A stretch of 64,000 nucleotides of DNA from positions 1,240,001 through 1,304,000 of the forward strand of contig JAAHII010000001.1 in NCBI GenBank assembly GCA_010671905.1, written 5' to 3'. Shown here in pieces: positions 1-64,000 of the stretch. The position numbers were made by a program, and so were the translations under genes. Numbering within the stretch: the stretch's first letter is position 1; every line of letters begins with the position of its first letter. Source of the stretch: Leptolyngbya sp. SIOISBB (lineage in GTDB: Bacteria > Cyanobacteriota > Cyanobacteriia > Phormidesmidales > Phormidesmidaceae). Under the pieces are notes generated by a model. That model had not been told where the DNA came from. It ran no database searches and saw nothing but the letters and a program-made list of their open reading frames with translations.

Positions 1-96
1 AAAGGTGCGATCGCCATTAATAGCAGTGGTGGTGGGAGCTTCATCTTGAATTTTCCTGTTTACCCTAGCGTTATTGATGATGCCGAATTGGCCTAA
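1..96 (+). CDS. C-terminal tail of a truncated upstream gene (possibly a sensor kinase)
   Basis: Frame 1 is open from the window edge to a TAA at 94-96 and encodes 31 residues. The segment GAIAINSSGGGSFILNFPV resembles the end of a histidine-kinase ATPase domain (final strand ending in a F-x-hydrophobic-P motif), but it is too short to assign safely. Everything upstream lies outside the window. Confidence 0.35.
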   Translation, partial: KGAIAINSSGGGSFILNFPVYPSVIDDAELA

Positions 97-408
97 CACT
101 TTTATTCGAAATATCATTTCTGTGTAAGTAGGTATGCATAATCTAATCTGACAATACGTTAGGTTGTGGTTGAGGAACGAAACCCAACCCCCTGCTCTGC
201 GAGGATGGTGAAGCAATGAGTTCGATCGCGATACTCGTGTCGGAGCGCATGGAACTCAACACGGGCTTGATATACATTCGAAATGGTGGTGGATTCCGTC
301 ATTGTTCATGCCGTCTAACGATAAAGTTGAGTCGCACCTTAGCCCAGCAGCCTACAAGGCGACTGGTTCGCATTGCGGCAACGCGCTGTTTAGGGAGCTG
401 GGCTAAGC
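97..408. other. Intergenic stretch, nothing recognised
   Basis: No supported gene lies here. Open frames in this stretch lack family features and overlap the acetyltransferase in antisense. I see no clear hairpin with a T-run and no repeat shared with the rest of the window. Confidence 0.5.
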
Positions 409-927
409 CTACAACCTTGAGGTATCCGTCCAGCCATAGGCAACTTCAGTCAATGTCGTGCCACCCCGCACAATCGCTTTTTGAGCAACTTTTTGCCCCC
501 CGATCGCCTCATAAAACCGACAGGCTGGGTTGGCTTCCAGAACCCACACTAGCAGGGTCTGAATGTTCATCTGAGCAAGTTGATGAGCGATCGCTTGCAC
601 TAATTGACGGCCAATTCCTCGCCGCTGATAGGCTTCCAGAATATAGAGCGCATAGAGTTCACCCTGATAGACGGAATGACCTTCCCGCTCTAAACCACCA
701 TTGGCAAAGCCAATAATCTGACCGTGTGGATTCTCAGAAACGTAGGTGAATGGTGCCTTTTCTAGCGCGCCAGCAAAAATGCTCCGCCAGCCCTGCTCAC
801 GCTGTTGGTAGGTCATCGTTTGCAAGACTTCATCCGGGAAAATGCCCTGATAAGTTGTTCGCCAAGCATCCACATGGACTCGCGCGATCGCCGGAATATC
901 ATCGTGAGTGGCTGTTCTCAAAATCAT
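409..927 (-). CDS. GNAT family N-acetyltransferase
   Basis: A 172-residue protein of usual GNAT length. The N-terminus (MILRTATHDDIPAIARVHVDAW) is typical of the first GNAT strand and helix. The acetyl-CoA-binding motif A is seen as YQRRGIGRQLVQA around residues 120-132, after the strand ELYALYILEAY. A late segment with NPACRFYEAIGG matches motif B. Such enzymes move acetyl from acetyl-CoA to an amine; the substrate cannot be read from the sequence. It stands alone, 49 bp from the next minus-strand gene, which lies upstream of it and could share its transcript. Confidence 0.85.
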   Translation of the reverse strand: MILRTATHDDIPAIARVHVDAWRTTYQGIFPDEVLQTMTYQQREQGWRSIFAGALEKAPFTYVSENPHGQIIGFANGGLEREGHSVYQGELYALYILEAYQRRGIGRQLVQAIAHQLAQMNIQTLLVWVLEANPACRFYEAIGGQKVAQKAIVRGGTTLTEVAYGWTDTSRL

Positions 928-975
928 GATCTGCCGACTATTCCGTAAACCTAACGCCCACTGCCATTGAGGCGG

Positions 976-1932
976 CTATGAATGATCCCAATCGGGGCGG
1001 AAGCCTTTGCGGGAGTTGAGAAAGCGATCGATCGCCATGGCCGCCACGCAGCCATCACCCGCTGCGACGACCGCTTGTTTGAAAGGAGTATTGCGAATAT
1101 CGCCCACCGCCCAAACCCCTTCAACGCTGGTGGCCATTAACTCATCGACCTGCACCCCACCGTCCGGATTGAGCGCGATCTGATCGCCGAGAAAATCAGT
1201 AATTGGCTTGGAGCCATTTTGATACACAAACACCCCTTCGACGGGTAAGGGTACGGGTTCCTTGGCCTGCTTGGGTTTGACCTGGATGCCCGTGACACCC
1301 ATGTCCCCACCTTGGATATCTAATAAGCGAGAGCGGCTCCAATGTTTGACATTGGCGTTTGCCAGCAAATCTTGCACGTGGGGATCTTCGGCAGGGGGGT
1401 CTTTGAAGGTAACGAGATGGACTGTAGAGGCAAATTTGGTCAGGACTTGAGCCTCTTCGATCGCCTCTGGATTAGCGCCAATCACCGCCACTTCACGATC
1501 GCGGTAAAACGCTCCGTCGCAGGTGGCACAATAACTCACGCCCCGGCCCAAGAATTCCGCTTCTCCCTTAAAGGAAGCCGTCCGCCCCATGGCCCCGGTG
1601 GCCAGCACCAAAGCCCGCCCGCGAAAGGTGCCCTCAGGGGTATAAACCATTTTGCGATCGCCTGACACATCAATGCCAAAAACCTGGCCACGACGATAAT
1701 CAGTTCCAAACGTGATCGCCTGCTCGCGCATTACTGCGAGCAATTCTTCACCGCTGACATCCCCCGGAACGCCTGGATAATTGGCGATTTTATGCGTAAT
1801 GGCCAGGGCTCCCACAGCAGGATTTTTATCCAGAATGACCGTTTTCAGATCCGCCCGTGAGGTATACAACGCGCAGCTACATCCGGCGGGGCCTCCCCCC
1901 ACAATCACAACATCAAATTCCAACGTTTCCAC
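976..1932 (-). CDS. Thioredoxin-reductase-like FAD/NAD(P)-binding disulfide oxidoreductase
   Basis: A 318-residue flavoprotein of the size of bacterial thioredoxin reductases. The FAD-binding motif is IVGGGPAGCSCALYTSRA near the N-terminus. The redox-active CxxC is in YCATCDGAFY near residue 140, followed by a second Rossmann motif (VAVIGANPEAIEEA), and the late FAD motif is WAVGDIRN near residue 275. The second nucleotide-binding loop is GANPEA rather than the classical GGGNSA, so cofactor preference is uncertain. The probable role is cytosolic reduction of a thioredoxin-like partner. No thioredoxin gene is adjacent. Confidence 0.85.
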   Translation of the reverse strand: METLEFDVVIVGGGPAGCSCALYTSRADLKTVILDKNPAVGALAITHKIANYPGVPGDVSGEELLAVMREQAITFGTDYRRGQVFGIDVSGDRKMVYTPEGTFRGRALVLATGAMGRTASFKGEAEFLGRGVSYCATCDGAFYRDREVAVIGANPEAIEEAQVLTKFASTVHLVTFKDPPAEDPHVQDLLANANVKHWSRSRLLDIQGGDMGVTGIQVKPKQAKEPVPLPVEGVFVYQNGSKPITDFLGDQIALNPDGGVQVDELMATSVEGVWAVGDIRNTPFKQAVVAAGDGCVAAMAIDRFLNSRKGFRPDWDHS

Positions 1933-2116
1933 AATGAAGATCTCCGATCAACGTATTAAAAAGGCTAGTTAAAAAGGGTCGGTTTGCCGGCTGTAGGATA
2001 TGGGGTTCTAAAAAGATGAAAGCGACCAAGATTAAGGGTCGAGATGACGAGGACAAGACTCGTTCAGAACCCAGAACTTAGCATCCAAGAACTCAGAATT
2101 TAAAAATTAGCCATGC

Positions 2117-2861
2117 CTAAGAGATGATTTCGATTAGAGCGTTACCGCTCATAGACGAGAGGGTCTGTTGCCAAAAATCTAAAATCACCGGACTGGTTTT
2201 TGACGCATGAGTGTAGTGAAAAAAGTGTCGTCCTTCGGGGCAAGTCCAGAGGCGATCACCAGGGTGCAGCCAGGGTTGCCAACGACTATGGGCATTCGGG
2301 TCAACGATCACATCATGAGCACCGTTGCAAACCAACAATGGTACGTCTACCCCACCGGGCGAAAACCGCTGGTGAGCAGCTAATGAATGGGGTGTCAGCT
2401 CGCAGTCTAAGATCTGCTCTAATAGCTTGGCCAAGGACGCCATTTGACGAGAATTTCGACAGCCAAACAAAAGATGAGCCATCTGGATCAGAAGCATTTG
2501 GCGATCGCACGGCAAGTGATTTCTTAAGGCGTAGTAGTGGGCATCCCACCCAACTGCCGGATTACTCCCCACCGAAAGTAGCGTCAACGACTTCACTCGC
2601 GCCGGATGCAGCCGGGCATACAACAGCCCCAAGGCCCCACTGAGGCCATGACCAATCAGGTGCAAGGGCTGCGGTTGCAGTTGCAGATAATCATCTAACA
2701 GATCTACGACAGTTTGAATACAGCAGGGCTCATCTGGAGCTTGCTGGTAGCTCCAATAACTAATTTCAACTTGTCGACTCAGCAGCCGACATAAACGCTG
2801 GTCAAACTGACTCAAGCTGGGATTAACCCCCCAGCCAAAGGGCATCAGGGAAATGACTCAT
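2117..2861 (-). CDS. Alpha/beta-hydrolase fold protein (N-terminus frameshifted)
   Basis: About 247 residues. The central part LHLIGHGLSGALGLLYARLHP aligns with the nucleophile elbow of alpha/beta hydrolases, but the usual LIGHS serine position holds glycine. A serine two residues later could be the nucleophile, or the protein may be inactive. A late strand with LLVCNGAHDVIV carries the acid position, and the GRHFFHYTH segment the histidine. The intact ORF starts at 2845, yet an upstream ATG (2859-2861) encodes MSHFPDALWLG and joins in frame if the C6 run at 2827-2832 is read as C5. That gives a typical start, so I extend the gene. Substrate unknown. Confidence 0.7.
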
Positions 2862-3343
2862 CGGGGTTTAACAGGATAAGTGGGCATAGAAATTCATCTA
2901 TTAACGACAGCAGGCAGATAGACACTTATGGCTCCGAGCCACCGGGCTGACCAGCCACGAATTGCACAAACGGCTTACCTTTCGTAGAGGCCTTGGCAAC
3001 CACCAGTCGAGAATGAATGTCGACAATTTATCGGAGCAGCTGACTGAAATTCTATATCATCGCGAACATTTTATTGGGAATTAATATCGTTTACAGAAAC
3101 GTTTTAGAACGATGAATGAAGTCATCCGAAGAATTCACATCTTCGTGTAGAGCCAGCTACCAATCGTCAGACGCAATCCAAAAACCTAATATTTCATTAG
3201 AGTTATAGACTTCAAGAAAACGCTTTTTGGTTCCCAGAAATGTCAGTTCAGAAAGATTAATTCGAAAAATCTTGCTATCCAGAAAAGCTTTCTCAACATA
3301 AGTTAACTCTTTGCTTGTTGAGAAAAATTCTAGAGTATGCTCA
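2862..3343. other. Intergenic leader region of the antenna cluster
   Basis: AT-rich stretch of about 480 bp between the divergent hydrolase gene and the first CP43-like gene. No ORF of note. It probably carries the promoter and long leader of the antenna operon. Confidence 0.4.
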
Positions 3344-3362
3344 AATCATTCTAATGAGAATT
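3344..3362 (+). promoter_or_regulatory. Candidate Fur-box-like site upstream of the antenna cluster
   Basis: The 19-bp stretch AATCATTCTAATGAGAATT resembles the AAT(G/C)ATnAT blocks of a Fur box and holds the short palindrome TTCT-AATG-AGAA. It lies about 100 bp before the first CP43-like start codon. Genes of the IsiA family are classically Fur-repressed, so the position makes sense. The match to the consensus is imperfect; this is a suggestion only. Confidence 0.35.
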
Positions 3363-3464
3363 CAAGTCATTAAGAACATTTTTTGTGCCAGCGCTGAGTC
3401 TCAGAGCAGGTTTACTGTTCTGTTCGCTTTTGCCAGCCATTTGTCCTGATTGCAAGGAACTGCT

Positions 3465-4535
3465 ATGACCAACGGACTCTTTTGGACTCCATTTATGCGA
3501 TCGCTCGGGTGGTCTTATCAAACCACGACCGACGTGGGCGCTCCCTTATTAGCGGGTAACATCCGCTTTAAGGATCTCTCTGGGCGTTTACTGGGGGCGC
3601 ATGTCGCCCATGCTGGGTTGATCGTGTTGTGGGCGGGCGCAATGACGCTGTTTGAGCTGTCGCGATTTGACCCCAGCCTGCCGATGTATAACCAAAATCT
3701 GATTTTGCTGCCGCACCTCGCCAGTTTGGGGATTGGCGTCGGCGAGGGTGGCCTGGTGGTGGATACCTATCCCTACTATGCGATCGCCATGGGACATCTC
3801 ATTAGTTCTGCGGTGCTGGGGGCTGGCGGCATTTATCATGCCGTGCTCGGCCCAGAGCGGTTGAAGGAAGACGGCTTTGGCTACGACTGGCAAGACGGCG
3901 ACAAAATGACCAGCATTTTGGGCATTCACCTGGTGTTACTGGGGGTAGGAGCCTTGCTGCTCGTGCTGAAGGCGACTCAACTTGGCGGCATTTACGATCC
4001 GCTGGTGGATCAGGTGCGGTTGGTAGAGCCCAATCTCGATCCGGGTCGTATCTTTGGCTATCTGTTTGGCATCAGTCCTCACGGCTGGACGATTACCGGC
4101 ATGGCGAGTGTCGATAATTTGGAAGACGTCATTGGCGGGCATGTCTGGGTTGGGGTGCTCTGCATTGGCGGCGGCATTTTTCACATTGTCACTAAGCCAT
4201 TTGCTTGGGCCAAAGCGCGACTGGTGTGGTCGGGCGAAGCCTATCTCTCTTACAGCTTGGGGGCCTTAGCGATCGCGGGCTTTAGCGTGGCGGTCTTTGT
4301 TTCCGTCAACGAAATCGCTTATCCCATTGTTTTCTATGGCCCCATCGGCGGCACAGAGGAATCGGTGCGCGCCGCTTTAGCGAGCGTTCATGCCACCCTC
4401 GGTTCCCTGGCGCTCCTCGGTCATCTCTGGCACGCCTATCGATCACTCAGCGTATCGTTAGGCACCGTGCAGGGGACATTCTTTGACTTCATGGCGAATC
4501 GGAAGCCCGCGATCGTGCAGGGGTCGATGAATTGA
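3465..4535 (+). CDS. isiA: CP43-like chlorophyll-binding antenna protein 1 (IsiA/Pcb family)
   Basis: A 356-residue membrane protein with six hydrophobic helices, the size of IsiA/Pcb proteins and without the large lumenal loop of true CP43. Chlorophyll-ligand histidines sit in family motifs such as [32 protein letters not shown] and [18 protein letters not shown]. Proteins of this family form antenna rings or arcs around photosystem I in the thylakoid membrane. I chose the ATG at 3465 (an AAGGA lies upstream) over an in-frame non-ATG start at 3450. It heads a cluster with two further family members and a rod linker. No flavodoxin gene (isiB) follows. The symbol refers to the family; the exact subclass is uncertain. 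Confidence 0.9.
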
Positions 4536-4680
4536 GGGATAGGGAATGGGGAACGGGGAACAGGGAATCAGTACTGACTCTTAGTCCAACACCTGCTACC
4601 CGCCACCTAAGACCCGCCACCCTACTACTCTCTAAACTCACACTCTTTTTTCGTTGCTCTCTCAAGAAAATTCATCTCTC
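4536..4680. repeat. Intergenic short tandem repeats (GGGGAAC/AGGGAA type)
   Basis: Between the first two antenna genes, 4540-4575 carries degenerate repeats of GGGAAYRGGGAA type, and 4590-4625 carries repeated CCGCCACC-like units. Similar purine-rich repeats recur at 30824-30882. These are typical cyanobacterial intergenic repeats; no gene is present. Confidence 0.5.
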
Positions 4681-4695
4681 AGGAGGATAATTGTT

Positions 4696-5736
4696 ATGGC
4701 AATTGCCACTGGCAATATCAATATTGACATTCCCTTTCGAGCCGGTAATGCCCGACTTACCGATCTATCGGGTCGATTGTTAGGGGCCCACGTGGCTCAC
4801 GCGGGCTTGATCGTCTTTTGGGCAGGCGCGATTACCCTGTTCGAACTCAATCGTTTTGATCCGTCGCTACCGATGTATGACCAGGGCTTGATTTTGCTGC
4901 CCAACCTGGCTCGTCTAGGGTTTGGCGTGGGGGCGGAAGGCGCGATCGTCGACACTTACCCCTACTTCGTGATCGGCGCATTGCATTTAATTAGCTCGGC
5001 GTTTTTGGGCGCGGGGGGAATTTTCCACTCTCTGTTTGGGCCAGCCAAGCTAGAAAGCAAGTTTAAATTCTTTGGCTACCGCTGGGATGACACCAATCAG
5101 ATGACTAACATCTTGGGGTTCCATCTCACCCTGTTGGGGGTGGGGGCTTTCTTGTTGGTGGCTAAGGCCATGTATTTTGGTGGCCTCTATGACCCGATCG
5201 CTCAAGACGTCCGCGTCATCACCAATCCCACATTGAATCCAGCGACGATTTTTGGCTATCTGTTTGGCACCGAGGGCCGCTTTTGGATTGCTGGGGTCGA
5301 TAGCTTAGAGGATGTGGTCGGTGGCCATATCTGGGTGGGGGTAACCCTCATTGCTGGGGGCATCTGGCATATTGTGACGAAGCCGCTGGCCTGGGCAAAA
5401 CCGCTCTTTGTCTGGTCGGGAGAAGCTTACTTGTCTTACAGCGTTGGGGCGGTGGCCTTAATGTCCTTTGTGGCGACGCTATTTGTGTCGGTTAACTCAC
5501 TGGTATTTCCCACAGAGTTTTTTGGCCCCACGCTGAGCCTGGCATTTGATCGCTTTCCCGTGTTTGTTAGCCCTGATGGAGTGGCCACAAACCGGGTGTG
5601 GTTAGCCAATACCCAATTCTGGCTGGGCTTCTTCTTTTTGCAGGGGCACATCTTCCACGCCTTGCGGGCAGCTGGCTACAGCTTTAAGGAAGGCCGAGTA
5701 CTTGAATCAACGCGTGGGGAGATCAGTGCATCATGA
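4696..5736 (+). CDS. isiA: CP43-like chlorophyll-binding antenna protein 2 (IsiA/Pcb family)
   Basis: A 346-residue paralogue of the preceding protein with the same six-helix plan and chlorophyll histidine motifs ([53 protein letters not shown]). The start is fixed by a strong AGGAGG at 4681-4686, nine bases before the ATG. Its TGA overlaps the ATG of the next gene (ATGA at 5733-5736), which implies translational coupling and suggests that the two proteins are made in a fixed ratio. Expected location is the thylakoid membrane, next to photosystem I. Confidence 0.9.
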
Positions 5737-7295
5737 CAGTCACTCAAGAAAATCCCCTCAAGCCACTCGGCTTTATTACCGATCAAGCAGATCCCAATGC
5801 TTTTGTCTCGCAATCCCTCGATCCTTACTCTTGGTGGGCCGGTAACTTTCGCTTTGTTGACCTTTCGGGCAAGCTGCTCGGCGCTCACATCGCCCATGCG
5901 GGGCTGATTGTGCTCTGGGCAGGCGCGATGACGCTGTTCGAGCTATCGCGATTTAACCCCAGTCTGCCGATGGTTGATCAGGGGTTGATCTTGCTGCCGC
6001 ACTTAGCCAGTTTGGGCATTGGTGTTGGAACCGACGGCGTGATTGTCGATACATATCCCTACTTTATGATCGGGATCTTGCATCTGGTGAGTTCTGCCGT
6101 GCTAGGAGCGGGCGGGATTTACCATGCGGTCTTGGGGCCAGAAAAACTTGACCCCAAAGGCTTTGGCTACGACTGGGCCGATCGCCGCAAAATGACCACC
6201 ATTCTCGGCATCCATTTGGTGCTGCTGGGGGTGGGAGCCTTGTTGCTCGTCCTCAAGGCGGCGTTTGTGGGCGGGTTATATGACCCCACGATCGCCGATG
6301 TCCGCTTGGTGACGCAACCCACGTTTAATCCTCTGCGCATCTTTGGCTATGTGGTCGGGATTACCCCTGACGGCTGGACGCTGCAGGGTATGGCGGCGGT
6401 CAACAATTTAGAAGATGTGGTCGGCGGCCACGTGTGGATCGGGGCGATCTGCATTTTGGGCGGCATCTGGCACATTCAAACCGAGCCGACTAAATGGGCC
6501 AAGGGACTATTTGTTTGGTCGGGCGAGGCGTATCTGGCCTACAGTCAAGCGGCGATCGCTTACATGGGCTTCTTTGCCGCCTACTTTGTCTGGGCCAACG
6601 GCACAGTGTATCCCGAAGTGTTTTATGGGCCAGTGGCCACCACCACAGTGGATGGGGTGATTACGCCGCGCACTTGGCTGATGCTGTTTCAGGTGATTTT
6701 TGCCAGCTTGCTACTGGCGGGGCATTTTTGGCATGGATTGCGATCGCGGGCGATCGCAGCGGGCTACAACTTTAGTCAGATGAAGTTCAACCCTGGGGCG
6801 ATCTATGGCGAAAGTCAGTTCAACAATCAACCCTTGTTTGAGGGGATTATGCAGCCGCCCCAAAACAATCCTCAAATTGGCATGTTGGACACACCCATTA
6901 GTGCCAGCCCACTGAGCCAAACATGGATCAAAAATCTGCCCATTTACCGCGCTGGCTTACCAGCAGTGGCACGCGGTCTAGAAATTGGCATGGCTCATGG
7001 CTACCTATTGCTCGGGCCATTCTTGAAACTCGGGCCCTTGCGAAATACTGATCAAGCTCTCCTTGCCGGTATCGGCGGTGCCTCTGGACTCGTGATCATT
7101 TTGAGTGTTTGTCTCTTTATCTACGGCGGCGCGGTTTTCCAAGGTCGCAGCCAACCCCGTGGTAATTTGCCCGACAACCTCAAAACCTATCGCGACTGGA
7201 GCCTCTTTACCTCTGGCTTTTTGATCGGAGGCTTAGGGGGCGTGATTTTTGCCAGCTTCATCTTGTTTGAAATCGGGCGCTCTGGCCTAGCGTAA
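5733..7295 (+). CDS. CP43-like antenna protein fused to a C-terminal PsaL domain
   Basis: 520 residues. Residues 1 to about 350 are a third IsiA/Pcb-type six-helix chlorophyll protein ([34 protein letters not shown]). From about residue 375 the sequence becomes PsaL-like: [20 protein letters not shown], then [15 protein letters not shown], two more hydrophobic helices and FQGRSQPRG. PsaL is the photosystem I subunit at the trimer interface, so this fusion would plug an antenna domain directly into PSI. IsiA-PsaL fusions are known in some cyanobacteria. The gene is translationally coupled to the preceding one by an ATGA overlap. Confidence 0.9.
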
Positions 7296-7318
7296 TCCCG
7301 ATTAAGCGATGGGGGCAT

Positions 7319-7372
7319 AGAACCCTGCTCGTCGACCAAGGTCGCAAACGCTTTGGTTGATCACAGGGTTCT
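7319..7372 (+). terminator. Long stem-loop between antenna genes and cpcL
   Basis: AGAACCCTG at 7319 pairs with CAGGGTTCT at 7364-7372, and the inner arms TCGACCAA and TTGGTTGA extend the stem. No clear T-run follows directly. It may be an attenuator or an mRNA-processing hairpin that sets the ratio of antenna to linker messages. Confidence 0.55.
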
Positions 7373-7428
7373 TGTACTCTCCTGCCCCCTCACTTTCTTT
7401 CTATAAAACAGTGATCAAAACCTGAACC

Positions 7429-8139
7429 ATGACGATTCCTTTATTACAGTATTCTCCTTCCAGTCAAAATCAGCGGGTATCAGGATTTGAGGTCCCGGGT
7501 GACGAGCAACGGCGATTGCCCACCCAAGCTGACTTACCAGCAGACGCAGAGCTTGATGACATCATTCGGGCAGCGTATCGGCAGATCTTCAACGAACAAC
7601 AGATGATCATTGCGCATCGGCAAGTGGCCCTAGAGTCGCAGTTACGCAACGGGCAAATGACTGTCCGTGATTTTATCCGTAGCCTGGTGCTGTCCGACTC
7701 GTTTCGACGACTCAATTACGACACCAACAATAACTATCGGTTCGTAGAACTGTGTGTGCAGCGCTTGCTGGGGCGATCGCCCTACAACAAGCAGGAAAAA
7801 ATGGCCTGGTCGATTGTCTTAGCCACTAAGGGACTCCAAGGCTTTGTTGATGAACTGCTGAATACCGACGAGTACCTGGCTGAGTTTGGTGACTATCAGG
7901 TGCCGTATCAGCGGCGGCGCATTTTGCCCCAGCACGACACCGGCGCACTGCCCTTCGCACGGATGGCTCGCTATGATCGCTATCACCGCGATCAGCTCTA
8001 TCGGTCGGGGCAATTGCGACGGTTTGGCAACGGCGTTGACGATAGCAGTGCAGAAGTCTATCGCAAAGTGCTGTTGTTTGTCCCCACGGCAGCGGCGGCT
8101 TTGCTCGTAGCGACCTTGATACTGGTCACTGCAGTGTGA
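7429..8139 (+). CDS. cpcL: Membrane-anchored phycobilisome rod linker, CpcL (CpcG2) type
   Basis: 236 residues. Residues 20-180 are a Pfam PBS-linker domain (LPADAELDDIIRAAYRQIF, NGQMTVRDFIRSLVLSDSFR, FVELCVQRLLGRSPY). A Tyr/Arg-rich stretch follows, and the protein ends in a hydrophobic helix (VLLFVPTAAAALLVATLILV). That tail distinguishes CpcL from core-linked CpcG1. CpcL anchors phycocyanin rods to the membrane and passes energy mainly to PSI. Its place directly behind three PSI-antenna-type genes strengthens this reading. The start is ATG at 7429. Confidence 0.9.
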   Translation: MTIPLLQYSPSSQNQRVSGFEVPGDEQRRLPTQADLPADAELDDIIRAAYRQIFNEQQMIIAHRQVALESQLRNGQMTVRDFIRSLVLSDSFRRLNYDTNNNYRFVELCVQRLLGRSPYNKQEKMAWSIVLATKGLQGFVDELLNTDEYLAEFGDYQVPYQRRRILPQHDTGALPFARMARYDRYHRDQLYRSGQLRRFGNGVDDSSAEVYRKVLLFVPTAAAALLVATLILVTAV

Positions 8140-8945
8140 TCCTGTTTGGGGTCTGGGATGTAAGGCCAAACCTTGCACCCAAACCCGATCCACTCAAGCC
8201 ATCTGGGCAGGCTACGCCAATCCCCCGTTCCTGACGGGCAAAGCATTTTCGATTGCAAGTTTTTGGTCTAACCCCTGTCCCAGTTGAAAACTCTAGTTGC
8301 GAGCGATCGTCCCGACCTCATCTGCCTCTCCCTGAGAAGGTTGCCGCTTATACATAAGTTTCTGATTGGTCGTTTCCAGAGATCTAGCCCCCTACATCCC
8401 CCAATTTTGACACTGCTGGCGAAATATTTCGCAAACTCGCGAGACTTCTGGAAGCCCCCTTCCGTCCCCCAATTCTGGGGGAAACCGGATTCTTGCTCCC
8501 CCAGAATTGGGGGTTGGGGGGCCTCGATAACCTCAATACCATCGCCAATGTTTCTCAATGTTGAATTCGCCAGCGGTATCAATTTTGTGGGACTGTGAAC
8601 TCCTTTATCCCCCCAACTTTGGGGGGATAAAGGGGGCCAATGCAGCATTTTGTGGTCTTACTAGAGCTCAGCGCAAATGGCAGATCCCTTAAGAAGCAGG
8701 CTCTATCCAATTCAAACTGGGATTTCCCCCCTTTTCAAGGGGGGGATTAAGGGGGCTCCAAGCTCAGGCGTGTTCTAAAAAATGACTTATGTATAAGCCG
8801 TAGCCTTCTCAAGGAAAGGTGCCGGAAGCGATGAGGTTCTATCGGATTTAAAACTCTAGGTCTGATTCTGGATGAGGCTTAAACCGAAATATTGGGGCGC
8901 AAGTGCCTCGCCCCGACTAACCCAATTGATATTTGGAGACTTTCA
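8140..8945. other. Repeat-filled intergenic region between cpcL and the HLIP gene
   Basis: No supported gene. Most of it is the inverted-repeat-bounded element at 8331-8814. ORFs across it read through CCCCC/GGGGG-rich hairpins and are not coding. Confidence 0.6.
8331..8814. mobile_element. MITE-like element, family C, copy 1 (about 28-bp terminal inverted repeats)
   Basis: The left end (8331-8359) includes GCCGCTTATACATAAGT, and the right end (8785-8814) is its near-complement (ACTTATGTATAAGCCG...). The outer arms CCTGAGAAGG and CCTTCTCAAGG also pair. The interior contains several small hairpins of CCCCCAATTCTGGGGG type. A second, shorter copy with the same ends lies at 35309-35507. No transposase is encoded, so this is a non-autonomous element. 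Confidence 0.65.
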
Positions 8946-9122
8946 ATGAATTCCTTTACTGACCATGCTGCTACTGACGCGCCGCTCCAGCCGGTGGATG
9001 AGTCGCATGCTAGTACCGAAGCTGAACAGCCACTGAGCCTACCCCACCAGGCCGAAATTTGGAGTGGACGATTCGCCATGCTCGGCTTGACGACTGCCGT
9101 CATGGCGATCGCGTTGATGTAA
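8946..9122 (+). CDS. High-light-inducible protein (HLIP / small CAB-like protein)
   Basis: 58 residues from the ATG at 8946, after GGAGAC. The single helix AEIWSGRFAMLGLTTAVMAI carries the ExxxxRxAM chlorophyll-binding signature of the Hlip/CAB family. The N-terminal 35 residues are polar and acidic. Hlips bind chlorophyll and carotenoid and protect photosystems or chlorophyll-synthesis enzymes under stress. An in-frame upstream start at 8892 exists but would add residues atypical of the family. Closeness to the PSI antenna cluster suggests a shared stress context. Confidence 0.88.
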   Translation: MNSFTDHAATDAPLQPVDESHASTEAEQPLSLPHQAEIWSGRFAMLGLTTAVMAIALM

Positions 9123-9166
9123 ATCCCCCCTTTTACCCAAACTAATTTCACTAGGGAGGTGAGTTC

Positions 9167-9985
9167 ATGAGCCATTCGACACTGGCTACGACGGTCTTTT
9201 CGGGGGTGCCTCGCACCTTGTTGTTAACGACGCGGGCGCGAGTGGATGAACATCAGCGTCCTCACGGTATTTTGCATGACCCGATGATCGCTGAGTGGTG
9301 GCCAGCGCTGACGTGGGATCCCGCTCTGGATGGTCTTTATCAGCCCTTGGGTCAATTAGGGTGGGCTTTACGAGCTCACGTTTTTGATGAAATCGTTCAA
9401 CGACATCTGGCAGTGCGGTCTCAAGCTGTCGTGGTGGAGCTCGGGGCCGGATTATCCACTCGCTATTATCGCGTGGGTCAACAGAGCCACGCTTGGCTAG
9501 AGCTTGATTTACCGCCCGTGATTCACCTGCGTCATCAGCTTGAAGCTGAGAGCGATCGCTATCGACTGATTCCGTGTTCCGTCGTGGACTGGAACTGGAT
9601 GGACGAGGTGCCTGAGTGCCCACCAGAGAGTGTGTTGATTTTGGCGGAAGGGCTGCTGATGTATCTGGGGCCTGATGAAGTGCAAGCCTTAATCACTCAA
9701 CTTAAGCAACGCTTTGCCGGGGCAACCTTGGTGTTTGACGCCGTAGGTGGTCTCACCCGAGGCCGGACCGCTAAGCAATTAGCCAGTGTAGATGCCCCAC
9801 TGAAGTGGTTTGTCAACCATGAACGAGACCTGACAGCGATGGGATTAACTGTTGTGGAAGCGCGATCGCTCATTCAAGAAATGTGCCGCTATCGCGATCG
9901 GATTGGCGGCTTCCGCTGGGTGCCCTGGCTCAGTAAACTGCCCCCATTTCGTAATGCGTCGTTGCTGATAGAGAGTCGAGTTTAG
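9167..9985 (+). CDS. Class I SAM-dependent methyltransferase, leucine-carboxyl-methyltransferase-like
   Basis: 272 residues. The SAM-binding loop is VVELGAGLSTRYYRV near residue 90. An acidic residue follows in WLELDLPPVIHLRHQL, and ILAEGLLMYLGPDEVQALI near residue 160 is the characteristic LCM/PPM-family motif. The start ATG at 9167 is preceded by GGGAGGTGAG. Members methylate carboxyl or hydroxyl groups of diverse small molecules or proteins; the substrate here is unknown. It lies 44 bp after the HLIP gene and 5 bp before the next ORF, so it may be the middle of an operon. Confidence 0.8.
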   Translation: MSHSTLATTVFSGVPRTLLLTTRARVDEHQRPHGILHDPMIAEWWPALTWDPALDGLYQPLGQLGWALRAHVFDEIVQRHLAVRSQAVVVELGAGLSTRYYRVGQQSHAWLELDLPPVIHLRHQLEAESDRYRLIPCSVVDWNWMDEVPECPPESVLILAEGLLMYLGPDEVQALITQLKQRFAGATLVFDAVGGLTRGRTAKQLASVDAPLKWFVNHERDLTAMGLTVVEARSLIQEMCRYRDRIGGFRWVPWLSKLPPFRNASLLIESRV

Positions 9986-9990
9986 AGGGG

Positions 9991-10440
9991 ATGTCTTCAT
10001 CAATGTCCATGGTCTGTGGATTTTTGGACGGCACAATTTTCTCTGTAGAAGGAGGCTATCGGGTGTTGCAGCATCCGCGTCCTGAACGAGTTTTCGATCG
10101 CATTGCTGATGCTCGCTGGTTTCTGGCGGTTAACTGGTGCGATCGCTGTGACAGTCCCGCCGCGATTCTCACCCACAATGGCCAGCTATCTTTTGAAAAC
10201 CAGGCCACCCGCGTTGTCGGCGAAGCTGAGTTTCTACCGTTCGCTGATCGTCCTCACGTTTTCCAGGCTGGACTATCGGCCAAACCGGGTCAGTTTGCTT
10301 GCGTCAACGTGTGTAAGCCAGACGAGCGCTGCAGCCATCAAGTCAAGGTTACCAGTCTGGAAATTGATCCGCGTTATGGTCCGGTGGCGATTGTCCAGGC
10401 GGTCGCCATGGGTAGGCTGCCAGAGCGATCGCCGTTCTAG
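9991..10440 (+). CDS. Hypothetical protein of 149 residues
   Basis: Not recognised. It starts 5 bp after the methyltransferase stop, which supports co-transcription and real coding. It carries cysteine-containing pairs (NWCDRCDSPA near residue 50; CVNVCKPDERC near residues 104-114) that could bind metal or form disulfides. No signal peptide or membrane segment is obvious. An ATG at 10003 is an alternative start. Confidence 0.5.
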   Translation: MSSSMSMVCGFLDGTIFSVEGGYRVLQHPRPERVFDRIADARWFLAVNWCDRCDSPAAILTHNGQLSFENQATRVVGEAEFLPFADRPHVFQAGLSAKPGQFACVNVCKPDERCSHQVKVTSLEIDPRYGPVAIVQAVAMGRLPERSPF

Positions 10441-10482
10441 CAACTGCCCTCGTTTACCAAGCAATTGTTCACACCGCTGGCC

Positions 10483-10803
10483 ATGATTCACTATTTTTCT
10501 CATCTCAATGCTGCTGCGGTCACAGCTGTACGCTTCCCCATCTTGATGTGGACGATCATGCTGGTCTTTCTTTGGTCGGTTATCTCAGCCTTCCAAGAGG
10601 GCATCAGACATTTGCGACGATTGCACCAAGTCCCCTGCGATCGCTGCCAATACTACACTGGCAGCAATTATTGAAAGTGCCCCGTGCATCCTCTGATCGC
10701 TTTTTCAGAAGCAGCAATTAACTGTCGTGATTTTGAACCGACCACGGGCTGTCAGCCTCAACTCTGCTATCGCCAATCTGAAGATATAACGATATTCAAG
10801 TGA
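10483..10803 (+). pseudogene. Small membrane protein with C-terminal cysteine cluster, interrupted by an in-frame TGA
   Basis: From the ATG at 10483 the frame encodes one hydrophobic helix (FPILMWTIMLVFLWSVIS), a basic segment and LHQVPCDRCQYYTGSNY, then a TGA at 10672-10674. The same frame continues to 10801 with KCPVHPLIAFSEAAINCRDF. That extension completes the CxxC...C...C pattern I associate with a conserved small cyanobacterial protein. So the true gene probably runs to 10803, and a CGA-to-TGA type change or a sequencing error truncates it. Function unknown. Confidence 0.5.
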
Positions 10804-10998
10804 GTTGAGCCGTCGCCTCGGGCACTAACGTCAACCCTGGCAGCGCTAGGAGATCACCTGTATTTTCAGGCACCTGAATTTACTTTATTGACCTAGCCCG
10901 CGATCGCTAAGCCGAAGTGTATTAACCCACATCAAGTAGACGCCTCTCGGAAAAATAGTATAATTGTACCAATTTCTTGCGGCTAGTACGGCAAATTC

Positions 10999-11367
10999 AT
11001 GAGTCTTGCTAAAACAACGCCTATCCTGCGGATCTTTGACGAAGCGAAAGCAAAGGAATTTTACGTTGACTTTCTCGGCTTTCAAGTGGACTGGGAGCAT
11101 CGGTTTCAGCCCGGTATGCCGCTGTATTGCCAAATTTCCAGAGACAATTGTGTCCTCCACTTGTCAGAACATCATGGCGACGGTAGTCCTGGCGCAGCCA
11201 TGAGAATTGAGACGGATGATTTGGACAAGTATCAAGCCGAACTGCTCGGCAAAGAGTATCGGTATGCGCAACCCGGCATTGAAGAGATGCCCTGGGGCAG
11301 TCGCGATATGTCGATCAGTGACCCCTTTGGTAATCGACTCACCTTTACGAATGCAGTGAGCACCTAG
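10999..11367 (+). CDS. Glyoxalase / bleomycin-resistance superfamily protein
   Basis: 122 residues with the paired beta-alpha-beta-beta-beta pattern of the vicinal oxygen chelate fold. Features are TPILRIFDEAKAKEFYVDFLGF at the N-terminus, LHLSEHHGDGSPG in the middle and SISDPFGNRLTF at the C-terminus, which is the family's terminal metal-site segment (D-P-x-G-N). It belongs to the small single-domain group often annotated as glyoxalase-like. Substrate unknown. It stands alone, after an intergenic stretch of about 195 bp. Confidence 0.8.
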   Translation: MSLAKTTPILRIFDEAKAKEFYVDFLGFQVDWEHRFQPGMPLYCQISRDNCVLHLSEHHGDGSPGAAMRIETDDLDKYQAELLGKEYRYAQPGIEEMPWGSRDMSISDPFGNRLTFTNAVST

Positions 11368-11761
11368 CCCGGCTCACTGCTGATGCAGCAGTTGGTAAGA
11401 CGTATATTTAGGCGAGGCTAGTTCGTCCCCACTGGGAGCAATTACGACGGGTCCCCAGCCCCAACCGACCAGGACAGCTAGTTTCCTTGAATTAGCCAAG
11501 CGTTAGATACTTTTGGAATCGATTACTATGGCAAGCCGCAGTGTGGTTCGACCACTCTAGATGGCTAGAACGCTCGCGTGAGAAGTCTTTCATTTCCGTA
11601 GGACTGTCCTTCCCGAAGGGTACTCCACATTCTGCATTCCGCACTCTGCTATAGAGCCTGCAATCCTTTACCTATGTATAATCTGGCGATTTGTGTATAA
11701 AAGGCAGGTGCCTACGGCAGGGAATTGGAGCGCAAATCGTCAGTCACAAGACATGAGAAAG
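11368..11761. other. Intergenic region with a repeat-family E copy
   Basis: No gene seen. It holds the inverted-end repeat listed at 11525-11654 and a short purine-rich stretch before the convergent SDR gene. Confidence 0.5.
11525..11654 (-). repeat. Short dispersed repeat, family E, copy 1
   Basis: Read on the minus strand it begins CTATAGCAGAGTGCGGAATG and ends CACTGCGGCTTGCCATAG. The copy at 31118-31210 shares both ends and a central CTAGAAAGTGG / CTAGAGTGG block. The ends are short inverted repeats (TATAGCA). A weaker relative lies near 41008-41114. Probably a degenerate MITE. Confidence 0.4.
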
Positions 11762-12532
11762 CTACGTTGCCGCTGTCCAAGTATTGTCAACGGTAATTGA
11801 AGCGCCGTTAATGAAGCTGGCATCGTCGCTGGCGAGGAAGACGGCTACGCTAGCAATTTCCTCAGGTTCGCAAAATCGCCCCTGCAATTTCGCCATATCC
11901 GCCTCAGTGAAATCTACGCCTAACGCCGTGCATTCTTCCATTTCTCTCAAGCCATGAGGCGTTCTAATGAAGCCAGGGGCAATTGCATTACAGCGAATGC
12001 CTCGATCGCGAAACTCAACCGCGATCGCTCGGGTTAGCTGCAAAACTGCTCCCTTAGTCGTGCAATAAAGACTCTCCATCGGGGCCGCTGTCATACTGGA
12101 GATAGACGCTGTATTGATGATAATGCCGCCCCCAGCCTCCAACATGCTGGGCAAAATTGCCTGACTCATTAAAAACATACTCTTGACATTAACCGCCATC
12201 AGCCAATCCCACTCGGTTTCTGTCGTTTCCAGGAAGGGCTTTACGATTAAGGTGCCAGCATGGTTGAACAGGATATCCACTTTTTTAAAGCGCTGGAGAA
12301 TCTCATCCACAGCTTTTTTCACTGCTGGTGCCTGCGAGACATCAGCCTCAACAAACATCGCTTGACCGCCAGCCGCTTCAATTTCACTGACTAGTTGCTC
12401 TCCCGCTTGGGTCTGAATATCAATAATTCCAACGCTGGCCCCTTCAGCAGCAAATCGCAAGGTAGCAGCCCGGCCAGCACCACCCGCACCGCCTGTAATC
12501 ACTGCAACCATGCCTGAAAATCTTTGATTCAT
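11762..12532 (-). CDS. Short-chain dehydrogenase/reductase (SDR)
   Basis: 256 residues, classical SDR length. The cofactor motif TGGAGGAGRAA is at residues 14-24, with an acidic residue after strand 2 (GIIDIQTQAG), which suggests NAD preference. NHAG replaces the common NNAG. The catalytic triad is in NTASISSMTAAPMESLYCTTK (Ser, Tyr, Lys). The C-terminus carries the conserved NAIAPGFIRTP. It oxidises or reduces an alcohol/ketone of unknown identity in the cytosol. It stands alone. Confidence 0.9.
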   Translation of the reverse strand: MNQRFSGMVAVITGGAGGAGRAATLRFAAEGASVGIIDIQTQAGEQLVSEIEAAGGQAMFVEADVSQAPAVKKAVDEILQRFKKVDILFNHAGTLIVKPFLETTETEWDWLMAVNVKSMFLMSQAILPSMLEAGGGIIINTASISSMTAAPMESLYCTTKGAVLQLTRAIAVEFRDRGIRCNAIAPGFIRTPHGLREMEECTALGVDFTEADMAKLQGRFCEPEEIASVAVFLASDDASFINGASITVDNTWTAAT

Positions 12533-14123
12533 AGTCTGTTTGACCCAATCCTCATCTTAGTTCCAGAGTGCCCAGATCGATCGCTGGATTGACCATGCCG
12601 TCCGACTTGGCATGCCGGAAGCGACCTTAAAAAATCAAAGAAATTCAGCATAATCAGCAAGCACCTCATTGACGTCCCGAACTCAGAGGCATGCCATTAC
12701 AAGGTTACTCAGTAGCTAGCTAGAATCAATGCTCACTAAAATATTTCCGTCGTTCTGTGCGGTTTGCGATCGCCGCCGCTAACACCATTGTCAGGTCACA
12801 CTCATCGTCGAACACCTGAGTGCTAAGTTCATGCCGTTTGAGATGCACCACTTATCTTCAAGGTGACTCATCTGCGGTGAGTGCGGCAAGCAAGCGAAAA
12901 CTAAACCAGCCCTGTTCTTTCCATCTCGGCTAGGGTACGTCATCAATTAACCCCAGAAACCTTTAAGAGTCAGCATTATCGCCCCCGCATTCACTCAATT
13001 AACTAGGGGCGGTTGCCCTTTCACTATCAGGATTTGACCGCGACCGGATGACAGTCCCTAGTATTTTCGGGCCTCATAACTGCGATGCAACTAAGCCTCG
13101 TTCTGAATGATGACGGTCATTGGTCCCTTTACTTGGAGATGCTGCTGGGCTTTTGGGGTTTGTCAGTGCATCAACGGCAGATAACGCTGTGTGTGGAAAG
13201 CACCCATGACGAATCCGTAGTCGAAGCGCACGTGGGGTTTCAAAAAGTTCAGGGCATTCGCCCGTCGCCCCTAGAGTTGAGTGTCCAGGGAGGCGGTGTC
13301 GCTGACCTTGCAAGCGATCGCAATAGGCTAAAGGACTCATGCGCCCAAAGCGCCTTGAATCCTAGTAGTCCAACCAGAGGAGTCCCAGCAAGCAGACCAT
13401 CTTATAGGCTCAGTGACGTCATACCAGCTCCTCTTCTGCAGTTAACTCAACCCGTAAGGGAGCAGACATTGTTTTATCTCAGAAGCAGCCCCCTTGATCC
13501 TACTCAATGGAAAAGTACGGCAACCTGCAGCATTGAGCTACATCCATATTAGTGCAAACAAACTATTTAATGAAATTACTGAGACCTTTCCTCGCTGGTC
13601 TCGTCGCCTCGTTGAACGTACTATTTTCCTTGCTGAAGAACGTGGACGAATGTTTACTGACGGCATATGAGGCGCAGTCAATCAAAAGAAATTTAATAGT
13701 GTAATTCCACGATGGAGGCCAAACACCAAAGTGATGTCTATCCAATCTCCTTGCTTGAAATCACTACAATCCTCCTTTAAGAGATGATTAATATCCGTGA
13801 AAACACGATTTATATTGCCATAAAAACCAAGTAAATATTTTCATAGGAAAAACTATCCTGTTTCAGAAAAGAGGAAGACAGACGATATATTTTTATGACA
13901 AAGATCGAATTTCACTGAGCTGTCATGTTCATTCGCTAATGTGTAGTGGGTACTTTTACTTCAGTACATCCGACAGGCATCATAACTGTCTCTGTATCTT
14001 TTTGCTTGCCAGGGGTGCATAATTCCACGCAGATTTTAGTCAACAATCAGTTCAAGTCTAATGCTTGAAAAAGGAATTTAATTGACTCAGATTGGCTTTT
14101 GGAATTAATGAGGGTAGTGATAG
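12533..14123. other. 1.6-kb region without a convincing gene
   Basis: It holds a family A MITE copy (12930-13061). Two overlapping opposed ORFs (13085-13552 plus, 13074-13340 minus) show no recognisable domain and may be relics of a transposon. The last 500 bp are AT-rich and probably contain the promoter of the A-T-R gene. Confidence 0.45.
12930..13061 (-). mobile_element. MITE-like element, family A, copy 1 (132 bp)
   Basis: It starts CTAGGGTACGTCATCAATTA and ends GATGACAGTCCCTAG, so the ends are imperfect inverted repeats of about 16 bp (CTAGGGnnnGTCATCA). Internal blocks CCGCATTCACT and CTAGGGGCGGTTG match the other four copies (35012, 41215, 41342, 47569). It encodes nothing. Confidence 0.75.
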
Positions 14124-17100
14124 ATGAAATCCATGAAATACGACATCAACTTAACGGTAGAAACTCTTTTCGAGCAACAGGTTCAACTATCTCCCCAGGC
14201 ACCGGCTGTATCTTTCCAAGGGGAGAGCTTGAGCTACCAAGAGCTTGATAGCAGAGCTAATCAATTGGCTAACTATCTACAAGATCAAGGCGTTACAGTT
14301 AATTCCTTAGTCGGGATCTGTCTTGATCGATCGATCAATCTAATTGTTAGTGTTCTGGCTATTTTTAAGGCTGGTGCCGCTTATTTACCACTTGACCAAG
14401 CTTATCCTGCCGATCGCTTGCGCTTAATGATTGAAGACTCAGCAGTTTCTTTGATCATTACTCAGAAACATCTGGATGAAGCTTTACCATCAACTGGGGC
14501 AAAGCCCATCTTTCTGGATTGTGAAGCGGCCCGTATTGCGCATTCCCCTGACAGCCAGCCTCCTAAACAGACAACGCCCGACAGTTTGGCCTATGTCATC
14601 TATACATCTGGCTCAACGGGTAAACCGAAAGGGGTCACCATGCCTCATCGCCCCTTGGTTAATCTCCTAAGTTGGCAACAGCAACAGTTTCAGAACCCCC
14701 AAGCTCGCACCCTTCAGTTTACGCCCATTAGCTTTGATGTTTCATTCCAAGAGATTTTTTCAACCCTGTCCAGTGGCGGCACCCTGATCCTGATCGGGGA
14801 TATGGACCGGCGGAATAGTGAAACCCTCCTGGCTCACCTGTGTGAGAACTCGGTTGAGCGCTTATTCTTACCATTTATTGCGCTACAAAATTTAGCAGAA
14901 GCGGCAACGACTACTCAACACCTGCCAGTCACGCTGCAAGAAATTATCACTGCCGGAGAACAGCTCAAAATTACCCGTTCGATGGTCTCCCTGTTTGACA
15001 GACTCAAAGACTGCTCGTTGGTGAATCAATATGGACCTTCTGAAAGCCATGTGGTGACCCAACATGTTCTCACAGGGTCCCCAAGTGATTGGCCTCATTT
15101 ACCCCCTATTGGTAAACCTATTGATAACACTCAGCTCTATCTTCTGAAGACCCCGTCCAGGCGAGAGGATGATCCGATTGCTTTGGCAGAACCCGGAGAG
15201 CCCGGAGAGTTGGCCATTGGCGGCATCTGTTTAGCCAATGGTTATCTCAATCAACCCGAATTAACCCACCGTCGCTTCATTAAAAATCCATTTACCGACG
15301 AGCCAGCAGCCATCCTCTACAAAACGGGAGACTTGGTCAAACGCTCTAAGACAGGGGAACTGGAATATATAGAGCGACTTGATGATCAAGTCAAAGTTCG
15401 AGGTGTCAGGGTCGAGCTGGGGGAAGTTGAAGCTCGGGTAAGTCAACATGCCATGGTTAAAGCCAATGCTATTTCGGCTAGAAAGCGAGTTGATGGCGCC
15501 ACCTATTTGGCCGCTTACATTGTGCCAAATCGTCCACAGTATTTACAAAATTCGGTGGAGTTAGAACGTCAGCTCCGGACTTTTCTCAAAGAACATCTTC
15601 CCGCCTACATGATGCCGACCTTCTTTGAGTTTCTACCCACCCTGCCGTTGACTCCTTCTGGTAAGGTTGATCGTCGTGCCCTCCCTGAACCTCATCAGGA
15701 GAGACCTGTTCTCGGCCAGAATTATCTTCAACCTCGTACTGACATTGAACAAAAACTTGCGGAGCTATGGTCAGAGGTTCTGGAATTCAAAAAAATTGGT
15801 GTCAAAGATAATTTCTTTGAGTTCGGCGGAGACTCTTTGAGAGCTGTTCAACTCGTACACATGGTGTGCGAGACCTTCAAGATTGAATTACCCATTGTGA
15901 CGCTCTTTGATGCCCCAACAATCGAGGCATTAGGCAATCAAATCCAAAGGATGATCAACTCAGGCAAAACCGTAACTAGTGATGACATTTCTCCTACAGA
16001 ACTAGAACGTCAAGCCATTCCTAACATAGGAGGAGATTTAACCACACAGCCTTGGGGATTTTCTGAGCAACCAACAAAGGTTCTTATCACGGGCGTCACT
16101 GGTTTTCTGGGCGCTTTCCTACTGGGAGAATTGTTAAAGCAAACTTCAGCTGATATCTATTGCTTGGTCAGAGCCACTAGTGATGAGGTAGGGAAACAAA
16201 AATTGAGAATAACCTGAAAAAGTATGGACTTTGGCAGGTTGAGAATCATGCCAGAATTAAACCCATTCTCGGCGACCTCTCTAAAAAGAGGCTAGGAATC
16301 AGTGAGGATACCTTTGAAGTCTTATCAAGAGAAATTCAAGCTATCTATCACAACGGAGCTTCAATTAGTCTCATCCATCCTTACTCAACCCTCTATGCTG
16401 CCAATGTTAAAGGCACTGAAGAGTTGTTGAAAATGGCGGCAAAATACCGATTAAAGCCATTTCATTTTATCTCTACCTTAGATGTCTTTCAAGCATCAGG
16501 AAGTTTTAGTAGTGAGCCAATTACCGAATCCAGTTCTCTTAAGGCAGATGATGCCGTGATATTTGATGGCTATACCAAGAGCAAATGGGTTTCTGAAAAA
16601 ATGGTTTGGACAGCTGGTCGGTTAGGATTACCGATTAGCGTATACAGACCTGCCATGATTTCTGGTCATAGTCAAACTGGCATCTGTAACACTGGGGATT
16701 TGATGAATCGTCTAATTAAAGGCTTCATTCAGTTAGGTGCCGCTCCTGAATCAGACATGGTAGTCAATATTGCCCCCGTAGATTTCTTCAGTAAAGGTCT
16801 GATTCACCTGTCTCTACAGCGCGAATCGTTAGGCAAAGGATTTAATTTTATTAACCCTCGACCAGTCTCTATGCAGGAATTTGTGGCAGCCATTAACGCC
16901 TGCGGTTATCACATCCAGCAAGTAACACCTCCACAGTGGCAAAGCTTACTGACTCAAAATATTCGTAAAGTTGATGGTATCGTTTCAGTCCTAACTTCTA
17001 AGGAGGATATTAGCAAGCCAAGCTATATTGAAAGATCTTCGGTTAATGCAAAACGGGTGTCTTGTGAAAATGTCTTGCATGGTCTCAAAAAGTCAGGCAT

Positions 17101-17221
17101 TGACTGCCCAAAAATCAACGCAGAGTTTCTGAAGCCATACTTAGACTACTACGTCAGAGTCGGCTTCCTCAGCACTCCTGAATCAGTCTCGGATCAGCTG
17201 CAACCCTTACAAGCTGGATAA
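14124..17221 (+). CDS. A-T-R enzyme: adenylation, carrier and thioester-reductase domains (carboxylic-acid-reductase-like), one frameshift
   Basis: About 1,030 residues after correcting one frameshift. The adenylation domain covers residues 15-510: YVIYTSGSTGKPKGV (A3), NQYGPSE (A5), YKTGDLVKR (A7) and TPSGKVDRRAL (A10). A carrier domain follows with FFEFGGDSLRAV; its Ser near residue 570 takes phosphopantetheine. The reductase domain starts at KVLITGVTGFLGAFLLGELL, with YTKSK as its Tyr-Lys pair. The first ORF stops at 16217, but restoring one A in the A5 run at 16198-16202 joins it in frame to the rest. This layout activates an acid and releases it as aldehyde or alcohol. There is no condensation domain, so it acts on one substrate. 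The start is ATG after GAGGGTAG. Confidence 0.85.
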
Positions 17222-17229
17222 GTCAAGAC

Positions 17230-17272
17230 CATATTGGGTTACCTCAATAAACACCAGAGGCAACCCAATATG
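17230..17272 (+). terminator. Stem-loop after the A-T-R gene
   Basis: CATATTGGGTT at 17230 pairs with AACCCAATATG ending at 17272, and the inner CCTC/GAGG extends the stem. It sits nine bases after the stop codon. No T-run follows on the plus strand, so termination may be partial. Confidence 0.6.
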
Positions 17273-17328
17273 TCTGGCCAAAGGTTTCCTGCAAAATAAT
17301 TCATTTTCATTAAAACGTTAAGATAGAG

Positions 17329-20222
17329 GTGAGGTCGATGCAACACACAGATAAAACACTCCCAGACGATCGGCCAATAAGCTCTAGAAAAAATAAATTC
17401 AGGAAGCTTTTTCAAGTCAAAAAAACCATCGCTTCGAGTCTATTTGCCGCCGTCATGGGGGGCGCTATTATTAGCCTAGGCGGAATATCCTTCCTGTTCT
17501 ATGGTGTCCTTGAAAGGCAAGCTGAAACCCAAATCAGCGACACTCTGAGCACAGAAGCGAATTTCATTAAAAGTCAGCTTACACCAGTAGAACAGGCACT
17601 GGATGACATTAGTGGAATCATTCAGCTCATGCGCGATAAAGGAGACGGTCCAGAAGATTATAATGCTGCGCTACTGAGTTTTTTCTTAAACCGTCCCGAT
17701 CTTGTAATGGGCATGTCTATGCAGCAAACCCCTTACAACCTTGTTCAAAGCGAGCAATGGTTTGCTAGTTATTATTATGAAGATCAGGGTGAGACTGATC
17801 AAATTGGTAATCCATTAGCTGAACCCAACTCAGATATCCTATTTTCTGATCTGGTCATTGAGGATGATTCTCCTAGTCAGGCTTACTACTTAGATACAAT
17901 TGCCGCTGGTGAAGATAGCTGGTTAGAGCCCTATCTGTGGTACGGCATCACGATGACCACTGCAAATCGTATTCTTTATGACGAAGCTGGTGAAATCCTT
18001 GGCTTTATTTCCATGGATGTCAACTCCACAGCGCTCAGCAATCAAATTGATGACTCGGTGATTGCTGGACAAGGTGACTTTATTGTCTTGACTCAATCAG
18101 GCAACTTAGTATCTTATCCTCCCGATCCGCAGAAAGTCAGACAAAGTTATGACTCTGTCGAAGAGTTGAAAGGGATTTGGACAGAAATCAGTAGTAACGA
18201 TTCTGGTCTCATTAAACACAATGGTAAGTATTGGGCTTATCAAAAAATAACGCTCAATGATTGGGTGATTGTTGCCTCGCTACCGCAATCAGTTGTAATC
18301 GGTCCCGTTCTCCCTGATCACTGTAGGGGGGTGCCTTGGGGGCTGGGGCATTATTGGCATTAATCGTTTCCATCTTTGTTAGACGCTTAAACAAGCGCCT
18401 CCAACCGATCTTGGCCGAATGCAAAATCCTGGAAAAGCTGGATTACGAGCGTCATCAAAGGTTGAATGGACAAACTGCCTTAGGGGCCGGAGAGTTTCAA
18501 GACTCATTACAAAATAATCTAGATGAGATTGATTTCCTGTCTCACTCTTTCCACAAAATGTCAGCCCAGTTGCAGGCCTCGTTTGAAACCTTAGAGCTGC
18601 GAGTTAAAGAAAGAACCTTAGAAATTGAAGAGGCGAAGGAAGCTGCCGATGCAGCTAGCAAAGCGAAAAGTGACTTCTTGGCGAATATGAGTCATGAATT
18701 GCGCACTCCAATGAATGCCATTATTGGCTACAGCGAGATGCTGCAGGAAGAAGCTGAAGAGCTAGATGATGACATCTTTAGCCAAGATCTGAAAAAGATT
18801 CATGGTGCTGGCAAACATCTCCTCAATCTCATTAACGACATCTTAGACCTTTCGAAAATTGAAGCTGGTCGCATGGAGCTTTTTTTGGAAGAATTCGACA
18901 TTGGGCAACTCATTAAAGAAATTGCGGCAACAGTTTCACCTCTGATTAATAACAAGTCTAATCATCTGATCGTTAAGTGTTCCGACACGGTCGGTAGCAT
19001 GAAAGCTGACCTGACAAAAGTTCGTCAGTCGCTGTTGAATTTGCTTAGCAATGCCTCTAAGTTCACGGAGCAAGGGACTGTCACCTTAACAGTTAATCGC
19101 TACAACCGAGATGGACAGCCCTGGTTAAGCTTTGAGATCAGCGATAGTGGCATTGGCATGACGCCAGAACAGATGAAAAAGTTGTTTCAGACTTTCAGTC
19201 AGGCTGATGCCTCAACGACTCGAAAGTATGGTGGCACTGGATTAGGCCTAGCTATCACTAAGCAGTTTTGCCAAATGATGGGTGGAGATATTACCGTAGA
19301 GAGCCAAATGAATGAGGGGAGTACCTTCACAATTCATTTGCCCGCTGAAGTCGAAACTCAGACGACTAACGCTGAAACAGAAATGAATAGCCAGAGTCAT
19401 CCTAAAGCTCTCATCTCGCGTAAACCCCTCATTTTAGTAATTGATGATGATTCTCTAGTTCACGATATCCTCAAGCGATCTCTGAGTAGTCAAGGATTTG
19501 ATATCGTCACTGCAAGGAATGGTGAAGAAGGATACCGTATTGCTCAAGAACTGAAACCCGATGCGATTACGCTAGATGTGATGATGCCGGGAATGGATGG
19601 TTGGGAAGTTTTAAGTCGGTTAAAAGCTAATCCAGAGATTGCTCACATTCCTGTCATCATGCTCTCAATGATCGATAACAAGAGCCTAGGGTATGCCTTA
19701 GGGGCAGATGAATATCTGCTTAAGCCAATTGATCGTCGACAAATCATTAAAGTCATTGAGAAGTACAAAGTCAAGAAATCGCCATCCGTTTTATTGGTTG
19801 TCGAAGATGATTTCATGACGCGTGAAATGTTAAAGCGACAGCTGGAAAAGGATCATCTAAAAACCCTTGAGGCCTCTGATGGTGCCCAAGCACTGGCACT
19901 GATGAAATCAACGAAGCCTGGAGCAATTATTCTTGACTTAATGATGCACGACATGGACGGCTTCGAGTTCATCCATGAGTTGCAAAATCATCCCGACTGG
20001 CAATCCGTTCCGATCATCGTCATTACAGCTAAAGAACTGACAGGAGAAGAGCGTGAGTACCTCAACAGTCGAGTGCAGAAAATCTTTCAGAAAGGCGCTT
20101 ACGATCGCTCAACCTTATTGAGCGAAGTAACTAAACTGTTGTCAAAGGCATTAAGTATAACAGATAATTATAATCAGGAGGTGGTTATCCAGGAGTCAGA
20201 AGTTTTCTCTATGTTGAAATAG
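17329..20222 (+). CDS. Hybrid sensor histidine kinase: periplasmic sensor, HAMP, HisKA, HATPase, two receiver domains (frameshifted)
   Basis: About 964 residues when joined. TM1 (residues 40-65) is followed by an extracytoplasmic sensor of about 270 residues, possibly dCache-like, then TM2 and a HAMP-like linker. The H-box is [23 protein letters not shown]-site motifs are [16 protein letters not shown] and GGTGLGLAI. Two C-terminal receivers carry the phospho-Asp in [13 protein letters not shown] and [13 protein letters not shown]. The ORFs end at 18363 and restart at 18336. Reading C3 at 18312-18314 as C2 and G6 at 18326-18331 as G5 restores TM2 ([19 protein letters not shown]). It heads the signalling block. 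Confidence 0.85.
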
Positions 20223-20302
20223 ACCATTGAACTTTCAAACTCTTTGGCAAAAGTGAATAAGTCGCATCTGATTAACATAATTTAGAATTGAGGATTAATA
20301 CC

Positions 20303-20680
20303 ATGATCAAAATACTATTGGTTGAAGATAATGAAATGAATCGAGATATGCTTTCGCGGCGTTTGCAACGTAAGGGGTATGACGTTGTCATCGCAACTGA
20401 CGGTATTGAAGGCTTAGAGCAGTCAAAATCAGAGACTCCTGACTTAATCTTGATGGATATGAGTTTGCCTGTCATGGATGGTTGGGAAGCGACTCGTCAA
20501 CTGAAGGCAAATACTCATACCAAAATGATTCCGGTGATTGCATTGACGGCTCATGCCATGTCGGGAGATCGTGAGAAGGCATTAGCGGCTGGATGTGATG
20601 AATATGACACTAAGCCCATCGAGTTTTCACGTTTACTTGGAAAAATCGAAATATTACTAGCGCAAGTACAATCTACTTGA
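20303..20680 (+). CDS. Single-domain response regulator (CheY-like)
   Basis: 125 residues, a REC domain only: KILLVEDNEMNRDML (acidic pocket), LILMDMSLPVMDGWEA (phospho-Asp), ALTAH (Thr switch) and YDTKPI (Lys). I chose the ATG at 20303, preceded by GAGGATT, over a TTG at 20288. It lies 80 bp after the hybrid kinase and is the likely phospho-acceptor or relay partner. It has no output domain, so it acts by protein contact. Confidence 0.9.
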   Translation: MIKILLVEDNEMNRDMLSRRLQRKGYDVVIATDGIEGLEQSKSETPDLILMDMSLPVMDGWEATRQLKANTHTKMIPVIALTAHAMSGDREKALAAGCDEYDTKPIEFSRLLGKIEILLAQVQST

Positions 20681-21093
20681 GAAAAGAATATTTTATCACT
20701 TTCTTAGTATTCAGTTTGTACCAAAAGTGTCTGGTTCACATTGACTTCATCACCGCAATCTTTTTGAAGGATGTTTGAAAAGTTTTCCGACTCGTGCCTG
20801 GGCATCTGAACTGCTTCAAACTAGATTAAATGGAATAGGCTTTTAGACTTAACTTGGATGGGCTGAGATAGCTTTGATTGCACAATCTTCTCTTCTTAAA
20901 GAATCCTCTTCGTTATTGAGTTAGCTATTTTCCAAGACCCGCTAAATCATCTTTCATACAAGAGCTTTCCACGGACTGAGACACCAAATTTGTCTGTAGT
21001 GGACCTAGCCTAGTATTTGAGAAAATTTCAATTTCGTCCGATTTTTGATACTGCATTGTCAAGCAAAACTCAAAAAGGGCAGATAGATAAATT
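20681..21093. other. Intergenic region, nothing recognised
   Basis: About 410 bp between two plus-strand signalling genes. No ORF with family features; possible promoter for the phosphatase gene. Confidence 0.4.
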
Positions 21094-22884
21094 ATGTATG
21101 AACAGATAGAAATTACGACTGCCTTGTTAGCATATTGGCGCCATGAACTATTTGGACCGCTCAATATCATTCAAGGATATAGCTGCTTAATAATTGAAGA
21201 ACTGGAAGAAGAAAACAGACTTTTAGAGAACAATAAATTCTCTAAAACTTTGCTAGAGATCTTAAAAACTGGCAAAGATATCCAGGCGATAATTAAGGAC
21301 ACACTCGAACTCGAAATCATAGAAGAGCAAGGCCACCTCCATAACATCATTGAACTCAGAAACATATTGGAACAGCAAACTGTACAAAAGGTTGATCTGA
21401 TCGAAGAGAGAGCCCAGGAAATATTAGCAATTAATGAAGCGATTTTCTCCCCAGATATTGAAAAAATATTGAAGTCGGCTTCCAAGTTGAAGGTGTTACT
21501 TGGTGAAGATCTCGAGTGGTTACAAGACTATTCGTCTACTGCGGAAGCATATCAAGCCCAAGATCATCTTAGAAAGAAACTGGATGAAACCTTCTTGGAT
21601 AATCGAGCAAGTCTGCTTGATGTAGAAAAATCTCTCAATGAAATCAAATCTCACTTATATACGAAAGAGATAAGAACTGAAGGGCTTAAAATCCTACTTG
21701 TTGATAATAATCGCAGTAACCAAGAGTTGCTCTATAGGCAACTTGATCGAGAAAAGTATTCAGTCAGTTTAGCTGAGTCTGGCGAAGAGGCCTTAAGGGC
21801 AATTGCTAAAGAAGATTTCGATCTCATTCTGCTAGATATTGTCATGCCTGGCCTGAATGGTTATCAAGTTTTGGATCGACTTAAGCATAGCCAATGGAAA
21901 CATATACCAGTGATTATGATATCGTCGCTGACTGAAATTGAGAGTATTACAAAGTGTATCGAAATGGGGGCGGCAGACTATTTGCCGAAACCTTTTAATT
22001 TCACACTACTTCGAGCAAAGATAGATGCATGTTTGGAAAATAAAAAGCTTCGAGATCAAGAAAAAATCTATGTTTCTAGGCTGGCTTTAGCAAATCAGGA
22101 AATCGCAGCACTTAATGAACAGTTAGCAGTCGAGAATGATCGCCTCTCAACTGAACTAGAAATCACGCGTCAACTCCAAAAATTCATCTTGCCTCAAGAT
22201 TCAGACCTAAGGAATATTGAGGGTATTGACGTTGCCGGATTTATGGAACCTGCAGAGGAAGTTGGTGGTGATTACTATGATGTCCAACCACGCAATGATA
22301 GTGTCCATATTAGTATTGGGGATGTAACTGGACATGGTTTAGAGAGCGGGCTTTTGATGATTATGGTCCAAACCGCCATGCGGACCCTAATCGAAAGCGA
22401 GCTAACCGATCAGAAAAAGCTTTTGAATACGCTTAACCATGTCATCGTTGATAATGCCAGAAAGCTTAAGTCTCACCGTAATCTCACACTGTCATTGATC
22501 AACTACTTTAATGGCAAACTCAGCATTGCTGGTCAGCATGAAGATGTCATCATAGTTCGCTCTGATGGACGCGTTGAATCCATTGATACAACCTATTTAG
22601 GTTTTCCCATTGGCTTAGAGAAAAACATTAAAGAATTCATTGACCAGAAACAGCTTAATTTGTCCTCAGGAGATATTGTAGCGCTTTACACTGATGGGGT
22701 TATTGAAGCAGAAAACGATCAAGGAAAACCTTATGGAGTGCAACGCTTACGTGAAACAGTTTGTAGTAATCGCAGTCATTCATCTCAGTTAATTATTGAG
22801 AAAGTCATTGAAGATGTAAAAAGCCATATCGGCAACAGCCAGGTTCTAGATGACATGACGTTACTTATCTTAAAGCAGAAATAG
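21094..22884 (+). CDS. Receiver-controlled PP2C-type (SpoIIE/RsbU-like) serine phosphatase with an orphan H-box-like domain
   Basis: 596 residues. Residues 8-60 resemble a kinase dimerisation helix (YWRHELFGPLNIIQGYS), but no ATPase domain follows. A long alpha-helical region leads to a receiver (KILLVDNNRSNQ, phospho-Asp in LILLDIVMPGLNGY, about residues 200-320). A coiled coil (residues 325-370) joins it to a SpoIIE-type phosphatase with EEVGGDYYDV, GDVTGHGLESG, ALYTDGVIEA and DDMTLL metal-site motifs. It likely dephosphorylates the STAS protein encoded downstream, as IcfG/RsbU-type phosphatases do. ATG start after GGGCAGATAGAT. Confidence 0.88.
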   Translation: MYEQIEITTALLAYWRHELFGPLNIIQGYSCLIIEELEEENRLLENNKFSKTLLEILKTGKDIQAIIKDTLELEIIEEQGHLHNIIELRNILEQQTVQKVDLIEERAQEILAINEAIFSPDIEKILKSASKLKVLLGEDLEWLQDYSSTAEAYQAQDHLRKKLDETFLDNRASLLDVEKSLNEIKSHLYTKEIRTEGLKILLVDNNRSNQELLYRQLDREKYSVSLAESGEEALRAIAKEDFDLILLDIVMPGLNGYQVLDRLKHSQWKHIPVIMISSLTEIESITKCIEMGAADYLPKPFNFTLLRAKIDACLENKKLRDQEKIYVSRLALANQEIAALNEQLAVENDRLSTELEITRQLQKFILPQDSDLRNIEGIDVAGFMEPAEEVGGDYYDVQPRNDSVHISIGDVTGHGLESGLLMIMVQTAMRTLIESELTDQKKLLNTLNHVIVDNARKLKSHRNLTLSLINYFNGKLSIAGQHEDVIIVRSDGRVESIDTTYLGFPIGLEKNIKEFIDQKQLNLSSGDIVALYTDGVIEAENDQGKPYGVQRLRETVCSNRSHSSQLIIEKVIEDVKSHIGNSQVLDDMTLLILKQK

Positions 22885-22897
22885 AAAATGACTAATA

Positions 22898-23503
22898 ATG
22901 ATGGCTATCAAATATGACTTTAATCCGAGAGACTTCTTAGAACCCTTACGAAGCCAAGATGGCTTCTCAGAAGCTAGTTTCTTACTAAATTACCAATCGC
23001 TCAAGGCAGAGTATGACAAAAATGGCTTATTAATTCATCAGTTTTCGTTTGGGGAGATCGCGCTTCAATTCATGAAAATCATACACGCAAGCTGCTTTGA
23101 GCAGAATCTCCTGACAGAAGCTGAAATTAGACAAACTGTCGACTATATTGCTAATGAATTACTGGAGAATTCAATCAAATATAGCGATATAACTGCAACT
23201 AAGATAAAACTGGAAATCAATGTCACTACGCAATTCATCACAGTCGCATCCACCAATTTAATTAATGAAAACAGACATAATATTTTCTTAGACTATATAC
23301 GAGAGATCAGGTGTTCAGATCCTTCAGAGCTTTATATTAAACAGCTGGAGCAAAGCCTAGAAGACAATGACAAATCTGGCCTAGGTCTATTATCAATAAT
23401 ACATGATTATAAAGCCGAGATAAGCTGGAATTTTACTCCCATGGATCATACTTGTGAATTTTTAAGTTGTGTCGTCGTTCAGCTACCCATCAAATCTATA
23501 TGA
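22898..23503 (+). CDS. HATPase-type switch regulator (Slr1861-like, anti-sigma/kinase candidate)
   Basis: 201 residues. Weak GHKL ATPase signatures are visible: YIANELLENSIKYSD (N box) near residue 90 and DKSGLGLLSIIHDY (G box) near residue 165. It matches cyanobacterial proteins encoded beside PP2C phosphatases and STAS proteins. It probably phosphorylates or sequesters the STAS partner. It lies 13 bp after the phosphatase gene and 23 bp before the STAS gene. Start is one of two adjacent ATGs (22898 or 22901). Confidence 0.7.
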   Translation: MMAIKYDFNPRDFLEPLRSQDGFSEASFLLNYQSLKAEYDKNGLLIHQFSFGEIALQFMKIIHASCFEQNLLTEAEIRQTVDYIANELLENSIKYSDITATKIKLEINVTTQFITVASTNLINENRHNIFLDYIREIRCSDPSELYIKQLEQSLEDNDKSGLGLLSIIHDYKAEISWNFTPMDHTCEFLSCVVVQLPIKSI

Positions 23504-23526
23504 ACTCAAGTTGAGCATCTCTAAAC

Positions 23527-23902
23527 ATGAACAATTCTTCTAGATTCACGAAAAATAAATCTCTAGGCTACTCGATTCATTACGATTGTGAATCTGAAGT
23601 CATTAGTTTTAGCGGAAAACTTCATTTAATTCAACAAGAGAAAGCATTTCATGAAATCTTGAGTTGGTTTGATCTTGTTATTAATAAAGAGCCTCCAAGG
23701 GTTTTGCTTGATGTCAGCAATCTAGAGTATCTCAACAGCTTGGGGATTAGTATAATTGCAAAATTTGTGATCAGAGCTAGAGACAAAAAAAAACATCCAT
23801 GTTGCTGTTAAAGCTTCAAGAAAAATCACTTGGCAGACTAAATCCCTGGTGAATTTGAAGCGAATCATGCCTAGCCTGGAATTCATTTTCACTGATTCCT
23901 AA
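23527..23902 (+). CDS. STAS-domain anti-sigma-factor antagonist (frameshifted in poly-A)
   Basis: About 125 residues if one A is removed from the A9 run at 23785-23793; otherwise the frame stops at 23811 after KKKHPCCC. The corrected frame continues KNIHVAVKASRKITWQ and ends IMPSLEFIFTDS at 23902, a normal STAS length. The phospho-site loop is VLLDVSNLEYLNSLGISII, with the target Ser in LNSLG. It is the expected substrate of the upstream PP2C phosphatase and partner of the HATPase regulator. Confidence 0.78.
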
Positions 23903-24215
23903 GTTCTTATAAATCAATCCCCTCAATCTAAAAGTATTTGGCAAGCCAAATACCGGTTCGCTTCTTGCTTCTTGCGATATTGCCAGGAACCTCTAAATTT
24001 CACCCAAAAATCACTTCCGTTTCTGTTGATTGCGACGTCATCATTCATGAAATGTAATGACTGCGACTTCATAGATATTGTCATCTAAAAGAAATCATAA
24101 ACTTATTTTCCTGGAATCCTTCATAGGCTTCTCGTAATATAAAATATATAGTGATATCAATAGATAGATAATAGAGCTAAATCCAATAAGGTGATTACGA
24201 AAGAGGCTAATAGTA
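23903..24215. other. AT-rich intergenic region
   Basis: About 310 bp, very AT-rich from 24090. Probably the promoter of the GGDEF/EAL gene. Nothing else recognised. Confidence 0.4.
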
Positions 24216-26354
24216 ATGTATGAGCTGGGAGATGGGAGTAGGTTTTCTTCTGAAGATGCTTGTTTCTTTGATGAGCTTACGGCTCTGCCTAACCGAAGAG
24301 CCCTGCTGACTTACTTAGAGCAATATATCGAGCAATGTGGCGACTGTGAAGATCAGCTATTTGCAATGCTAATCCTTGGTGTCGACAACTTTGGCATTAT
24401 TAATAGTAGTTTAGGTATTCAAATAGGAGATCAGTTACTTGTTCAAATTGGCCAAAGATTACAAGATGCTATACGGTTAAATGATTGTCTTTTTCGTGCA
24501 GGAGGAGATGAGTATGTCATCGTCATCCATGATATTAAAAGTGTTTCTAGCCTAGATAAGATCGCGGCACGAATTTGTGAAAGCTTATTTTCTGCCTTTT
24601 ATCTGGAGGATAACGAAATCTTTATCAGCATCAACCTAGGAATTACTCACAACAACGTGAGTATTGGTAAGGCTGAAGATTTTTTCCGAGATGCTAGCGC
24701 TGCAATGAACCATGCCAAGTCCTCTGGCTCGTCTCATTGTGTTGTGTTTCAACCAAAAATCCAAGAAAAATTTGAACATCATCTTGACTTAGCTAATTCT
24801 TTAAGAAAGGCACTAGAAAGAAATGAACTCTTTCTAGAATATCAACCTATTTTCTCATTGAATGAAGAGCTCTTGGTTGGGTTTGAGGCACTTGTTCGGT
24901 GGAAACACTCTAGATGGGGAATCATATCACCCAAAGATTTTATCCCTTTGGCAGAAAAAAGTCAGCTTATTGATACTCTAGGACAATGGGTTCTTCAAGA
25001 AGCCTGTCAGCAAATGAAGAATTGGCAGGAACAATTCTCTGAAGCACACAATTTGTTTGTTAGCGTGAATGTCTCAGTTTGTCAGATCCTTTGTGGTGAT
25101 TTCCACAAAAAGGTTGATGAATCTCTAAAAGCAGCTGATCTTAAATCAGAGTTTCTAAGTCTAGAGATCACAGAAAGTGTTTTGCTTGAACATAGCCAAC
25201 AAACACTATGTGAATTGGCAAAAGTCAAGTCACTTGGAGTGAAAATTGCAATTGATGATTTTGGTACTGGTTACTCTTCTTTGAGTTATTTGCTTGACTT
25301 TCCTTGCGATATTCTCAAGTTAGATGCATCATTTACTGATGATGTAGATAATAATCATAGGAAATTCTATCTTGTTCAAAGTTTACTCGCATTGGGGCAA
25401 GGTTTAGGAGTTGAAGTAACTGCAGAAGGTTTGGAAACCCAAGAGCAACTAGTTCATTTCAGAGCCTTGGGTTGTAATTATGGTCAGGGGTATATTTTTT
25501 CTAAGCCATTAAATAATCAGAATGTTAATAGTTTTATTCTGTCACACATTGCGACTGGCAAAATCCTGACTGATACAAAAAAAAGACACTTGATTTCAAG
25601 TCTAAGTGCTCTGTCCAAAGGTCATTTTTCTAGGGGTGATCTGCTTACTAAAAATCAGTATCTTGAAATGAAAGTAAAAAACCTGCAGCAAGAAGCGGAG
25701 GACTTGAAAAATCTTTTAAGTACTGCTGAAAGTCACGCTGAAGTCATTGAATCTCAGCTTTACGAGGAGGTCTCTGAACATCAGAAGACATTTCTTAAAC
25801 TGCAAGAAAGTAATCTTGAACTCAAGCGTCTAAGCTATATCGATACCTTAACCCAAATTCCTAATCGTCGATATTTTGATGAGCATTGCTGTCAAGCTTG
25901 GGAGAAAGCAATTTTTCTGCAGGATTTAATCAGTCTAGTTATTGTTGATGTGGATTATTTTAAACTCTATAATGATGAGTATGGGCATCGAACTGGAGAC
26001 TTTTGCTTACTTCAAATTGCTCAAACTTTATCCAATGCATTAATCTACTCAACAGATTTTGTCGCGAGGTATGGAGGCGAAGAATTTGCCTTAATCTGTT
26101 CAGGAGGCTCTCAAGAAGATGCTACTGGCATGGCTCAGAAGATCTGCACAGCTGTTACTTCTCTTAAGTTGCAACATTGTCGCTCCCCTATTAGTCCTTA
26201 CGTGACTGTGAGTGCTGGAGTTGCTAATGTTATTCCTCAGAAATCTAATTCTTTTCATGATTTCTTTCAGCAGGCTGATGAAGCCTTATATTGCGCCAAG
26301 CAAAAAGGTAGAAACGGATTCAGTGTGGCGACATCTCTAGAAGCCATTGTTTGA
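24216..26354 (+). CDS. GGDEF-EAL-GGDEF protein (c-di-GMP turnover)
   Basis: 712 residues. The first GGDEF-family domain (20-185) has DELTALPNRRALL and an active-site loop FRAGGDEY. The EAL phosphodiesterase domain (200-450) has GFEALVRW, ITESVLL, IDDFGTGYSSL, KLDASF and TAEGLETQEQ. A coiled coil (480-545) is followed by a second GGDEF domain (545-705) with TLTQIPNRRYFDEH and RYGGEEFALI. No membrane segment or N-terminal sensor domain is visible. The canonical order is GGDEF-EAL; a third catalytic-type domain after the EAL is unusual. The second GGDEF looks fully active, while the first (GGDEY) may be active or regulatory. Confidence 0.9.
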   Translation: MYELGDGSRFSSEDACFFDELTALPNRRALLTYLEQYIEQCGDCEDQLFAMLILGVDNFGIINSSLGIQIGDQLLVQIGQRLQDAIRLNDCLFRAGGDEYVIVIHDIKSVSSLDKIAARICESLFSAFYLEDNEIFISINLGITHNNVSIGKAEDFFRDASAAMNHAKSSGSSHCVVFQPKIQEKFEHHLDLANSLRKALERNELFLEYQPIFSLNEELLVGFEALVRWKHSRWGIISPKDFIPLAEKSQLIDTLGQWVLQEACQQMKNWQEQFSEAHNLFVSVNVSVCQILCGDFHKKVDESLKAADLKSEFLSLEITESVLLEHSQQTLCELAKVKSLGVKIAIDDFGTGYSSLSYLLDFPCDILKLDASFTDDVDNNHRKFYLVQSLLALGQGLGVEVTAEGLETQEQLVHFRALGCNYGQGYIFSKPLNNQNVNSFILSHIATGKILTDTKKRHLISSLSALSKGHFSRGDLLTKNQYLEMKVKNLQQEAEDLKNLLSTAESHAEVIESQLYEEVSEHQKTFLKLQESNLELKRLSYIDTLTQIPNRRYFDEHCCQAWEKAIFLQDLISLVIVDVDYFKLYNDEYGHRTGDFCLLQIAQTLSNALIYSTDFVARYGGEEFALICSGGSQEDATGMAQKICTAVTSLKLQHCRSPISPYVTVSAGVANVIPQKSNSFHDFFQQADEALYCAKQKGRNGFSVATSLEAIV

Positions 26355-27008
26355 TTCTGGATAAAGAAGATTTTGGAATCCAGAGATGCTCTAGCTTAAA
26401 CAATATATCCATCCCTTGTATCAGCAGCGACCTCTAGAACAAATGGGATCCAGAAGCTTTCGGGGTTTTCCATCGAGGAAGACAGAAAATTATCAATTGG
26501 CTGCGAAGCGGCTGCAGGCGGGATAACGCTCTGCCTCTAGCACTGCACCACAAAACCACGAGGCAGTTGTTTCACTGCGCTGATCTTGAATGGACACAGC
26601 ACGCTTACTACTATTCATAAGCCAGACTTTTGCTTATGCGTCATTTGCCGCATAAGCTGATAGCTCAGCATGAGATTGCCGCATCGTCTCAATTTGCTCA
26701 GGGCTGAGTTGGTGACAATAGTAGAGCATCTCGAAAGTGGTCGTGAACGTATGAGCACAGTTGACGCCATTTAAGGGTTAACTGCTTTTGCTGGTTTATA
26801 AGCGGGAGCTCTTTTTTGCGCTTCGCTTTAACAAGGCGACTGCCCCTACCGCCCCTAACGAAATCCCAGTTGATTAGGGAGGTGACTTGGCAACCGTCTC
26901 TGATATGCCGTCCCAAAATCGGCCAATAGGCCAGATAGTCATTAAAGTTAGTCGGAGCAGTGCAATTTTTTCGTGGGTGAAACAAAGCTGATGAACAGTC
27001 GGTGATGT
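26355..27008. other. Intergenic region between convergent genes
   Basis: About 650 bp without a supported gene. It holds a perfect 9-bp hairpin at 26632-26657. An antisense ORF at 26698-27084 has no family features. Confidence 0.5.
26632..26657. terminator. Perfect hairpin between convergent genes
   Basis: GCTTATGCG pairs with CGCATAAGC over an 8-base loop. It lies between the convergent GGDEF/EAL and permease genes and could end either transcript; there is no strong T-run. Confidence 0.4.
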
Positions 27009-28008
27009 CTACGCAGACTGTTCTAGCCGGGTTTTGATTTCGGGTTTTGGGCCAAAGATGCGATCGGTGAAGCGCACGTACCAAGCGGCTGCCTGCACCT
27101 GGATGATGTAGGCCATCGCAATAATCAAGGCAATTTCGGAACCTTGCTCTTTGCCGAAGGCGGTCATGGCGATCGCTAACGCAATGGATAAGTTGCGCAT
27201 GACAGTGCCATAGACGAGGGCGATCGCATCGCCTCGGTTAAAGAAGACCTTGCCCACCATCGTACTCATCAGAAAATTGCCGATATAGAGGATTGATAAC
27301 GGAATTAAAAACGAAAGCAATACCAGGGGATGGGCGATGATATCTTTGGCTTTCAGGGCCATCGCCACAAACACGATGCCTAAAACACCAATCGTGGAAA
27401 AGGCAGGAAACTTTTGTTTGAGATTTTTGTTGTATTTGTCTACCCCGACGACTTGAATGAGAGAAATACGGGTGATAAATCCCAGAATCATCGGTAGGAA
27501 AACGATAATCACAATCTGTCGAAAGATGCTGGCTAGCGGAATGTCGACGACAGTGCCCATCAACCACTTGGCATAAAACGGGGTGGCAACGGAGCCCAAA
27601 ATCAGGCCAACCACAGTCATCTTGACCGCCGCGCTCAGGTTGCCTTTGGCAAAGCCCGTCCAGGAAATGGTCATGCCGCTGGTGGGCAAAAGTGAGGCCA
27701 GTAGCAAACCTAACGCGACCAGGGGGCGATCGGCAAAAAACAGCCGCCCCATGCCAAAGGCAAAGAACGGTACGACGCCAAAATTGATCAGTTGGGTGAT
27801 TAACTGCACCTTTAAATCTCCCCCCTGACAGCACCTGCTGAATCTGCAGGTTAATCATCATGGGATACACCATGAGGAAGGTCAGGGGAATGATCAACGA
27901 TTTCAAGGCCGAGGGGTCGGTCAGGGCACCAACCACAATGCCTGCCACCATAAAGGCGGGAATTGACCAAACCAGATTTTTTTGCAGAAAACCCAATATT
28001 TTCCACAT
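27009..28008 (-). CDS. Bile-acid:sodium-symporter / ACR3-like arsenical permease (frameshifted)
   Basis: About 333 residues. The N-terminal part (MWKILGFLQKNLVWSIPAF... to LQIQQVLSGG) and the rest (LITQLINFGVVPFFAFG...) are in different frames. Reading C6 at 27820-27825 as C5 joins them as SGGDLKVQLIT. About ten hydrophobic helices are present, with LLPTSGMTISWTGFAKGN at the position of the conserved ACR3 LAPCTAM segment. The cysteine typical of ACR3 is Ser here, so arsenite as substrate is doubtful. It may export another anion or carry a sulfur compound. Start is ATG at 28006-28008. Confidence 0.7.
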
Positions 28009-28087
28009 AGTGATAGTTTCCTCGAATGATATGGGGATGCGTGGTGGTCGAGCCGTGGCGCAATCGCCAGGGCTCATGGGCGGTCAT

Positions 28088-28160
28088 GACTGCAACGGCA
28101 CTGCCAGTACCGTTGCAGTCACTTGAAGTGATGGGTAGACTAGCTCATCACTTCAAGTGA
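28088..28160. promoter_or_regulatory. Two tandem perfect hairpins before the permease gene
   Basis: GACTGCAACGG pairs with CCGTTGCAGTC (28088-28120), and TCACTTGAAGTGATG pairs with CATCACTTCAAGTGA (28119-28160), 15 of 15 bases. The second overlaps the rhodanese stop codon. They sit in the leader of the permease gene and after the rhodanese gene. They could be a terminator, operators for a dimeric repressor, or both. Confidence 0.5.
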
Positions 28161-28591
28161 ACAGAATTTTGGGACGGCCCCGACTGGGTCGGGAGACCCG
28201 CTTTTTTCCAGGCCATCATGCCCCCAGAGATATTGAAAATCTGCTTAAAGCCCATTTCAAGCAGGGCTTGGGCCGCGACCGGGCTCCGGTGCGCCGTCAG
28301 ACAAATCACCGCGATGCTAGTCTCTTGGGGAAGTTGCCGAAACCACTGCGGTAAGGAGTTGTGCAGAATGGGCATGCGACCGATCAAAATACGCGGCAGG
28401 CTGAGGTTAATGGCATCAGGAGCGTGGAACTGATTGTATTCAAAACGGCTCCGGACATCGATTAGACGTAATGATTGGGCCGATTGAACAAATTCTTCTG
28501 GAGATAGGTTGACGAGATGGGAACGGGATGACGATACAGATGCCATAGGGAGTTGGGTCGCTTGGTGAGGTTTATTGAGGACCAGGAACAT
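28148..28591 (-). CDS. Rhodanese-like sulfurtransferase
   Basis: 147 residues, a single rhodanese domain. LIDVRSRFEYNQFHAPDAINL is the CH2A-like motif, and the active-site loop is VICLTAHRS with the catalytic Cys and Arg. The domain ends in FNISGGMMAWKKAGLP, the usual rhodanese C-terminal motif. It transfers sulfane sulfur, which fits the neighbouring sulfide genes. The likely start is 28591 or the ATG at 28546 (MASVSSSRS). It lies 9 bp after the NifX-like gene and 140 bp before the permease gene, so the three may form one operon. Confidence 0.88.
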   Translation of the reverse strand: MFLVLNKPHQATQLPMASVSSSRSHLVNLSPEEFVQSAQSLRLIDVRSRFEYNQFHAPDAINLSLPRILIGRMPILHNSLPQWFRQLPQETSIAVICLTAHRSPVAAQALLEMGFKQIFNISGGMMAWKKAGLPTQSGPSQNSVHLK

Positions 28592-28600
28592 GAGCGATCG

Positions 28601-29077
28601 CTAATGCTGATGTCCGTATTGATGTTGATGCCCGTGCCGGTGTTGATGTCCGTGTCGGTGTTGATGTCCGTGTCGGTGCTGATGTCCGTGTCGGTGTTGA
28701 TGCCCGTGCTGGTGTTGATGCCCATGGGGATGTTGATGCTCGTGAGGATCAGGTGCCTCTCGCTGTAGGGAACCTTCCAGATAGGCCGAAACGACTTGAT
28801 CAGGGTTGGTCTCTCGGGTCACGATTCCCTCAATTCCTTTGCTGGCTAGGCGGCGAACCAACCCACGCCCCATGCTCCCGGCAATCAAGACTTGCACCTC
28901 ATCCAGAGGATGAGCCTCGTGAGGTGAACTGTGATGAAATGATTGCTCTTTGGGTAACTCTAAAATTGATTTGTCTAAAACGGTGGTCTCGTTGGTTTCG
29001 TAAATCCAAAAGTTTTGGCATCGACCCGCATGGGCGGTGACGGTCTGTTGATCTTGACTAGCGATCGCGATTTTCAT
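28601..29077 (-). CDS. NifX/NifB-type (dinitrogenase Fe-Mo cofactor fold) protein with long His-rich tail
   Basis: 158 residues from the ATG at 29077; a longer upstream reading frame is not family-like. Residues 1-110 are a NifX-type domain (MKIAIASQDQQTVTAHAGRC, then VLIAGSMGRGLVRRLASKGI and EGIVTRE). The last 45 residues are almost only His, Gly, Gln and Arg in a repeated GHQHRH unit, encoded by an 18-bp tandem repeat. The tail should bind several metal ions. No nitrogenase genes are near, so a role in metal or Fe-S handling is more likely than in cofactor assembly. Confidence 0.75.
   Translation of the reverse strand: MKIAIASQDQQTVTAHAGRCQNFWIYETNETTVLDKSILELPKEQSFHHSSPHEAHPLDEVQVLIAGSMGRGLVRRLASKGIEGIVTRETNPDQVVSAYLEGSLQREAPDPHEHQHPHGHQHQHGHQHRHGHQHRHGHQHRHGHQHRHGHQHQYGHQH
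28615..28745 (-). repeat. 18-bp tandem repeat coding the His-rich tail
   Basis: Seven or so imperfect copies of a unit related to GTGTTGATGTCCGTGTCG (plus strand). Unit number could vary between strains by slippage and is a place where assemblers may miscount. Confidence 0.75.
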
Positions 29078-29349
29078 GATTAATTCTCTGGTTTCAGAAT
29101 TCTGAGATTCGTTCTGACGGTGTTCGATTCGATTCATCTGACACTCAAAGCTGCATTCGTCGCTGCTAGAAGTGTTTCTAGGTGGTCTCGGAGCCATTTG
29201 CGGCCAGCCGGTTGTGGCTTTCGGCCTGCTGCTAGAGTCTTTGACTGTGGATCGGCACCAGCACTGAACCCCAACGGCACCATGGGGCACTTTCCTCAAG
29301 CAAACGTGTTTACGATTGACACCACTAATCTGAGCGTTGCGCATTCCTA
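29078..29349. other. Intergenic region
   Basis: About 270 bp between two minus-strand genes with no ORF of interest. It is the likely promoter region of the NifX-like/rhodanese unit. Confidence 0.4.
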
Positions 29350-29395
29350 ACCGGTGCGGCTGTCTGTCAAATCGGCAGCTGACAACCGCACCGGT
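29350..29395 (-). terminator. Stem-loop after the D1-variant gene
   Basis: ACCGGTGCGG pairs with CCGCACCGGT over a 26-base loop that can itself fold (GCTGTC/GGCAGC). It begins ten bases after the stop codon of the D1 gene. The minus strand shows no long T-run, so it may work as a processing or stability hairpin. Confidence 0.6.
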
Positions 29396-29404
29396 CAATG
29401 GGGG

Positions 29405-30511
29405 TTAGCTTGGCAATGGGAGGACCGATACCGCTAGCGCCACTGGCGTGGCCTCCTCACTGGCTAATAACTCTGGGAAGTTGTGAGCATTCGGCGCATG
29501 CATGGATTGAATTCCCAGCGTTGCCCGGTTAATCAGATCGGCATAGCTAGGAATCATCCGACCCTGGCTGTCTAAGATGGACTGATTGAAGTTAAAACCG
29601 TTCAAGTTGAAGGCCATGGAAGCAATCCCCAAGGCCGCAAACCAGATGCCAACCGTAGGCAAAGCCGCCAGCAAGAAATGAACTGACCGACTGTTGCGCA
29701 TGGCCACCCCAGCTATTAGCAAGCGTCCTAAATACCCAGCGTGGCTAGCCAGGAGATTATAGGTGACTTCCTGCTGCCCAAAGCGATAGCCTGTGTTGAT
29801 CGATTCTGCTTCTGAGCTTTCGCGCACTAAACTGCCGGTGACTAGCGAACCATGAAGCGCACTGAGTAGTGCCCCGCCAAAGATGCCTGTCACTCCCAAC
29901 ATGTGAAAGGGATGCATCAAGACGTTGTGTTGAGCTTGCAGAGCCAGCATAAAGTGGAAGGTGCCGGATACCCCCAGGGGCATACCTTCCGAAAAGCTGC
30001 CCTGCCCGATGGGATAAACCAGCAAAACCGCCGTAGCGGCAGCCGCAGGGGCGGAAAAGGCTAGGGCAATCCAGGGGCGCATGCCCAGGCGATAACTCAG
30101 TTCCCATTGGCGTCCCAAGTAGGCCCAGATGCTGATTAGCAGATGCAAGACGATGAGTTGGTAAGGGCCGCCATTGTAGAGCCATTCAGCAATCGAATCG
30201 GCTTCCCATAAAGGATAAAAATGTAAACCGATCGCGGCAGAAGTCGGCACCACAGCCGCCGTAATGGGATTGTTACCGCTCAGGAGCGAGCCCATCACGG
30301 GTTCCCGAATCCCCTCCATGTCAACCGGGGGGGCCGCCACAAAGGCGATCGCAAATACGGCCAAAGCCACCAAAAATGCAGGTATCATCAGCACCCCAAA
30401 CCAACCGAGATAAATGCGGTTGCGGGTACTCGTCACCCACTCAACAAATTGCTCCCAAGAACGGAAGAGATCAAGTTCGGGTTGTCGCCCGTAATGTGTG
30501 GTCGTGCTCAT
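29405..30511 (-). CDS. psbA: Divergent photosystem II D1 protein (rogue/sentinel type PsbA)
   Basis: 368 residues with the five-helix D1 plan ([62 protein letters not shown]). By D1 numbering Tyr161, His190, His198, His215, His272 and His332 are kept. Oxygen-evolving-cluster ligands are changed: Asp170 to Glu, Glu189 to Gln, Glu333 to Ala, Asp342 to Leu. Ser264 of the QB site is Ala. Such rogue D1 forms yield PSII unable to evolve oxygen and are known from low-oxygen or dark conditions. Chlorophyll f synthase (ChlF) is a related possibility. The start is ATG at 30511 with AGGTTTCG ahead. Site A lies 223 bp upstream. Confidence 0.9.
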
Positions 30512-30733
30512 GAACGAAACCTCCAAAAATGAGGATACTTCGGCGCTATTCAGTCGATTCAGAGCACTGGTACTGTAGATACTCCAGCACTTAATCAATG
30601 GCGCCAAATAGATAAAAAAGGGGGAGCAAATTTGGCAATACTTGCCTTACCCCCCTAAGGAACTGCTCTGCAAGAAAGGATGACTAGCCCAAAAAATGCT
30701 GCGATTGCCAACACTTTCTTACCATGCAATTCC

Positions 30734-30759
30734 ACTATATAGCTAGATAGTAATTTAGT
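30734..30759 (-). promoter_or_regulatory. Shared near-palindrome, site A (upstream of rogue D1)
   Basis: The plus strand reads ACTATATAGCTA then GATAGTAATTTAGT. The two 12-base arms match at 9 of 12 positions as an inverted repeat around a GA. The reverse complement matches site D upstream of heme oxygenase at 21 of 23 positions. Sites B and C share the core ATATA(A/G)CT...TAGTA. Confidence 0.6.
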
Positions 30760-30823
30760 CAACAAAAACTTCTGCCTTTTTGTCGCCTTGTGCATTTTGG
30801 TCAAGGACATCTCGTTTGTGTGC

Positions 30824-30882
30824 GGGGAATAGGAAGCAGGGAATAGGAAGCAGGGAATAGGGAATAGGGAATAGGGAATAGG
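30824..30882. repeat. Purine-rich short tandem repeat (GGGAATAGGAAGCA / GGGAATA units)
   Basis: Two 14-base units followed by four or more 7-base GGGAATA units. A related degenerate repeat is at 4540-4575. Typical cyanobacterial heptamer-type repeat; no coding. Confidence 0.7.
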
Positions 30883-31117
30883 TTTGGATTGAGGTTTCTG
30901 GTTTAAATCCTTCAAAGCAAATGGCCAGGCGCGGGCTGGTGAGCGACGGACTCTGACCATGCAACGGTTGAATGCGACGGAGGGCCAGATTATCCGTGAC
31001 GTGGCCCATGCTAGAAGCTGAGATGCTTGACGCTTCGAGCTGAGTCAGAATTCTTGGTGAGAGGGGCTACAGGTCATCAGGAGTGAGCCTTCTCACACCC
31101 CAGTTGCGATCGCGACA

Positions 31118-31210
31118 ATATAGCAGAAGGCGGAATGCGGAATTGAAATGCAGGCTAGAAAGTGGTTTCAATCATCCAGGGCGGCTGGAACAAACTGCGG
31201 CTTGCTATAT
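31118..31210 (+). repeat. Short dispersed repeat, family E, copy 2
   Basis: It starts ATATAGCAGAAGGCGGAATG and ends AACTGCGGCTTGCTATAT, so its ends are inverted repeats of about 8 bp. It matches the copy at 11525-11654 at both ends but is 37 bp shorter. Confidence 0.45.
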
Positions 31211-31448
31211 CTCTCCCAGCACACCCTCAAAGCGGCGGCGCTGCGACAGCTATCCCCAGCTCGGAATAGAGGCTTCAAAACAACTTCGCGCCGTGACCTA
31301 GCGAGCCCTCTAGCTGGATGATCCAAACTTGGGCTTCCTAACTGCATGCGGACACCTCTCAAGCACAGTCATACGGCCCTCGATTTCTCCCATCGCATGG
31401 GTGGGTGTTTGGCAGTTGGCCCGAGCCAAGACCTGTTTAGTGTGAACT

Positions 31449-32678
31449 TCAGGCTTTTTGGGCTATGCCCATGGCGCGATTCATAAACAGTTGTTTGAAC
31501 GGTGATTGCGCCAATCCTAAAAGTCCGCAACGGCGAATCACCTGCAGAGGCAGCCACGTATTGGAGAACAAGCGGATAGCCAAATCAGTAGCAAACAGGG
31601 TCAGTTCACTATCGATTTGTCGCCGTTGCTGATATTGCTGGAGGATGGCTGGGTGGCCCAAATCACGCCCTTGGCGATGGGTTTGAATGAGTAACTTAGC
31701 GAGTGTTGCGACATCTCTGAGACCCAGGTTAAAGCCCTGTCCTCCAACCGGGTGGGTCGTGTGAGCGGCGTCTCCGACAAGAACAATGCGATCGCGAAAG
31801 TAGTCATTAGCGTGTTGGCGACGGGGCTGGTAGCAGTATCGAGGCGAAACCGAAAGCACTCGCCCCAACTGGGGACTGATGCGAGATGTTACGGCTTCCA
31901 TGAAAGCCTCATCCTCTAATGCCATCAATGCGTTTTGTTCCTCTGACCGAATTGTCCAGCAGAGGCAACAGCGAGATGCGGTGGGTGCCTGTGGCGGCGA
32001 TACCATCGGTAGAAGGGCACAGGGGCCACTGGGATGAAACTGTTCGTAGCCAATGTGTTGGTGCGAAAACTCTGTGATGATCGTACAGACGATTAAAACC
32101 TGGTTGTAGCGCCAATCTCTGATCGGGATATGGGCTTGCTGCCGAATACCCGATTGCTTGCCATCGGCCCCCACAATCAATTGGGCAGAAAGATGTTGCT
32201 GTGTCTCTGCCGTTTCGATCGTAATTTGGGCTTGTTTAGAGTGTTGCGTAATCGCCTTGACGCTGGCGGGGCAAACCCACTCAACATTAGGCGACTCCTG
32301 TAATTGTTGGTGAAGCGCCTGCTCAGTCACCCAATTTTCGACCACATAGCCGAGAGCTGGAACGTGCATGTCTGCTCGACTCAGGGTCGTTGTGAAGGGA
32401 AATCCTGCATCCGAAATCTGAACTTGATGAATCGGGGAAACTCCCAGGGCTTGCATGGGTTGCCAAACCCCCATCTGGTCAAAAATTTGGGCTGATCCCA
32501 GGGCGATCGCGCTGGCTCGCCCATCATCTTTTTCCACTTTTTTTTCTAGGGGTTGCGCTTCTACTAAACCCACTCGCAACGGGGTGCGGTTCAGGGCATT
32601 CGCTAAGGACAAACCCACCATCCCAGCACCAACAATGAGGACGTCGTAGTCATGATCTAAGGGGTTGGACAAATTCAT
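31449..32678 (-). CDS. UbiH/Coq6-type FAD-dependent hydroxylase
   Basis: 409 residues. The FAD motif DVLIVGAGMVGLSLANALN is at residues 12-30, GADGKQSGIR is the DG motif near residue 170, and RIVLVGDAAHTTHPVGGQG is the second FAD motif near residue 295. The UbiH/Visc family signature (HPVGGQGFNLGLRD) is complete. These enzymes hydroxylate quinone precursors with O2 in ubiquinone makers; in cyanobacteria the substrate may be a quinone or another ring. It lies upstream of the D1-variant gene on the same strand, separated by 940 bp. Confidence 0.85.
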   Translation of the reverse strand: MNLSNPLDHDYDVLIVGAGMVGLSLANALNRTPLRVGLVEAQPLEKKVEKDDGRASAIALGSAQIFDQMGVWQPMQALGVSPIHQVQISDAGFPFTTTLSRADMHVPALGYVVENWVTEQALHQQLQESPNVEWVCPASVKAITQHSKQAQITIETAETQQHLSAQLIVGADGKQSGIRQQAHIPIRDWRYNQVLIVCTIITEFSHQHIGYEQFHPSGPCALLPMVSPPQAPTASRCCLCWTIRSEEQNALMALEDEAFMEAVTSRISPQLGRVLSVSPRYCYQPRRQHANDYFRDRIVLVGDAAHTTHPVGGQGFNLGLRDVATLAKLLIQTHRQGRDLGHPAILQQYQQRRQIDSELTLFATDLAIRLFSNTWLPLQVIRRCGLLGLAQSPFKQLFMNRAMGIAQKA

Positions 32679-33113
32679 AATGGATCATCATCTCCACAAA
32701 AGCGATCGTGATGAGAAGAGGTAGCGACAGCAACGAGAAAGATGAAAACGAGACTGATCAGGGTGTTCTGGAGCATCATTACGGCATTACAGAAACCGGG
32801 AGCTTGAACCGCTGTTTTTAGAACAACGGCCCATGATGCGATGGTCCTCTGGACCGGTCTTCGACCATCGCACCACTTCAAACGATGACAACGGTTGTCC
32901 GTTGTGGATGTGGGGCGTTGGGTCAGAAGGCTCACGGGTGGAGCCTTTTGAGCGAACTGTGAGGGAATCAACCCACTCTATAGCGAAATTTTTTCAGGGC
33001 AATTCGCTGAGTTTGGATTACCCATCAAAAAAGTGTGTAGCCCCCTGCGAAAAGCAGGGGGGCAGCAACAGCGGGGGAGCCCCAATCTGTAGCGCTACTT
33101 TGCAGAATGGGCA
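32679..33113. other. Intergenic region with two hairpins
   Basis: No gene. It holds a 10-bp hairpin at 32837-32872 (TGCGATGGTC / GACCATCGCA) and the stem-loop at 33040-33062. Confidence 0.5.
33040..33062 (-). terminator. Terminator of the petC-like/arsA-like unit
   Basis: GCCCCCTGC pairs with GCAGGGGGC over GAAAA. On the minus strand the stem is followed by TACACACTTTTTTGA, so a T-run comes within eight bases. It lies about 50 bp after the ATPase stop codon. Confidence 0.6.
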
Positions 33114-34315
33114 TTACGCAGCAGAGTTTATAGAAGTATCTGCCGTAAATTGAATTCTCAGATGGTCGTCTTCTAATTTAGCTCCTGCTGGTTGTAAGGC
33201 TGCCAGGGCTTGAGGAAGCACTAGATTGCGACGATGATTACCGATGCGAATATTCAGTTCATCCCCCGTCTTGTGCAGGTAGATTTGTTCCTTCGGAATA
33301 TTCGGGAGATAAACTTCTAGATAATAGTCCTCAAGTTGCTGAACCACTCGGAGTGTGGTTTCCCGGTAGTAAACCTGGGTCGGATCTTCATCGCCATAGA
33401 GAGTCTCTTTCAACCGTTCTAGTGCTGCCAAGCCACAGAGTTCTTCACTGTAAAGTGGCACTTCTTTGATGGGTAGCGGCTGAAAGTTTTCCTGAATTTC
33501 CTGACGATACCGTTGCTGCATCTCCTTCCAACGAGCGAAGAAGGGATCGCTCACCTGTTCCGGAATAATGCGATTGGCAATCACTAGATCAGTGGCCACA
33601 TTATATAAACTCAGGTAAGCATGGGCCCGAAGTGACTCGCTAATCACCATTTTTTCCGGGTTGGTGACTAATCGCACGGTGGTTTGAGCACTATCTGTAA
33701 GGACTCGCTCCAGAGCTTCAATTTGTTCGTAGAACTCGTAAGGTGCATCCATCACCTCTTGATTCGGTAGCGAGAAACCCGTCACGCGCTTGAAAATCGG
33801 TTCAAACACCGGGCTCAGGGTATTGGCCATCCCCTGGAACGGTTTTGTAAAAGCGGCGCATATACCAGCCAGAAATTTCTGGCAAGCTGAGCAGGCGCAG
33901 GGCCGTACCGGTTGGGGCCGAATCTACAATCAAGACATCGAAATCGCCCGCATCGCAATGGCGCTTCATCCGCACCAGGGCAAAAATTTCATCCATGCCG
34001 GGCAGCACGGCTAACTCTTCTGCCTGTACCCCATCCATGCCCTGAGCTTGGAGCACTTCGGTAATGTAGCGCCGCACCGCCCCCCAGTTTTGCTCCATTT
34101 CTCTTAAGGCATCGAGCTCAGCGGCCCACAGATTAGATTGAATCAGTTTGGGGTCATGGTTCAATTCCAGATCAAAGCTGTCTGCCAGTGAGTGGGCCGG
34201 ATCGGTACTCAACACCAGGGTGCGATACCCCAGTTCTGCTGCCCGCAGGGCGGTGGCTGCAGCCACTGAGGTTTTACCGACGCCTCCTTTGCCAGTCATC
34301 AAAAATAATACGCAT
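33114..34315 (-). CDS. ArsA/Get3-type anion-transporting ATPase with C-terminal HSP20-like domain (two frameshifts)
   Basis: About 400 residues when joined. Two single-base corrections restore the family: A5 at 34301-34305 read as A4 gives [20 protein letters not shown], and T4 at 33843-33846 read as T3 gives [16 protein letters not shown]. The P-loop is GKGGVGKTS, switch I is [13 protein letters not shown], and [17 protein letters not shown] is the A-loop region. The last 80 residues ([22 protein letters not shown]) look like the small alpha-crystallin-like domain of cyanobacterial ArsA. The cargo is unknown: tail-anchored proteins are as likely as arsenite. It follows the Rieske gene by 21 bp. 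Confidence 0.82.
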
Positions 34316-34336
34316 GGTCAAAAACCTCTCACTTCA

Positions 34337-34869
34337 TCACACCCACCAGGGTTGTTCACCGGTACGTGGGTCAGTCTCGTTCCAGGGGTAAATCCAAATG
34401 GCGTCATCTTTCACCGCCACATGAACAATCTTGAGTGGCAGGGGGCTGGCCCCCGGACAACGCTGCCATCAGGGGCGTAGAGCGAGCCATGACACGGGCA
34501 TTGAAACTGCTGATCGCTCGGATTCCAGGGAAAGGTGCAGCCCAGGTGAGTGCAGTTATCGACAATCCCCATGGGGGACACAGAACCATCCATTTGGATC
34601 GTCAGATAAGTGGGTTCACTGGCTAATCCTGCAATCAGGGCACGAGTACCAGGCGGTTCAGCCAGAATTTGACTGGCCGGAATGGCATTGCCTAGTTTGT
34701 CTTTAGCGAGGATGCCGCCCCCTTCAGTGACCTCCCGAGGCGGAACCAGGAATTGGGCAATTGGGTACAGCGCCGATCCGGCAGTGGCCGCGACCGTTGC
34801 CCCAGTCAGAAAGTTAAGCAGTTGCCGTCGTGACAACGACGAGTTTTCATAAGGAATGGCATTTTCCAT
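34337..34869 (-). CDS. petC: Rieske iron-sulfur subunit of the cytochrome b6f complex (PetC-type, frameshifted C-terminus)
   Basis: About 177 residues. The N-terminus has a twin-Arg SRRQLLNFL and membrane helix (GATVAATAGSALYPIAQFLV). The 2Fe-2S motifs are CTHLGC and CPCHGS. The printed frame ends at 34411 after GPAPCHSRLFMWR. Adding one G to the run at 34441-34445 gives GPAPLPLKIVHVAVKDD and an end at 34337 (EQPWWV), typical for PetC. It transfers electrons from plastoquinol. Being paired with an ArsA-type ATPase and near SQR, it may be an alternative PetC used under sulfide or low oxygen. Confidence 0.85.
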
Positions 34870-35011
34870 GATGCAAATTAGCTCCAGTCATTTCAATGAG
34901 AGTGCAGAAAGAAATCGTGTGGGGGTTCGGTAGTTCTCTCAAGAACCCAGGTTTTTGAGATTCACCCAGATCGCGGCACTGGATCGATCGCGTAGCCCCT
35001 AAAGACTTGAT

Positions 35012-35143
35012 CTAGGGGTTGTCATCATTTAGCAGTCAAACCCTGACAGTGAGAGGGCAACAGCCTCTAGCCGATGGAGTGAATGCGGGCGCGGTCAGGC
35101 TGATTCCCCAAGGTCTCTGGAATTAATGGATGACGCGCCCGAG
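35012..35143 (+). mobile_element. MITE-like element, family A, copy 2 (132 bp)
   Basis: It starts CTAGGGGTTGTCATCATTTA and ends GATGACGCGCCCGAG; the central ATGGAGTGAATGCGGGCGCGG is shared with copy 5. Same length as copies 1 and 5. Confidence 0.75.
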
Positions 35144-35308
35144 TGCTCGATCAACCTGAAAAATTTGAGCGTTGCTGAATTACGGGATGAATTCGCCCCC
35201 CGGCCCCCAATGCTGGTATCTCTTAGGCAAAACTCTGTCAAAGGATTGTATAGCCAGGCCTCTGGCCTTGAGTTGCCAGGGTGAAACCTCACCGCCTGTG
35301 GCACCTCT

Positions 35309-35507
35309 CCTTATCAAGGCTGCCGCTTATACATAAGTCATTCTTGAGAACATGCCTGAGGTTAGATCCCCCTCAATCCCCCTTAAAAAGGGGGACATCC
35401 AAGTTTGAATCGGATCGAGCCCCCTTAAAAAGGGGGCAGCGACAGCGGGGGATCGACCATTTGTGCTGAGTTCTTAGAGATGTGTATAAGCCGTAGCCTT
35501 ATCAAGG
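35309..35507. mobile_element. MITE-like element, family C, copy 2 (199 bp)
   Basis: The left end CCTTATCAAGGCTGCCGCTT continues ATACATAAGT; the right end GTGTATAAGCCG continues TAGCCTTATCAAGG. They pair over about 26 bases. The ends match copy 1 (8331-8814), but the interior is shorter: two CCCCCTTAAAAAGGGGG hairpins and GCGACAGCGGGGGA. Confidence 0.65.
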
Positions 35508-36132
35508 AGAGGTTTATACAAACTTCCGGTCCCTCTCCTTACCAAGGAGAGGAGAGGTTCTTCAGGCCCTCAATTTTGTTAAAACAGCCTTGAGATGACA
35601 GTTTTCTGGGTCGCAACCTGATGCCAAAATCCTTTGCTGACAAGCGATAGAGCAACTTATGCCTAACGGATAGAATACTGGGGGAGCCGGATTTCTCAAA
35701 GTCCCCAAGCATATAGCTCTCCAGGCATTCAAGAAAGGGGGATTGAGGGAGCGAGATCACTGGCAACTCAGATAGCTCTATCCTTCGATTTAGCAACGCC
35801 ACAATTTGAGTATCCCGTCGCGTGGGTCGCACCAGGGGGCTCATCCACTCGTCACCACGCGACAACCCTAAATGAACCTGAGTTCGGGATAAGCAGTCAG
35901 TCACGCTTTTACCGACCGATTGAGACTCAATGCCCCTCTCGGGAGGGGGTGCCAAAGGCGGGGTGGGTGTCGTTCTCCCCTCTCGGGCGATCAACCCACT
36001 CCTCAACCCCTCCCAGGAGGGGAAATATCCGGCTTGGGTCTGAACCCGAACTGACGCTAAATGAAGTCTTGACGCAGCATTCAGCTCTAAGAAAACTACC
36101 GAGGTGTAGTCGATCTTATTGCCGTCGCCCGT

Positions 36133-36211
36133 CCGATTAGAACCAGACTGCGGAGCCACTTTGCTGATGTGTGAAGGTTCAGAGCGCTCCTCAATGTCCT
36201 ACGCAAAGTGA
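36133..36211. repeat. Hairpin repeat F, copy 1
   Basis: It begins CCGATTAGAACCAGACTGCG and contains GAGCCACTTTGCTGA and GCAAAGTG arms around GGTTCAGAGCGCTCCTC. Nearly identical to 44186-44264 over about 78 bp. Confidence 0.6.
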
Positions 36212-36335
36212 CTGGAGCGACTACGGCAAAAGCAAGCAATGAGGAATTCAGGCCGTGAGCCAGCAGAAGCGATCGCTCATCCGACCGAAAAGTCTCTATT
36301 GCCCGTTTAATCACCCTGGATAAAATCGCCTGATT

Positions 36336-36551
36336 TTATGACAGGGATTGGTTTGACTTGCGAGTATTCAAGCCGAGCACCCCATACAGGGCACAGGAAC
36401 CCATCAGGCCAGTGAGTAGGGCAACGCCCCCAGCGATCGCTAATCCGATGCCTAAGGCTGAGCCCGTATAGGTTTGCAAACCTAAATACAGCAGCATCGC
36501 GGCGGCGATTAACCGCAGTAAACGATCGGTGGTACCAACATTGTTAAACAT
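36336..36551 (-). CDS. DUF2892 (YgaP-type) small membrane protein
   Basis: 71 residues from the ATG at 36551 (MFNNVGTTDRLLRLIAAAML). It has two hydrophobic helices with a glycine-rich stretch between them (IGLAIAGGVALLTGLMGSCALYGVLGL). The Cys-x-LYxxLG ending is the DUF2892 signature. The family is often fused to or beside rhodaneses and sulfide-related genes. An upstream in-frame start (36575) lacks family support. It may be co-transcribed with the DUF302 gene 200 bp upstream. Confidence 0.8.
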   Translation of the reverse strand: MFNNVGTTDRLLRLIAAAMLLYLGLQTYTGSALGIGLAIAGGVALLTGLMGSCALYGVLGLNTRKSNQSLS

Positions 36552-36750
36552 GGATTTTATCTCCAAAAAAATCAATCAAAGTTGTATTAGTCAAAATTGC
36601 ATTCGGGGAACATGTGGATGTTGTCAGTCACACCGACACATTCAGAAACTCAAGCATCAATGGCATGCACCCACGAGGCAAGCCCCGGCTATTATGCCGT
36701 CCCCAGGAGTGGGGAATGAATCTCAAGCGATTCCAGGACTTAGGCAAAAC

Positions 36751-37194
36751 TCAGGCCACGCCAGCCAGTTCAGGCGTAGCGGCAGCAGGCAGACGTTCGA
36801 TAACGGCCTGCATTTTTTCACTCGCTTCTAGGGCGATCGCCTTGGCCTCAGGAGTATGCACCATCAAAAACATTATCAGTGGATCAACCGCCGAGACTTC
36901 AACGCGGCCATCTTCATGCTCTTGAACCACCACATTGCAAGGGTAAAGTGCACCGGCTTTATCATCCGCTTGAATCATGTTGTAGGCGATGCCTGGATGA
37001 CAGGCCCCGAGAATTTTGTAATTCCGAAAATCTTTACCCAGCTTCTTTTTAAATGCCGCCTGCACATCAATTTCAGTCAGGATGCCGAGGCCTTCTTCTC
37101 GCAGCGACTCCGCTACCTGCTCTATAGCCTCTTCAAATGAGGCATTCACAACTTTACTAAAGTGATACATCGATCGTAACTCCGTTTGCTTCAT
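36751..37194 (-). CDS. DUF302 family protein
   Basis: 147 residues. The family core is FEEAIEQVAESLREEGLGIL, then DFRNYKILGACHPGIAYNMI and LYPCNVVVQEHEDGRVEVSA. DUF302 proteins are small soluble proteins of unknown activity often found with sulfur-oxidation, rhodanese and SQR genes. Two Cys (GACHP, YPCNV) are typical. It is divergent from SQR across a 485-bp intergenic region with operator-like sites B and C. An internal start MYHFSKV at 37170 is possible. Confidence 0.85.
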   Translation of the reverse strand: MKQTELRSMYHFSKVVNASFEEAIEQVAESLREEGLGILTEIDVQAAFKKKLGKDFRNYKILGACHPGIAYNMIQADDKAGALYPCNVVVQEHEDGRVEVSAVDPLIMFLMVHTPEAKAIALEASEKMQAVIERLPAAATPELAGVA

Positions 37195-37285
37195 TGCTAT
37201 TTAGTCAGGGAATCCGCTCATTAGGAAGGTCGCAAAGATCGCCTTAAGACATGAACGTGATCTGGAGACTGTTAACTTATCATTC

Positions 37286-37311
37286 ATTATATAACTGAAT
37301 AGTAATAAGAA
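37286..37311 (+). promoter_or_regulatory. Shared near-palindrome, site B (upstream of DUF302)
   Basis: It reads ATTATATAACTG then AATAGTAATAAGAA. It aligns with site A at about 20 of 26 positions, including TATATA and ATAGTAAT. It lies 92 bp before the DUF302 start. Confidence 0.55.
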
Positions 37312-37393
37312 TTGCGCCGATCCTTAATTTTCTAGCCGCCTGACGAGAAAGCAATCCTCCGAAAGGATCCATAGATTTTATTCTATTTTCAAC

Positions 37394-37420
37394 GTCATAT
37401 AACTAATTAGTAGTATAGTT
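37394..37420 (+). promoter_or_regulatory. Shared near-palindrome, site C (upstream of SQR)
   Basis: It reads GTCATATAACTA then ATTAGTAGTATAGTT. The inner arms ACTAATTAGT form a perfect 10-bp palindrome. It shares ATATA(A/G)CTA..TAGTA with the other sites and lies 260 bp before the SQR start. Confidence 0.55.
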
Positions 37421-37679
37421 GAATGAAGTTGTTTGGTAGTCCTTGTTTGAAGTACCTCATAACTTCCTCAAATTGTTGACTTATGGTTCTGTCCTATTGG
37501 CTGGTTCATAAGTCTAGAGAGCTGTTTTGCCCCTCAAGGGTTACTACGACTGCAGGGATTTTGGTCGCTCACCCTAGTCCCATGCTAAGGGTCCAGTCGT
37601 TCGAGAAAAGCGTGTGCGGCTCGCATGAGCACCTGAATAAAAAGCCCGAATGAATCAAGATGGAGGATGAAAAAGCAAT

Positions 37680-39000
37680 ATGGCCAATGTTGTTGTAATT
37701 GGGGGCCGGATTAGGGGGCTTGCCAGCCGCCTACGAACTACGGCATCTACTGCCGTCAGAACATACGGTTACCTTGGTCTCCGAGAAATCTGAATTCACC
37801 TTTGTTCCAGGACTGATTCAGGTAGCCTTCAATTTGAAGCCATTAGCGCATGTGCAGTTGGGCTTAGCTCAACTGGCTCAGCGCCACAACCTGAACTGGG
37901 TGTCGGGTAAGGTGACGGCTCTCGACCCGGCCAATCAGCGCCTGACGGTTGAGGGGCAAACCGCGATCGACTATGACTACCTATTGATTGCCACCGGTGC
38001 TGCTCTCGCTTGGGACTTGGTGCCGGGCACTGGCCCCCATGGTGGCTACACCCACTCTGTCTGTACGCCCGACCATGCCCTCGAAGCGCGGCAGGCCTGG
38101 TTGGAGTTTCTGGAAAACCCGGGGCCGCTTGTGGTCGGAGCGGCTCCGGGAGCTGGGTGTTTTGGCCCAGCCTATGAATTTGCCCTGATTGCCGATCAAG
38201 AACTGCGCCGCCGGGGATTGCGAGACCAAGCCCCCATCACCTATGTCACTCCAGAACCCTACGCCGGACATTTAGGTGTATCTGGTGTGACCCATGCCAG
38301 AGAGCTGACGGCAGAGTTGATGCAAGAACGGGGGATTGAGGTCATTGATAATGCCACCATTGCCGCAGTGGACCCCCAAGCGATCACCCTGACTGATGGC
38401 CGCCAGTTGCCCTTTAGTTACTCCATGATTTTGCCCGCCTTTCGCGGCGCTCAGTTTATTCGAGCGGTGCCTGGACTCGGTGATGAAAAGGGATTTGTTC
38501 CCATCTTGCCCACCCAGCGCCATCCCCAGTTTGCTAACATCTACGCCGCTGGAGTGAGCGTTAAATTGGCCCAGCCCGATGTCACCCCGGTACCGATTGG
38601 GCTACCCAAAAGCGGACAAATGGCCGAAGCAATGGCGACTGCGGCGGCCCACAATATTGCTGTTGACCTCAAGGCCATCAAAGCCAGTCATCAAGTGCCG
38701 ACTTTAGAGGCCCTCTGTTTTGCTGAGTTTGGTAAGACGGGCATTGCCTACATTGCTGCTCCGGTACTCCCCGACCCCAAAACCGGGAAGCGGAAAAGCT
38801 CCTATGCGGTGCGGGGTGCCTGGGTCGTGTGGGTGAAAGCCGCTTTTGAAGAATATTTCATGGTGAAAATTCGTTTTGGCGTCGGCATGCCCTGGTACGA
38901 GCGGTTGGGACTCCGGACGCTGTTCGGGCTGAAACTACTGAAGGATGTTGCCGTGCTGCCTAAAACGGCCGCCACGGGCTCTGAATCCTTAGTGAGTTAG
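37680..39000 (+). CDS. sqr: Sulfide:quinone oxidoreductase (frameshift near the start)
   Basis: About 439 residues. Reading G5 at 37701-37705 as G4 fuses MANVVVIGAGLGGLPAAYEL; the AGGAGGAT-like site ahead fixes the ATG at 37680. The FAD motif is IGAGLGG, and LLIATGAAL and IYAAGVSVKL are later FAD segments. Three Cys at about 127 (SVCTPDH), 159 (GAGCFGPAYEFA) and 345 (ALCFAEFG) match the three redox cysteines of SQR. It oxidises sulfide to sulfane sulfur or polysulfide and reduces membrane quinone, supporting anoxygenic photosynthesis or detoxification. Its neighbour is an ArsR-type regulator. Confidence 0.9.
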
Positions 39001-39067
39001 GCTTCCCCCCTCCAGTGGGCCGCGACTGTCCTCCAGTAGGCCGTGACTGTTACCCTCTCGCAGACTC

Positions 39068-39400
39068 ATGACGACCCCCTCTGATCAAGCCACCACCCCG
39101 ATCTCGGATGAACCCCCTTTCGAGCGCTGGGCGGATCGGTTTCGATTACTGAGTGACCCCAGCCGTTTGCGGATTCTGTCGGTCATTTGCCAGGGCGAAC
39201 GTAACGTAACCGAAATCTGTGGATTGACGGGTTTAAGTCAGGCCAATGTCTCCAAACACTTACAGCTACTCAAAGCAGCGGAGGCAGTGGCCTGTCGTCG
39301 GGTCGGCATCTGTCGGTACTACCGCATCATTGATGACGATTTGTGGGCGCTCTGTCCTCAGTCTTTTGCGAATACTCACCCCATAAAACCATGCCCTTAA
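39068..39400 (+). CDS. ArsR-family transcriptional regulator
   Basis: 110 residues with a winged helix: FRLLSDPSRLRILSVICQGE, NVTEICGLTGLSQANVSKHL (recognition helix) and LLKAAEAVACRRVGICRYY. Cysteines are at about 37, 47, 78 and 84. One lies before the recognition helix and two near the wing, so thiol-based sulfide sensing as in SqrR/BigR is possible, as is metal sensing. It lies 67 bp after SQR on the same strand and is the best candidate to bind sites A-D. ATG start at 39068. Confidence 0.88.
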   Translation: MTTPSDQATTPISDEPPFERWADRFRLLSDPSRLRILSVICQGERNVTEICGLTGLSQANVSKHLQLLKAAEAVACRRVGICRYYRIIDDDLWALCPQSFANTHPIKPCP

Positions 39401-39420
39401 CTGACTTCAGGAGACTGTTT

Positions 39421-40029
39421 ATGATGAGAGTGTGCTCTCGATTAGTGCTCAGTGTATCCCTCGTGATCTTCTGCCTCATAGGACTACCCGCGATCGCGCT
39501 AGCCCAACCGGCACCAGCCGAACTGGCCAAAGCCGTCCAGGAAATCGAAAATTTAGACGCCATGCGCAGCGGGCTGGCGGCCTATCTGGAAGATGCCACT
39601 GAACCGCCGACCGCTGAAACCATGCGGCAGGTTTGCAAACCGGTGGGGATGAAAGCGGTGAAGTTGAGCCAAGACAATGGTTGGCAGGTCAAACAAATGG
39701 CCAATAAGTATCGCAATCCGGCCCACGAACCCGATACCCCCCAAGCCCAAATGGCCCTGGCCAAGTTTGAGCAAGATACCGATCTGCAGGGTTTTTGGGC
39801 CTCAGCAACGCTGAATGGAGAGTCCGGCACCCGCTACTACCGTCGGATTAGTGTGGAAGCGAGTTGTCTGGCCTGCCACGGGGGCAAAGGCGATCGCCCC
39901 CAATTTGTAAAAGACAACTATCCCCAAGATCTCGCCTATGACTTTAACGTGGGCGATTTGCGGGGCATGTATACGGTCTTTATTCCCGAGGTTAAACAAG
40001 CGCTAGAGGCCGCGATTTCCACCTCTTAG
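39421..40029 (+). CDS. DUF3365 (Tll0287-like) c-type heme protein, secreted
   Basis: 202 residues from the ATG at 39421. A signal peptide is clear (LVLSVSLVIFCLIGLPAIALAQP). The DUF3365 domain includes VCKPVGMKAVKLSQDNGW and YRNPAHEPDTPQAQMALAKF. A single heme c site is in EASCLACHGGKGDRP. Proteins of this type are periplasmic or lumenal and are thought to sense redox state or bind gas. Its place after SQR and ArsR suggests a periplasmic redox partner or sensor in the sulfide response. Confidence 0.85.
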   Translation: MMRVCSRLVLSVSLVIFCLIGLPAIALAQPAPAELAKAVQEIENLDAMRSGLAAYLEDATEPPTAETMRQVCKPVGMKAVKLSQDNGWQVKQMANKYRNPAHEPDTPQAQMALAKFEQDTDLQGFWASATLNGESGTRYYRRISVEASCLACHGGKGDRPQFVKDNYPQDLAYDFNVGDLRGMYTVFIPEVKQALEAAISTS

Positions 40030-40138
40030 GCACACCAGCGTGACCGCAGTTGGCCGTCGCGGTCGATTCGAGGCTACCGAGTGCACGCGATCGTCAGCAC
40101 TCATACCGTTCAGTTTCAAGTTAGATATCAAGACCGTC

Positions 40139-40903
40139 ATGGATAGAAAAGAGCTTCAGATAAGATACAACGCTGGCAAACGTGATTTTGCGGGGTTGAA
40201 ACTTTTAGAGAGTGAGCTGCTGCAGCTCAGGCTTAACAACATCAATTTCAGCCGCTCAGATCTACGGCAATCTCGTTTAGGTCGAACGCATTTTTGCCAA
40301 GCGAATTTTGAGCACAGTGATTTGAGCGAATCAATTCTGTGGGGCAGCGACTTGAGTGAGGCGCGGATGTCCCATGCCCGTTTGCGCGAGGTTGATCTGA
40401 GTGGAGCGAACCTTCGCCAGGCGCAATTGGTCGAGGTCAATTTGCTCAAAGCCAGTCTCTGTGGCGCGAATTTGCAGCGGGCCGATCTGTCGGGGGCTTG
40501 TCTAATTGAAGCCGACTTGCGCCCAACGGCTGACTCAAGAACCAATCTGATACAGGCCAACTTGCAACAAGCGGATTTAAGCTACGGGCGCTTAAGTGGG
40601 GCTAACCTACAGGGAGCCAATTTAGCTCGGGCCATTCTCCGGCGGGCTAACTTGGGTGTCGATTATCGTCCAGGGACTTGGCCGACGGATCTGCGCGGCG
40701 CAAATCTACAAGGGGCTGACCTCAGTTACGCCGATCTAACCGGGGTCAACCTAGAAGACGCCAATTTACAGGGCGCTGACCTCACAGGCACCTTGCTCGA
40801 TCAAGCCAACTTAAAAAAATGCGGTGATGCCCCAGGACTATCCCCGGCAACCAGGCTGCGAACCAGCAGGTTTAAAGGCGAGGGGATGATGGCGCCAAAT
40901 TGA
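40139..40903 (+). CDS. Pentapeptide-repeat protein (stand-alone)
   Basis: 254 residues. The N-terminus MDRKELQIRYNAGKRDFAGL matches the leader of cyanobacterial pentapeptide proteins. About 25 A(D/N)LxX units follow (LSGANLRQAQL, LQGADLSYADLTGVNL), forming a right-handed quadrilateral beta helix. Unlike the three pentapeptide genes at 53-58 kb, it uses TTA, CTA and TCA codons and is closed on the other strand, so it serves as a control for that finding. Role unknown. The in-frame start at 40040 adds residues without repeats. Confidence 0.88.
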   Translation: MDRKELQIRYNAGKRDFAGLKLLESELLQLRLNNINFSRSDLRQSRLGRTHFCQANFEHSDLSESILWGSDLSEARMSHARLREVDLSGANLRQAQLVEVNLLKASLCGANLQRADLSGACLIEADLRPTADSRTNLIQANLQQADLSYGRLSGANLQGANLARAILRRANLGVDYRPGTWPTDLRGANLQGADLSYADLTGVNLEDANLQGADLTGTLLDQANLKKCGDAPGLSPATRLRTSRFKGEGMMAPN

Positions 40904-41214
40904 CGTGACGGAGGTGACGGAGGGTCAAGCCGCATCGTCTGGATGCTTTAGAGAGCTAAATCCGGCTACACGTCTGCCATGATCGAGTGCTTGTGCCTTA
41001 CCCAGCTCGATCGCAGCATTCGGCAGGTTGAAGTCGGAATGCGGCATCAAAAGGCCTGCCAGATGGCGATTACAGTGCTCTAGAGTGACCCAAGCAAACT
41101 ACGACTTGCGATATCCGGACGCGGCAAGACTCACAAAATGCAGCGATCGCCAACTCCATAGCAGCGTCACGTCAAAATTTTGTCGGTGATCGCTGCCACC
41201 ATCAGCCTCAATCA

Positions 41215-41345
41215 CCAGATCACGTCATCAATCAACCCCAGACACCTTGAGGAACAAGCATTGCCGCGCCCGCATCTCGCGAACAGCCTAGGGGCTGTCG
41301 TTCTTTTGCTGAAAGGGTTTGACCGCGATCGGATGACAGGCCTAG
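41215..41345 (-). mobile_element. MITE-like element, family A, copy 3
   Basis: Left end CCAGATCACGTCATCAATCA (degenerate), right end GATGACAGGCCTAG; interior CTAGGGGCTGTCGTTC matches copy 5. Its last four bases (CTAG, 41342-41345) are the first four of copy 4. Confidence 0.7.
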
Positions 41346-41472
41346 GGCGCGTCATCAATTAAACTCGGAAACCTTGCGGTATAAGCATTACCGTGCCCGC
41401 TCTGTAAATCTAGCTAGGGGCTGAGCCGCCTTCTGCATCAGGACTTCACTGCTAATTGATGACAGCCACTAG
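41342..41472 (-). mobile_element. MITE-like element, family A, copy 4, tandem to copy 3
   Basis: Begins CTAGGGCGCGTCATCAATTA, ends GATGACAGCCACTAG. Same orientation as copy 3, sharing a CTAG. This suggests insertion into CTAG, with the CTAG forming the junction. Confidence 0.7.
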
Positions 41473-41500
41473 ACAACAGTAAAGTTTTAGCAACATTACA

Positions 41501-41527
41501 TATAAATTACTAAATAGCTATATAGTC
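41501..41527 (-). promoter_or_regulatory. Shared near-palindrome, site D (upstream of heme oxygenase)
   Basis: It reads AAATTACTAAAT then AGCTATATAGT on the plus strand. It is 21 of 23 identical to the reverse complement of site A. It lies about 170 bp before the heme-oxygenase start. Confidence 0.6.
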
Positions 41528-41698
41528 ATAAAAAGAGCAGTAAGAGATTCTGTTAAACGCTTTGCTCAGAGCCGTTAGGCGACCGACCTCAGGCATCGCT
41601 TCTCTTTAGATGGCCAGGGGCTTTGAGTGCCGCTTCGCTGCTTTGGTCTCTGGAGCGTGTCATCGCTCAACTATTCATCGATATTCGAGGTATATTTC

Positions 41699-42451
41699 AT
41701 GACTCAATCTTTAGCGACGTGCCTGCGAGAAGGCACCCAGCAGTCTCACACGTTGGCTGAAAATACAGCGTTTATGAAATGCTTTCTCAAAGGCATTGTG
41801 GAAAGAGAGCCCTTTCGTAAACTCACTGCCGATCTCTATTACGTTTACCGCACGTTAGAAGTTGAGATGGCACGTCATCGGCATCATCCCGTGGTTAGCC
41901 CCATGATCTTCCCAGAGCTAAAGCGCACCCACAAGTTAGAGGCCGACCTGCGCTTCTACTATGGTGAAAACTGGCGCCAGCAAATTGAGATCTCCCCAGA
42001 AGGACGCAACTACGTGGCTCGTCTACAGGAAATCTCCCAGACCAACCCAATGCTGTTGATCGCCCATGCCTACGTGCGCTACATGGGCGATCTCTCCGGT
42101 GGCCAGAGCTTGCGCCACATCACTCGGTCGGCGCTCGATTTACCGCCTGATCAAGGCACCGGCCTCCATGAATTTGATCAACTGCCCACCGTTGAAGCCC
42201 GCCGCGAGTGTAAGCAACGGTATCGGGATGCCCTCAATTCGCTACCGGTAGGCGCTGAACAGATTCAAGCCATTGTCGCAGAGGCGAATCGGGCCTTTGC
42301 CCTCAATCGCAATGTCTTTCATGAGCTGGAGCCGGATGTCAGAGCGGCCATTGGCGAGCACGTGTTTGACTTGATTACCCGGCAAGATAAACCCGGCAGT
42401 ACGACCCGGATGCCCGGTCAGACCTCAGTAGAACTCGTGGCGACAGAATAA
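41699..42451 (+). CDS. ho: Heme oxygenase
   Basis: 250 residues from the ATG at 41699. The proximal heme ligand is in GTQQSHTLAENTAFM (His17). The family signature LLIAHAYVRYMGDLSGGQSL is complete. It converts heme to biliverdin, CO and iron with O2 and ferredoxin, feeding phycobilins. Placed just before an oxygen-independent HemN and under site D, it is likely the low-oxygen isoform (HO2-type). It may also be called pbsA. Confidence 0.93.
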   Translation: MTQSLATCLREGTQQSHTLAENTAFMKCFLKGIVEREPFRKLTADLYYVYRTLEVEMARHRHHPVVSPMIFPELKRTHKLEADLRFYYGENWRQQIEISPEGRNYVARLQEISQTNPMLLIAHAYVRYMGDLSGGQSLRHITRSALDLPPDQGTGLHEFDQLPTVEARRECKQRYRDALNSLPVGAEQIQAIVAEANRAFALNRNVFHELEPDVRAAIGEHVFDLITRQDKPGSTTRMPGQTSVELVATE

Positions 42452-42495
42452 GTCTTTTCCTAAAGAATTTTTGATTCTCGATTCCTCTGAACGGT

Positions 42496-42527
42496 GGGGA
42501 CGGTAGCACTCGATCGTCCCCTTTTTT
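42496..42527 (+). terminator. Intrinsic terminator between heme oxygenase and hemN
   Basis: GGGGACG pairs with CGTCCCC over a 12-base loop, then six Ts follow at 42522-42527. A textbook rho-independent terminator, 25 bp before the hemN start. hemN is then expressed by read-through or from its own promoter. Confidence 0.75.
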
Positions 42528-42551
42528 GAGTCCCCAATTGACGCTTACGGT

Positions 42552-43949
42552 ATGACAACTCTGACTTCAGTACCAACGTTTGATGCGGCATTGCTCAACA
42601 AATACAACCAGCCGCTACCCCGATACACGAGCTACCCCCCCGCCACAGAACTCACTAACGAGTTTCGGATCGCTGATTTTGAAACGGCGATCGCCGTCGG
42701 CAATTACAAGCAGACGCCGCTCTCTCTCTATTGCCACATTCCCTTTTGTGAAAGCGCTTGTTACTTTTGCGGCTGCAACACCATTATCACCCAGCAGCAA
42801 CAGGCATCAGAACCCTACCTCAACTATCTCATCCAGAATATTGAACAGGTCGCCACCCGCACCCAGGGGCGCGTAGTGAACCAGATGCATTGGGGCGGCG
42901 GCACGCCCAACTATCTGACCCTCAACCAGGTAGAGCGCCTTTGGACGGCGCTCGCTCAGCATTTCCAGTTTGCCAAAGATGCCGAAATTTCCATCGAGGT
43001 CAACCCCCGCCAGCTCAGTCGCGACTATGTGCTGGGGCTAAGGCATCTGGGCTTTAATCGCATTAGCTTTGGCATTCAAGACTTTGACCCCCAAGTCCAG
43101 ACGGCCATTAACCGCATTCAACCCGAGGAGATGCTGTTTCAGGGCATGGCCTGGATGCGAGAAGCAGACTTTGAAAGCATCAATGTGGATCTGATTTACG
43201 GTTTGCCTTACCAAACCGCAGCGACTTTTCGCGAGACCATTCGCAAAACCATCGCGCTCGATCCAGATCGCATCGCCCTGTTTAACTTTGCCTATGTGCC
43301 CTGGCTCAAACCCGTCCAGCGGCAGCATATTGACCCAGCCCAACTCCCGACCCCAGCCGAAAAGCTCAACATTTTCCATCTGAGCATGGATGAACTCACC
43401 TCCCATGGTTACCAGTTCATCGGCATGGATCACTTTGCTAAACCCGATGATGAGCTGACCCTCGCGCAACAGGCCGGACAACTCCATCGCAACTTCCAGG
43501 GCTATACCACCCAACCCGAGTCTGACCTGCTGGCCTTTGGCATGACGGCCATTAGTATGCTGCACGATGTTTACGTTCAGAATCACAAGCAGTTACAAGA
43601 CTTTTACCGGGTGATGGATACCCATCAGCTGCCCGTGGCGCGAGGCGTCACCCTCAACCGCGACGACATTCTGCGGCGCGCGGTGATTATGGAACTCATG
43701 TGTCAGTTTGAACTGTCCAAAGCGGCCATTGAGACCAAATATCACCTCAGCTTTGATCAGGATTTTGATGACTACTTTGCTCTCGAGCGGCAAGCGTTGA
43801 AAAATCTGGAAGCTGACGGACTGGTGCGTCTGACCCCCAACCATATCGCAGTCACCTCGGCTGGGCGTTTACTGATTCGTAATGTGGCGGCGGTATTCGA
43901 TACCTACCTGGGCCAGCCGCAAAAACGCCAGTTTTCTCAATCGGTCTAG
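42552..43949 (+). CDS. hemN: Oxygen-independent coproporphyrinogen III oxidase (radical SAM)
   Basis: 465 residues, normal HemN length. The radical-SAM cluster motif is HIPFCESACYFCGCNTI (CxxxCxxC plus the fourth Cys typical of HemN). MHWGGGTPNYL is the SAM site, and EVNPRQL and GIQDFDPQVQTAINR are HemN-specific. It decarboxylates coproporphyrinogen III under low oxygen, so heme and chlorophyll synthesis can continue when HemF cannot work. The ho-hemN pair is known in low-oxygen regulons of cyanobacteria. ATG start at 42552. Confidence 0.93.
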   Translation: MTTLTSVPTFDAALLNKYNQPLPRYTSYPPATELTNEFRIADFETAIAVGNYKQTPLSLYCHIPFCESACYFCGCNTIITQQQQASEPYLNYLIQNIEQVATRTQGRVVNQMHWGGGTPNYLTLNQVERLWTALAQHFQFAKDAEISIEVNPRQLSRDYVLGLRHLGFNRISFGIQDFDPQVQTAINRIQPEEMLFQGMAWMREADFESINVDLIYGLPYQTAATFRETIRKTIALDPDRIALFNFAYVPWLKPVQRQHIDPAQLPTPAEKLNIFHLSMDELTSHGYQFIGMDHFAKPDDELTLAQQAGQLHRNFQGYTTQPESDLLAFGMTAISMLHDVYVQNHKQLQDFYRVMDTHQLPVARGVTLNRDDILRRAVIMELMCQFELSKAAIETKYHLSFDQDFDDYFALERQALKNLEADGLVRLTPNHIAVTSAGRLLIRNVAAVFDTYLGQPQKRQFSQSV

Positions 43950-43986
43950 CGGCTGATTCCTGAGCAACTTTGGTGGATCAAGGGCC

Positions 43987-44193
43987 ATGAACATATCTTT
44001 CTCTGCAGCTGCCCTGCTGACATTAGCGCTGTTTTACCTCAGTCTTCACAGCCCCGAAATCTTGTCTGTGTTCTGTCTGGTGTGTGCCTTTTTTACCCTG
44101 CTACTGAGTCTGTTTCTAGCGCCTGCTTGGGGTAAAACCCTGATTTTGCTGACTGGATTGTGGTGGTCTTATCGCTGTTGCCAGTCCGCTTAG
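43987..44193 (+). CDS. Small hydrophobic protein of 68 residues, C-terminus supplied by repeat F
   Basis: Two hydrophobic helices (AALLTLALFYLSL; VFCLVCAFFTLLLSLFLA). ATG at 43987, 37 bp after hemN. The last codons (CCQSA) and stop run into hairpin repeat F, so the original C-terminus may have been replaced. Function unknown; a membrane protein accompanying HemN is plausible. Confidence 0.5.
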   Translation: MNISFSAAALLTLALFYLSLHSPEILSVFCLVCAFFTLLLSLFLAPAWGKTLILLTGLWWSYRCCQSA

Positions 44194-44264
44194 AACCAGA
44201 CTGCGGAGCCACTTTGCTGATGCGCTCAGGTTCAGAGCGCTCCTCGGTGTCCTCAGCAAAGTGG
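44186..44264. repeat. Hairpin repeat F, copy 2
   Basis: CCGCTTAGAACCAGACTGCG start. GCCACTTTGCTGA (44209) pairs exactly with TCAGCAAAGTGGC (to 44264), and an inner GAGCGCTC palindrome sits in the loop. It matches 36133-36211. Confidence 0.65.
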
Positions 44265-44307
44265 CCAGCACTCTATCAATCAACTTGCTCAACTCTGAAT
44301 TAACTTT

Positions 44308-45408
44308 ATGACGTCCCTTCCCACCCTCACCATTGGTCAATACACAGCCCGGCACCCCATCATTCAAGGCGGCATGGGAATTCGCATTTCGGGAGCCGGT
44401 TTGGCAGCAGCAGTCGCCAATGCGGGGGGCATTGGCATCATTTCCGCGATCGGTTTGGGGATGCGCTCTGCTTACTTTGACCCCCATGAACCCAGCCCCA
44501 AAAAACGCCATGAAAACTTTCTAGAAGCCAATCGCCTCGCCCTGATTGATGAATTACAAAAAGCTCGGGCGCTGAGTCCCCACGGCATCATTGGGGTCAA
44601 TGTCATGGTCGCTGCTCACGGTTACGAGCTTCTGGTCAAAACCGCTGTGCAGAATGGGGCAAATCTCGTCATTTCAGGGGCGGGTTTGCCCTTAAAACTA
44701 CCGGCATATACCGCTGATGTCCCCACGGCGGCGCTCCTCCCGATCGTCTCTAGCGCTCGCACTGCCAAGATTATTTGCCAGAAATGGCAGCGTCAGTATG
44801 GGCGTTTGCCAGATGCCATTGTGGTCGAAAATCCGAATTCTGCGGGGGGGCATTTGGGCGCTAAGCGGCAGGAGTTAGACTCGCCTGACTTAGAGGCTGA
44901 GCAGGTGCTGCCCGAGCTGATTGCTTACCTGCACAATGAACTGCAGCAAGACATTCCGCTGATTGCGGCGGGGGGCATTTGGGATCGGGCTGACATTGAC
45001 CGGATGCTGGCGCTGGGGGCCAGGGGCGTCCAAATCGGCACCCGGTTTATCACGACCGAAGAATGTGATGTCGATCGCCGCTATAAAGAATTCCATCTGC
45101 AGGCCAAACCTGAAGATGTGGTTGTCGTTTCCAGCCCGGTCGGGTTACCGGGCCGGGCGTTGAAAAATCCCTTTGTGGAAAAAGTCTTGGCGGGAAACCC
45201 GTCAAAGTCTAAAGAACCTTGTTTGGTGAATTGCTTAAAGGTTTGTAAGTTCCGAGATAGTCGAGACACTTACTGCATCCTCCGAGCGCTCGATCGCGCG
45301 GCTCAAGGAGACGTGGAAACGGGGCTGGTGTTTGCGGGTAGTCATGCTGGTCAAGCCGAGAAAATTCTCCCAGTGGCGGAACTGATGGCTGAATTAACCC
45401 TTTCCTAA
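44308..45408 (+). CDS. Nitronate monooxygenase (2-nitropropane dioxygenase family)
   Basis: 366 residues. FMN-barrel motifs are IIQGGMGIRISGAGLAAAVA at the start, NLVISGAGLPLKLP, ENPNSAGGHLG, IPLIAAGGIWDRADIDRMLA and ALGARGVQIGTRFI. The later part has a Cys-containing insert (CLVNCLKVCKFRDSRDTYC) that might bind a cluster or metal, seen in a subgroup. It oxidises alkyl nitronates with O2, or acts as a related FMN enzyme. ATG start at 44308, 44 bp after repeat F. Confidence 0.85.
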   Translation: MTSLPTLTIGQYTARHPIIQGGMGIRISGAGLAAAVANAGGIGIISAIGLGMRSAYFDPHEPSPKKRHENFLEANRLALIDELQKARALSPHGIIGVNVMVAAHGYELLVKTAVQNGANLVISGAGLPLKLPAYTADVPTAALLPIVSSARTAKIICQKWQRQYGRLPDAIVVENPNSAGGHLGAKRQELDSPDLEAEQVLPELIAYLHNELQQDIPLIAAGGIWDRADIDRMLALGARGVQIGTRFITTEECDVDRRYKEFHLQAKPEDVVVVSSPVGLPGRALKNPFVEKVLAGNPSKSKEPCLVNCLKVCKFRDSRDTYCILRALDRAAQGDVETGLVFAGSHAGQAEKILPVAELMAELTLS

Positions 45409-45427
45409 CGTTAAGAGGAAACCGACG

Positions 45428-46066
45428 ATGACCACTTTCCATCCCCCGCTTGAGGCAATGCAGGCTCTCGCTCAGATGCCGCCCCAGCATCTCAACCTTA
45501 TGGGCTATGTCGATCGCTCTGAGGTGAATGGGCCGGGCACCCGGGCTGTGGTATGGGTGCAGGGGTGTTTACGCGCCTGTCCCGGTTGTTTTAATCCCGC
45601 CTCTTGGTCTTTTGAACCCAATCAGATTGTTGCGGTTGACGATCTGGTGACTCGGATTACGAGCGACGCTGACAACACCGGGGTGACCTTTTCGGGGGGG
45701 GAACCGTTCTGGCAGGCCCCGGCTCTGGCGGCGGTGGCTCGTCAAGTCAAGGCCCAGGGCTTAACGGTGATGTCATTTACCGGCTTTACGCTAGAGCGTC
45801 TCCAGGCGCCAACGGCCCCAGCCGGTGCTCAGGCACTGTTAGCGCAGTTGGATATCTTAGTGGACGGCCCCTATGTAGAGGCTTTAGCGATTCACGAGCC
45901 GACGTCGCTGGTGTCTTCTAAAAATCAGCGCGTGCATGTCTTTAATCCCGCCCTGCAGGATCAAATGACCTGGGCTAGTGATCAGATTGAGGTGCATATC
46001 TTGAAAGACGGCAGTCGCATTGTGACCGGCTATCAGGGACATCTGCACTTACCTCAAGATGGCTAG
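45428..46066 (+). CDS. Radical-SAM activase, NrdG/PflA-like
   Basis: 212 residues. The cluster motif is WVQGCLRACPGCFNP (CxxxCxxC), and GVTFSGGEPFWQ is the SAM-binding GGE motif. The small size and single cluster fit anaerobic ribonucleotide-reductase activators. No nrdD or pflB lies in the window, so its glycyl-radical partner is elsewhere or it serves another target. It is 19 bp after the nitronate monooxygenase gene, with AAGAGGAAACC as RBS. Confidence 0.82.
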   Translation: MTTFHPPLEAMQALAQMPPQHLNLMGYVDRSEVNGPGTRAVVWVQGCLRACPGCFNPASWSFEPNQIVAVDDLVTRITSDADNTGVTFSGGEPFWQAPALAAVARQVKAQGLTVMSFTGFTLERLQAPTAPAGAQALLAQLDILVDGPYVEALAIHEPTSLVSSKNQRVHVFNPALQDQMTWASDQIEVHILKDGSRIVTGYQGHLHLPQDG

Positions 46067-46148
46067 CTGGGCAACGACCGGATGCATGCTGAAATTCAGT
46101 TTCAGCGACGTTAGACTTTTGACCTGAGCTTAGTCAAGGGAGACAATC

Positions 46149-46670
46149 ATGAGCTATTTCCTCCGCAGGATCGTGTTTCTATTTGTGGCCACGGCTCTGA
46201 TCGGAACGTTCACGCTGAGTGGACTCTGCTATAGCCCGGTGGCCCACGCGGCGATCCGACAACTGGAAGAAGCTCCAGGGCAGGTCGTCTATCAATCGCG
46301 ACAGGCATTGACCGATCAGCGGGGTGATCGCTGGCAGGTCATTGCTTTCAAGCGCACTCGCCCGGATCACACCACCGCGATCTACTTGCGGCTCGTGGGG
46401 TTTCCCGGCAGTGCCCAACTGGATCGGTCACAACCACTCCGGCTCACGAACTCTCTGGGCAAAACCCTGACGGCCACTGATGCCTCTCAAGATATGTTTA
46501 CAGATGAAACTCAGGTAAAACCTGAGATTGGGCAGTACGATCTACAGCCGATTTTGCTGCAGTTGGAGTCGGCCATTCCGTTACAGCTCGTGCTCCCCAC
46601 GCTCGACTCAACCGAGATCATCCTCAATGTTGCTCCCGAAATGGTGGAAGAATGGCGATCGCTGGCCTAA
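46149..46670 (+). CDS. DUF3122 protein, secreted
   Basis: 173 residues with a signal peptide (IVFLFVATALIGTFTLSGLC, cleavage likely near VAHA). The DUF3122 body contains GQVVYQSRQALTDQRGDRWQ and AIYLRLVGFPGSAQLD. The family is nearly confined to cyanobacteria and is of unknown function, probably lumenal or periplasmic. The start ATG is preceded by AAGGGAGA. Confidence 0.82.
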   Translation: MSYFLRRIVFLFVATALIGTFTLSGLCYSPVAHAAIRQLEEAPGQVVYQSRQALTDQRGDRWQVIAFKRTRPDHTTAIYLRLVGFPGSAQLDRSQPLRLTNSLGKTLTATDASQDMFTDETQVKPEIGQYDLQPILLQLESAIPLQLVLPTLDSTEIILNVAPEMVEEWRSLA

Positions 46671-46890
46671 GTAACACACTTGAGGCCATGGGTACTCTAT
46701 CTGCTCAGAGGCCATTCCTAGCCAGCCTTTCAAGGGGATTCATCAGCGATCGTTCATGCTGCTAGGTCTGCAAATCAATCGTTAAACGACTCAGCCGTCG
46801 GCAGAGGAAGATTAGCCAAGTTGTTGATGAGTACGCATGATGGAGCTGTTCAAAAAACAGTTGGCCTCAATCCAGCATTGAGTGAGAGTC

Positions 46891-47589
46891 ATGGAAAAAG
46901 TTAAGCAGCACTTCGAAGAAGAAGCCCAGGAATTTGACGCGATTATTCGTCGTCTTATTCCTTATTACGAACAGATGCTTGATGCACTCGTCCTGGCCTT
47001 GCCATTTAAGCCATCTCAACCGATTCGTGCCATTGATTTAGGGTGTGGGACAGGCACGATCGCCAGACGGATTAAGGATATTTATCCTCAAGCTCAAATC
47101 ACCTGTGTGGATATTGCAGAGAAGATGTTAGACATCGCACAGACAAAACTGGGTAATGCTGGAGATGTGCGCTATCAACTGGCAAACTTTGACGACTATG
47201 AATTTGATTCATCTTATGATGTAGCGGTTTCCTCACTTGCTTTGCATCATCTAGTGAGTGATGAGGACAAAATTAAGTTCTACAAAAAGATTTACGCCTG
47301 TCTGAAACCAAAAGGCATTTTTTATAACGCTGATGTCATTCTAGGCTCCAGTTCTCATCTGCAAGAGTGTTATATGGAGAAATGGCGAGAGTATATGCGT
47401 TTGCACGTTTCGGCAGCAGAAATTGAGCAAAAGTGGATACCTCAACATTATGACGAAGACTATCCAGCGAGCCTCATGAGTCAACTAGCTTGGCTACAAG
47501 ACATCGGTTTTGCAGACGTTGATGTGATTTGGAAATACTACAATTTTTCTGTCTATGGAGGGCGTAAGCTAGGGGCTGTCATCATTTAG
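46891..47589 (+). CDS. SAM-dependent methyltransferase; C-terminus provided by a MITE
   Basis: 232 residues. SAM motif I is AIDLGCGTGTIARRI near residue 50, motif II ITCVDIAEKMLDIA. The DVAVSSLALHHL segment fits motif III. The final LGAVII and TAG are encoded by the first bases of MITE family A copy 5, so the natural C-terminus has been replaced by a few residues. Probably still functional as the fold is complete. Substrate unknown. ATG at 46891; a GTG at 46882 is the alternative. Confidence 0.8.
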   Translation: MEKVKQHFEEEAQEFDAIIRRLIPYYEQMLDALVLALPFKPSQPIRAIDLGCGTGTIARRIKDIYPQAQITCVDIAEKMLDIAQTKLGNAGDVRYQLANFDDYEFDSSYDVAVSSLALHHLVSDEDKIKFYKKIYACLKPKGIFYNADVILGSSSHLQECYMEKWREYMRLHVSAAEIEQKWIPQHYDEDYPASLMSQLAWLQDIGFADVDVIWKYYNFSVYGGRKLGAVII

Positions 47590-47700
47590 CGGCCAAACGC
47601 TTTCAGCAAAGGAACGACAGCCCCTAGCCTATGGAGTGAATGCGGGCGCGGAAATGCTTTACCCCAAAGGCTTCTGGGATTAATTGATGACGCGCCCTAG
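47569..47700 (+). mobile_element. MITE-like element, family A, copy 5 (132 bp)
   Basis: Best preserved copy. CTAGGGGCTGTC at 47569 also pairs with GACAGCCCCTAG inside the element, forming a stem; the far end GATGACGCGCCCTAG pairs with the near end. It overlaps the methyltransferase 3' end by 21 bases and donates its stop codon. Confidence 0.8.
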
Positions 47701-47839
47701 CCGCCGCATAACAATGTTGTTGCAGTGGGCCATGGGGTCAGTATTGATTGTGAATGGCGGTTATTGCCAGCTACTGAGCAATCACGTTAGAGGGCATATA
47801 TCCATGATTATGAGGTAACCGTCCCACGCACATCGCTAG

Positions 47840-47893
47840 CTGAGCGGAGTCGAAGCGACAAACCAGCCAAAGCGTCCTTTCGACTCCGCTCAG
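47840..47893. repeat. Hairpin of CTGAGCGGAGTCGAA type
   Basis: CTGAGCGGAGTCGAA pairs perfectly with TTCGACTCCGCTCAG. It is a widespread cyanobacterial intergenic repeat; a fragment (GAGCGGAGTCGACG) occurs again near 52316 inside the giant-protein relic. Confidence 0.65.
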
Positions 47894-47928
47894 GGGACGC
47901 TTACGATATGAGGGGCTCAAAAATCCCG

Positions 47929-48174
47929 ATGAGTACAGACATTGAAACTGAAGACATTGCCACGTTGACTCATTTACATCGTGGACTTGACGATCAAGGC
48001 CCAGATGACTCTGACTTCGCCCGCAATATTTTGGACCACCTGGCTAAATTGCCCCGTCAGCAGAACATTTTCCCAGTGATGGAGCCAGGCGGCTGCCTGG
48101 CCCTCGGTCTCCCCTGGCGAGACGACAGAATACAAACTGTGACCAGAGTTAGCGCTTTTAGGTCACTGCCCTAA
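47929..48174 (+). CDS. Hypothetical small protein of 81 residues
   Basis: It starts MSTDIETEDIATLTHLHRGL, acidic and soluble, with FARNILDHLAKLP as a likely helix. No family recognised. The C-terminal half looks less protein-like, so only the N-terminal part may be real or the gene may be truncated. It precedes the Fe-S/AAA+ gene by 43 bp. Confidence 0.35.
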   Translation: MSTDIETEDIATLTHLHRGLDDQGPDDSDFARNILDHLAKLPRQQNIFPVMEPGGCLALGLPWRDDRIQTVTRVSAFRSLP

Positions 48175-48217
48175 ACTCAGGAGTTGCGAGGGCATCGATG
48201 GTGGTGGAGGTCAGATT

Positions 48218-50920
48218 TTGTCAGACTCATCTGGTCAATCAGTGGCGGCGGCTCGGTCCCAGTCATGGCCCTTGGGACATAACCTATCTGGGTTGACGCC
48301 CGCCAGTGCCGAGACGCTCGCAGAGCGCATTAACTGGCTGAGCTTTCACCGAATTTGGGGGCAGCTCGGGGCCGCCAGCTTGCAGGCGATCGCTCAAGCC
48401 CTCCAGTTGCTGACGGTAGACCCCGACACCCATCTCTATCAACAGGAGCAAACTGCGATCGGCCTCTATATTCTGCAATGGGGGGCCGTAGAGATTTACC
48501 GCCCGTCCTCGGTAGGTCGCACGCACATTTGCTATCGCAGTGCCGGAGATGTGCTGGGCTATGCCCCCCTGCTCATGGCGTCTGACCAGGCAACCTATCA
48601 AACCAGTGCGATCGCCCTGACGGCCAGTGCGATCTGGTTTCTCCAGCAAGCGGATTTTGAGCGCTTAGTCCGTACTCATCCCGATATCCAGATTCCGATT
48701 AATCGATTGCTGACTCAAGATCTGGCCCAATTTACGCAACGCATTGCCTGGGAAGAGATGCGCATTCAGAAACTCCAGGATTACATTCGTCCAGTGCCGA
48801 GCGAGGGTTCCCTGATGAGTCAGAGCAAAGCCGCTCAGAAATTAGCGCAGCAAGTAGACGAGGCGGCGCGGGGACTGGCTCCCATTTTCTTGCAGGCCGC
48901 GCCCGGCACGGGCAAAACCTTTGTGGCGGGGTATATCCATGGGCAATCGGGGCTGAAGCAGCAGCCGTTTGCCGAAATTGACTGTGCTCAACTGCCCCGC
49001 GACGAAAGCGGGCAGGTGCAATCAGACCGGTTGTTTGGCACCGCCGCTGGGCCCGTCTTGGGGGTGCTCGAACTCCTAGAACGAGGCACCCTACTCATCG
49101 ATAATGTGCAGTTATTGACGCTAGGCGATCGCGATCGCCTGACCACCTATCTGCAAACCGGCACCTTCACCCGCAATCCGGCCCCAGTTGGGGGCGATCG
49201 CGCCGACGCCAGCGGTCCTACGGCCCCACCAACAGTCAAATCTTGGGTGCGGCTAATGCTGGCCAGCCCTCATAAGCCGTCCGTGTCAGGCGTGCAGGGG
49301 CCGATCATCAAACTCTTTAGCCTGGCGCAGCGCAAGGATGATATTCCTCACTTTGCCCAACATTTTCTGGAAAAATTCTGTCGCGAGCAGAGGCGACCGA
49401 CGCTGCAACTCGATCAGGGCGATCGCCGTCGCCTGATCAGCTATGCCTATCCCGGCAACTTGGGCGAGCTAGCCGGTATTCTCCAACGGACAGTGATCAT
49501 GACCCCGCCTGATCAGAGCGTCATTCCCGAACCGGTCTTGTGGTCAGTACAATCCGAGAAGAATGCCTTTCGGATTGATTTGCTGAACCAACTGCCCTGG
49601 CTGCGCCAGTTTCTCCTGAGTCCGTGGTGGCCAGAACGGTTCTGGATAGTTGTGATGGGGCTGTTTATTCCCGTGACGGTGATGGGGTTCATTGGTCCTC
49701 AGACCCGTGACGCCAATATGGCCCTGAACTTTTTTTGGGCTTGGTGGTGGCCAGGGTATTTATTCCTGTTTGCCTTTGTGGGGCGGCTGTGGTGTGCCGT
49801 CTGCCCGTTTATGATTACCGGCGAGTGGCTGCGGCGGCTCTCGCTGTGGCTCTGGCCTCGGGAACTACTGCCCTGGCCCACCCAATGGCTGAATCGCTGG
49901 GGCGCTTGGTACCTGTTTGCCGGGTTTGTCGCGATTTACCTGTGGGAACATCTCTGGGATTTGCCCCATACCGCCTATTTATCGGCCTGGCTCTTACTCG
50001 TGATTACCGCTGGAGCCGTGATCGGCAGCCTGATTTATGAACGGCGGTTGTGGTGTCGTTATCTCTGTCCCATTGGGGGCATGAATGGTATGTTTGCCAA
50101 GCTCTCGATGGTCGAGGTGCGATCGGCCCAGCAGGTCTGTGGCAGTCAGTGCCAGACCTTTGGCTGCTATAAGGGCAGTCCGGCCACCCCGGTCACCTTT
50201 ACCCAGGCGCTCCCCACGGAGGGCCAAGCTACGGGGGGTTGTCCCCTCTACTCCCACCCGGCCCAATTACCAGACAACCGGGACTGTGTGCTGTGCATGA
50301 CCTGTCTCAAAGCCTGCCCAAACCGCTCAGTCCAGGTCAATCTCCGCTTTCCCGCCTCTGATCTGTTGGAAAATCATCGGCAATCGTGGGCGGAGGCAGC
50401 ACTGTTGCTCTTGCTATTGGGTGGTGTGTTCATGCACCACGATCACCAAATTCTCGGCTGGTTGGGGCAGGGCAATTGGCCCGTCGATGCGGCTCATCTG
50501 CTCCTGGGGACTCCCGTTGTGATCGGGCTGTTGGGGGCTCCAGCCCTGCTGACCTATGGGGCGCATCAAGTGGCGCGGCTGGGCGATCGCGAGATGCCAG
50601 GTTATCTCATCGCAGTCTATGCTTATCTGCCCTTGACTCTGGCAGCTAATCTGGCCCACTATATTCCCGCCGCCATGACCGAAGCGGGGCAAATTCTGCC
50701 GGTGATGGCCCGCACCTTTGGTTTCAGCGGCCAAGGATTCCCCACTCTCACCTGGAGTCCCGATGTGGCGGCATTTCTGCAAGGGGTCACTTTACTGTCT
50801 GGCGTCGTGTTTAGCGTGTACCCGCTGCTGCGCACGACCCATCGCCCTTGGCTCAGCAATTTGCCCCACCTCATGCTCATCGCGGGGCTGACGGTGATGT
50901 TTTTTAAGTTGATGGTGTAA
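48218..50920 (+). CDS. Cyclic-nucleotide-binding / AAA+ / membrane polyferredoxin fusion (NosR/NapH-like C-terminus)
   Basis: 900 residues. Residues 35-175 are a cNMP-binding beta roll. Residues 200-445 are a sigma54-activator-like AAA+ module (Walker A AAPGTGKT, Walker B-like GTLLIDNVQL, sensor region YAYPGNLGELAGILQR), but the GAFTGA loop is missing. From residue 465 there are about eleven membrane helices with CAVCPF, CRYLCPIGG and a ferredoxin motif CVLCMTCLKACPN, like NosR/NapH. The start is TTG, supported by GGAGG eight bases ahead. It could be a redox-gated membrane sensor or electron carrier; cyanobacteria lack sigma54. Confidence 0.8.
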   Translation: MSDSSGQSVAAARSQSWPLGHNLSGLTPASAETLAERINWLSFHRIWGQLGAASLQAIAQALQLLTVDPDTHLYQQEQTAIGLYILQWGAVEIYRPSSVGRTHICYRSAGDVLGYAPLLMASDQATYQTSAIALTASAIWFLQQADFERLVRTHPDIQIPINRLLTQDLAQFTQRIAWEEMRIQKLQDYIRPVPSEGSLMSQSKAAQKLAQQVDEAARGLAPIFLQAAPGTGKTFVAGYIHGQSGLKQQPFAEIDCAQLPRDESGQVQSDRLFGTAAGPVLGVLELLERGTLLIDNVQLLTLGDRDRLTTYLQTGTFTRNPAPVGGDRADASGPTAPPTVKSWVRLMLASPHKPSVSGVQGPIIKLFSLAQRKDDIPHFAQHFLEKFCREQRRPTLQLDQGDRRRLISYAYPGNLGELAGILQRTVIMTPPDQSVIPEPVLWSVQSEKNAFRIDLLNQLPWLRQFLLSPWWPERFWIVVMGLFIPVTVMGFIGPQTRDANMALNFFWAWWWPGYLFLFAFVGRLWCAVCPFMITGEWLRRLSLWLWPRELLPWPTQWLNRWGAWYLFAGFVAIYLWEHLWDLPHTAYLSAWLLLVITAGAVIGSLIYERRLWCRYLCPIGGMNGMFAKLSMVEVRSAQQVCGSQCQTFGCYKGSPATPVTFTQALPTEGQATGGCPLYSHPAQLPDNRDCVLCMTCLKACPNRSVQVNLRFPASDLLENHRQSWAEAALLLLLLGGVFMHHDHQILGWLGQGNWPVDAAHLLLGTPVVIGLLGAPALLTYGAHQVARLGDREMPGYLIAVYAYLPLTLAANLAHYIPAAMTEAGQILPVMARTFGFSGQGFPTLTWSPDVAAFLQGVTLLSGVVFSVYPLLRTTHRPWLSNLPHLMLIAGLTVMFFKLMV

Positions 50921-50943
50921 CTGTTCAAAGCAGAGATGAGGTG

Positions 50944-51183
50944 ATGGTGCAGCAGTCGTTTGAATCTAAATACCCGCATATTGACCGTTGGGTGCATGAG
51001 CACCAGGGCTGGATTGCCATCGGTTATGACCCAAATGGGCCGTTAACGTCGTTTGTGCGAGCCTTCGATATGGGCGGCATGCCTTGGGAAGGAGAGGATG
51101 ACTACGCATCGCTGGATGAGGCCCTTCGAGATCTGGATGTCAATATCGGAGCCTACTTGCAAGAACTTTACGGGGAGGCGTAA
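50944..51183 (+). CDS. Hypothetical small soluble protein of 79 residues
   Basis: It reads MVQQSFESKYPHIDRWVHEH, acidic overall, with YASLDEALRDLDVNIGAYLQ as a C-terminal helix. Not recognised. It lies 23 bp after the Fe-S/AAA+ gene with GATGAGGTG ahead and 45 bp before cysK, so operon membership is likely. Confidence 0.6.
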   Translation: MVQQSFESKYPHIDRWVHEHQGWIAIGYDPNGPLTSFVRAFDMGGMPWEGEDDYASLDEALRDLDVNIGAYLQELYGEA

Positions 51184-51227
51184 AGGGGAAGCAATCGCCC
51201 ATAACAGGGTTTCCCAAATGAACGATC

Positions 51228-52169
51228 ATGCGAATTTACAACGACGTTACCGCCACGATTGGGTATACACCGCTGGTCAAACTCCAGCGGCTGCCACAGC
51301 AATTTGGCTGTGTAGCCGAGATGGTCTTAAAGCTGGAGGGGGTGAACTCAGCCAAGTCGGTGAAAGATCGCATTGCCCTGAGTATGATCGAGGCCGCCGA
51401 GCAGGCTGGGCTGATTCAACCTGGGGTCTCAACGATTGTGGAAGCCACCTCTGGGAATACGGGAATCGGTCTGGCGATGGTCTGCGCGGCGAAAGGATAT
51501 CGCCTCATCCTCACCATGCCTGATCACATGAGCCCAGAGCGTCAGCAAATCGTCCGGGCCTATGGGGCCGAAGTCATTCTGACCCCAGGAAACGCAGATA
51601 TGGCCGGGGCGATCGCCCGGGCCAACGAGCTTTTAGCGACCCTCCCCCATACTTTTTCACCCCAGCAATTTAGCAATCCCGCCAACCCCAAAATTCATTA
51701 CGAAACCACAGGGCCGGAAATCTGGCAGGATACCGCCGGACAGATCGATGTGTTCGTCGTGGGAGTAGGCACGGGTGGCACCTTGACCGGGGCGGGGCAT
51801 TATCTCAAACAACAGCAGCCCAAGCTGAAGATTGTGGCGGTAGAACCCGCCAGCAGTGCGGTCTTGAGCGGTCAACCCGCCGGGTTGCATGACCTTCAGG
51901 GCCTAGGTGCGGGCTTTATCCCCGATGTGCTACGGGTTGATTTAATCGATGAAATCATTCCCGTCACAGAGGCACAAGCCTATGACTTGGGACGCCAGTT
52001 GGCCCAGCAAGAAGGTCTGCTCAGCGGCATTTCCACCGGGGCCGTAGTATTCGCCGCCCTGCAGGTAGGTCAACGGCCTGAGCATCAGGGGCAACGGATT
52101 GTGGCGATTCAACCCAGTGGCGGTGAACGGTATCTGAGTACACCCATGTGGGACGGTGGGAGACGCTAG
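51228..52169 (+). CDS. cysK: Cysteine synthase (O-acetylserine sulfhydrylase)
   Basis: 313 residues. The PLP lysine is in EGVNSAKSVKDRIALSMI (SVKDR). The substrate loop is EATSGNTGIGLA, and the phosphate-binding glycine loop is GVGTGGTLTGAG. The C-terminal GLLSGISTGAVVFAAL fits the PLP nitrogen Ser region. It makes cysteine from O-acetylserine and sulfide, so it also fixes sulfide in this sulfide-related island. Its 3' end abuts the relic of the giant minus-strand gene. Confidence 0.93.
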   Translation: MRIYNDVTATIGYTPLVKLQRLPQQFGCVAEMVLKLEGVNSAKSVKDRIALSMIEAAEQAGLIQPGVSTIVEATSGNTGIGLAMVCAAKGYRLILTMPDHMSPERQQIVRAYGAEVILTPGNADMAGAIARANELLATLPHTFSPQQFSNPANPKIHYETTGPEIWQDTAGQIDVFVVGVGTGGTLTGAGHYLKQQQPKLKIVAVEPASSAVLSGQPAGLHDLQGLGAGFIPDVLRVDLIDEIIPVTEAQAYDLGRQLAQQEGLLSGISTGAVVFAALQVGQRPEHQGQRIVAIQPSGGERYLSTPMWDGGRR

Positions 52170-54347
52170 TGCCGTTTACAGGCTCGCTCTCGTCGGTGAG
52201 GAACTGCTGATCTGGGTCATCAGGGACGATGAAGGTTTGGCTGAGCTGGCTGAGGAGGGGGCTGTCTTCGGTGAGGGAGACGGCAGTGGCGGTGGGCAGT
52301 TGCGTGGTCGGGTCACTGAGCGGAGTCGACGTGACTGCGCCGCGACTGTGCCACTGCTCAAGCAGGGCTTCGAAGTCGCCATTGGTGATGCCGACTAGTG
52401 GGGTGCTGCTGTGGGGCGCACTGAGGATGGTTTGGGTCGGGTCGCTGCTGGTGCTGCGGATGATGTCCAGAATCTGGAGCTCTAGCTCGGAGGGGAGCTT
52501 GCGGATGCCGGGGGCGAGGTAGGGGCTGAGGAGGCGGTAGGGGTCGACGAGGTGGCTGCCGTCGGCGGAGAGGGGGGCAGTAATATCGCCAGCGGTGAAG
52601 CTGCCGTCTTGAACGTGTTGGTCGAAGGCGGTGTAGCCTTGGATGAAGCCTGCCAGGTGGCCCAGTTCGTGCAGAAGGGTGGTCAGCAGATCATAGCGGC
52701 CATAGGCGGCGGAGTCTGCGGTAGCCTGGAGGTTGAATTCTGAATTTTGAATTTTGAATTCTGAATGCTCCCAGGGGGTGGGGTCGATGAACCAGCCGGT
52801 GCCGTTGGCGTCATTGTCGATGAGGATGGTGCCTGCGATGGGCTGGCCATCAGCGTTAAAGCGGGTGAGTTGCGCTTCGGCGAGTTGGCCGGTGGGGAGG
52901 TTAGTGATCTTGAAAGTGATACCTGATTCACTTAGCCATGAAGCAAAGTGTGCCAAGTTCATATCATGAAGTACTGACGAGCTATCGTGACTATCGGCAT
53001 GGAAACTGGTAAGCGCATTAGACCAATCTATGTAAGCTGTGAGGAACTGGTTCGGCGATACAACGCTGGCGAAAGAAGATTCGCTGGTGTCCATCTCACC
53101 GGTCCCAAAGGCCCCGCTTTTCTTAAGGGCGTGTGTTTGAAGCAAATCGATTTGGCTGGAGCGATCCTCGAAAGTGCTGTACTCAGCGATGTCGATCTGA
53201 GCTATGCCAACCTGCAGGGGGTTCGGCTCTCCCACTCGCAGCTCTCTCTCGTTGATTTCACCGATGCTGATTTGACTGGGGCTAACTTCCGCTTCTCTAT
53301 CCTCTATTACTGCAACCTGGAAGTTACTATTGCTCGCGATGTCAATTTCTTCCACGCCAGCTTCGAGGGCTCTTCCTTGCATCGAGCGATTCTGGAGCGT
53401 GCTAATTTCACCCAGGCCAACATGAGCAAGCTGAGTCTGTCCGGAAACGCTGCCTCCGTTGAGATCCAATACATGCACGTTCCTGACGCTGTTTTCTGGG
53501 ATACTACCTTGCCAGATGGCACTTACTTCAAGGGGTCCATGATCTACGACCAACCAGGAACTTGAGTTCGAATCGAGAGCGAGCAAAGGCGCGGAAGGCC
53601 GAATGATACCGTAGTCCTTGCGCTGCTCAAGCACTGCCTCAATTTCGTCTGGCAGATCTGAGAAAAGATCTAGCCCAGTTAAATCTTCTATCTCATCAAT
53701 AGAAACTATTGTGCTAAATGCGGAGTCTATCCAGTCTTCATTACCATGAACGGCATTGGTCATAAACACACCAAACGCCTTCGCCTCAAGGTTGATTTCA
53801 GAAGCAGATTGCCCGATCTTTTCAGGGATCAGAACTACCTTCCATAGATATTCAGGAATATCTACGAGAATATTTTCTTGTCTTAGTGTTGTGCTACCTA
53901 GAGATCCATCTCTTCCCGTGACCACATAAGCTTCTTTTTGACCGTTGGAGTTGTTGACAAATCTTGTTAAATCCTTTTCCAATCCCTGCCAAGCAAGAGC
54001 ACTAAAAGATTCAGGAAAAGCATTTGTCGTTAGGAACGTTTGCAATTGATCTTTAGCAATGTAGTAGTGTTCATTGCTGTCAGGGTTTACGTTGTGACTT
54101 TTAACAACACGGAAACGGTCTTCTCTGGGTAGCTGGTGACCGTTCGTGCCGTAGCCAAGGTCAGCCCCAGCATAGCTTTCAACTTTATTGGAAAATGGAA
54201 GCGCGTAATCAGAGCTGAAGCTAGGCCTTTGAGGATTGGGTGTACCATCTGGGCGAGCAGACCATGAACTATCTAGTCTGTAACTTACCCAATTGGGAGT
54301 CTTCAAAGAGTCATTGTACGAAGCTGCATATTCTGTTTTTCGATCAA
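52170..54347 (-). pseudogene. Giant surface-type protein, relic D (repeat and zincin-like C-terminal region)
   Basis: About 725 codons in the frame running from 54347 down. Order: KTPNWVSYRLDSSW, then a variable domain, then a STxQ/DIAxY-type repeat block that is exactly antisense to the pentapeptide gene at 52999-53565, then LPTGQLAEAQLTRFNADGQP, WFIDPTPWE, and a zinc-protease-like LLTTLLHELGHLAGF. The third zinc ligand expected of matrixins is not obvious. The C-terminus is lost: past 52170 the frame only reads cysK antisense. SEFKIQNSEFN is coded by a short inserted repeat. Large secreted cyanobacterial proteins share this layout. Confidence 0.65.
52999..53565 (+). CDS. Pentapeptide-repeat protein nested antisense in relic D
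   Basis: 188 residues from the ATG at 52999 (GTG 52987 alternative). The conserved leader CEELVRRYNAGERRFAGVHL is followed by degenerate pentapeptides (LAGAILESAVLSDVDLSYANL) and ends in LPDGTYFKGSM, near the usual pentapeptide-family ending. The minus strand is open codon-for-codon through the entire gene. No TTA, CTA or TCA codon is used. Whether both strands are expressed cannot be told from sequence. Confidence 0.55.
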   Translation: METGKRIRPIYVSCEELVRRYNAGERRFAGVHLTGPKGPAFLKGVCLKQIDLAGAILESAVLSDVDLSYANLQGVRLSHSQLSLVDFTDADLTGANFRFSILYYCNLEVTIARDVNFFHASFEGSSLHRAILERANFTQANMSKLSLSGNAASVEIQYMHVPDAVFWDTTLPDGTYFKGSMIYDQPGT

Positions 54348-54773
54348 ATAGTTGTTGCTGTCAAAGCCTGCCTCTTGCCCATTGAGAGTAGGATTGCCCA
54401 ATGCCAAATGCTCACTGCCAAAGCTTATGTTGTCAATGTATATGGTTTTGTTTCCATGCACCTCAATCCTCAGTGACTTTGCCACCTTGCCATACAGCTC
54501 CTGTGGAATATTGAGATGGAAGGTCTCAAATCCTTTGGAGGCATATCCAACTCTGTTGACTTGAGATTGGAAGTAAGGCTGGGAAAATTTTCCTATGATA
54601 TTGCCGTTTGCATCTATACCGAAAAGAGGATCGACTTCGCGCAGATCTATCGATGGAATATATCCATTGCCACTGGCATCCCTTAGTGGTGCAGAAAAGT
54701 CCTGTAAGTATTGATATAGCTGGATTCTCATGTTGAGAAGGGGAGGCATCCATGAGAGGCTGAAGTTCCCCAA
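54303..54773 (-). pseudogene. Giant surface-type protein, relic C
   Basis: Encodes MRIQLYQYLQDFSAPLRDAS, IDLREVDPLFGIDANGN and IEVHGNKTIYIDNISFGSEH, a beta-rich segment. Reading A3 at 54346-54348 as A4 joins it in frame to relic D (NNYFDRKTEYAASYNDSLKTPNW), so C and D were one gene. Its upstream end at about 54775 meets transposase-like DNA. Confidence 0.6.
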
Positions 54774-54788
54774 CTAACAACCTTTACC

Positions 54789-54860
54789 ATGGCGACTCCC
54801 CGGCTCTATCGTCAACTGATGACCCAACTGCGTCAATGGGTGCATGCTGTCGGGTTCTGA
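54789..54860 (+). mobile_element. Short remnant of a transposase start
   Basis: ATPRLYRQLMTQLRQWV followed by a stop. It reads like the first residues of an IS4-type transposase. It separates relic B from relic C and was probably left by an insertion and deletion. Confidence 0.35.
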
Positions 54861-55666
54861 GAGGTTAGATTATGACTCGTGAAGAACTTCTCGAAAGATA
54901 TGCCGCTGGGGAAAGAGATTTCTCTGGGATAGGCTTGGATGATGTCGATATCAGTAACGCCGATTTGAGGGAGGCTGATTTCAGTGGTGCCAGCATGAAC
55001 CAATTCTTCGCGGACGGTGCGAATTTGAGTAATACCAAACTGATCAGTTCTAGGCTCTACCAAGCTGGATTTACTGAAACTAATCTTGTCGGAGCTGATT
55101 TGAGTCGTGCTGATCTTGGAGACTGTTCCTTCCTGAGAGCCAACTTGAGTGGAGCTAACTTGAGTGGAGCTAACTTGAGTGGAGCTAACTTGTTTATGGC
55201 TGAACTCAGAGATGCCGACTTGAGCGGAGCTATCTTCTGTGAGACCTACATGCCAGATGGGAGCATTCGTAACGACAGTACCAGCGTTGCGGAAAGCTGA
55301 GGTGTAAAAGTCTTCTTCATCGGCTAACAATGATGCGCTTAAAAAAGCATTGATAGGGTTATCTCCAGGCCACGTAAAAGAACGATTCTCAATAACATCT
55401 TGGATTTCTTTGGATACGCTAGATAGAAAGTCGTATTGAATACCACTATCTCCATTTATTCCGTCTTCAAAGTTGAGACGATTCTCAAGCTGTCGAACCG
55501 TTAAAATCTCAGCGCCACCCACACCTTTTTCATAACCTTCAAACCACTGCTTATACTTTCGACCAAAAGTTCCTGGTTGTAGCGGTTCCGCATTAGGAGA
55601 GTAGATTGCAAACGCCCTTGTATTACTTTCGTTGATTTCGTCAATATTTATTCCGTTAGTGTCTGT
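54833..55666 (-). pseudogene. Giant surface-type protein, relic B
   Basis: Open from the IS edge (TDTNGINIDEINESNTRAFA) through QPGTFGRKYKQWFEGYEKG, SSVSKEIQDVIENRSF, then SSAQVGISEFSHKQV and three STQVS repeats, to ISFEKFFTSHNL and a stop. The repeat part is exactly antisense to the pentapeptide gene at 54872-55300. The gene is cut by the IS on one side and by transposon debris on the other. Confidence 0.6.
54872..55300 (+). CDS. Pentapeptide-repeat protein nested antisense in relic B
   Basis: 142 residues. The leader MTREELLERYAAGERDFSGI and the ending ETYMPDGSIRND are canonical for cyanobacterial pentapeptide proteins. Three perfect tandem 15-bp units encode ANLSG. Every leucine codon is TTG, CTG, CTT or CTC and no serine is TCA, which leaves the complementary strand open in register. 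It could be expressed or be a shadow of the minus-strand repeat. Confidence 0.55.
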   Translation: MTREELLERYAAGERDFSGIGLDDVDISNADLREADFSGASMNQFFADGANLSNTKLISSRLYQAGFTETNLVGADLSRADLGDCSFLRANLSGANLSGANLSGANLFMAELRDADLSGAIFCETYMPDGSIRNDSTSVAES

Positions 55667-55739
55667 AAGTTTTCGCCACCTTTAGCCATGAGTAGTTGAG
55701 GTGTAATCGGAAAGGTCCGCCCTGTAGGAACCGCCTTTC

Positions 55740-56099
55740 ATGAACATCAGCGACCGCGAAGCCCAAATCGTGCGCATCCAATCAACAAGCTTCCAACCGG
55801 AATTGCCATCCGCACTGGCGGCAACCTTGCGGCAAGCCGTGTTGGCGGTCACGAAAGTCACCCTCGAAGCCGCGTTGGTTGAAGAACGCGCTTCCCAACG
55901 AGCGCGGCAACCGGTATCTCTAGGCCGACGCTCAGGGTCCTTCACGCGGGTGCTCGACACCGAGCAAGGTCGCATCGATGCGCTTCGGGTGCCGAAGTTG
56001 AGGAGTGGCAACAAAGACACGACTTGGCAATTTACGAGCAGAGGAAAATTTACAAGTAGCAAGGTACTTGCTCAAATCGGCTTGCTGCCTGGAAAATAA
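55740..56099 (+). pseudogene. N-terminal fragment of an IS256/Mutator-type transposase
   Basis: The sequence RRSGSFTRVLDTEQGRIDAL then RVPKLRSGNK is the conserved N-terminal region of this transposase group. After GNKDTTW the reading leaves the family. The first 60 residues are a predicted helical DNA-binding part. Confidence 0.6.
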
Positions 56100-56417
56100 A
56101 ATAAACGTCACAGAAAGATTCTGGTCAACCACTGACCCGTTTCGATGAGTTCGTACAGCCCAGCGATCGCTGAGCATCTTGCCAACTGAATGAGGAGACT
56201 GTCTCTAAACAACGAGCATTCGGTGAGTCATGCAGTGATGTCAGGGCGAGTGAAAGTCATGCCACAGGCGGCATCCGAGGCGGAGCAATCCGGGGGAAGA
56301 AAACCTCGTCCAGGGAACTCGAGGATGTTGTGACCATCGAGGTTGTTGCTGACAGGCAGTTAGCAACCATTTTTTGATGAGCAGAAAAAATTAACAGCTT
56401 AAATAACCTGCCAAGTC
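56100..56417. other. Unexplained insert separating the transposase pieces
   Basis: About 320 bp, non-coding, with structured G-rich segments (GCGAGTGAAAGTCATGCC; GGGAACTCGAGG) that loosely recall group II intron domain I. No domain V or reverse transcriptase is present, so this is only a resemblance. Confidence 0.25.
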
Positions 56418-57434
56418 GTGAACAAAGAGCGGTCGTGGCAAATTCTTGAGCGTTATCATCGGGGACTCGGCAGTTTGATGAACTTCACCTTAAGTCTGTA
56501 CGTCATGGGACTTTCGTTGAGGGACTGGCAAGAAGCGCTGTATCCGCTGTTGGGCAGTGTGTTGTCCGTTAGTGCCATCAATCGGATCACGATAGCAGCG
56601 CAAACCCATATGGACAGTGACCGCCGAGCCAAACTGGTCGAAACCCCGCCCATCTTAATTGTGGATGGGGTTTGGGTCGATATTCAGGACCCCTCAGAAG
56701 CGACCAAAGTCGACCGGGCGGGCCATCTCCGCCCACTGCGTCAAGCTCAAGAACGGGTGCTCTTAACCGCCTTAGCCGTTTGGCCGGAGGGCCATCATGA
56801 GGTGCTGCACGATGAGATTGCCGCGCAAGAAGAGACCCAAAGCTGGGAAACGTTCTTTGCTCACTTGAGGGAACGCGGTCTCGACCCCGCAGCCGTTAAA
56901 TTGGTCGTCAGTGATGGGACCTTGGGCCTGCCAGCAGCGATGGCTCAATACCTGCCACAAGCTCAGCAACCGCGATGTATTACCCACAAAGTCCGACGCC
57001 TCCAAGAGTATCTCAGCTATGCTCAGTTACCCACCGAGGATGAGCAAGGGCAAGCCCTGAAACCTGCGCAGGCCAAAAAACAACGTCGCTATCAAATCCA
57101 AAGCGAGGCCTACGATATTGACAAAGCTGAGGATGAAGCCGAGGCACGACGACGTTTAGCCGCCTTTGTCGAGACCTGGCAATCGATGGAACCGAAGGCC
57201 GTTAGAACCTTTGAGCGCGATATTGACTTGACCCTCAACTTCTATCAGTTTGAGCGTCACCTACATCCTCACATTCGTACGTCGAATCGCCTCGAACGCT
57301 TGTTTGAAGAGTTTCGGCGCAAGTCAGATGAGATCGGTGCCTTCCCCAATGAGCGGAGCTGTTTGACCCTCTTTTTTCTCGTCGTTCAACGGGACCAGGC
57401 TAAACATGACCGTTCAAGCATGGCGAAAAACTAA
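56418..57434 (+). pseudogene. C-terminal part of an IS256/Mutator-type transposase
   Basis: 338 residues. It begins NKERSWQILERYHRG, i.e. at the point where the upstream fragment ends (GNKDTTWQ), so together they would make a full transposase of about 430 residues. Catalytic residues: Asp in LIVDGVWVDIQDP, Asp in LVVSDGTLGLPAAM, Glu in SNRLERLFEEFRRK. GTG start is formal; without its N-terminus the protein is unlikely to act. Confidence 0.65.
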
Positions 57435-57437
57435 AGA

Positions 57438-58264
57438 CACCAACGCATTCCGAACTCCGAACTCTCCCAGGGGGTGGGGTCAATGAACCAGCCGGTGCCG
57501 TTGGCGTCGTCGTCGATGAGGATGGTACCGGCGATGGGCTGGCCGTTGGCGTCAAAGCGCGTGAGTTGGGCTTCGGCGAGTTGGCCGGTGGGGAGGTCTC
57601 TGATATCTAATGTGATTTTTGGAAGTCCGACTGACGCTAAATCCCATATATAATCCTCCGAGCCGTATTCTCGAATAGAAGTCAAGAGGTATGAATCATG
57701 GAAGTTGAGGAGCTTTTGAGAAGATATGCTGCTGGCGAGCGTGATTTCAGAGGAGTCGACTTGAGAGAAGCTAAGCTCCGGGATAAAAGGCTGAGTAATA
57801 TAATTCTGAGCGGTGCAAATTTGAGAGGAGCTAGTCTGGAAGGAACTCACTTCATCGACGCTGACTTGAGTAGCTCCAATTGCAGAGATAGCCACCTTGC
57901 TGAGACTATTTTCCAGAAAGTCAACCTGGAATCCGCTGACTTCCGAGGTGCTGACTTCCTCCAAACGCTCTTTCTTAAGAGCAACCTCAGAAAGGCCAAT
58001 TTCTCCGAAACGCTGCTGACCGAGACTAGCTTCAACAAGTCCAACGTCAGCCAGACTAATTTTAGAGACGCCCAACTGTTCAGTCCCAGCAGGTTCAAAC
58101 AGGCTGTCTTCGACCAGACTATCTTCCCCGACGGAAGTATTCGAGATGCCCTTGAATAATGAGCTGTTGTGATCTAACTCAATACTACTAGCCAGTAGCG
58201 TTATTTTTGGGGATGGGCTTGAGAGGTATTGGCGGCCTGCGACTTTGAATAAATGTAAAATTTC
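57438..58264 (-). pseudogene. Giant surface-type protein, relic A
   Basis: Open from about 58264 (LFKVAGRQYLSSPSPKITLL, then SNTSVGEDSLVEDSLFEPAG) through repeat-like VGLVEASLGQQRFGEIGLSE and ISAIGATQVSVDEVSSFQ, to LPTGQLAEAQLTRFDANGQP and WFIDPTPWESSEF, cut by the IS. It repeats the LPTGQLAEAQ domain of relic D, so it is either a paralogue or a duplicated module. The repeat block is exactly antisense to 57698-58159. Confidence 0.6.
57698..58159 (+). CDS. Pentapeptide-repeat protein nested antisense in relic A
   Basis: 153 residues. Leader MEVEELLRRYAAGERDFRGV; repeats such as LSGANLRGASLEGTHF; ending DQTIFPDGSIRDALE. Canonical at both ends, 24 bp after GAATAGAAGTC. It contains no TTA, CTA or TCA codon. 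The opposing ORF extends 260 bp beyond its start and 105 bp beyond its end. Confidence 0.55.
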   Translation: MEVEELLRRYAAGERDFRGVDLREAKLRDKRLSNIILSGANLRGASLEGTHFIDADLSSSNCRDSHLAETIFQKVNLESADFRGADFLQTLFLKSNLRKANFSETLLTETSFNKSNVSQTNFRDAQLFSPSRFKQAVFDQTIFPDGSIRDALE

Positions 58265-59091
58265 TCTTGGCTATCTACCGATTTTAGACTTATCAAAATT
58301 AAAATAGGCGTGCAATGAAATTTTGCGCAGGATGTTTGTACTGCGGAAGAAATGCTGTCGAAATGGTAGCACTTCTTTCATCGGGGCTTTCAGCTCATGA
58401 CCGATGTTTCGAATCCGTGAATTCCTGAGATGACGCGCTCTTTTTCGTCCGCCCAATCAGATTGAAAAATCTTTGATTTTGTATCAATTCAGGCATTGTT
58501 GAGGGGGCATCCCACGTTTTTAGCCTTCGTCCTAAAAGCCTCTTCCGCTCTGGGAGAGAGGCTGTTGATTCTGCTTCTCTTCTCTCAAAAAAGGGAGAAG
58601 GGTTTGGGGATTAAGGGTTAACTTGGAAAACTGAGATTCACTCTATTGAGGAGTCTTATAGGGGACTTTTTTGCCGTTTTCAATGAGTATTTTACTCATT
58701 CCTAAAAGCCTTGCTTGAAAGGCGTTGAGTCAATTTTTCATGTCAAAATCATAGTTCTGCATCTGCACAGATGGCAGGTTTTCTCTCATATGTATGCACC
58801 ATTTGGTGCATCGGTTTTGTGTCGATCACTATCGGATAAATGTTCTTTAATGTATGCACTACTTAGTGCATTGGTTTCGCATTGAGAACTACGAGATAAG
58901 CATGCTTTTTAGATGAGTTTGCGCTCAAAAAGTTATTGGATTTTTGAGGCTTAACCCTCATTTCATCGTCGATCTCTATGGAAATAGAGTGAGATTCATA
59001 GTGGATTTCTTGAAAAACTCATTTTCAGCTTTTCTCTAGCTATCTGTAATTTCTGTAATTGGTGTTGAGTGACGTAAGAGGCAATCATGCA
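58160..59091. promoter_or_regulatory. 930-bp region upstream of the catabolic operon
   Basis: No gene. AT-rich, with the duplicated palindrome at 58790-58905 and small hairpins (for example ATGAGTATTTTACTCAT near 58684). Likely promoter and control region of the downstream operon. Confidence 0.5.
58790..58905 (+). promoter_or_regulatory. Tandem 60-bp repeats each with a TGCAC-N6-GTGCA palindrome
   Basis: Copy 1 has TGCACCATTTGGTGCA, copy 2 has TGCACTACTTAGTGCA, exactly 60 bp apart; flanks (ATGTA before; GGTTT and GATAA after) are also shared. It lies 190-300 bp before the first gene of the operon. Two equal palindromes at six helical turns suggest cooperative binding of a dimeric regulator. 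Confidence 0.55.
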
Positions 59092-59946
59092 ATGACTAAG
59101 CGGATTTTATGTTGTATTTCTGAATGGGGATACTGGGGCGAAGAATTTGTCGGTCCTTATGATGTTTTAATCAATGCTGGCTATACGGTTGACTTCATGA
59201 CGGCATACGGAAGAAAACCGCCAGCCTTACCCCCCAGCATGGAAGAGGGATATCTCGATCCGCCTCTGGATAAAGTGGTGACCGATGCTCATTATGCACA
59301 GCGCACCACCGAAATTGATAAATCCGACCTGTTGGCTAACCCCATTAATTTATCGGCATGGTTTCCACCATTACCCTATTTCAACGAACCCAGTTTTGGT
59401 CACCAGCTCGAGGCTTATTACCACAAACGAAATGCCTGTTGGGATGAGTTAGAGGCGTACGATGCGCTGCTACTGCCAGGGGGCTCCGGTCCGATGGTGG
59501 ATATGGTCAATAACGAGCGACTGCACGACGTCATTTTGGGTTTTTTGGCTAAAGGCAAGCTGATTGCTGCGGAATGTTACTCGGTCACTTGTTTAGCCTT
59601 TGCCCGCGACTGGACAGAACGCAAAAGCATTATCTGGGGAAAACACGTCACGGGGCATGCCCGCGAGTACGACTATAAAGATGGCACTGGTTTTGCCCAA
59701 ATGTATGACTACGAAGGTAAGCCGATGAATACCTCAGCGAACTTCGGGCCACCTTTCTATCCGCTGGAATATATTTTGCGGGACGCGGTGGGGCCTGACG
59801 GTCAATATCACGGCGGGGTCGGTCACACCATATCCACGATTTTGGATTATCCCTTCCTAACGGGACGATCAACCCAAGACTCGAAGTTGGTGGGGCAATT
59901 AATGGTGCAGGTGTTGGAGAAAGACTTAAAGCGTTACGGCTGGTAG
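59092..59946 (+). CDS. DJ-1/PfpI-like (class I glutamine-amidotransferase-like) protein
   Basis: 284 residues from the ATG at 59092. ILCCISEWGYWGEEFVGPYD is the first strand and helix; YDALLLPGGSGPMVDMV and KLIAAECYSVTCLAFA (nucleophile elbow with Cys) are the DJ-1/PfpI signatures, and GVGHTIST carries a His. A long insert (residues 50-115) separates strand 2 from the elbow. Members are hydratases, chaperones or glyoxalases. It heads the apparent catabolic operon; its substrate is unknown. Confidence 0.8.
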   Translation: MTKRILCCISEWGYWGEEFVGPYDVLINAGYTVDFMTAYGRKPPALPPSMEEGYLDPPLDKVVTDAHYAQRTTEIDKSDLLANPINLSAWFPPLPYFNEPSFGHQLEAYYHKRNACWDELEAYDALLLPGGSGPMVDMVNNERLHDVILGFLAKGKLIAAECYSVTCLAFARDWTERKSIIWGKHVTGHAREYDYKDGTGFAQMYDYEGKPMNTSANFGPPFYPLEYILRDAVGPDGQYHGGVGHTISTILDYPFLTGRSTQDSKLVGQLMVQVLEKDLKRYGW

Positions 59947-59997
59947 TCTCTCCCCCGATTGCAACATGTTCATTTAGCCTAAAATTCACTCGGACTT

Positions 59998-61704
59998 ATG
60001 ACGGAAAGAACCGGCCGTTTCGGCATTCTCGAACAATTTCAAGCCGACGGAATCACCCACATCTTTGGGAATCCAGGGACCGTCGAGCAGGGATTTTTGG
60101 ATGCATTGGGCAGTTTTGATGAACTCAAGTACATTCTGACGCTGCAAGAAACCATTGCCTTAATGACAGCCGATGGCTACGCCCGCGCGACCCAGAAACC
60201 CACGATCGTCCAGATTCACAGCACACCCGGTTTGGGAAATACCATCGGAGCACTGTACCAGGCGATGCGCGGACATTCACCATTGGTGGTGATTGGTGGT
60301 GATGCTGGCATTCGCTATCAGGCTATGGATGCCCAGATGGCTGGGGATTTAGTCGCGTTTGCCGAGCCCGTGACCAAGTGGTCAACGATGGTGATGGACC
60401 CCAATTCTCTATTACGGGTGCTACGGCGGGCCATCAAAATTGCGGCCACTCCTCCCATGGGACCGGTCTATGTCTGTTTGCCCCAGGACGTCATGGACTT
60501 TCCTGTAGTAGAGGAGGTTGTGCCCACCAGTTTGCCGTCTACGCGAGTGGTGCCGGAGGAAGATTCCCTACTTCAAGCGGCAGAGCTGTTGCTGAGTGGC
60601 CAGAAACCGATGATTTTTGTGGGCGATGGCATCGCCTATTCTGGGGCGCAATCTGAGCTAACGCGGGTAGCCGAGCTGTTGGGGGCAGAAGTGTGGAGTG
60701 CGGATGCCGGCGAAGTCAACATGAGCCTGGAACACCCCCTCTATCAGGGTTCAACCGGCCACATGTTTGGCGAGCAAAGTTTGCCGATTACCTCGAAAGG
60801 GGATGCCAATCTGATCTGCGGCACCTATGTCTTGCCGGAGGTCTTTCCCCTCTTGGGGAATATCTTTGCTGAGGGGGCAAAATCCGTTCATATCGACCTC
60901 AATGCCTACGAAATTGCCAAAAATCATCCGGTCGATTTGGGGTTGGTAAGCGATCCGAAGTTAACGTTGGCGAAATTAGCCGATCTGCTCGATGCGAAGA
61001 TGCCCCCAGACGCCAGACAGGTGGCGACAGCGCGCTTGCAGGCGATCGCCGAAGCAAAGCAGACCGCTAAGGTAGCCCAACTTCAGCAGGATCTGGCAGT
61101 CAAAGGTCAGGAACCCCTGCACTTTGCCGCGTTCATGGTGGAGCTAGCCACCAGATTGCCACAAGATACGCTCATTTTTGACGAAGCGCTCACCAATTCC
61201 CCCCCCATCAGTCGATACTTCCCCATTACCGAGCCCGGCTCCTACTTTCAGACTCGGGGGGGCTCTCTCGGGGTGGGCATTCCAGGGGCGATCGGGGTCA
61301 AATTAGCCCATCCCGATCGCCCAGTTTGGGGCTTTACCGGTGACGGCGGTGCCATGTATACCATCCAGGCGTTGTGGACAGCAGCTCGCCACAACGTTGA
61401 TGCCAAGTTCGTCATTTGCAATAACCGTTCCTACCGCCTCCTGCAGCTCAACATCCAGCAGTACTGGCAAGAGCGGGAGATTCCTAAACACAAATTTCCC
61501 CTCAGTTTCGACCTCTCCCAGCCCGTGATTCACTTTGCTCAACTGGCTCAATCAATGGGGGTTGAGGGGGTGCGAGTGGAGAAAACGAGCGAGATAATTC
61601 CGGCGATCGAGCAAGCATTGGCCTATGCAGGGCCATTCCTGATCGATTTGGTGTTAGAGGGGGATGTTCACCCCGAATTAATCGGCATTCGATGCGGTCA
61701 ATAG
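59998..61704 (+). CDS. Thiamine-diphosphate-dependent decarboxylase (benzoylformate-decarboxylase-like)
   Basis: 568 residues. N-terminal PYR domain with HIFGNPGTVEQGFLDAL and the catalytic Glu in LQETIALMTADGYARATQKP. The middle domain has PMIFVGDGIAYSGA. The C-terminal PP domain has GFTGDGGAMYTIQALWTAA and ends its ThDP motif with ICNNRSYRLL (GDG-N28-NN type). 2-oxo acid decarboxylase or lyase activity is expected; benzoylformate-like is the nearest class by overall look. ATG start at 59998, 51 bp after the DJ-1-like gene. Confidence 0.87.
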   Translation: MTERTGRFGILEQFQADGITHIFGNPGTVEQGFLDALGSFDELKYILTLQETIALMTADGYARATQKPTIVQIHSTPGLGNTIGALYQAMRGHSPLVVIGGDAGIRYQAMDAQMAGDLVAFAEPVTKWSTMVMDPNSLLRVLRRAIKIAATPPMGPVYVCLPQDVMDFPVVEEVVPTSLPSTRVVPEEDSLLQAAELLLSGQKPMIFVGDGIAYSGAQSELTRVAELLGAEVWSADAGEVNMSLEHPLYQGSTGHMFGEQSLPITSKGDANLICGTYVLPEVFPLLGNIFAEGAKSVHIDLNAYEIAKNHPVDLGLVSDPKLTLAKLADLLDAKMPPDARQVATARLQAIAEAKQTAKVAQLQQDLAVKGQEPLHFAAFMVELATRLPQDTLIFDEALTNSPPISRYFPITEPGSYFQTRGGSLGVGIPGAIGVKLAHPDRPVWGFTGDGGAMYTIQALWTAARHNVDAKFVICNNRSYRLLQLNIQQYWQEREIPKHKFPLSFDLSQPVIHFAQLAQSMGVEGVRVEKTSEIIPAIEQALAYAGPFLIDLVLEGDVHPELIGIRCGQ

Positions 61705-61716
61705 GAGGGTCTGACC

Positions 61717-62175
61717 ATGACGAGCGATCGCCTTTCAGCCAACGACCAGCTAGCAATTCACGCGCTTAATTCCCGTTATTTCTATACCCTTGACGGCCTC
61801 GCATGCCTCATTCCCGGCGATGCCGCCGAAAACTGGGCCGATACCTTTACGCCAGATGGCTGGTTTTCGATTGTGCGTTGGGACCGGGAAGTGGTAATGG
61901 AGGTGAGCGGGAGAAAAGCATTGGCGGATGCCTTTCGGACGTTCCCCGATATCGAGACTACCCGTCATTGGAGCAATAACTTTTTTGTCGTGACGGATGG
62001 GGACGCAATCAAGTCTGGCTGCTACATCGTTGCGATGGACATCAAGCAGATTCCCGCCAGTTTGGAGCGGACGGGGCTGTACGAAGACGAGTTGGCCAAA
62101 GTGGGCGACGAGTGGAAGTTTAAAAGTCGCACCTTGATTCTCGATCCCGCCAGTCCGGGAGCGACGGATTCCTAA
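61717..62175 (+). CDS. SnoaL/NTF2-like protein
   Basis: 152 residues. Cone-shaped NTF2 fold pattern: QLAIHALNSRYFYTLDG, ENWADTFTPDGWFSI, RHWSNNFFVVTDGD and KVGDEWKFKSRTL. This group includes hydroxylating dehydratase-like enzymes with a Tyr/Asp/His pocket. It starts 12 bp after the decarboxylase stop with AGGAGG ahead, so co-translation is likely. Confidence 0.8.
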   Translation: MTSDRLSANDQLAIHALNSRYFYTLDGLACLIPGDAAENWADTFTPDGWFSIVRWDREVVMEVSGRKALADAFRTFPDIETTRHWSNNFFVVTDGDAIKSGCYIVAMDIKQIPASLERTGLYEDELAKVGDEWKFKSRTLILDPASPGATDS

Positions 62176-62239
62176 AGCTTCATTACTGATTGCACCGGCG
62201 ATCGCAGCGAGTCATTGCCCTATCAAGAGAGATAACACC

Positions 62240-62938
62240 GTGATTCACCAGCTCATCTTTGCTCATCCCAAACCCGGCATGAGCGAGAAAGAATTTCAAG
62301 ACTACTGGGTCAACGTCCATGCGGTGAACTATGCCAGTAAAATCACCCAAATCAGGAAATACCTGATCGATACCCGCATTCCGTTCGGCCCAGAGCCAGA
62401 GGATCCTCGCTTTAGCGGTGTGGCGGAAATTTGGCTGAACAACGAACAGGAGCAATTGGAATCGCTGCAGTCCGATGCCTTTTTGCAGGGTGCGCGGTTG
62501 GACGAGCCCAATTGGGCGGCCTTCTGGCGAACAGTGGCGTTGGATACCGATACCCATGTGTTGTTAGAGGGACAGCCCCGAAGCCGCGACGAGAAAGGCA
62601 TCAAATTATTGGCCATGGTGAAGCGTAAAGCGGGGGTGCCGCTAGAGACCTTCCGTCGCTACAGCCTGAAAGTTCACGGTGCTCTTGATCTGAAATTACC
62701 GGGGTTGCGCCGCTATTACCAGTGTCACGCACGGGATGGCTTGTATGCGATCGGCGAACCCCTACTCGATATGGTGGCCATGCTGTGGTTCGACAGTACC
62801 GAGGCGTTGCAGGCGGCGCTCGATTCTCCGCAGAACGCTGCGTCTGCCAAAGATCTGGAGAACTTTATCGAGATGAAATATGCCTACACCTTCGTAACCG
62901 AAGAGCACTGGATTATTGGGCCGGAACCCCGCGTTTAA
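62240..62938 (+). CDS. Double EthD-domain protein
   Basis: 232 residues with two ferredoxin-like EthD halves: IHQLIFAHPKPGMSEKEFQD (1-105) and IKLLAMVKRKAGVPLETFRR (118-230). Start is GTG at 62240, seven bases after AGAGA; ATG codons are absent nearby in frame. EthD-like proteins accompany degradation of ethers and other hydrophobic compounds or act as small dehydratases. The partner genes fit a pathway of several steps. Confidence 0.78.
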   Translation: MIHQLIFAHPKPGMSEKEFQDYWVNVHAVNYASKITQIRKYLIDTRIPFGPEPEDPRFSGVAEIWLNNEQEQLESLQSDAFLQGARLDEPNWAAFWRTVALDTDTHVLLEGQPRSRDEKGIKLLAMVKRKAGVPLETFRRYSLKVHGALDLKLPGLRRYYQCHARDGLYAIGEPLLDMVAMLWFDSTEALQAALDSPQNAASAKDLENFIEMKYAYTFVTEEHWIIGPEPRV

Positions 62939-63002
62939 CCCTCCCATCGATCGCTAACCCCCTGTCTAAATCTGGCAAACCTTGAGTGATGGAGACTCCA
63001 CT

Positions 63003-64000
63003 ATGGATGCAGAAGCAATTGTCATCGGGAGCGGTTTTGGCGGTGCGGTCGCTGCCTTGCGGCTCGGTCAGGCCGGCATTAAAACGATGGTGTTGGAACG
63101 CGGTCGGCGGTGGAAGATTGACGATCCCACTACCAACAGCACCTTCGCCACCTTTCGCCAAATGGACAAACGGGCTGAATGGTTGAACGACACCGGGCTG
63201 TCCCAAACCCCGGCCTACGAAGGCATACCCATCGATCAATATGTTGGGGTGATGGAAGTGGTGGAACATGGGGAATACAAATTCCTCGTGGGTTCCGGTG
63301 TGGGGGGTGGGTCCCACGCCTACGGTGGCATTCTCATTCAGCCACCCAGGGAGCTTTGGGGCCAAGTGTTTCCCAATGCGATCTCCTATGACGAGATGGA
63401 TGCGGTTTACTTCCCCCGCGTCCACAACGAAATCGGTTCTTCTTTGATTCCCGACGATATTGTGGAGAGCCAGTATTACCTCGGCCTCAAGGTCTTGGTA
63501 GAGCAGGCTAAAAAGGCTGGCTTTCCCATGGTGGAGTCCACCTCCAACAACATGAAGGATGGCATGACCAAATTCATGATGGGAATCGATTGGGATATCG
63601 TGCGGGAAGAAATGGCGGGGACCAAGGTCCCCTCGACGATCGCTGCTGAGTTCTGGTTCGGACAAAATAGCGGTGCCAAGCAAACTTTGGATCAAAACTA
63701 TCTCAAGCGGGCCGAAGAAACTGGCTCGGTGGAGATCCGGCCGCTTCATTGGGTGCAAAGGATCGTCCCGCTGTCGGAGGGGGGATACCAAGTCGATGTG
63801 GATGTCATTAACGAGCAAGGGAATGTCGTCGAATCGCAGATGTTAACCTGCAGCTCGCTCTTCATGGCGGCAGGCACCCTCGGTACAACAGGACTTCTAT
63901 TGAAGGCGAAGGCGAAGGGAGATCTGCCCGATATCAGCGATCGCATCGGCCAAGAACTGGGGAATGACGGCGATACCTTCGTGATTCGCTCCAACCTGGA
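63003..64000 (+). CDS. GMC-type FAD oxidoreductase (cholesterol-oxidase-like), 3' end beyond the window
   Basis: 332 codons visible. MDAEAIVIGSGFGGAVAALR is the FAD motif, LVGSGVGGGSHAYGG the GMC signature region, and LFMAAGTLGTTGLLL a later FAD strand. The N-terminal layout is closest to cholesterol-oxidase-like GMC enzymes. It would oxidise an alcohol of a hydrophobic molecule. Fifth gene in a row on the plus strand with small gaps. The ORF stays open to base 64000. Confidence 0.85.
   Translation, partial: MDAEAIVIGSGFGGAVAALRLGQAGIKTMVLERGRRWKIDDPTTNSTFATFRQMDKRAEWLNDTGLSQTPAYEGIPIDQYVGVMEVVEHGEYKFLVGSGVGGGSHAYGGILIQPPRELWGQVFPNAISYDEMDAVYFPRVHNEIGSSLIPDDIVESQYYLGLKVLVEQAKKAGFPMVESTSNNMKDGMTKFMMGIDWDIVREEMAGTKVPSTIAAEFWFGQNSGAKQTLDQNYLKRAEETGSVEIRPLHWVQRIVPLSEGGYQVDVDVINEQGNVVESQMLTCSSLFMAAGTLGTTGLLLKAKAKGDLPDISDRIGQELGNDGDTFVIRSNL

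What the first reader, a model, noticed from the sequence alone, without database searches (positions are those of the whole stretch)
54872..55300. Codon avoidance in the nested pentapeptide genes keeps the other strand open
In the antisense register TTA and CTA (Leu) and TCA (Ser) would give stops. I read all three nested genes through: none of these codons occurs in roughly 480 codons rich in Leu and Ser. The stand-alone pentapeptide gene at 40139-40903 does use TTA, CTA and TCA. That contrast inside one genome argues that the minus frame is (or was) under selection, not open by chance.
Basis: seen in the sequence. Interest (0 to 1): 0.75.

Follow-up and report, generated by a model that had tools for sequence, protein, structure and literature searches.

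The report
Two proteins from one DNA stretch
In many cyanobacteria a complete pentapeptide-repeat gene lies backwards inside a larger, surface-protein-like gene, and the sequences indicate that both strands are kept as protein code, which is rarely demonstrated in bacteria.

Summary
The three nested pentapeptide-repeat (PPR) genes hold 0 TTA/CTA/TCA in 487 codons (105 Leu+Ser; 21.6 expected; P=2.4e-11); 0 of 49 other PPR genes of this genome are free of them. It is not local. Of 45 cyanobacterial copies of the minus-strand protein's downstream module, 36 have an antisense PPR gene upstream (0 of 32 non-cyanobacterial). Over 44 nested genes the count is 0 of 1463 Leu+Ser. Codons that would give Cys in the minus frame are avoided too, and Phe codons favour minus-frame Glu over Lys. 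Between relatives the fast codon position flips at the PPR borders. So the PPR frame is a conserved gene and the minus frame a composition-constrained linker of a giant nuclease/adhesin-like protein. AlphaFold: PPR pLDDT 96; antisense linker 21-33 in a low-confidence model. In the window the minus genes are broken, so 'was' fits these copies. My best single guess at function, inferred only, is immunity against the nuclease; against it, 13 of 36 nested loci show no nuclease.

The parts
52999..53565 (+). nested PPR gene A (ATG start; GTG at 52987 also possible)
   Evidence: PF00805 E=1.6e-22; 0 TTA/CTA/TCA
54872..55300 (+). nested PPR gene B
   Evidence: PF00805 E=9.9e-25; AlphaFold pLDDT 96
57698..58159 (+). 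nested PPR gene C
   Evidence: PF00805 E=5.6e-26; 0 TTA/CTA/TCA
52021..54306 (-). minus ORF A: nuclease domain, antisense-PPR linker, HExxH module
   Evidence: PF01223 E=9.8e-16; 80% identical to the contig-2 paralogue over its aa 1180-1905
54303..54773 (-). part of gene A upstream of a frameshift near 54340
   Evidence: 98% identical to contig-2 paralogue aa 1067-1181 in frame -2, continuing in frame -1
53617..54321 (-). DNA/RNA non-specific endonuclease domain of copy A (no [RKQ]GH motif found in it)
   Evidence: profile from A2, E=2.1e-37
52603..53007 (-). LPTGQ...HELGH module (matrixin-like) of copy A
   Evidence: weak Matrixin match only
54833..55522 (-). minus ORF B: weak C-terminal nuclease remnant plus antisense-PPR linker; no module follows in this ORF
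   Evidence: 25% identity, E=1.5e-4
57431..58075 (-). minus ORF C: antisense-PPR linker plus a module that is cut short; its open stretch begins inside PPR gene C
   Evidence: (module 57446-57619, 81% identity)
55654..57445 (.). Mutator-family insertion sequence between copies B and C, 25-nt inverted ends
   Evidence: PF00872 E=1.4e-46; inverted repeats 84% complementary; no clear target duplication
40139..40903 (+). stand-alone PPR gene used as control
   Evidence: TTA 7, CTA 7, TCA 3

Best explanation
A conserved, nested, codon-on-codon antisense gene pair. One strand encodes a short pentapeptide-repeat protein. The other encodes a giant, secreted-type protein (nuclease domain, linker, HExxH module, Ig/PKD/cadherin/Calx-beta repeats). 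The PPR gene lies over the linker. Shown by sequence: the PPR frame is under amino-acid-level purifying selection; the minus frame avoids stops, Cys and TTT-derived Lys and is net negative. This is affordable because one reading is a rigid fold and the other a tolerant, probably disordered linker. Inferred, not shown: both frames are translated in cells, and the PPR is a cytoplasmic immunity protein (perhaps a DNA mimic) against the nuclease; I give that step about one in three. In the window three decayed copies of the unit remain, with intact PPR genes and broken minus genes. The confidence below is for dual coding (present or recent), not for immunity.
For: Stop avoidance: 0/105 versus 859/3955 in the same genome; 0/1463 over 44 nested genes; five further named loci also 0. 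Controls, 16 nested genes against 25 PPR genes from their genomes and 12 non-nested nuclease-linked PPR genes: TTA/CTA 0/323 versus 285/1046 and 117/367; TCA 0/216 versus 35/537 and 8/205; GCA (Cys) 3/255 versus 258/908 and 42/303; ACA (Cys) 4/139 versus 57/333 and 30/113; TTT (Lys) 38/118 versus 116/165 and 73/100. GGA (Ser) is raised, 108/248 versus 121/483 and 61/189, so this is not avoidance of A-ending codons. Minus frame Cys 0.3% versus 3.0% in own stand-alone genes and 2.7% in the non-nested set; charge per residue -0.035 versus +0.030. Minus-codon differences pos3/pos1 = 1.98 upstream, 0.52 inside the PPR, 1.60 downstream over six pairs, bootstrap ranges apart. Antisense PPR in 36 of 45 cyanobacterial module loci, 0 of 32 others. 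Shine-Dalgarno-like motif 27/41, shuffle mean 6.4, maximum 14. Structures. PPR near 1 of 30 best-scoring PF01223 loci, nearly all short stand-alone nucleases, but 7 of 8 nuclease domains of the other type in G123 and Oscillatoria PCC 7112 have a PPR on the opposite strand 127-221 nt after the domain.
Against: No transcript, ribosome profile or protein was examined. The SD-like motif also encodes a conserved minus-strand motif (LQN). In 13 of 36 nested loci no nuclease was found in the upstream sequence held; there the minus ORF is 173-795 codons and several lack HExxH, yet the PPR region stays free of stops. One of the 8 nuclease-PPR pairs outside nesting is on the same strand (L234). Reductions of GCG and ACG (Arg) and the rise of AGA/CGA (Ser) hold against same-genome controls but not, or hardly, against the non-nested set; CTT (Lys) is unchanged. 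PPR charge does not differ clearly from stand-alone PPRs (P=0.058). The linker model rests on 19 sequences, mean pLDDT 50. The minus amino-acid sequence changes faster than the PPR, so its role may be only an open spacer. Three degraded nested copies with 5, 3 and 2 of the codons were left out of the 44 (L112, L114, one in L097). Five of the 44 (windows B, C, G057, G025, G293) were picked, where their zero count was already visible.
Confidence: 0.88

Rival explanations
1. Only the PPR genes are real; the minus frame is open by chance or by codon bias.
For: The PPR frame is the better conserved one in the overlap.
Against: P=2.4e-11 in this genome, 0/1463 in 44 genes, Cys- and Lys-specific avoidance against two control sets, conserved minus domains on both sides in open frames of up to 9824 codons, minus position pattern in both flanks.
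Confidence: 0.02
2. Only the minus giant gene is real; the PPR ORF is the accidental antisense of Gln/Ile/Ser repeats.
For: Several records annotate only the giant gene there (the gene table used is stated to be incomplete).
Against: PPR-frame third positions vary most inside the overlap; the start motif and C-terminal PDG motif match stand-alone PPR genes; SD-like motifs; 39 ATG and 2 GTG starts; pLDDT 96; the same PPR type exists non-nested beside the nuclease.
Confidence: 0.03
3. Fossil dual coding: the pair was dual-coding in an ancestor, but in many present copies only the PPR matters.
For: Window copies are frameshifted or cut; loci without a nuclease have truncated minus ORFs; three degraded copies have regained avoided codons.
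Against: In 22 of the loci listed the minus frame stays open for at least 266 codons upstream of the PPR; loci without a nuclease have not regained the codons (0/406).
Confidence: 0.1
4. Dual coding is real, but the PPR has nothing to do with the nuclease: its partner is the module, or it is a passenger of a mobile unit, or it acts elsewhere in the cell.
For: 13 of 36 nested loci show no nuclease; in 7 of them a Y1-transposase-like gene ends 60-190 nt from the PPR stop. Nested copies were found through the module, so its presence there is no evidence.
Against: 7 of 8 nuclease domains of G123 and Oscillatoria PCC 7112 have an opposite-strand PPR 127-221 nt downstream without nesting, and the tree mixes nested and non-nested PPR-linked nucleases.
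Confidence: 0.45

Closest known systems
Antisense overlapping genes of bacteria (review PMC7457138, passages seen; three E. coli O157:H7 cases PMC9927249, listing and start of abstract only; Nostoc PCC 7120 proteogenomics PMC8557916, passages seen)
   Same: A gene lying antisense in another gene. The Nostoc study reports novel genes on the opposite strand of annotated ones; the review names aatS with widespread homologues and says many embedded ORFs are conserved beyond the genus.
   Different: The same review says its authors' individually analysed cases are typically young. Here both partners have recognised domains, nested rows of the nuclease tree carry ten cyanobacterial family labels, and codon-level evidence supports both frames.
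Pentapeptide-repeat proteins (HetL, Rfr23, MfpA, Qnr)
   Same: Repeat, predicted fold and family profile.
   Different: In the review PMC8145042 'antisense', 'overlapping' and 'immunity' occur 0 times (find); the nested position and the link to a nuclease are not described in what I saw.
NucA/NuiA nuclease and inhibitor of Anabaena (recalled; papers only listed)
   Same: Same nuclease family PF01223; an inhibitor protein would be analogous.
   Different: NuiA is not a PPR (recalled). Of the 30 best PF01223 loci, 29 have no PPR in the flank held, mostly about 1.4 kb, less for a few.
Polymorphic toxin-immunity loci
   Same: In the non-nested relatives a nuclease near the end of an ORF is followed by a small gene.
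   Different: Mostly opposite strands; in nested copies the nuclease is internal and the small gene lies inside the large one; no inhibition shown.

Membership tests
Pentapeptide-repeat protein (PF00805) | profile match and tandem pentapeptides | tested here: met
   E 1.6e-22, 9.9e-25, 5.6e-26
Pentapeptide-repeat protein (PF00805) | quadrilateral beta-helix | tested here: met
   prediction only, gene B: pLDDT 96; Foldseek matches HetL (TMq 0.43) and Rfr23 (TMq 0.81)
DNA/RNA non-specific endonuclease (PF01223) | profile match | tested here: met
   window A E=9.8e-16; L133 and L096
DNA/RNA non-specific endonuclease (PF01223) | catalytic RGH motif (recalled) | tested here: inconclusive
   found in most giant copies, not in the window copy, its contig-2 paralogue, L126 or L199
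Matrixin metalloprotease (PF00413) | match over the curated cut-off | tested here: not met
   first member 13.3 bits against cut-off 24; 7 of 18 members match at E<=0.1, best E 0.0017; bits of the others not printed
Antisense overlapping gene pair | one ORF inside another on the other strand | tested here: met
   in the window, gene C starts beyond the end of its minus ORF
Antisense overlapping gene pair | selection on both frames | tested here: met
Antisense overlapping gene pair | translation of both frames | not testable with these tools
   no expression data
Toxin-immunity pair | small gene constantly linked to the toxin domain | tested here: inconclusive
   nuclease found in 23 of 36 nested loci with at least 1.5 kb upstream
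Toxin-immunity pair | small protein neutralises the toxin | not testable with these tools
   needs a bench assay

The most novel reading that the evidence does not exclude
A toxin and its immunity protein are encoded on the two strands of the same DNA: the PPR is a DNA-mimicking inhibitor of the nuclease, nested antisense over that giant protein's disordered linker, so the two are inherited and exchanged as one piece.
Probability: 0.33. Interest if true: 0.95.

Novelty: new variant of a known kind. Interest (0 to 1): 0.86.

Why it matters
Whether long antisense genes in bacteria are functional is an open question (PMC7457138, passages seen). Here both partners belong to recognised families, the pair recurs in dozens of loci, and the code shows two kinds of selection: amino-acid conservation on one strand, composition on the other. 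It also suggests a general way for dual coding to work, a rigid repeat fold opposite a disordered linker. Of the annotated nested records I viewed, none lists both as overlapping genes (the gene table is stated to be incomplete, and a seventh record, lists nothing there), so such pairs may be lost from annotation.

Tried and rejected
Chance or codon-bias openness of the minus frame: rejected. General avoidance of A-ending codons: rejected, because GGA is raised and GAA, AAA and AGA are not reduced. PPR as the accidental antisense of a repeat protein: rejected by the position test. A link of PPRs with all NS nucleases: rejected (1 of 30 loci). The nested arrangement as a single clade of nucleases: not found; nested and non-nested forms are mixed (9 changes for the nested label). 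A target-site duplication at the insertion sequence: none clear. A general Arg avoidance in the minus frame: seen against same-genome controls, not against the non-nested set, so I do not claim it.

Mended after checking: my first control sets each held one ORF on the wrong strand of a PPR; one search removed them (25 instead of 26 control genes, 12 instead of 13 non-nested genes). The one control gene that seemed free of the avoided codons was the wrong-strand one; among the 12 non-nested genes, as trimmed, one has none. No conclusion or odds changed. One search's figures for the non-nested set still include the wrong-strand ORF.

Rows dropped: three module loci that my pattern flagged are not PPRs (L171, L177, L178); L115 and L096 are the same copy; degraded nested copies L112 (5 of the codons), L114 (3) and one in L097 (2), and a second PPR in L113 (0), were not in the 44.

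Paper searches for an antisense or opposite-strand PPR gene or a PPR-nuclease pair showed no such report: 0 papers; 15 of 567 listed; 10 of 10; 10 of 16. The library holds open-licence papers only. Searches were for background.

Full report
Check of the observation. The window is part of an 8.34-Mb genome whose family also holds Vasconcelosia minhoensis (G113; same contig as L115), so it is a cyanobacterium. Three PPR genes on the plus strand lie opposite minus-strand ORFs in the codon-on-codon register. They contain 0 TTA, CTA or TCA in 487 codons with 105 Leu+Ser. I extracted 49 other PPR genes of the genome; 859 of 3955 Leu+Ser codons there are of these types and none of the 49 has zero. 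Expected in the nested genes 21.6, P(0) 2.4e-11. The 49 come from a printed list that was cut, so they are not every PPR gene.

What the minus strand is. Pfam finds a DNA/RNA non-specific endonuclease in minus ORF A. After the region opposite the PPR comes a conserved module with LPTGQLAEA and HExxH motifs (alignment A1), related to matrixins only weakly. Matches to the module of copy A occur in 28 of 388 genomes of the class at E<=0.001, some of them weak or partial, and a paralogue lies in a 2510-codon open frame on the second contig. In the two giant copies scanned with Pfam the order is nuclease, linker, module, then Ig, PKD, cadherin or Calx-beta repeats; the 19 copies of alignment A2 show the same order from nuclease to module. 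Open frames reach 9824 codons. In two of seven nested plasmid regions viewed, an ABC transporter and a peptidyl-prolyl isomerase gene lie nearby (not in the stretches; one search has no annotation), which suggests secretion (inference).

The nested gene is conserved. A scan of genome contigs with A1 found 253 relatives and kept the best 80 loci. Of 45 cyanobacterial loci with at least 900 nt upstream, 36 have an antisense PPR gene within 2.2 kb upstream; of 32 non-cyanobacterial loci none has. In one search, 36 cyanobacterial loci have the PPR in the codon-on-codon register; 35 show no stop in the sense frame opposite the segment and one (L146) shows one, outside the gene proper. Some cyanobacterial loci without a PPR are distant or broken module copies.

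Codon evidence for the minus frame. In 44 nested genes (7414 codons) the avoided codons number 0 of 1463 Leu+Ser. Five further named plasmid loci, among them Anabaena cylindrica PCC 7122, also show 0. Sixteen nested genes were compared with 25 PPR genes taken from the best-scoring matches in the 12 genomes that hold them, and with 12 non-nested nuclease-linked PPR genes: TTA/CTA 0/323 versus 285/1046 and 117/367; TCA 0/216 versus 35/537 and 8/205; GCA (Cys) 3/255 versus 258/908 and 42/303; ACA (Cys) 4/139 versus 57/333 and 30/113; TTT (Lys instead of Glu) 38/118 versus 116/165 and 73/100. GCG and ACG (Arg) are lower than in same-genome controls (10/255 versus 131/908; 8/139 versus 75/333) but not clearly lower than in the non-nested set (21/303; 4/113). 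CTT (Lys), CCG/CCT and TCG/TCT (Arg), CCA (Trp) and ATA (Tyr) are not clearly changed (before the wrong-strand ORF was removed). The minus frame of nested genes has 0.3% Cys against 3.0% in the antisense of own stand-alone genes and 2.7% in the non-nested set, and is net negative where the stand-alone antisense is net positive.

Codon evidence for the PPR frame. In six pairs of relatives, differences counted in minus-codon positions have a pos3/pos1 ratio of 1.98 (95% 1.73-2.29) upstream, 0.52 (0.44-0.62) inside the PPR and 1.60 (1.37-1.88) downstream; one pair was left out of the upstream sum because it does not align there. So the PPR reading is conserved within its borders and the giant protein outside them. 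No stand-alone PPR pairs were measured for comparison. Of 41 starts 39 are ATG and 2 GTG (chosen by my rule as the nearest ATG or GTG upstream of the motif), and 27 of 41 have a Shine-Dalgarno-like motif (shuffle mean 6.4, maximum 14), though that DNA also encodes a conserved minus-strand motif.

Structure. AlphaFold gives PPR B pLDDT 96 with a regular repeat and an N-terminal helix; Foldseek finds PPR structures such as HetL and Rfr23. For a Vasconcelosia copy of the giant protein (743 residues, 19 sequences, mean pLDDT 50, pTM 0.42) the later part of the nuclease reaches 59-88, the first half of the module 61-77 and its HExxH half 41-67, but the stretch opposite the PPR 21-33 with almost no secondary structure. 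A rigid fold on one strand and a probably disordered linker on the other would make the overlap affordable. The shallow alignment weakens the disorder claim.

Partner question. These PPRs carry the avoided codons at 125 of 572. Among the 30 best PF01223 loci of 117 genomes, nearly all short stand-alone nucleases, 1 has a PPR in the flank held. In a tree of 71 nuclease domains, nested and non-nested PPR-linked nucleases are mixed and lie outside a clade of 32 NucA-type ones. This points to a functional link, immunity being my first guess. Against it, 13 of 36 nested loci with enough upstream sequence show no nuclease. There the minus ORF is 173-795 codons, and in seven a gene resembling Y1/IS200-like transposases (two over the Pfam cut-off, three under it, two by alignment only) ends 60-190 nt from the PPR stop. 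These could be orphan immunity genes or a mobile unit. I give the immunity reading about one in three; the grouped alternatives that it acts on something else get more.

State in the window. Copy A has a frameshift near 54340 relative to its paralogue. Copies B and C are separated by a Mutator-type insertion sequence at 55654-57445 with 25-nt inverted ends and are incomplete. The three PPR genes are intact.

Noticed in passing
window 55654-57445: Mutator-family insertion sequence; transposase in two ORFs (55740-56099 and 56418-57434), 25-nt inverted ends 84% complementary, no clear target duplication.
   Followed up: partly
L117, L121, L122, L124, L129, L155, L160: A Y1/IS200-like (RAYT-like, name recalled) transposase gene ends 60-190 nt from the stop of the nested PPR, convergent with it.
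   Followed up: partly
L132 5119-6024 (minus strand): A 302-codon nested PPR gene that looks like two PPR genes fused head to tail, the second with its own start-like motif; the antisense frame is open throughout.
   Followed up: no
G000 C1:1400869-1401180: A short PPR ORF whose C-terminal end resembles the start of window minus ORF 54303-54773, on the same strand; possibly a rearranged relic.
   Followed up: no
Nostoc sp. TCL26-01 plasmid, L195: The annotation keeps the PPR gene and starts the giant protein after it, although the giant frame is open for 4688 codons through the PPR.
   Followed up: yes
L234 108-662: A PPR gene on the same strand as the nuclease, 31 nt after the domain, unlike the other seven non-nested pairs.
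   Followed up: no
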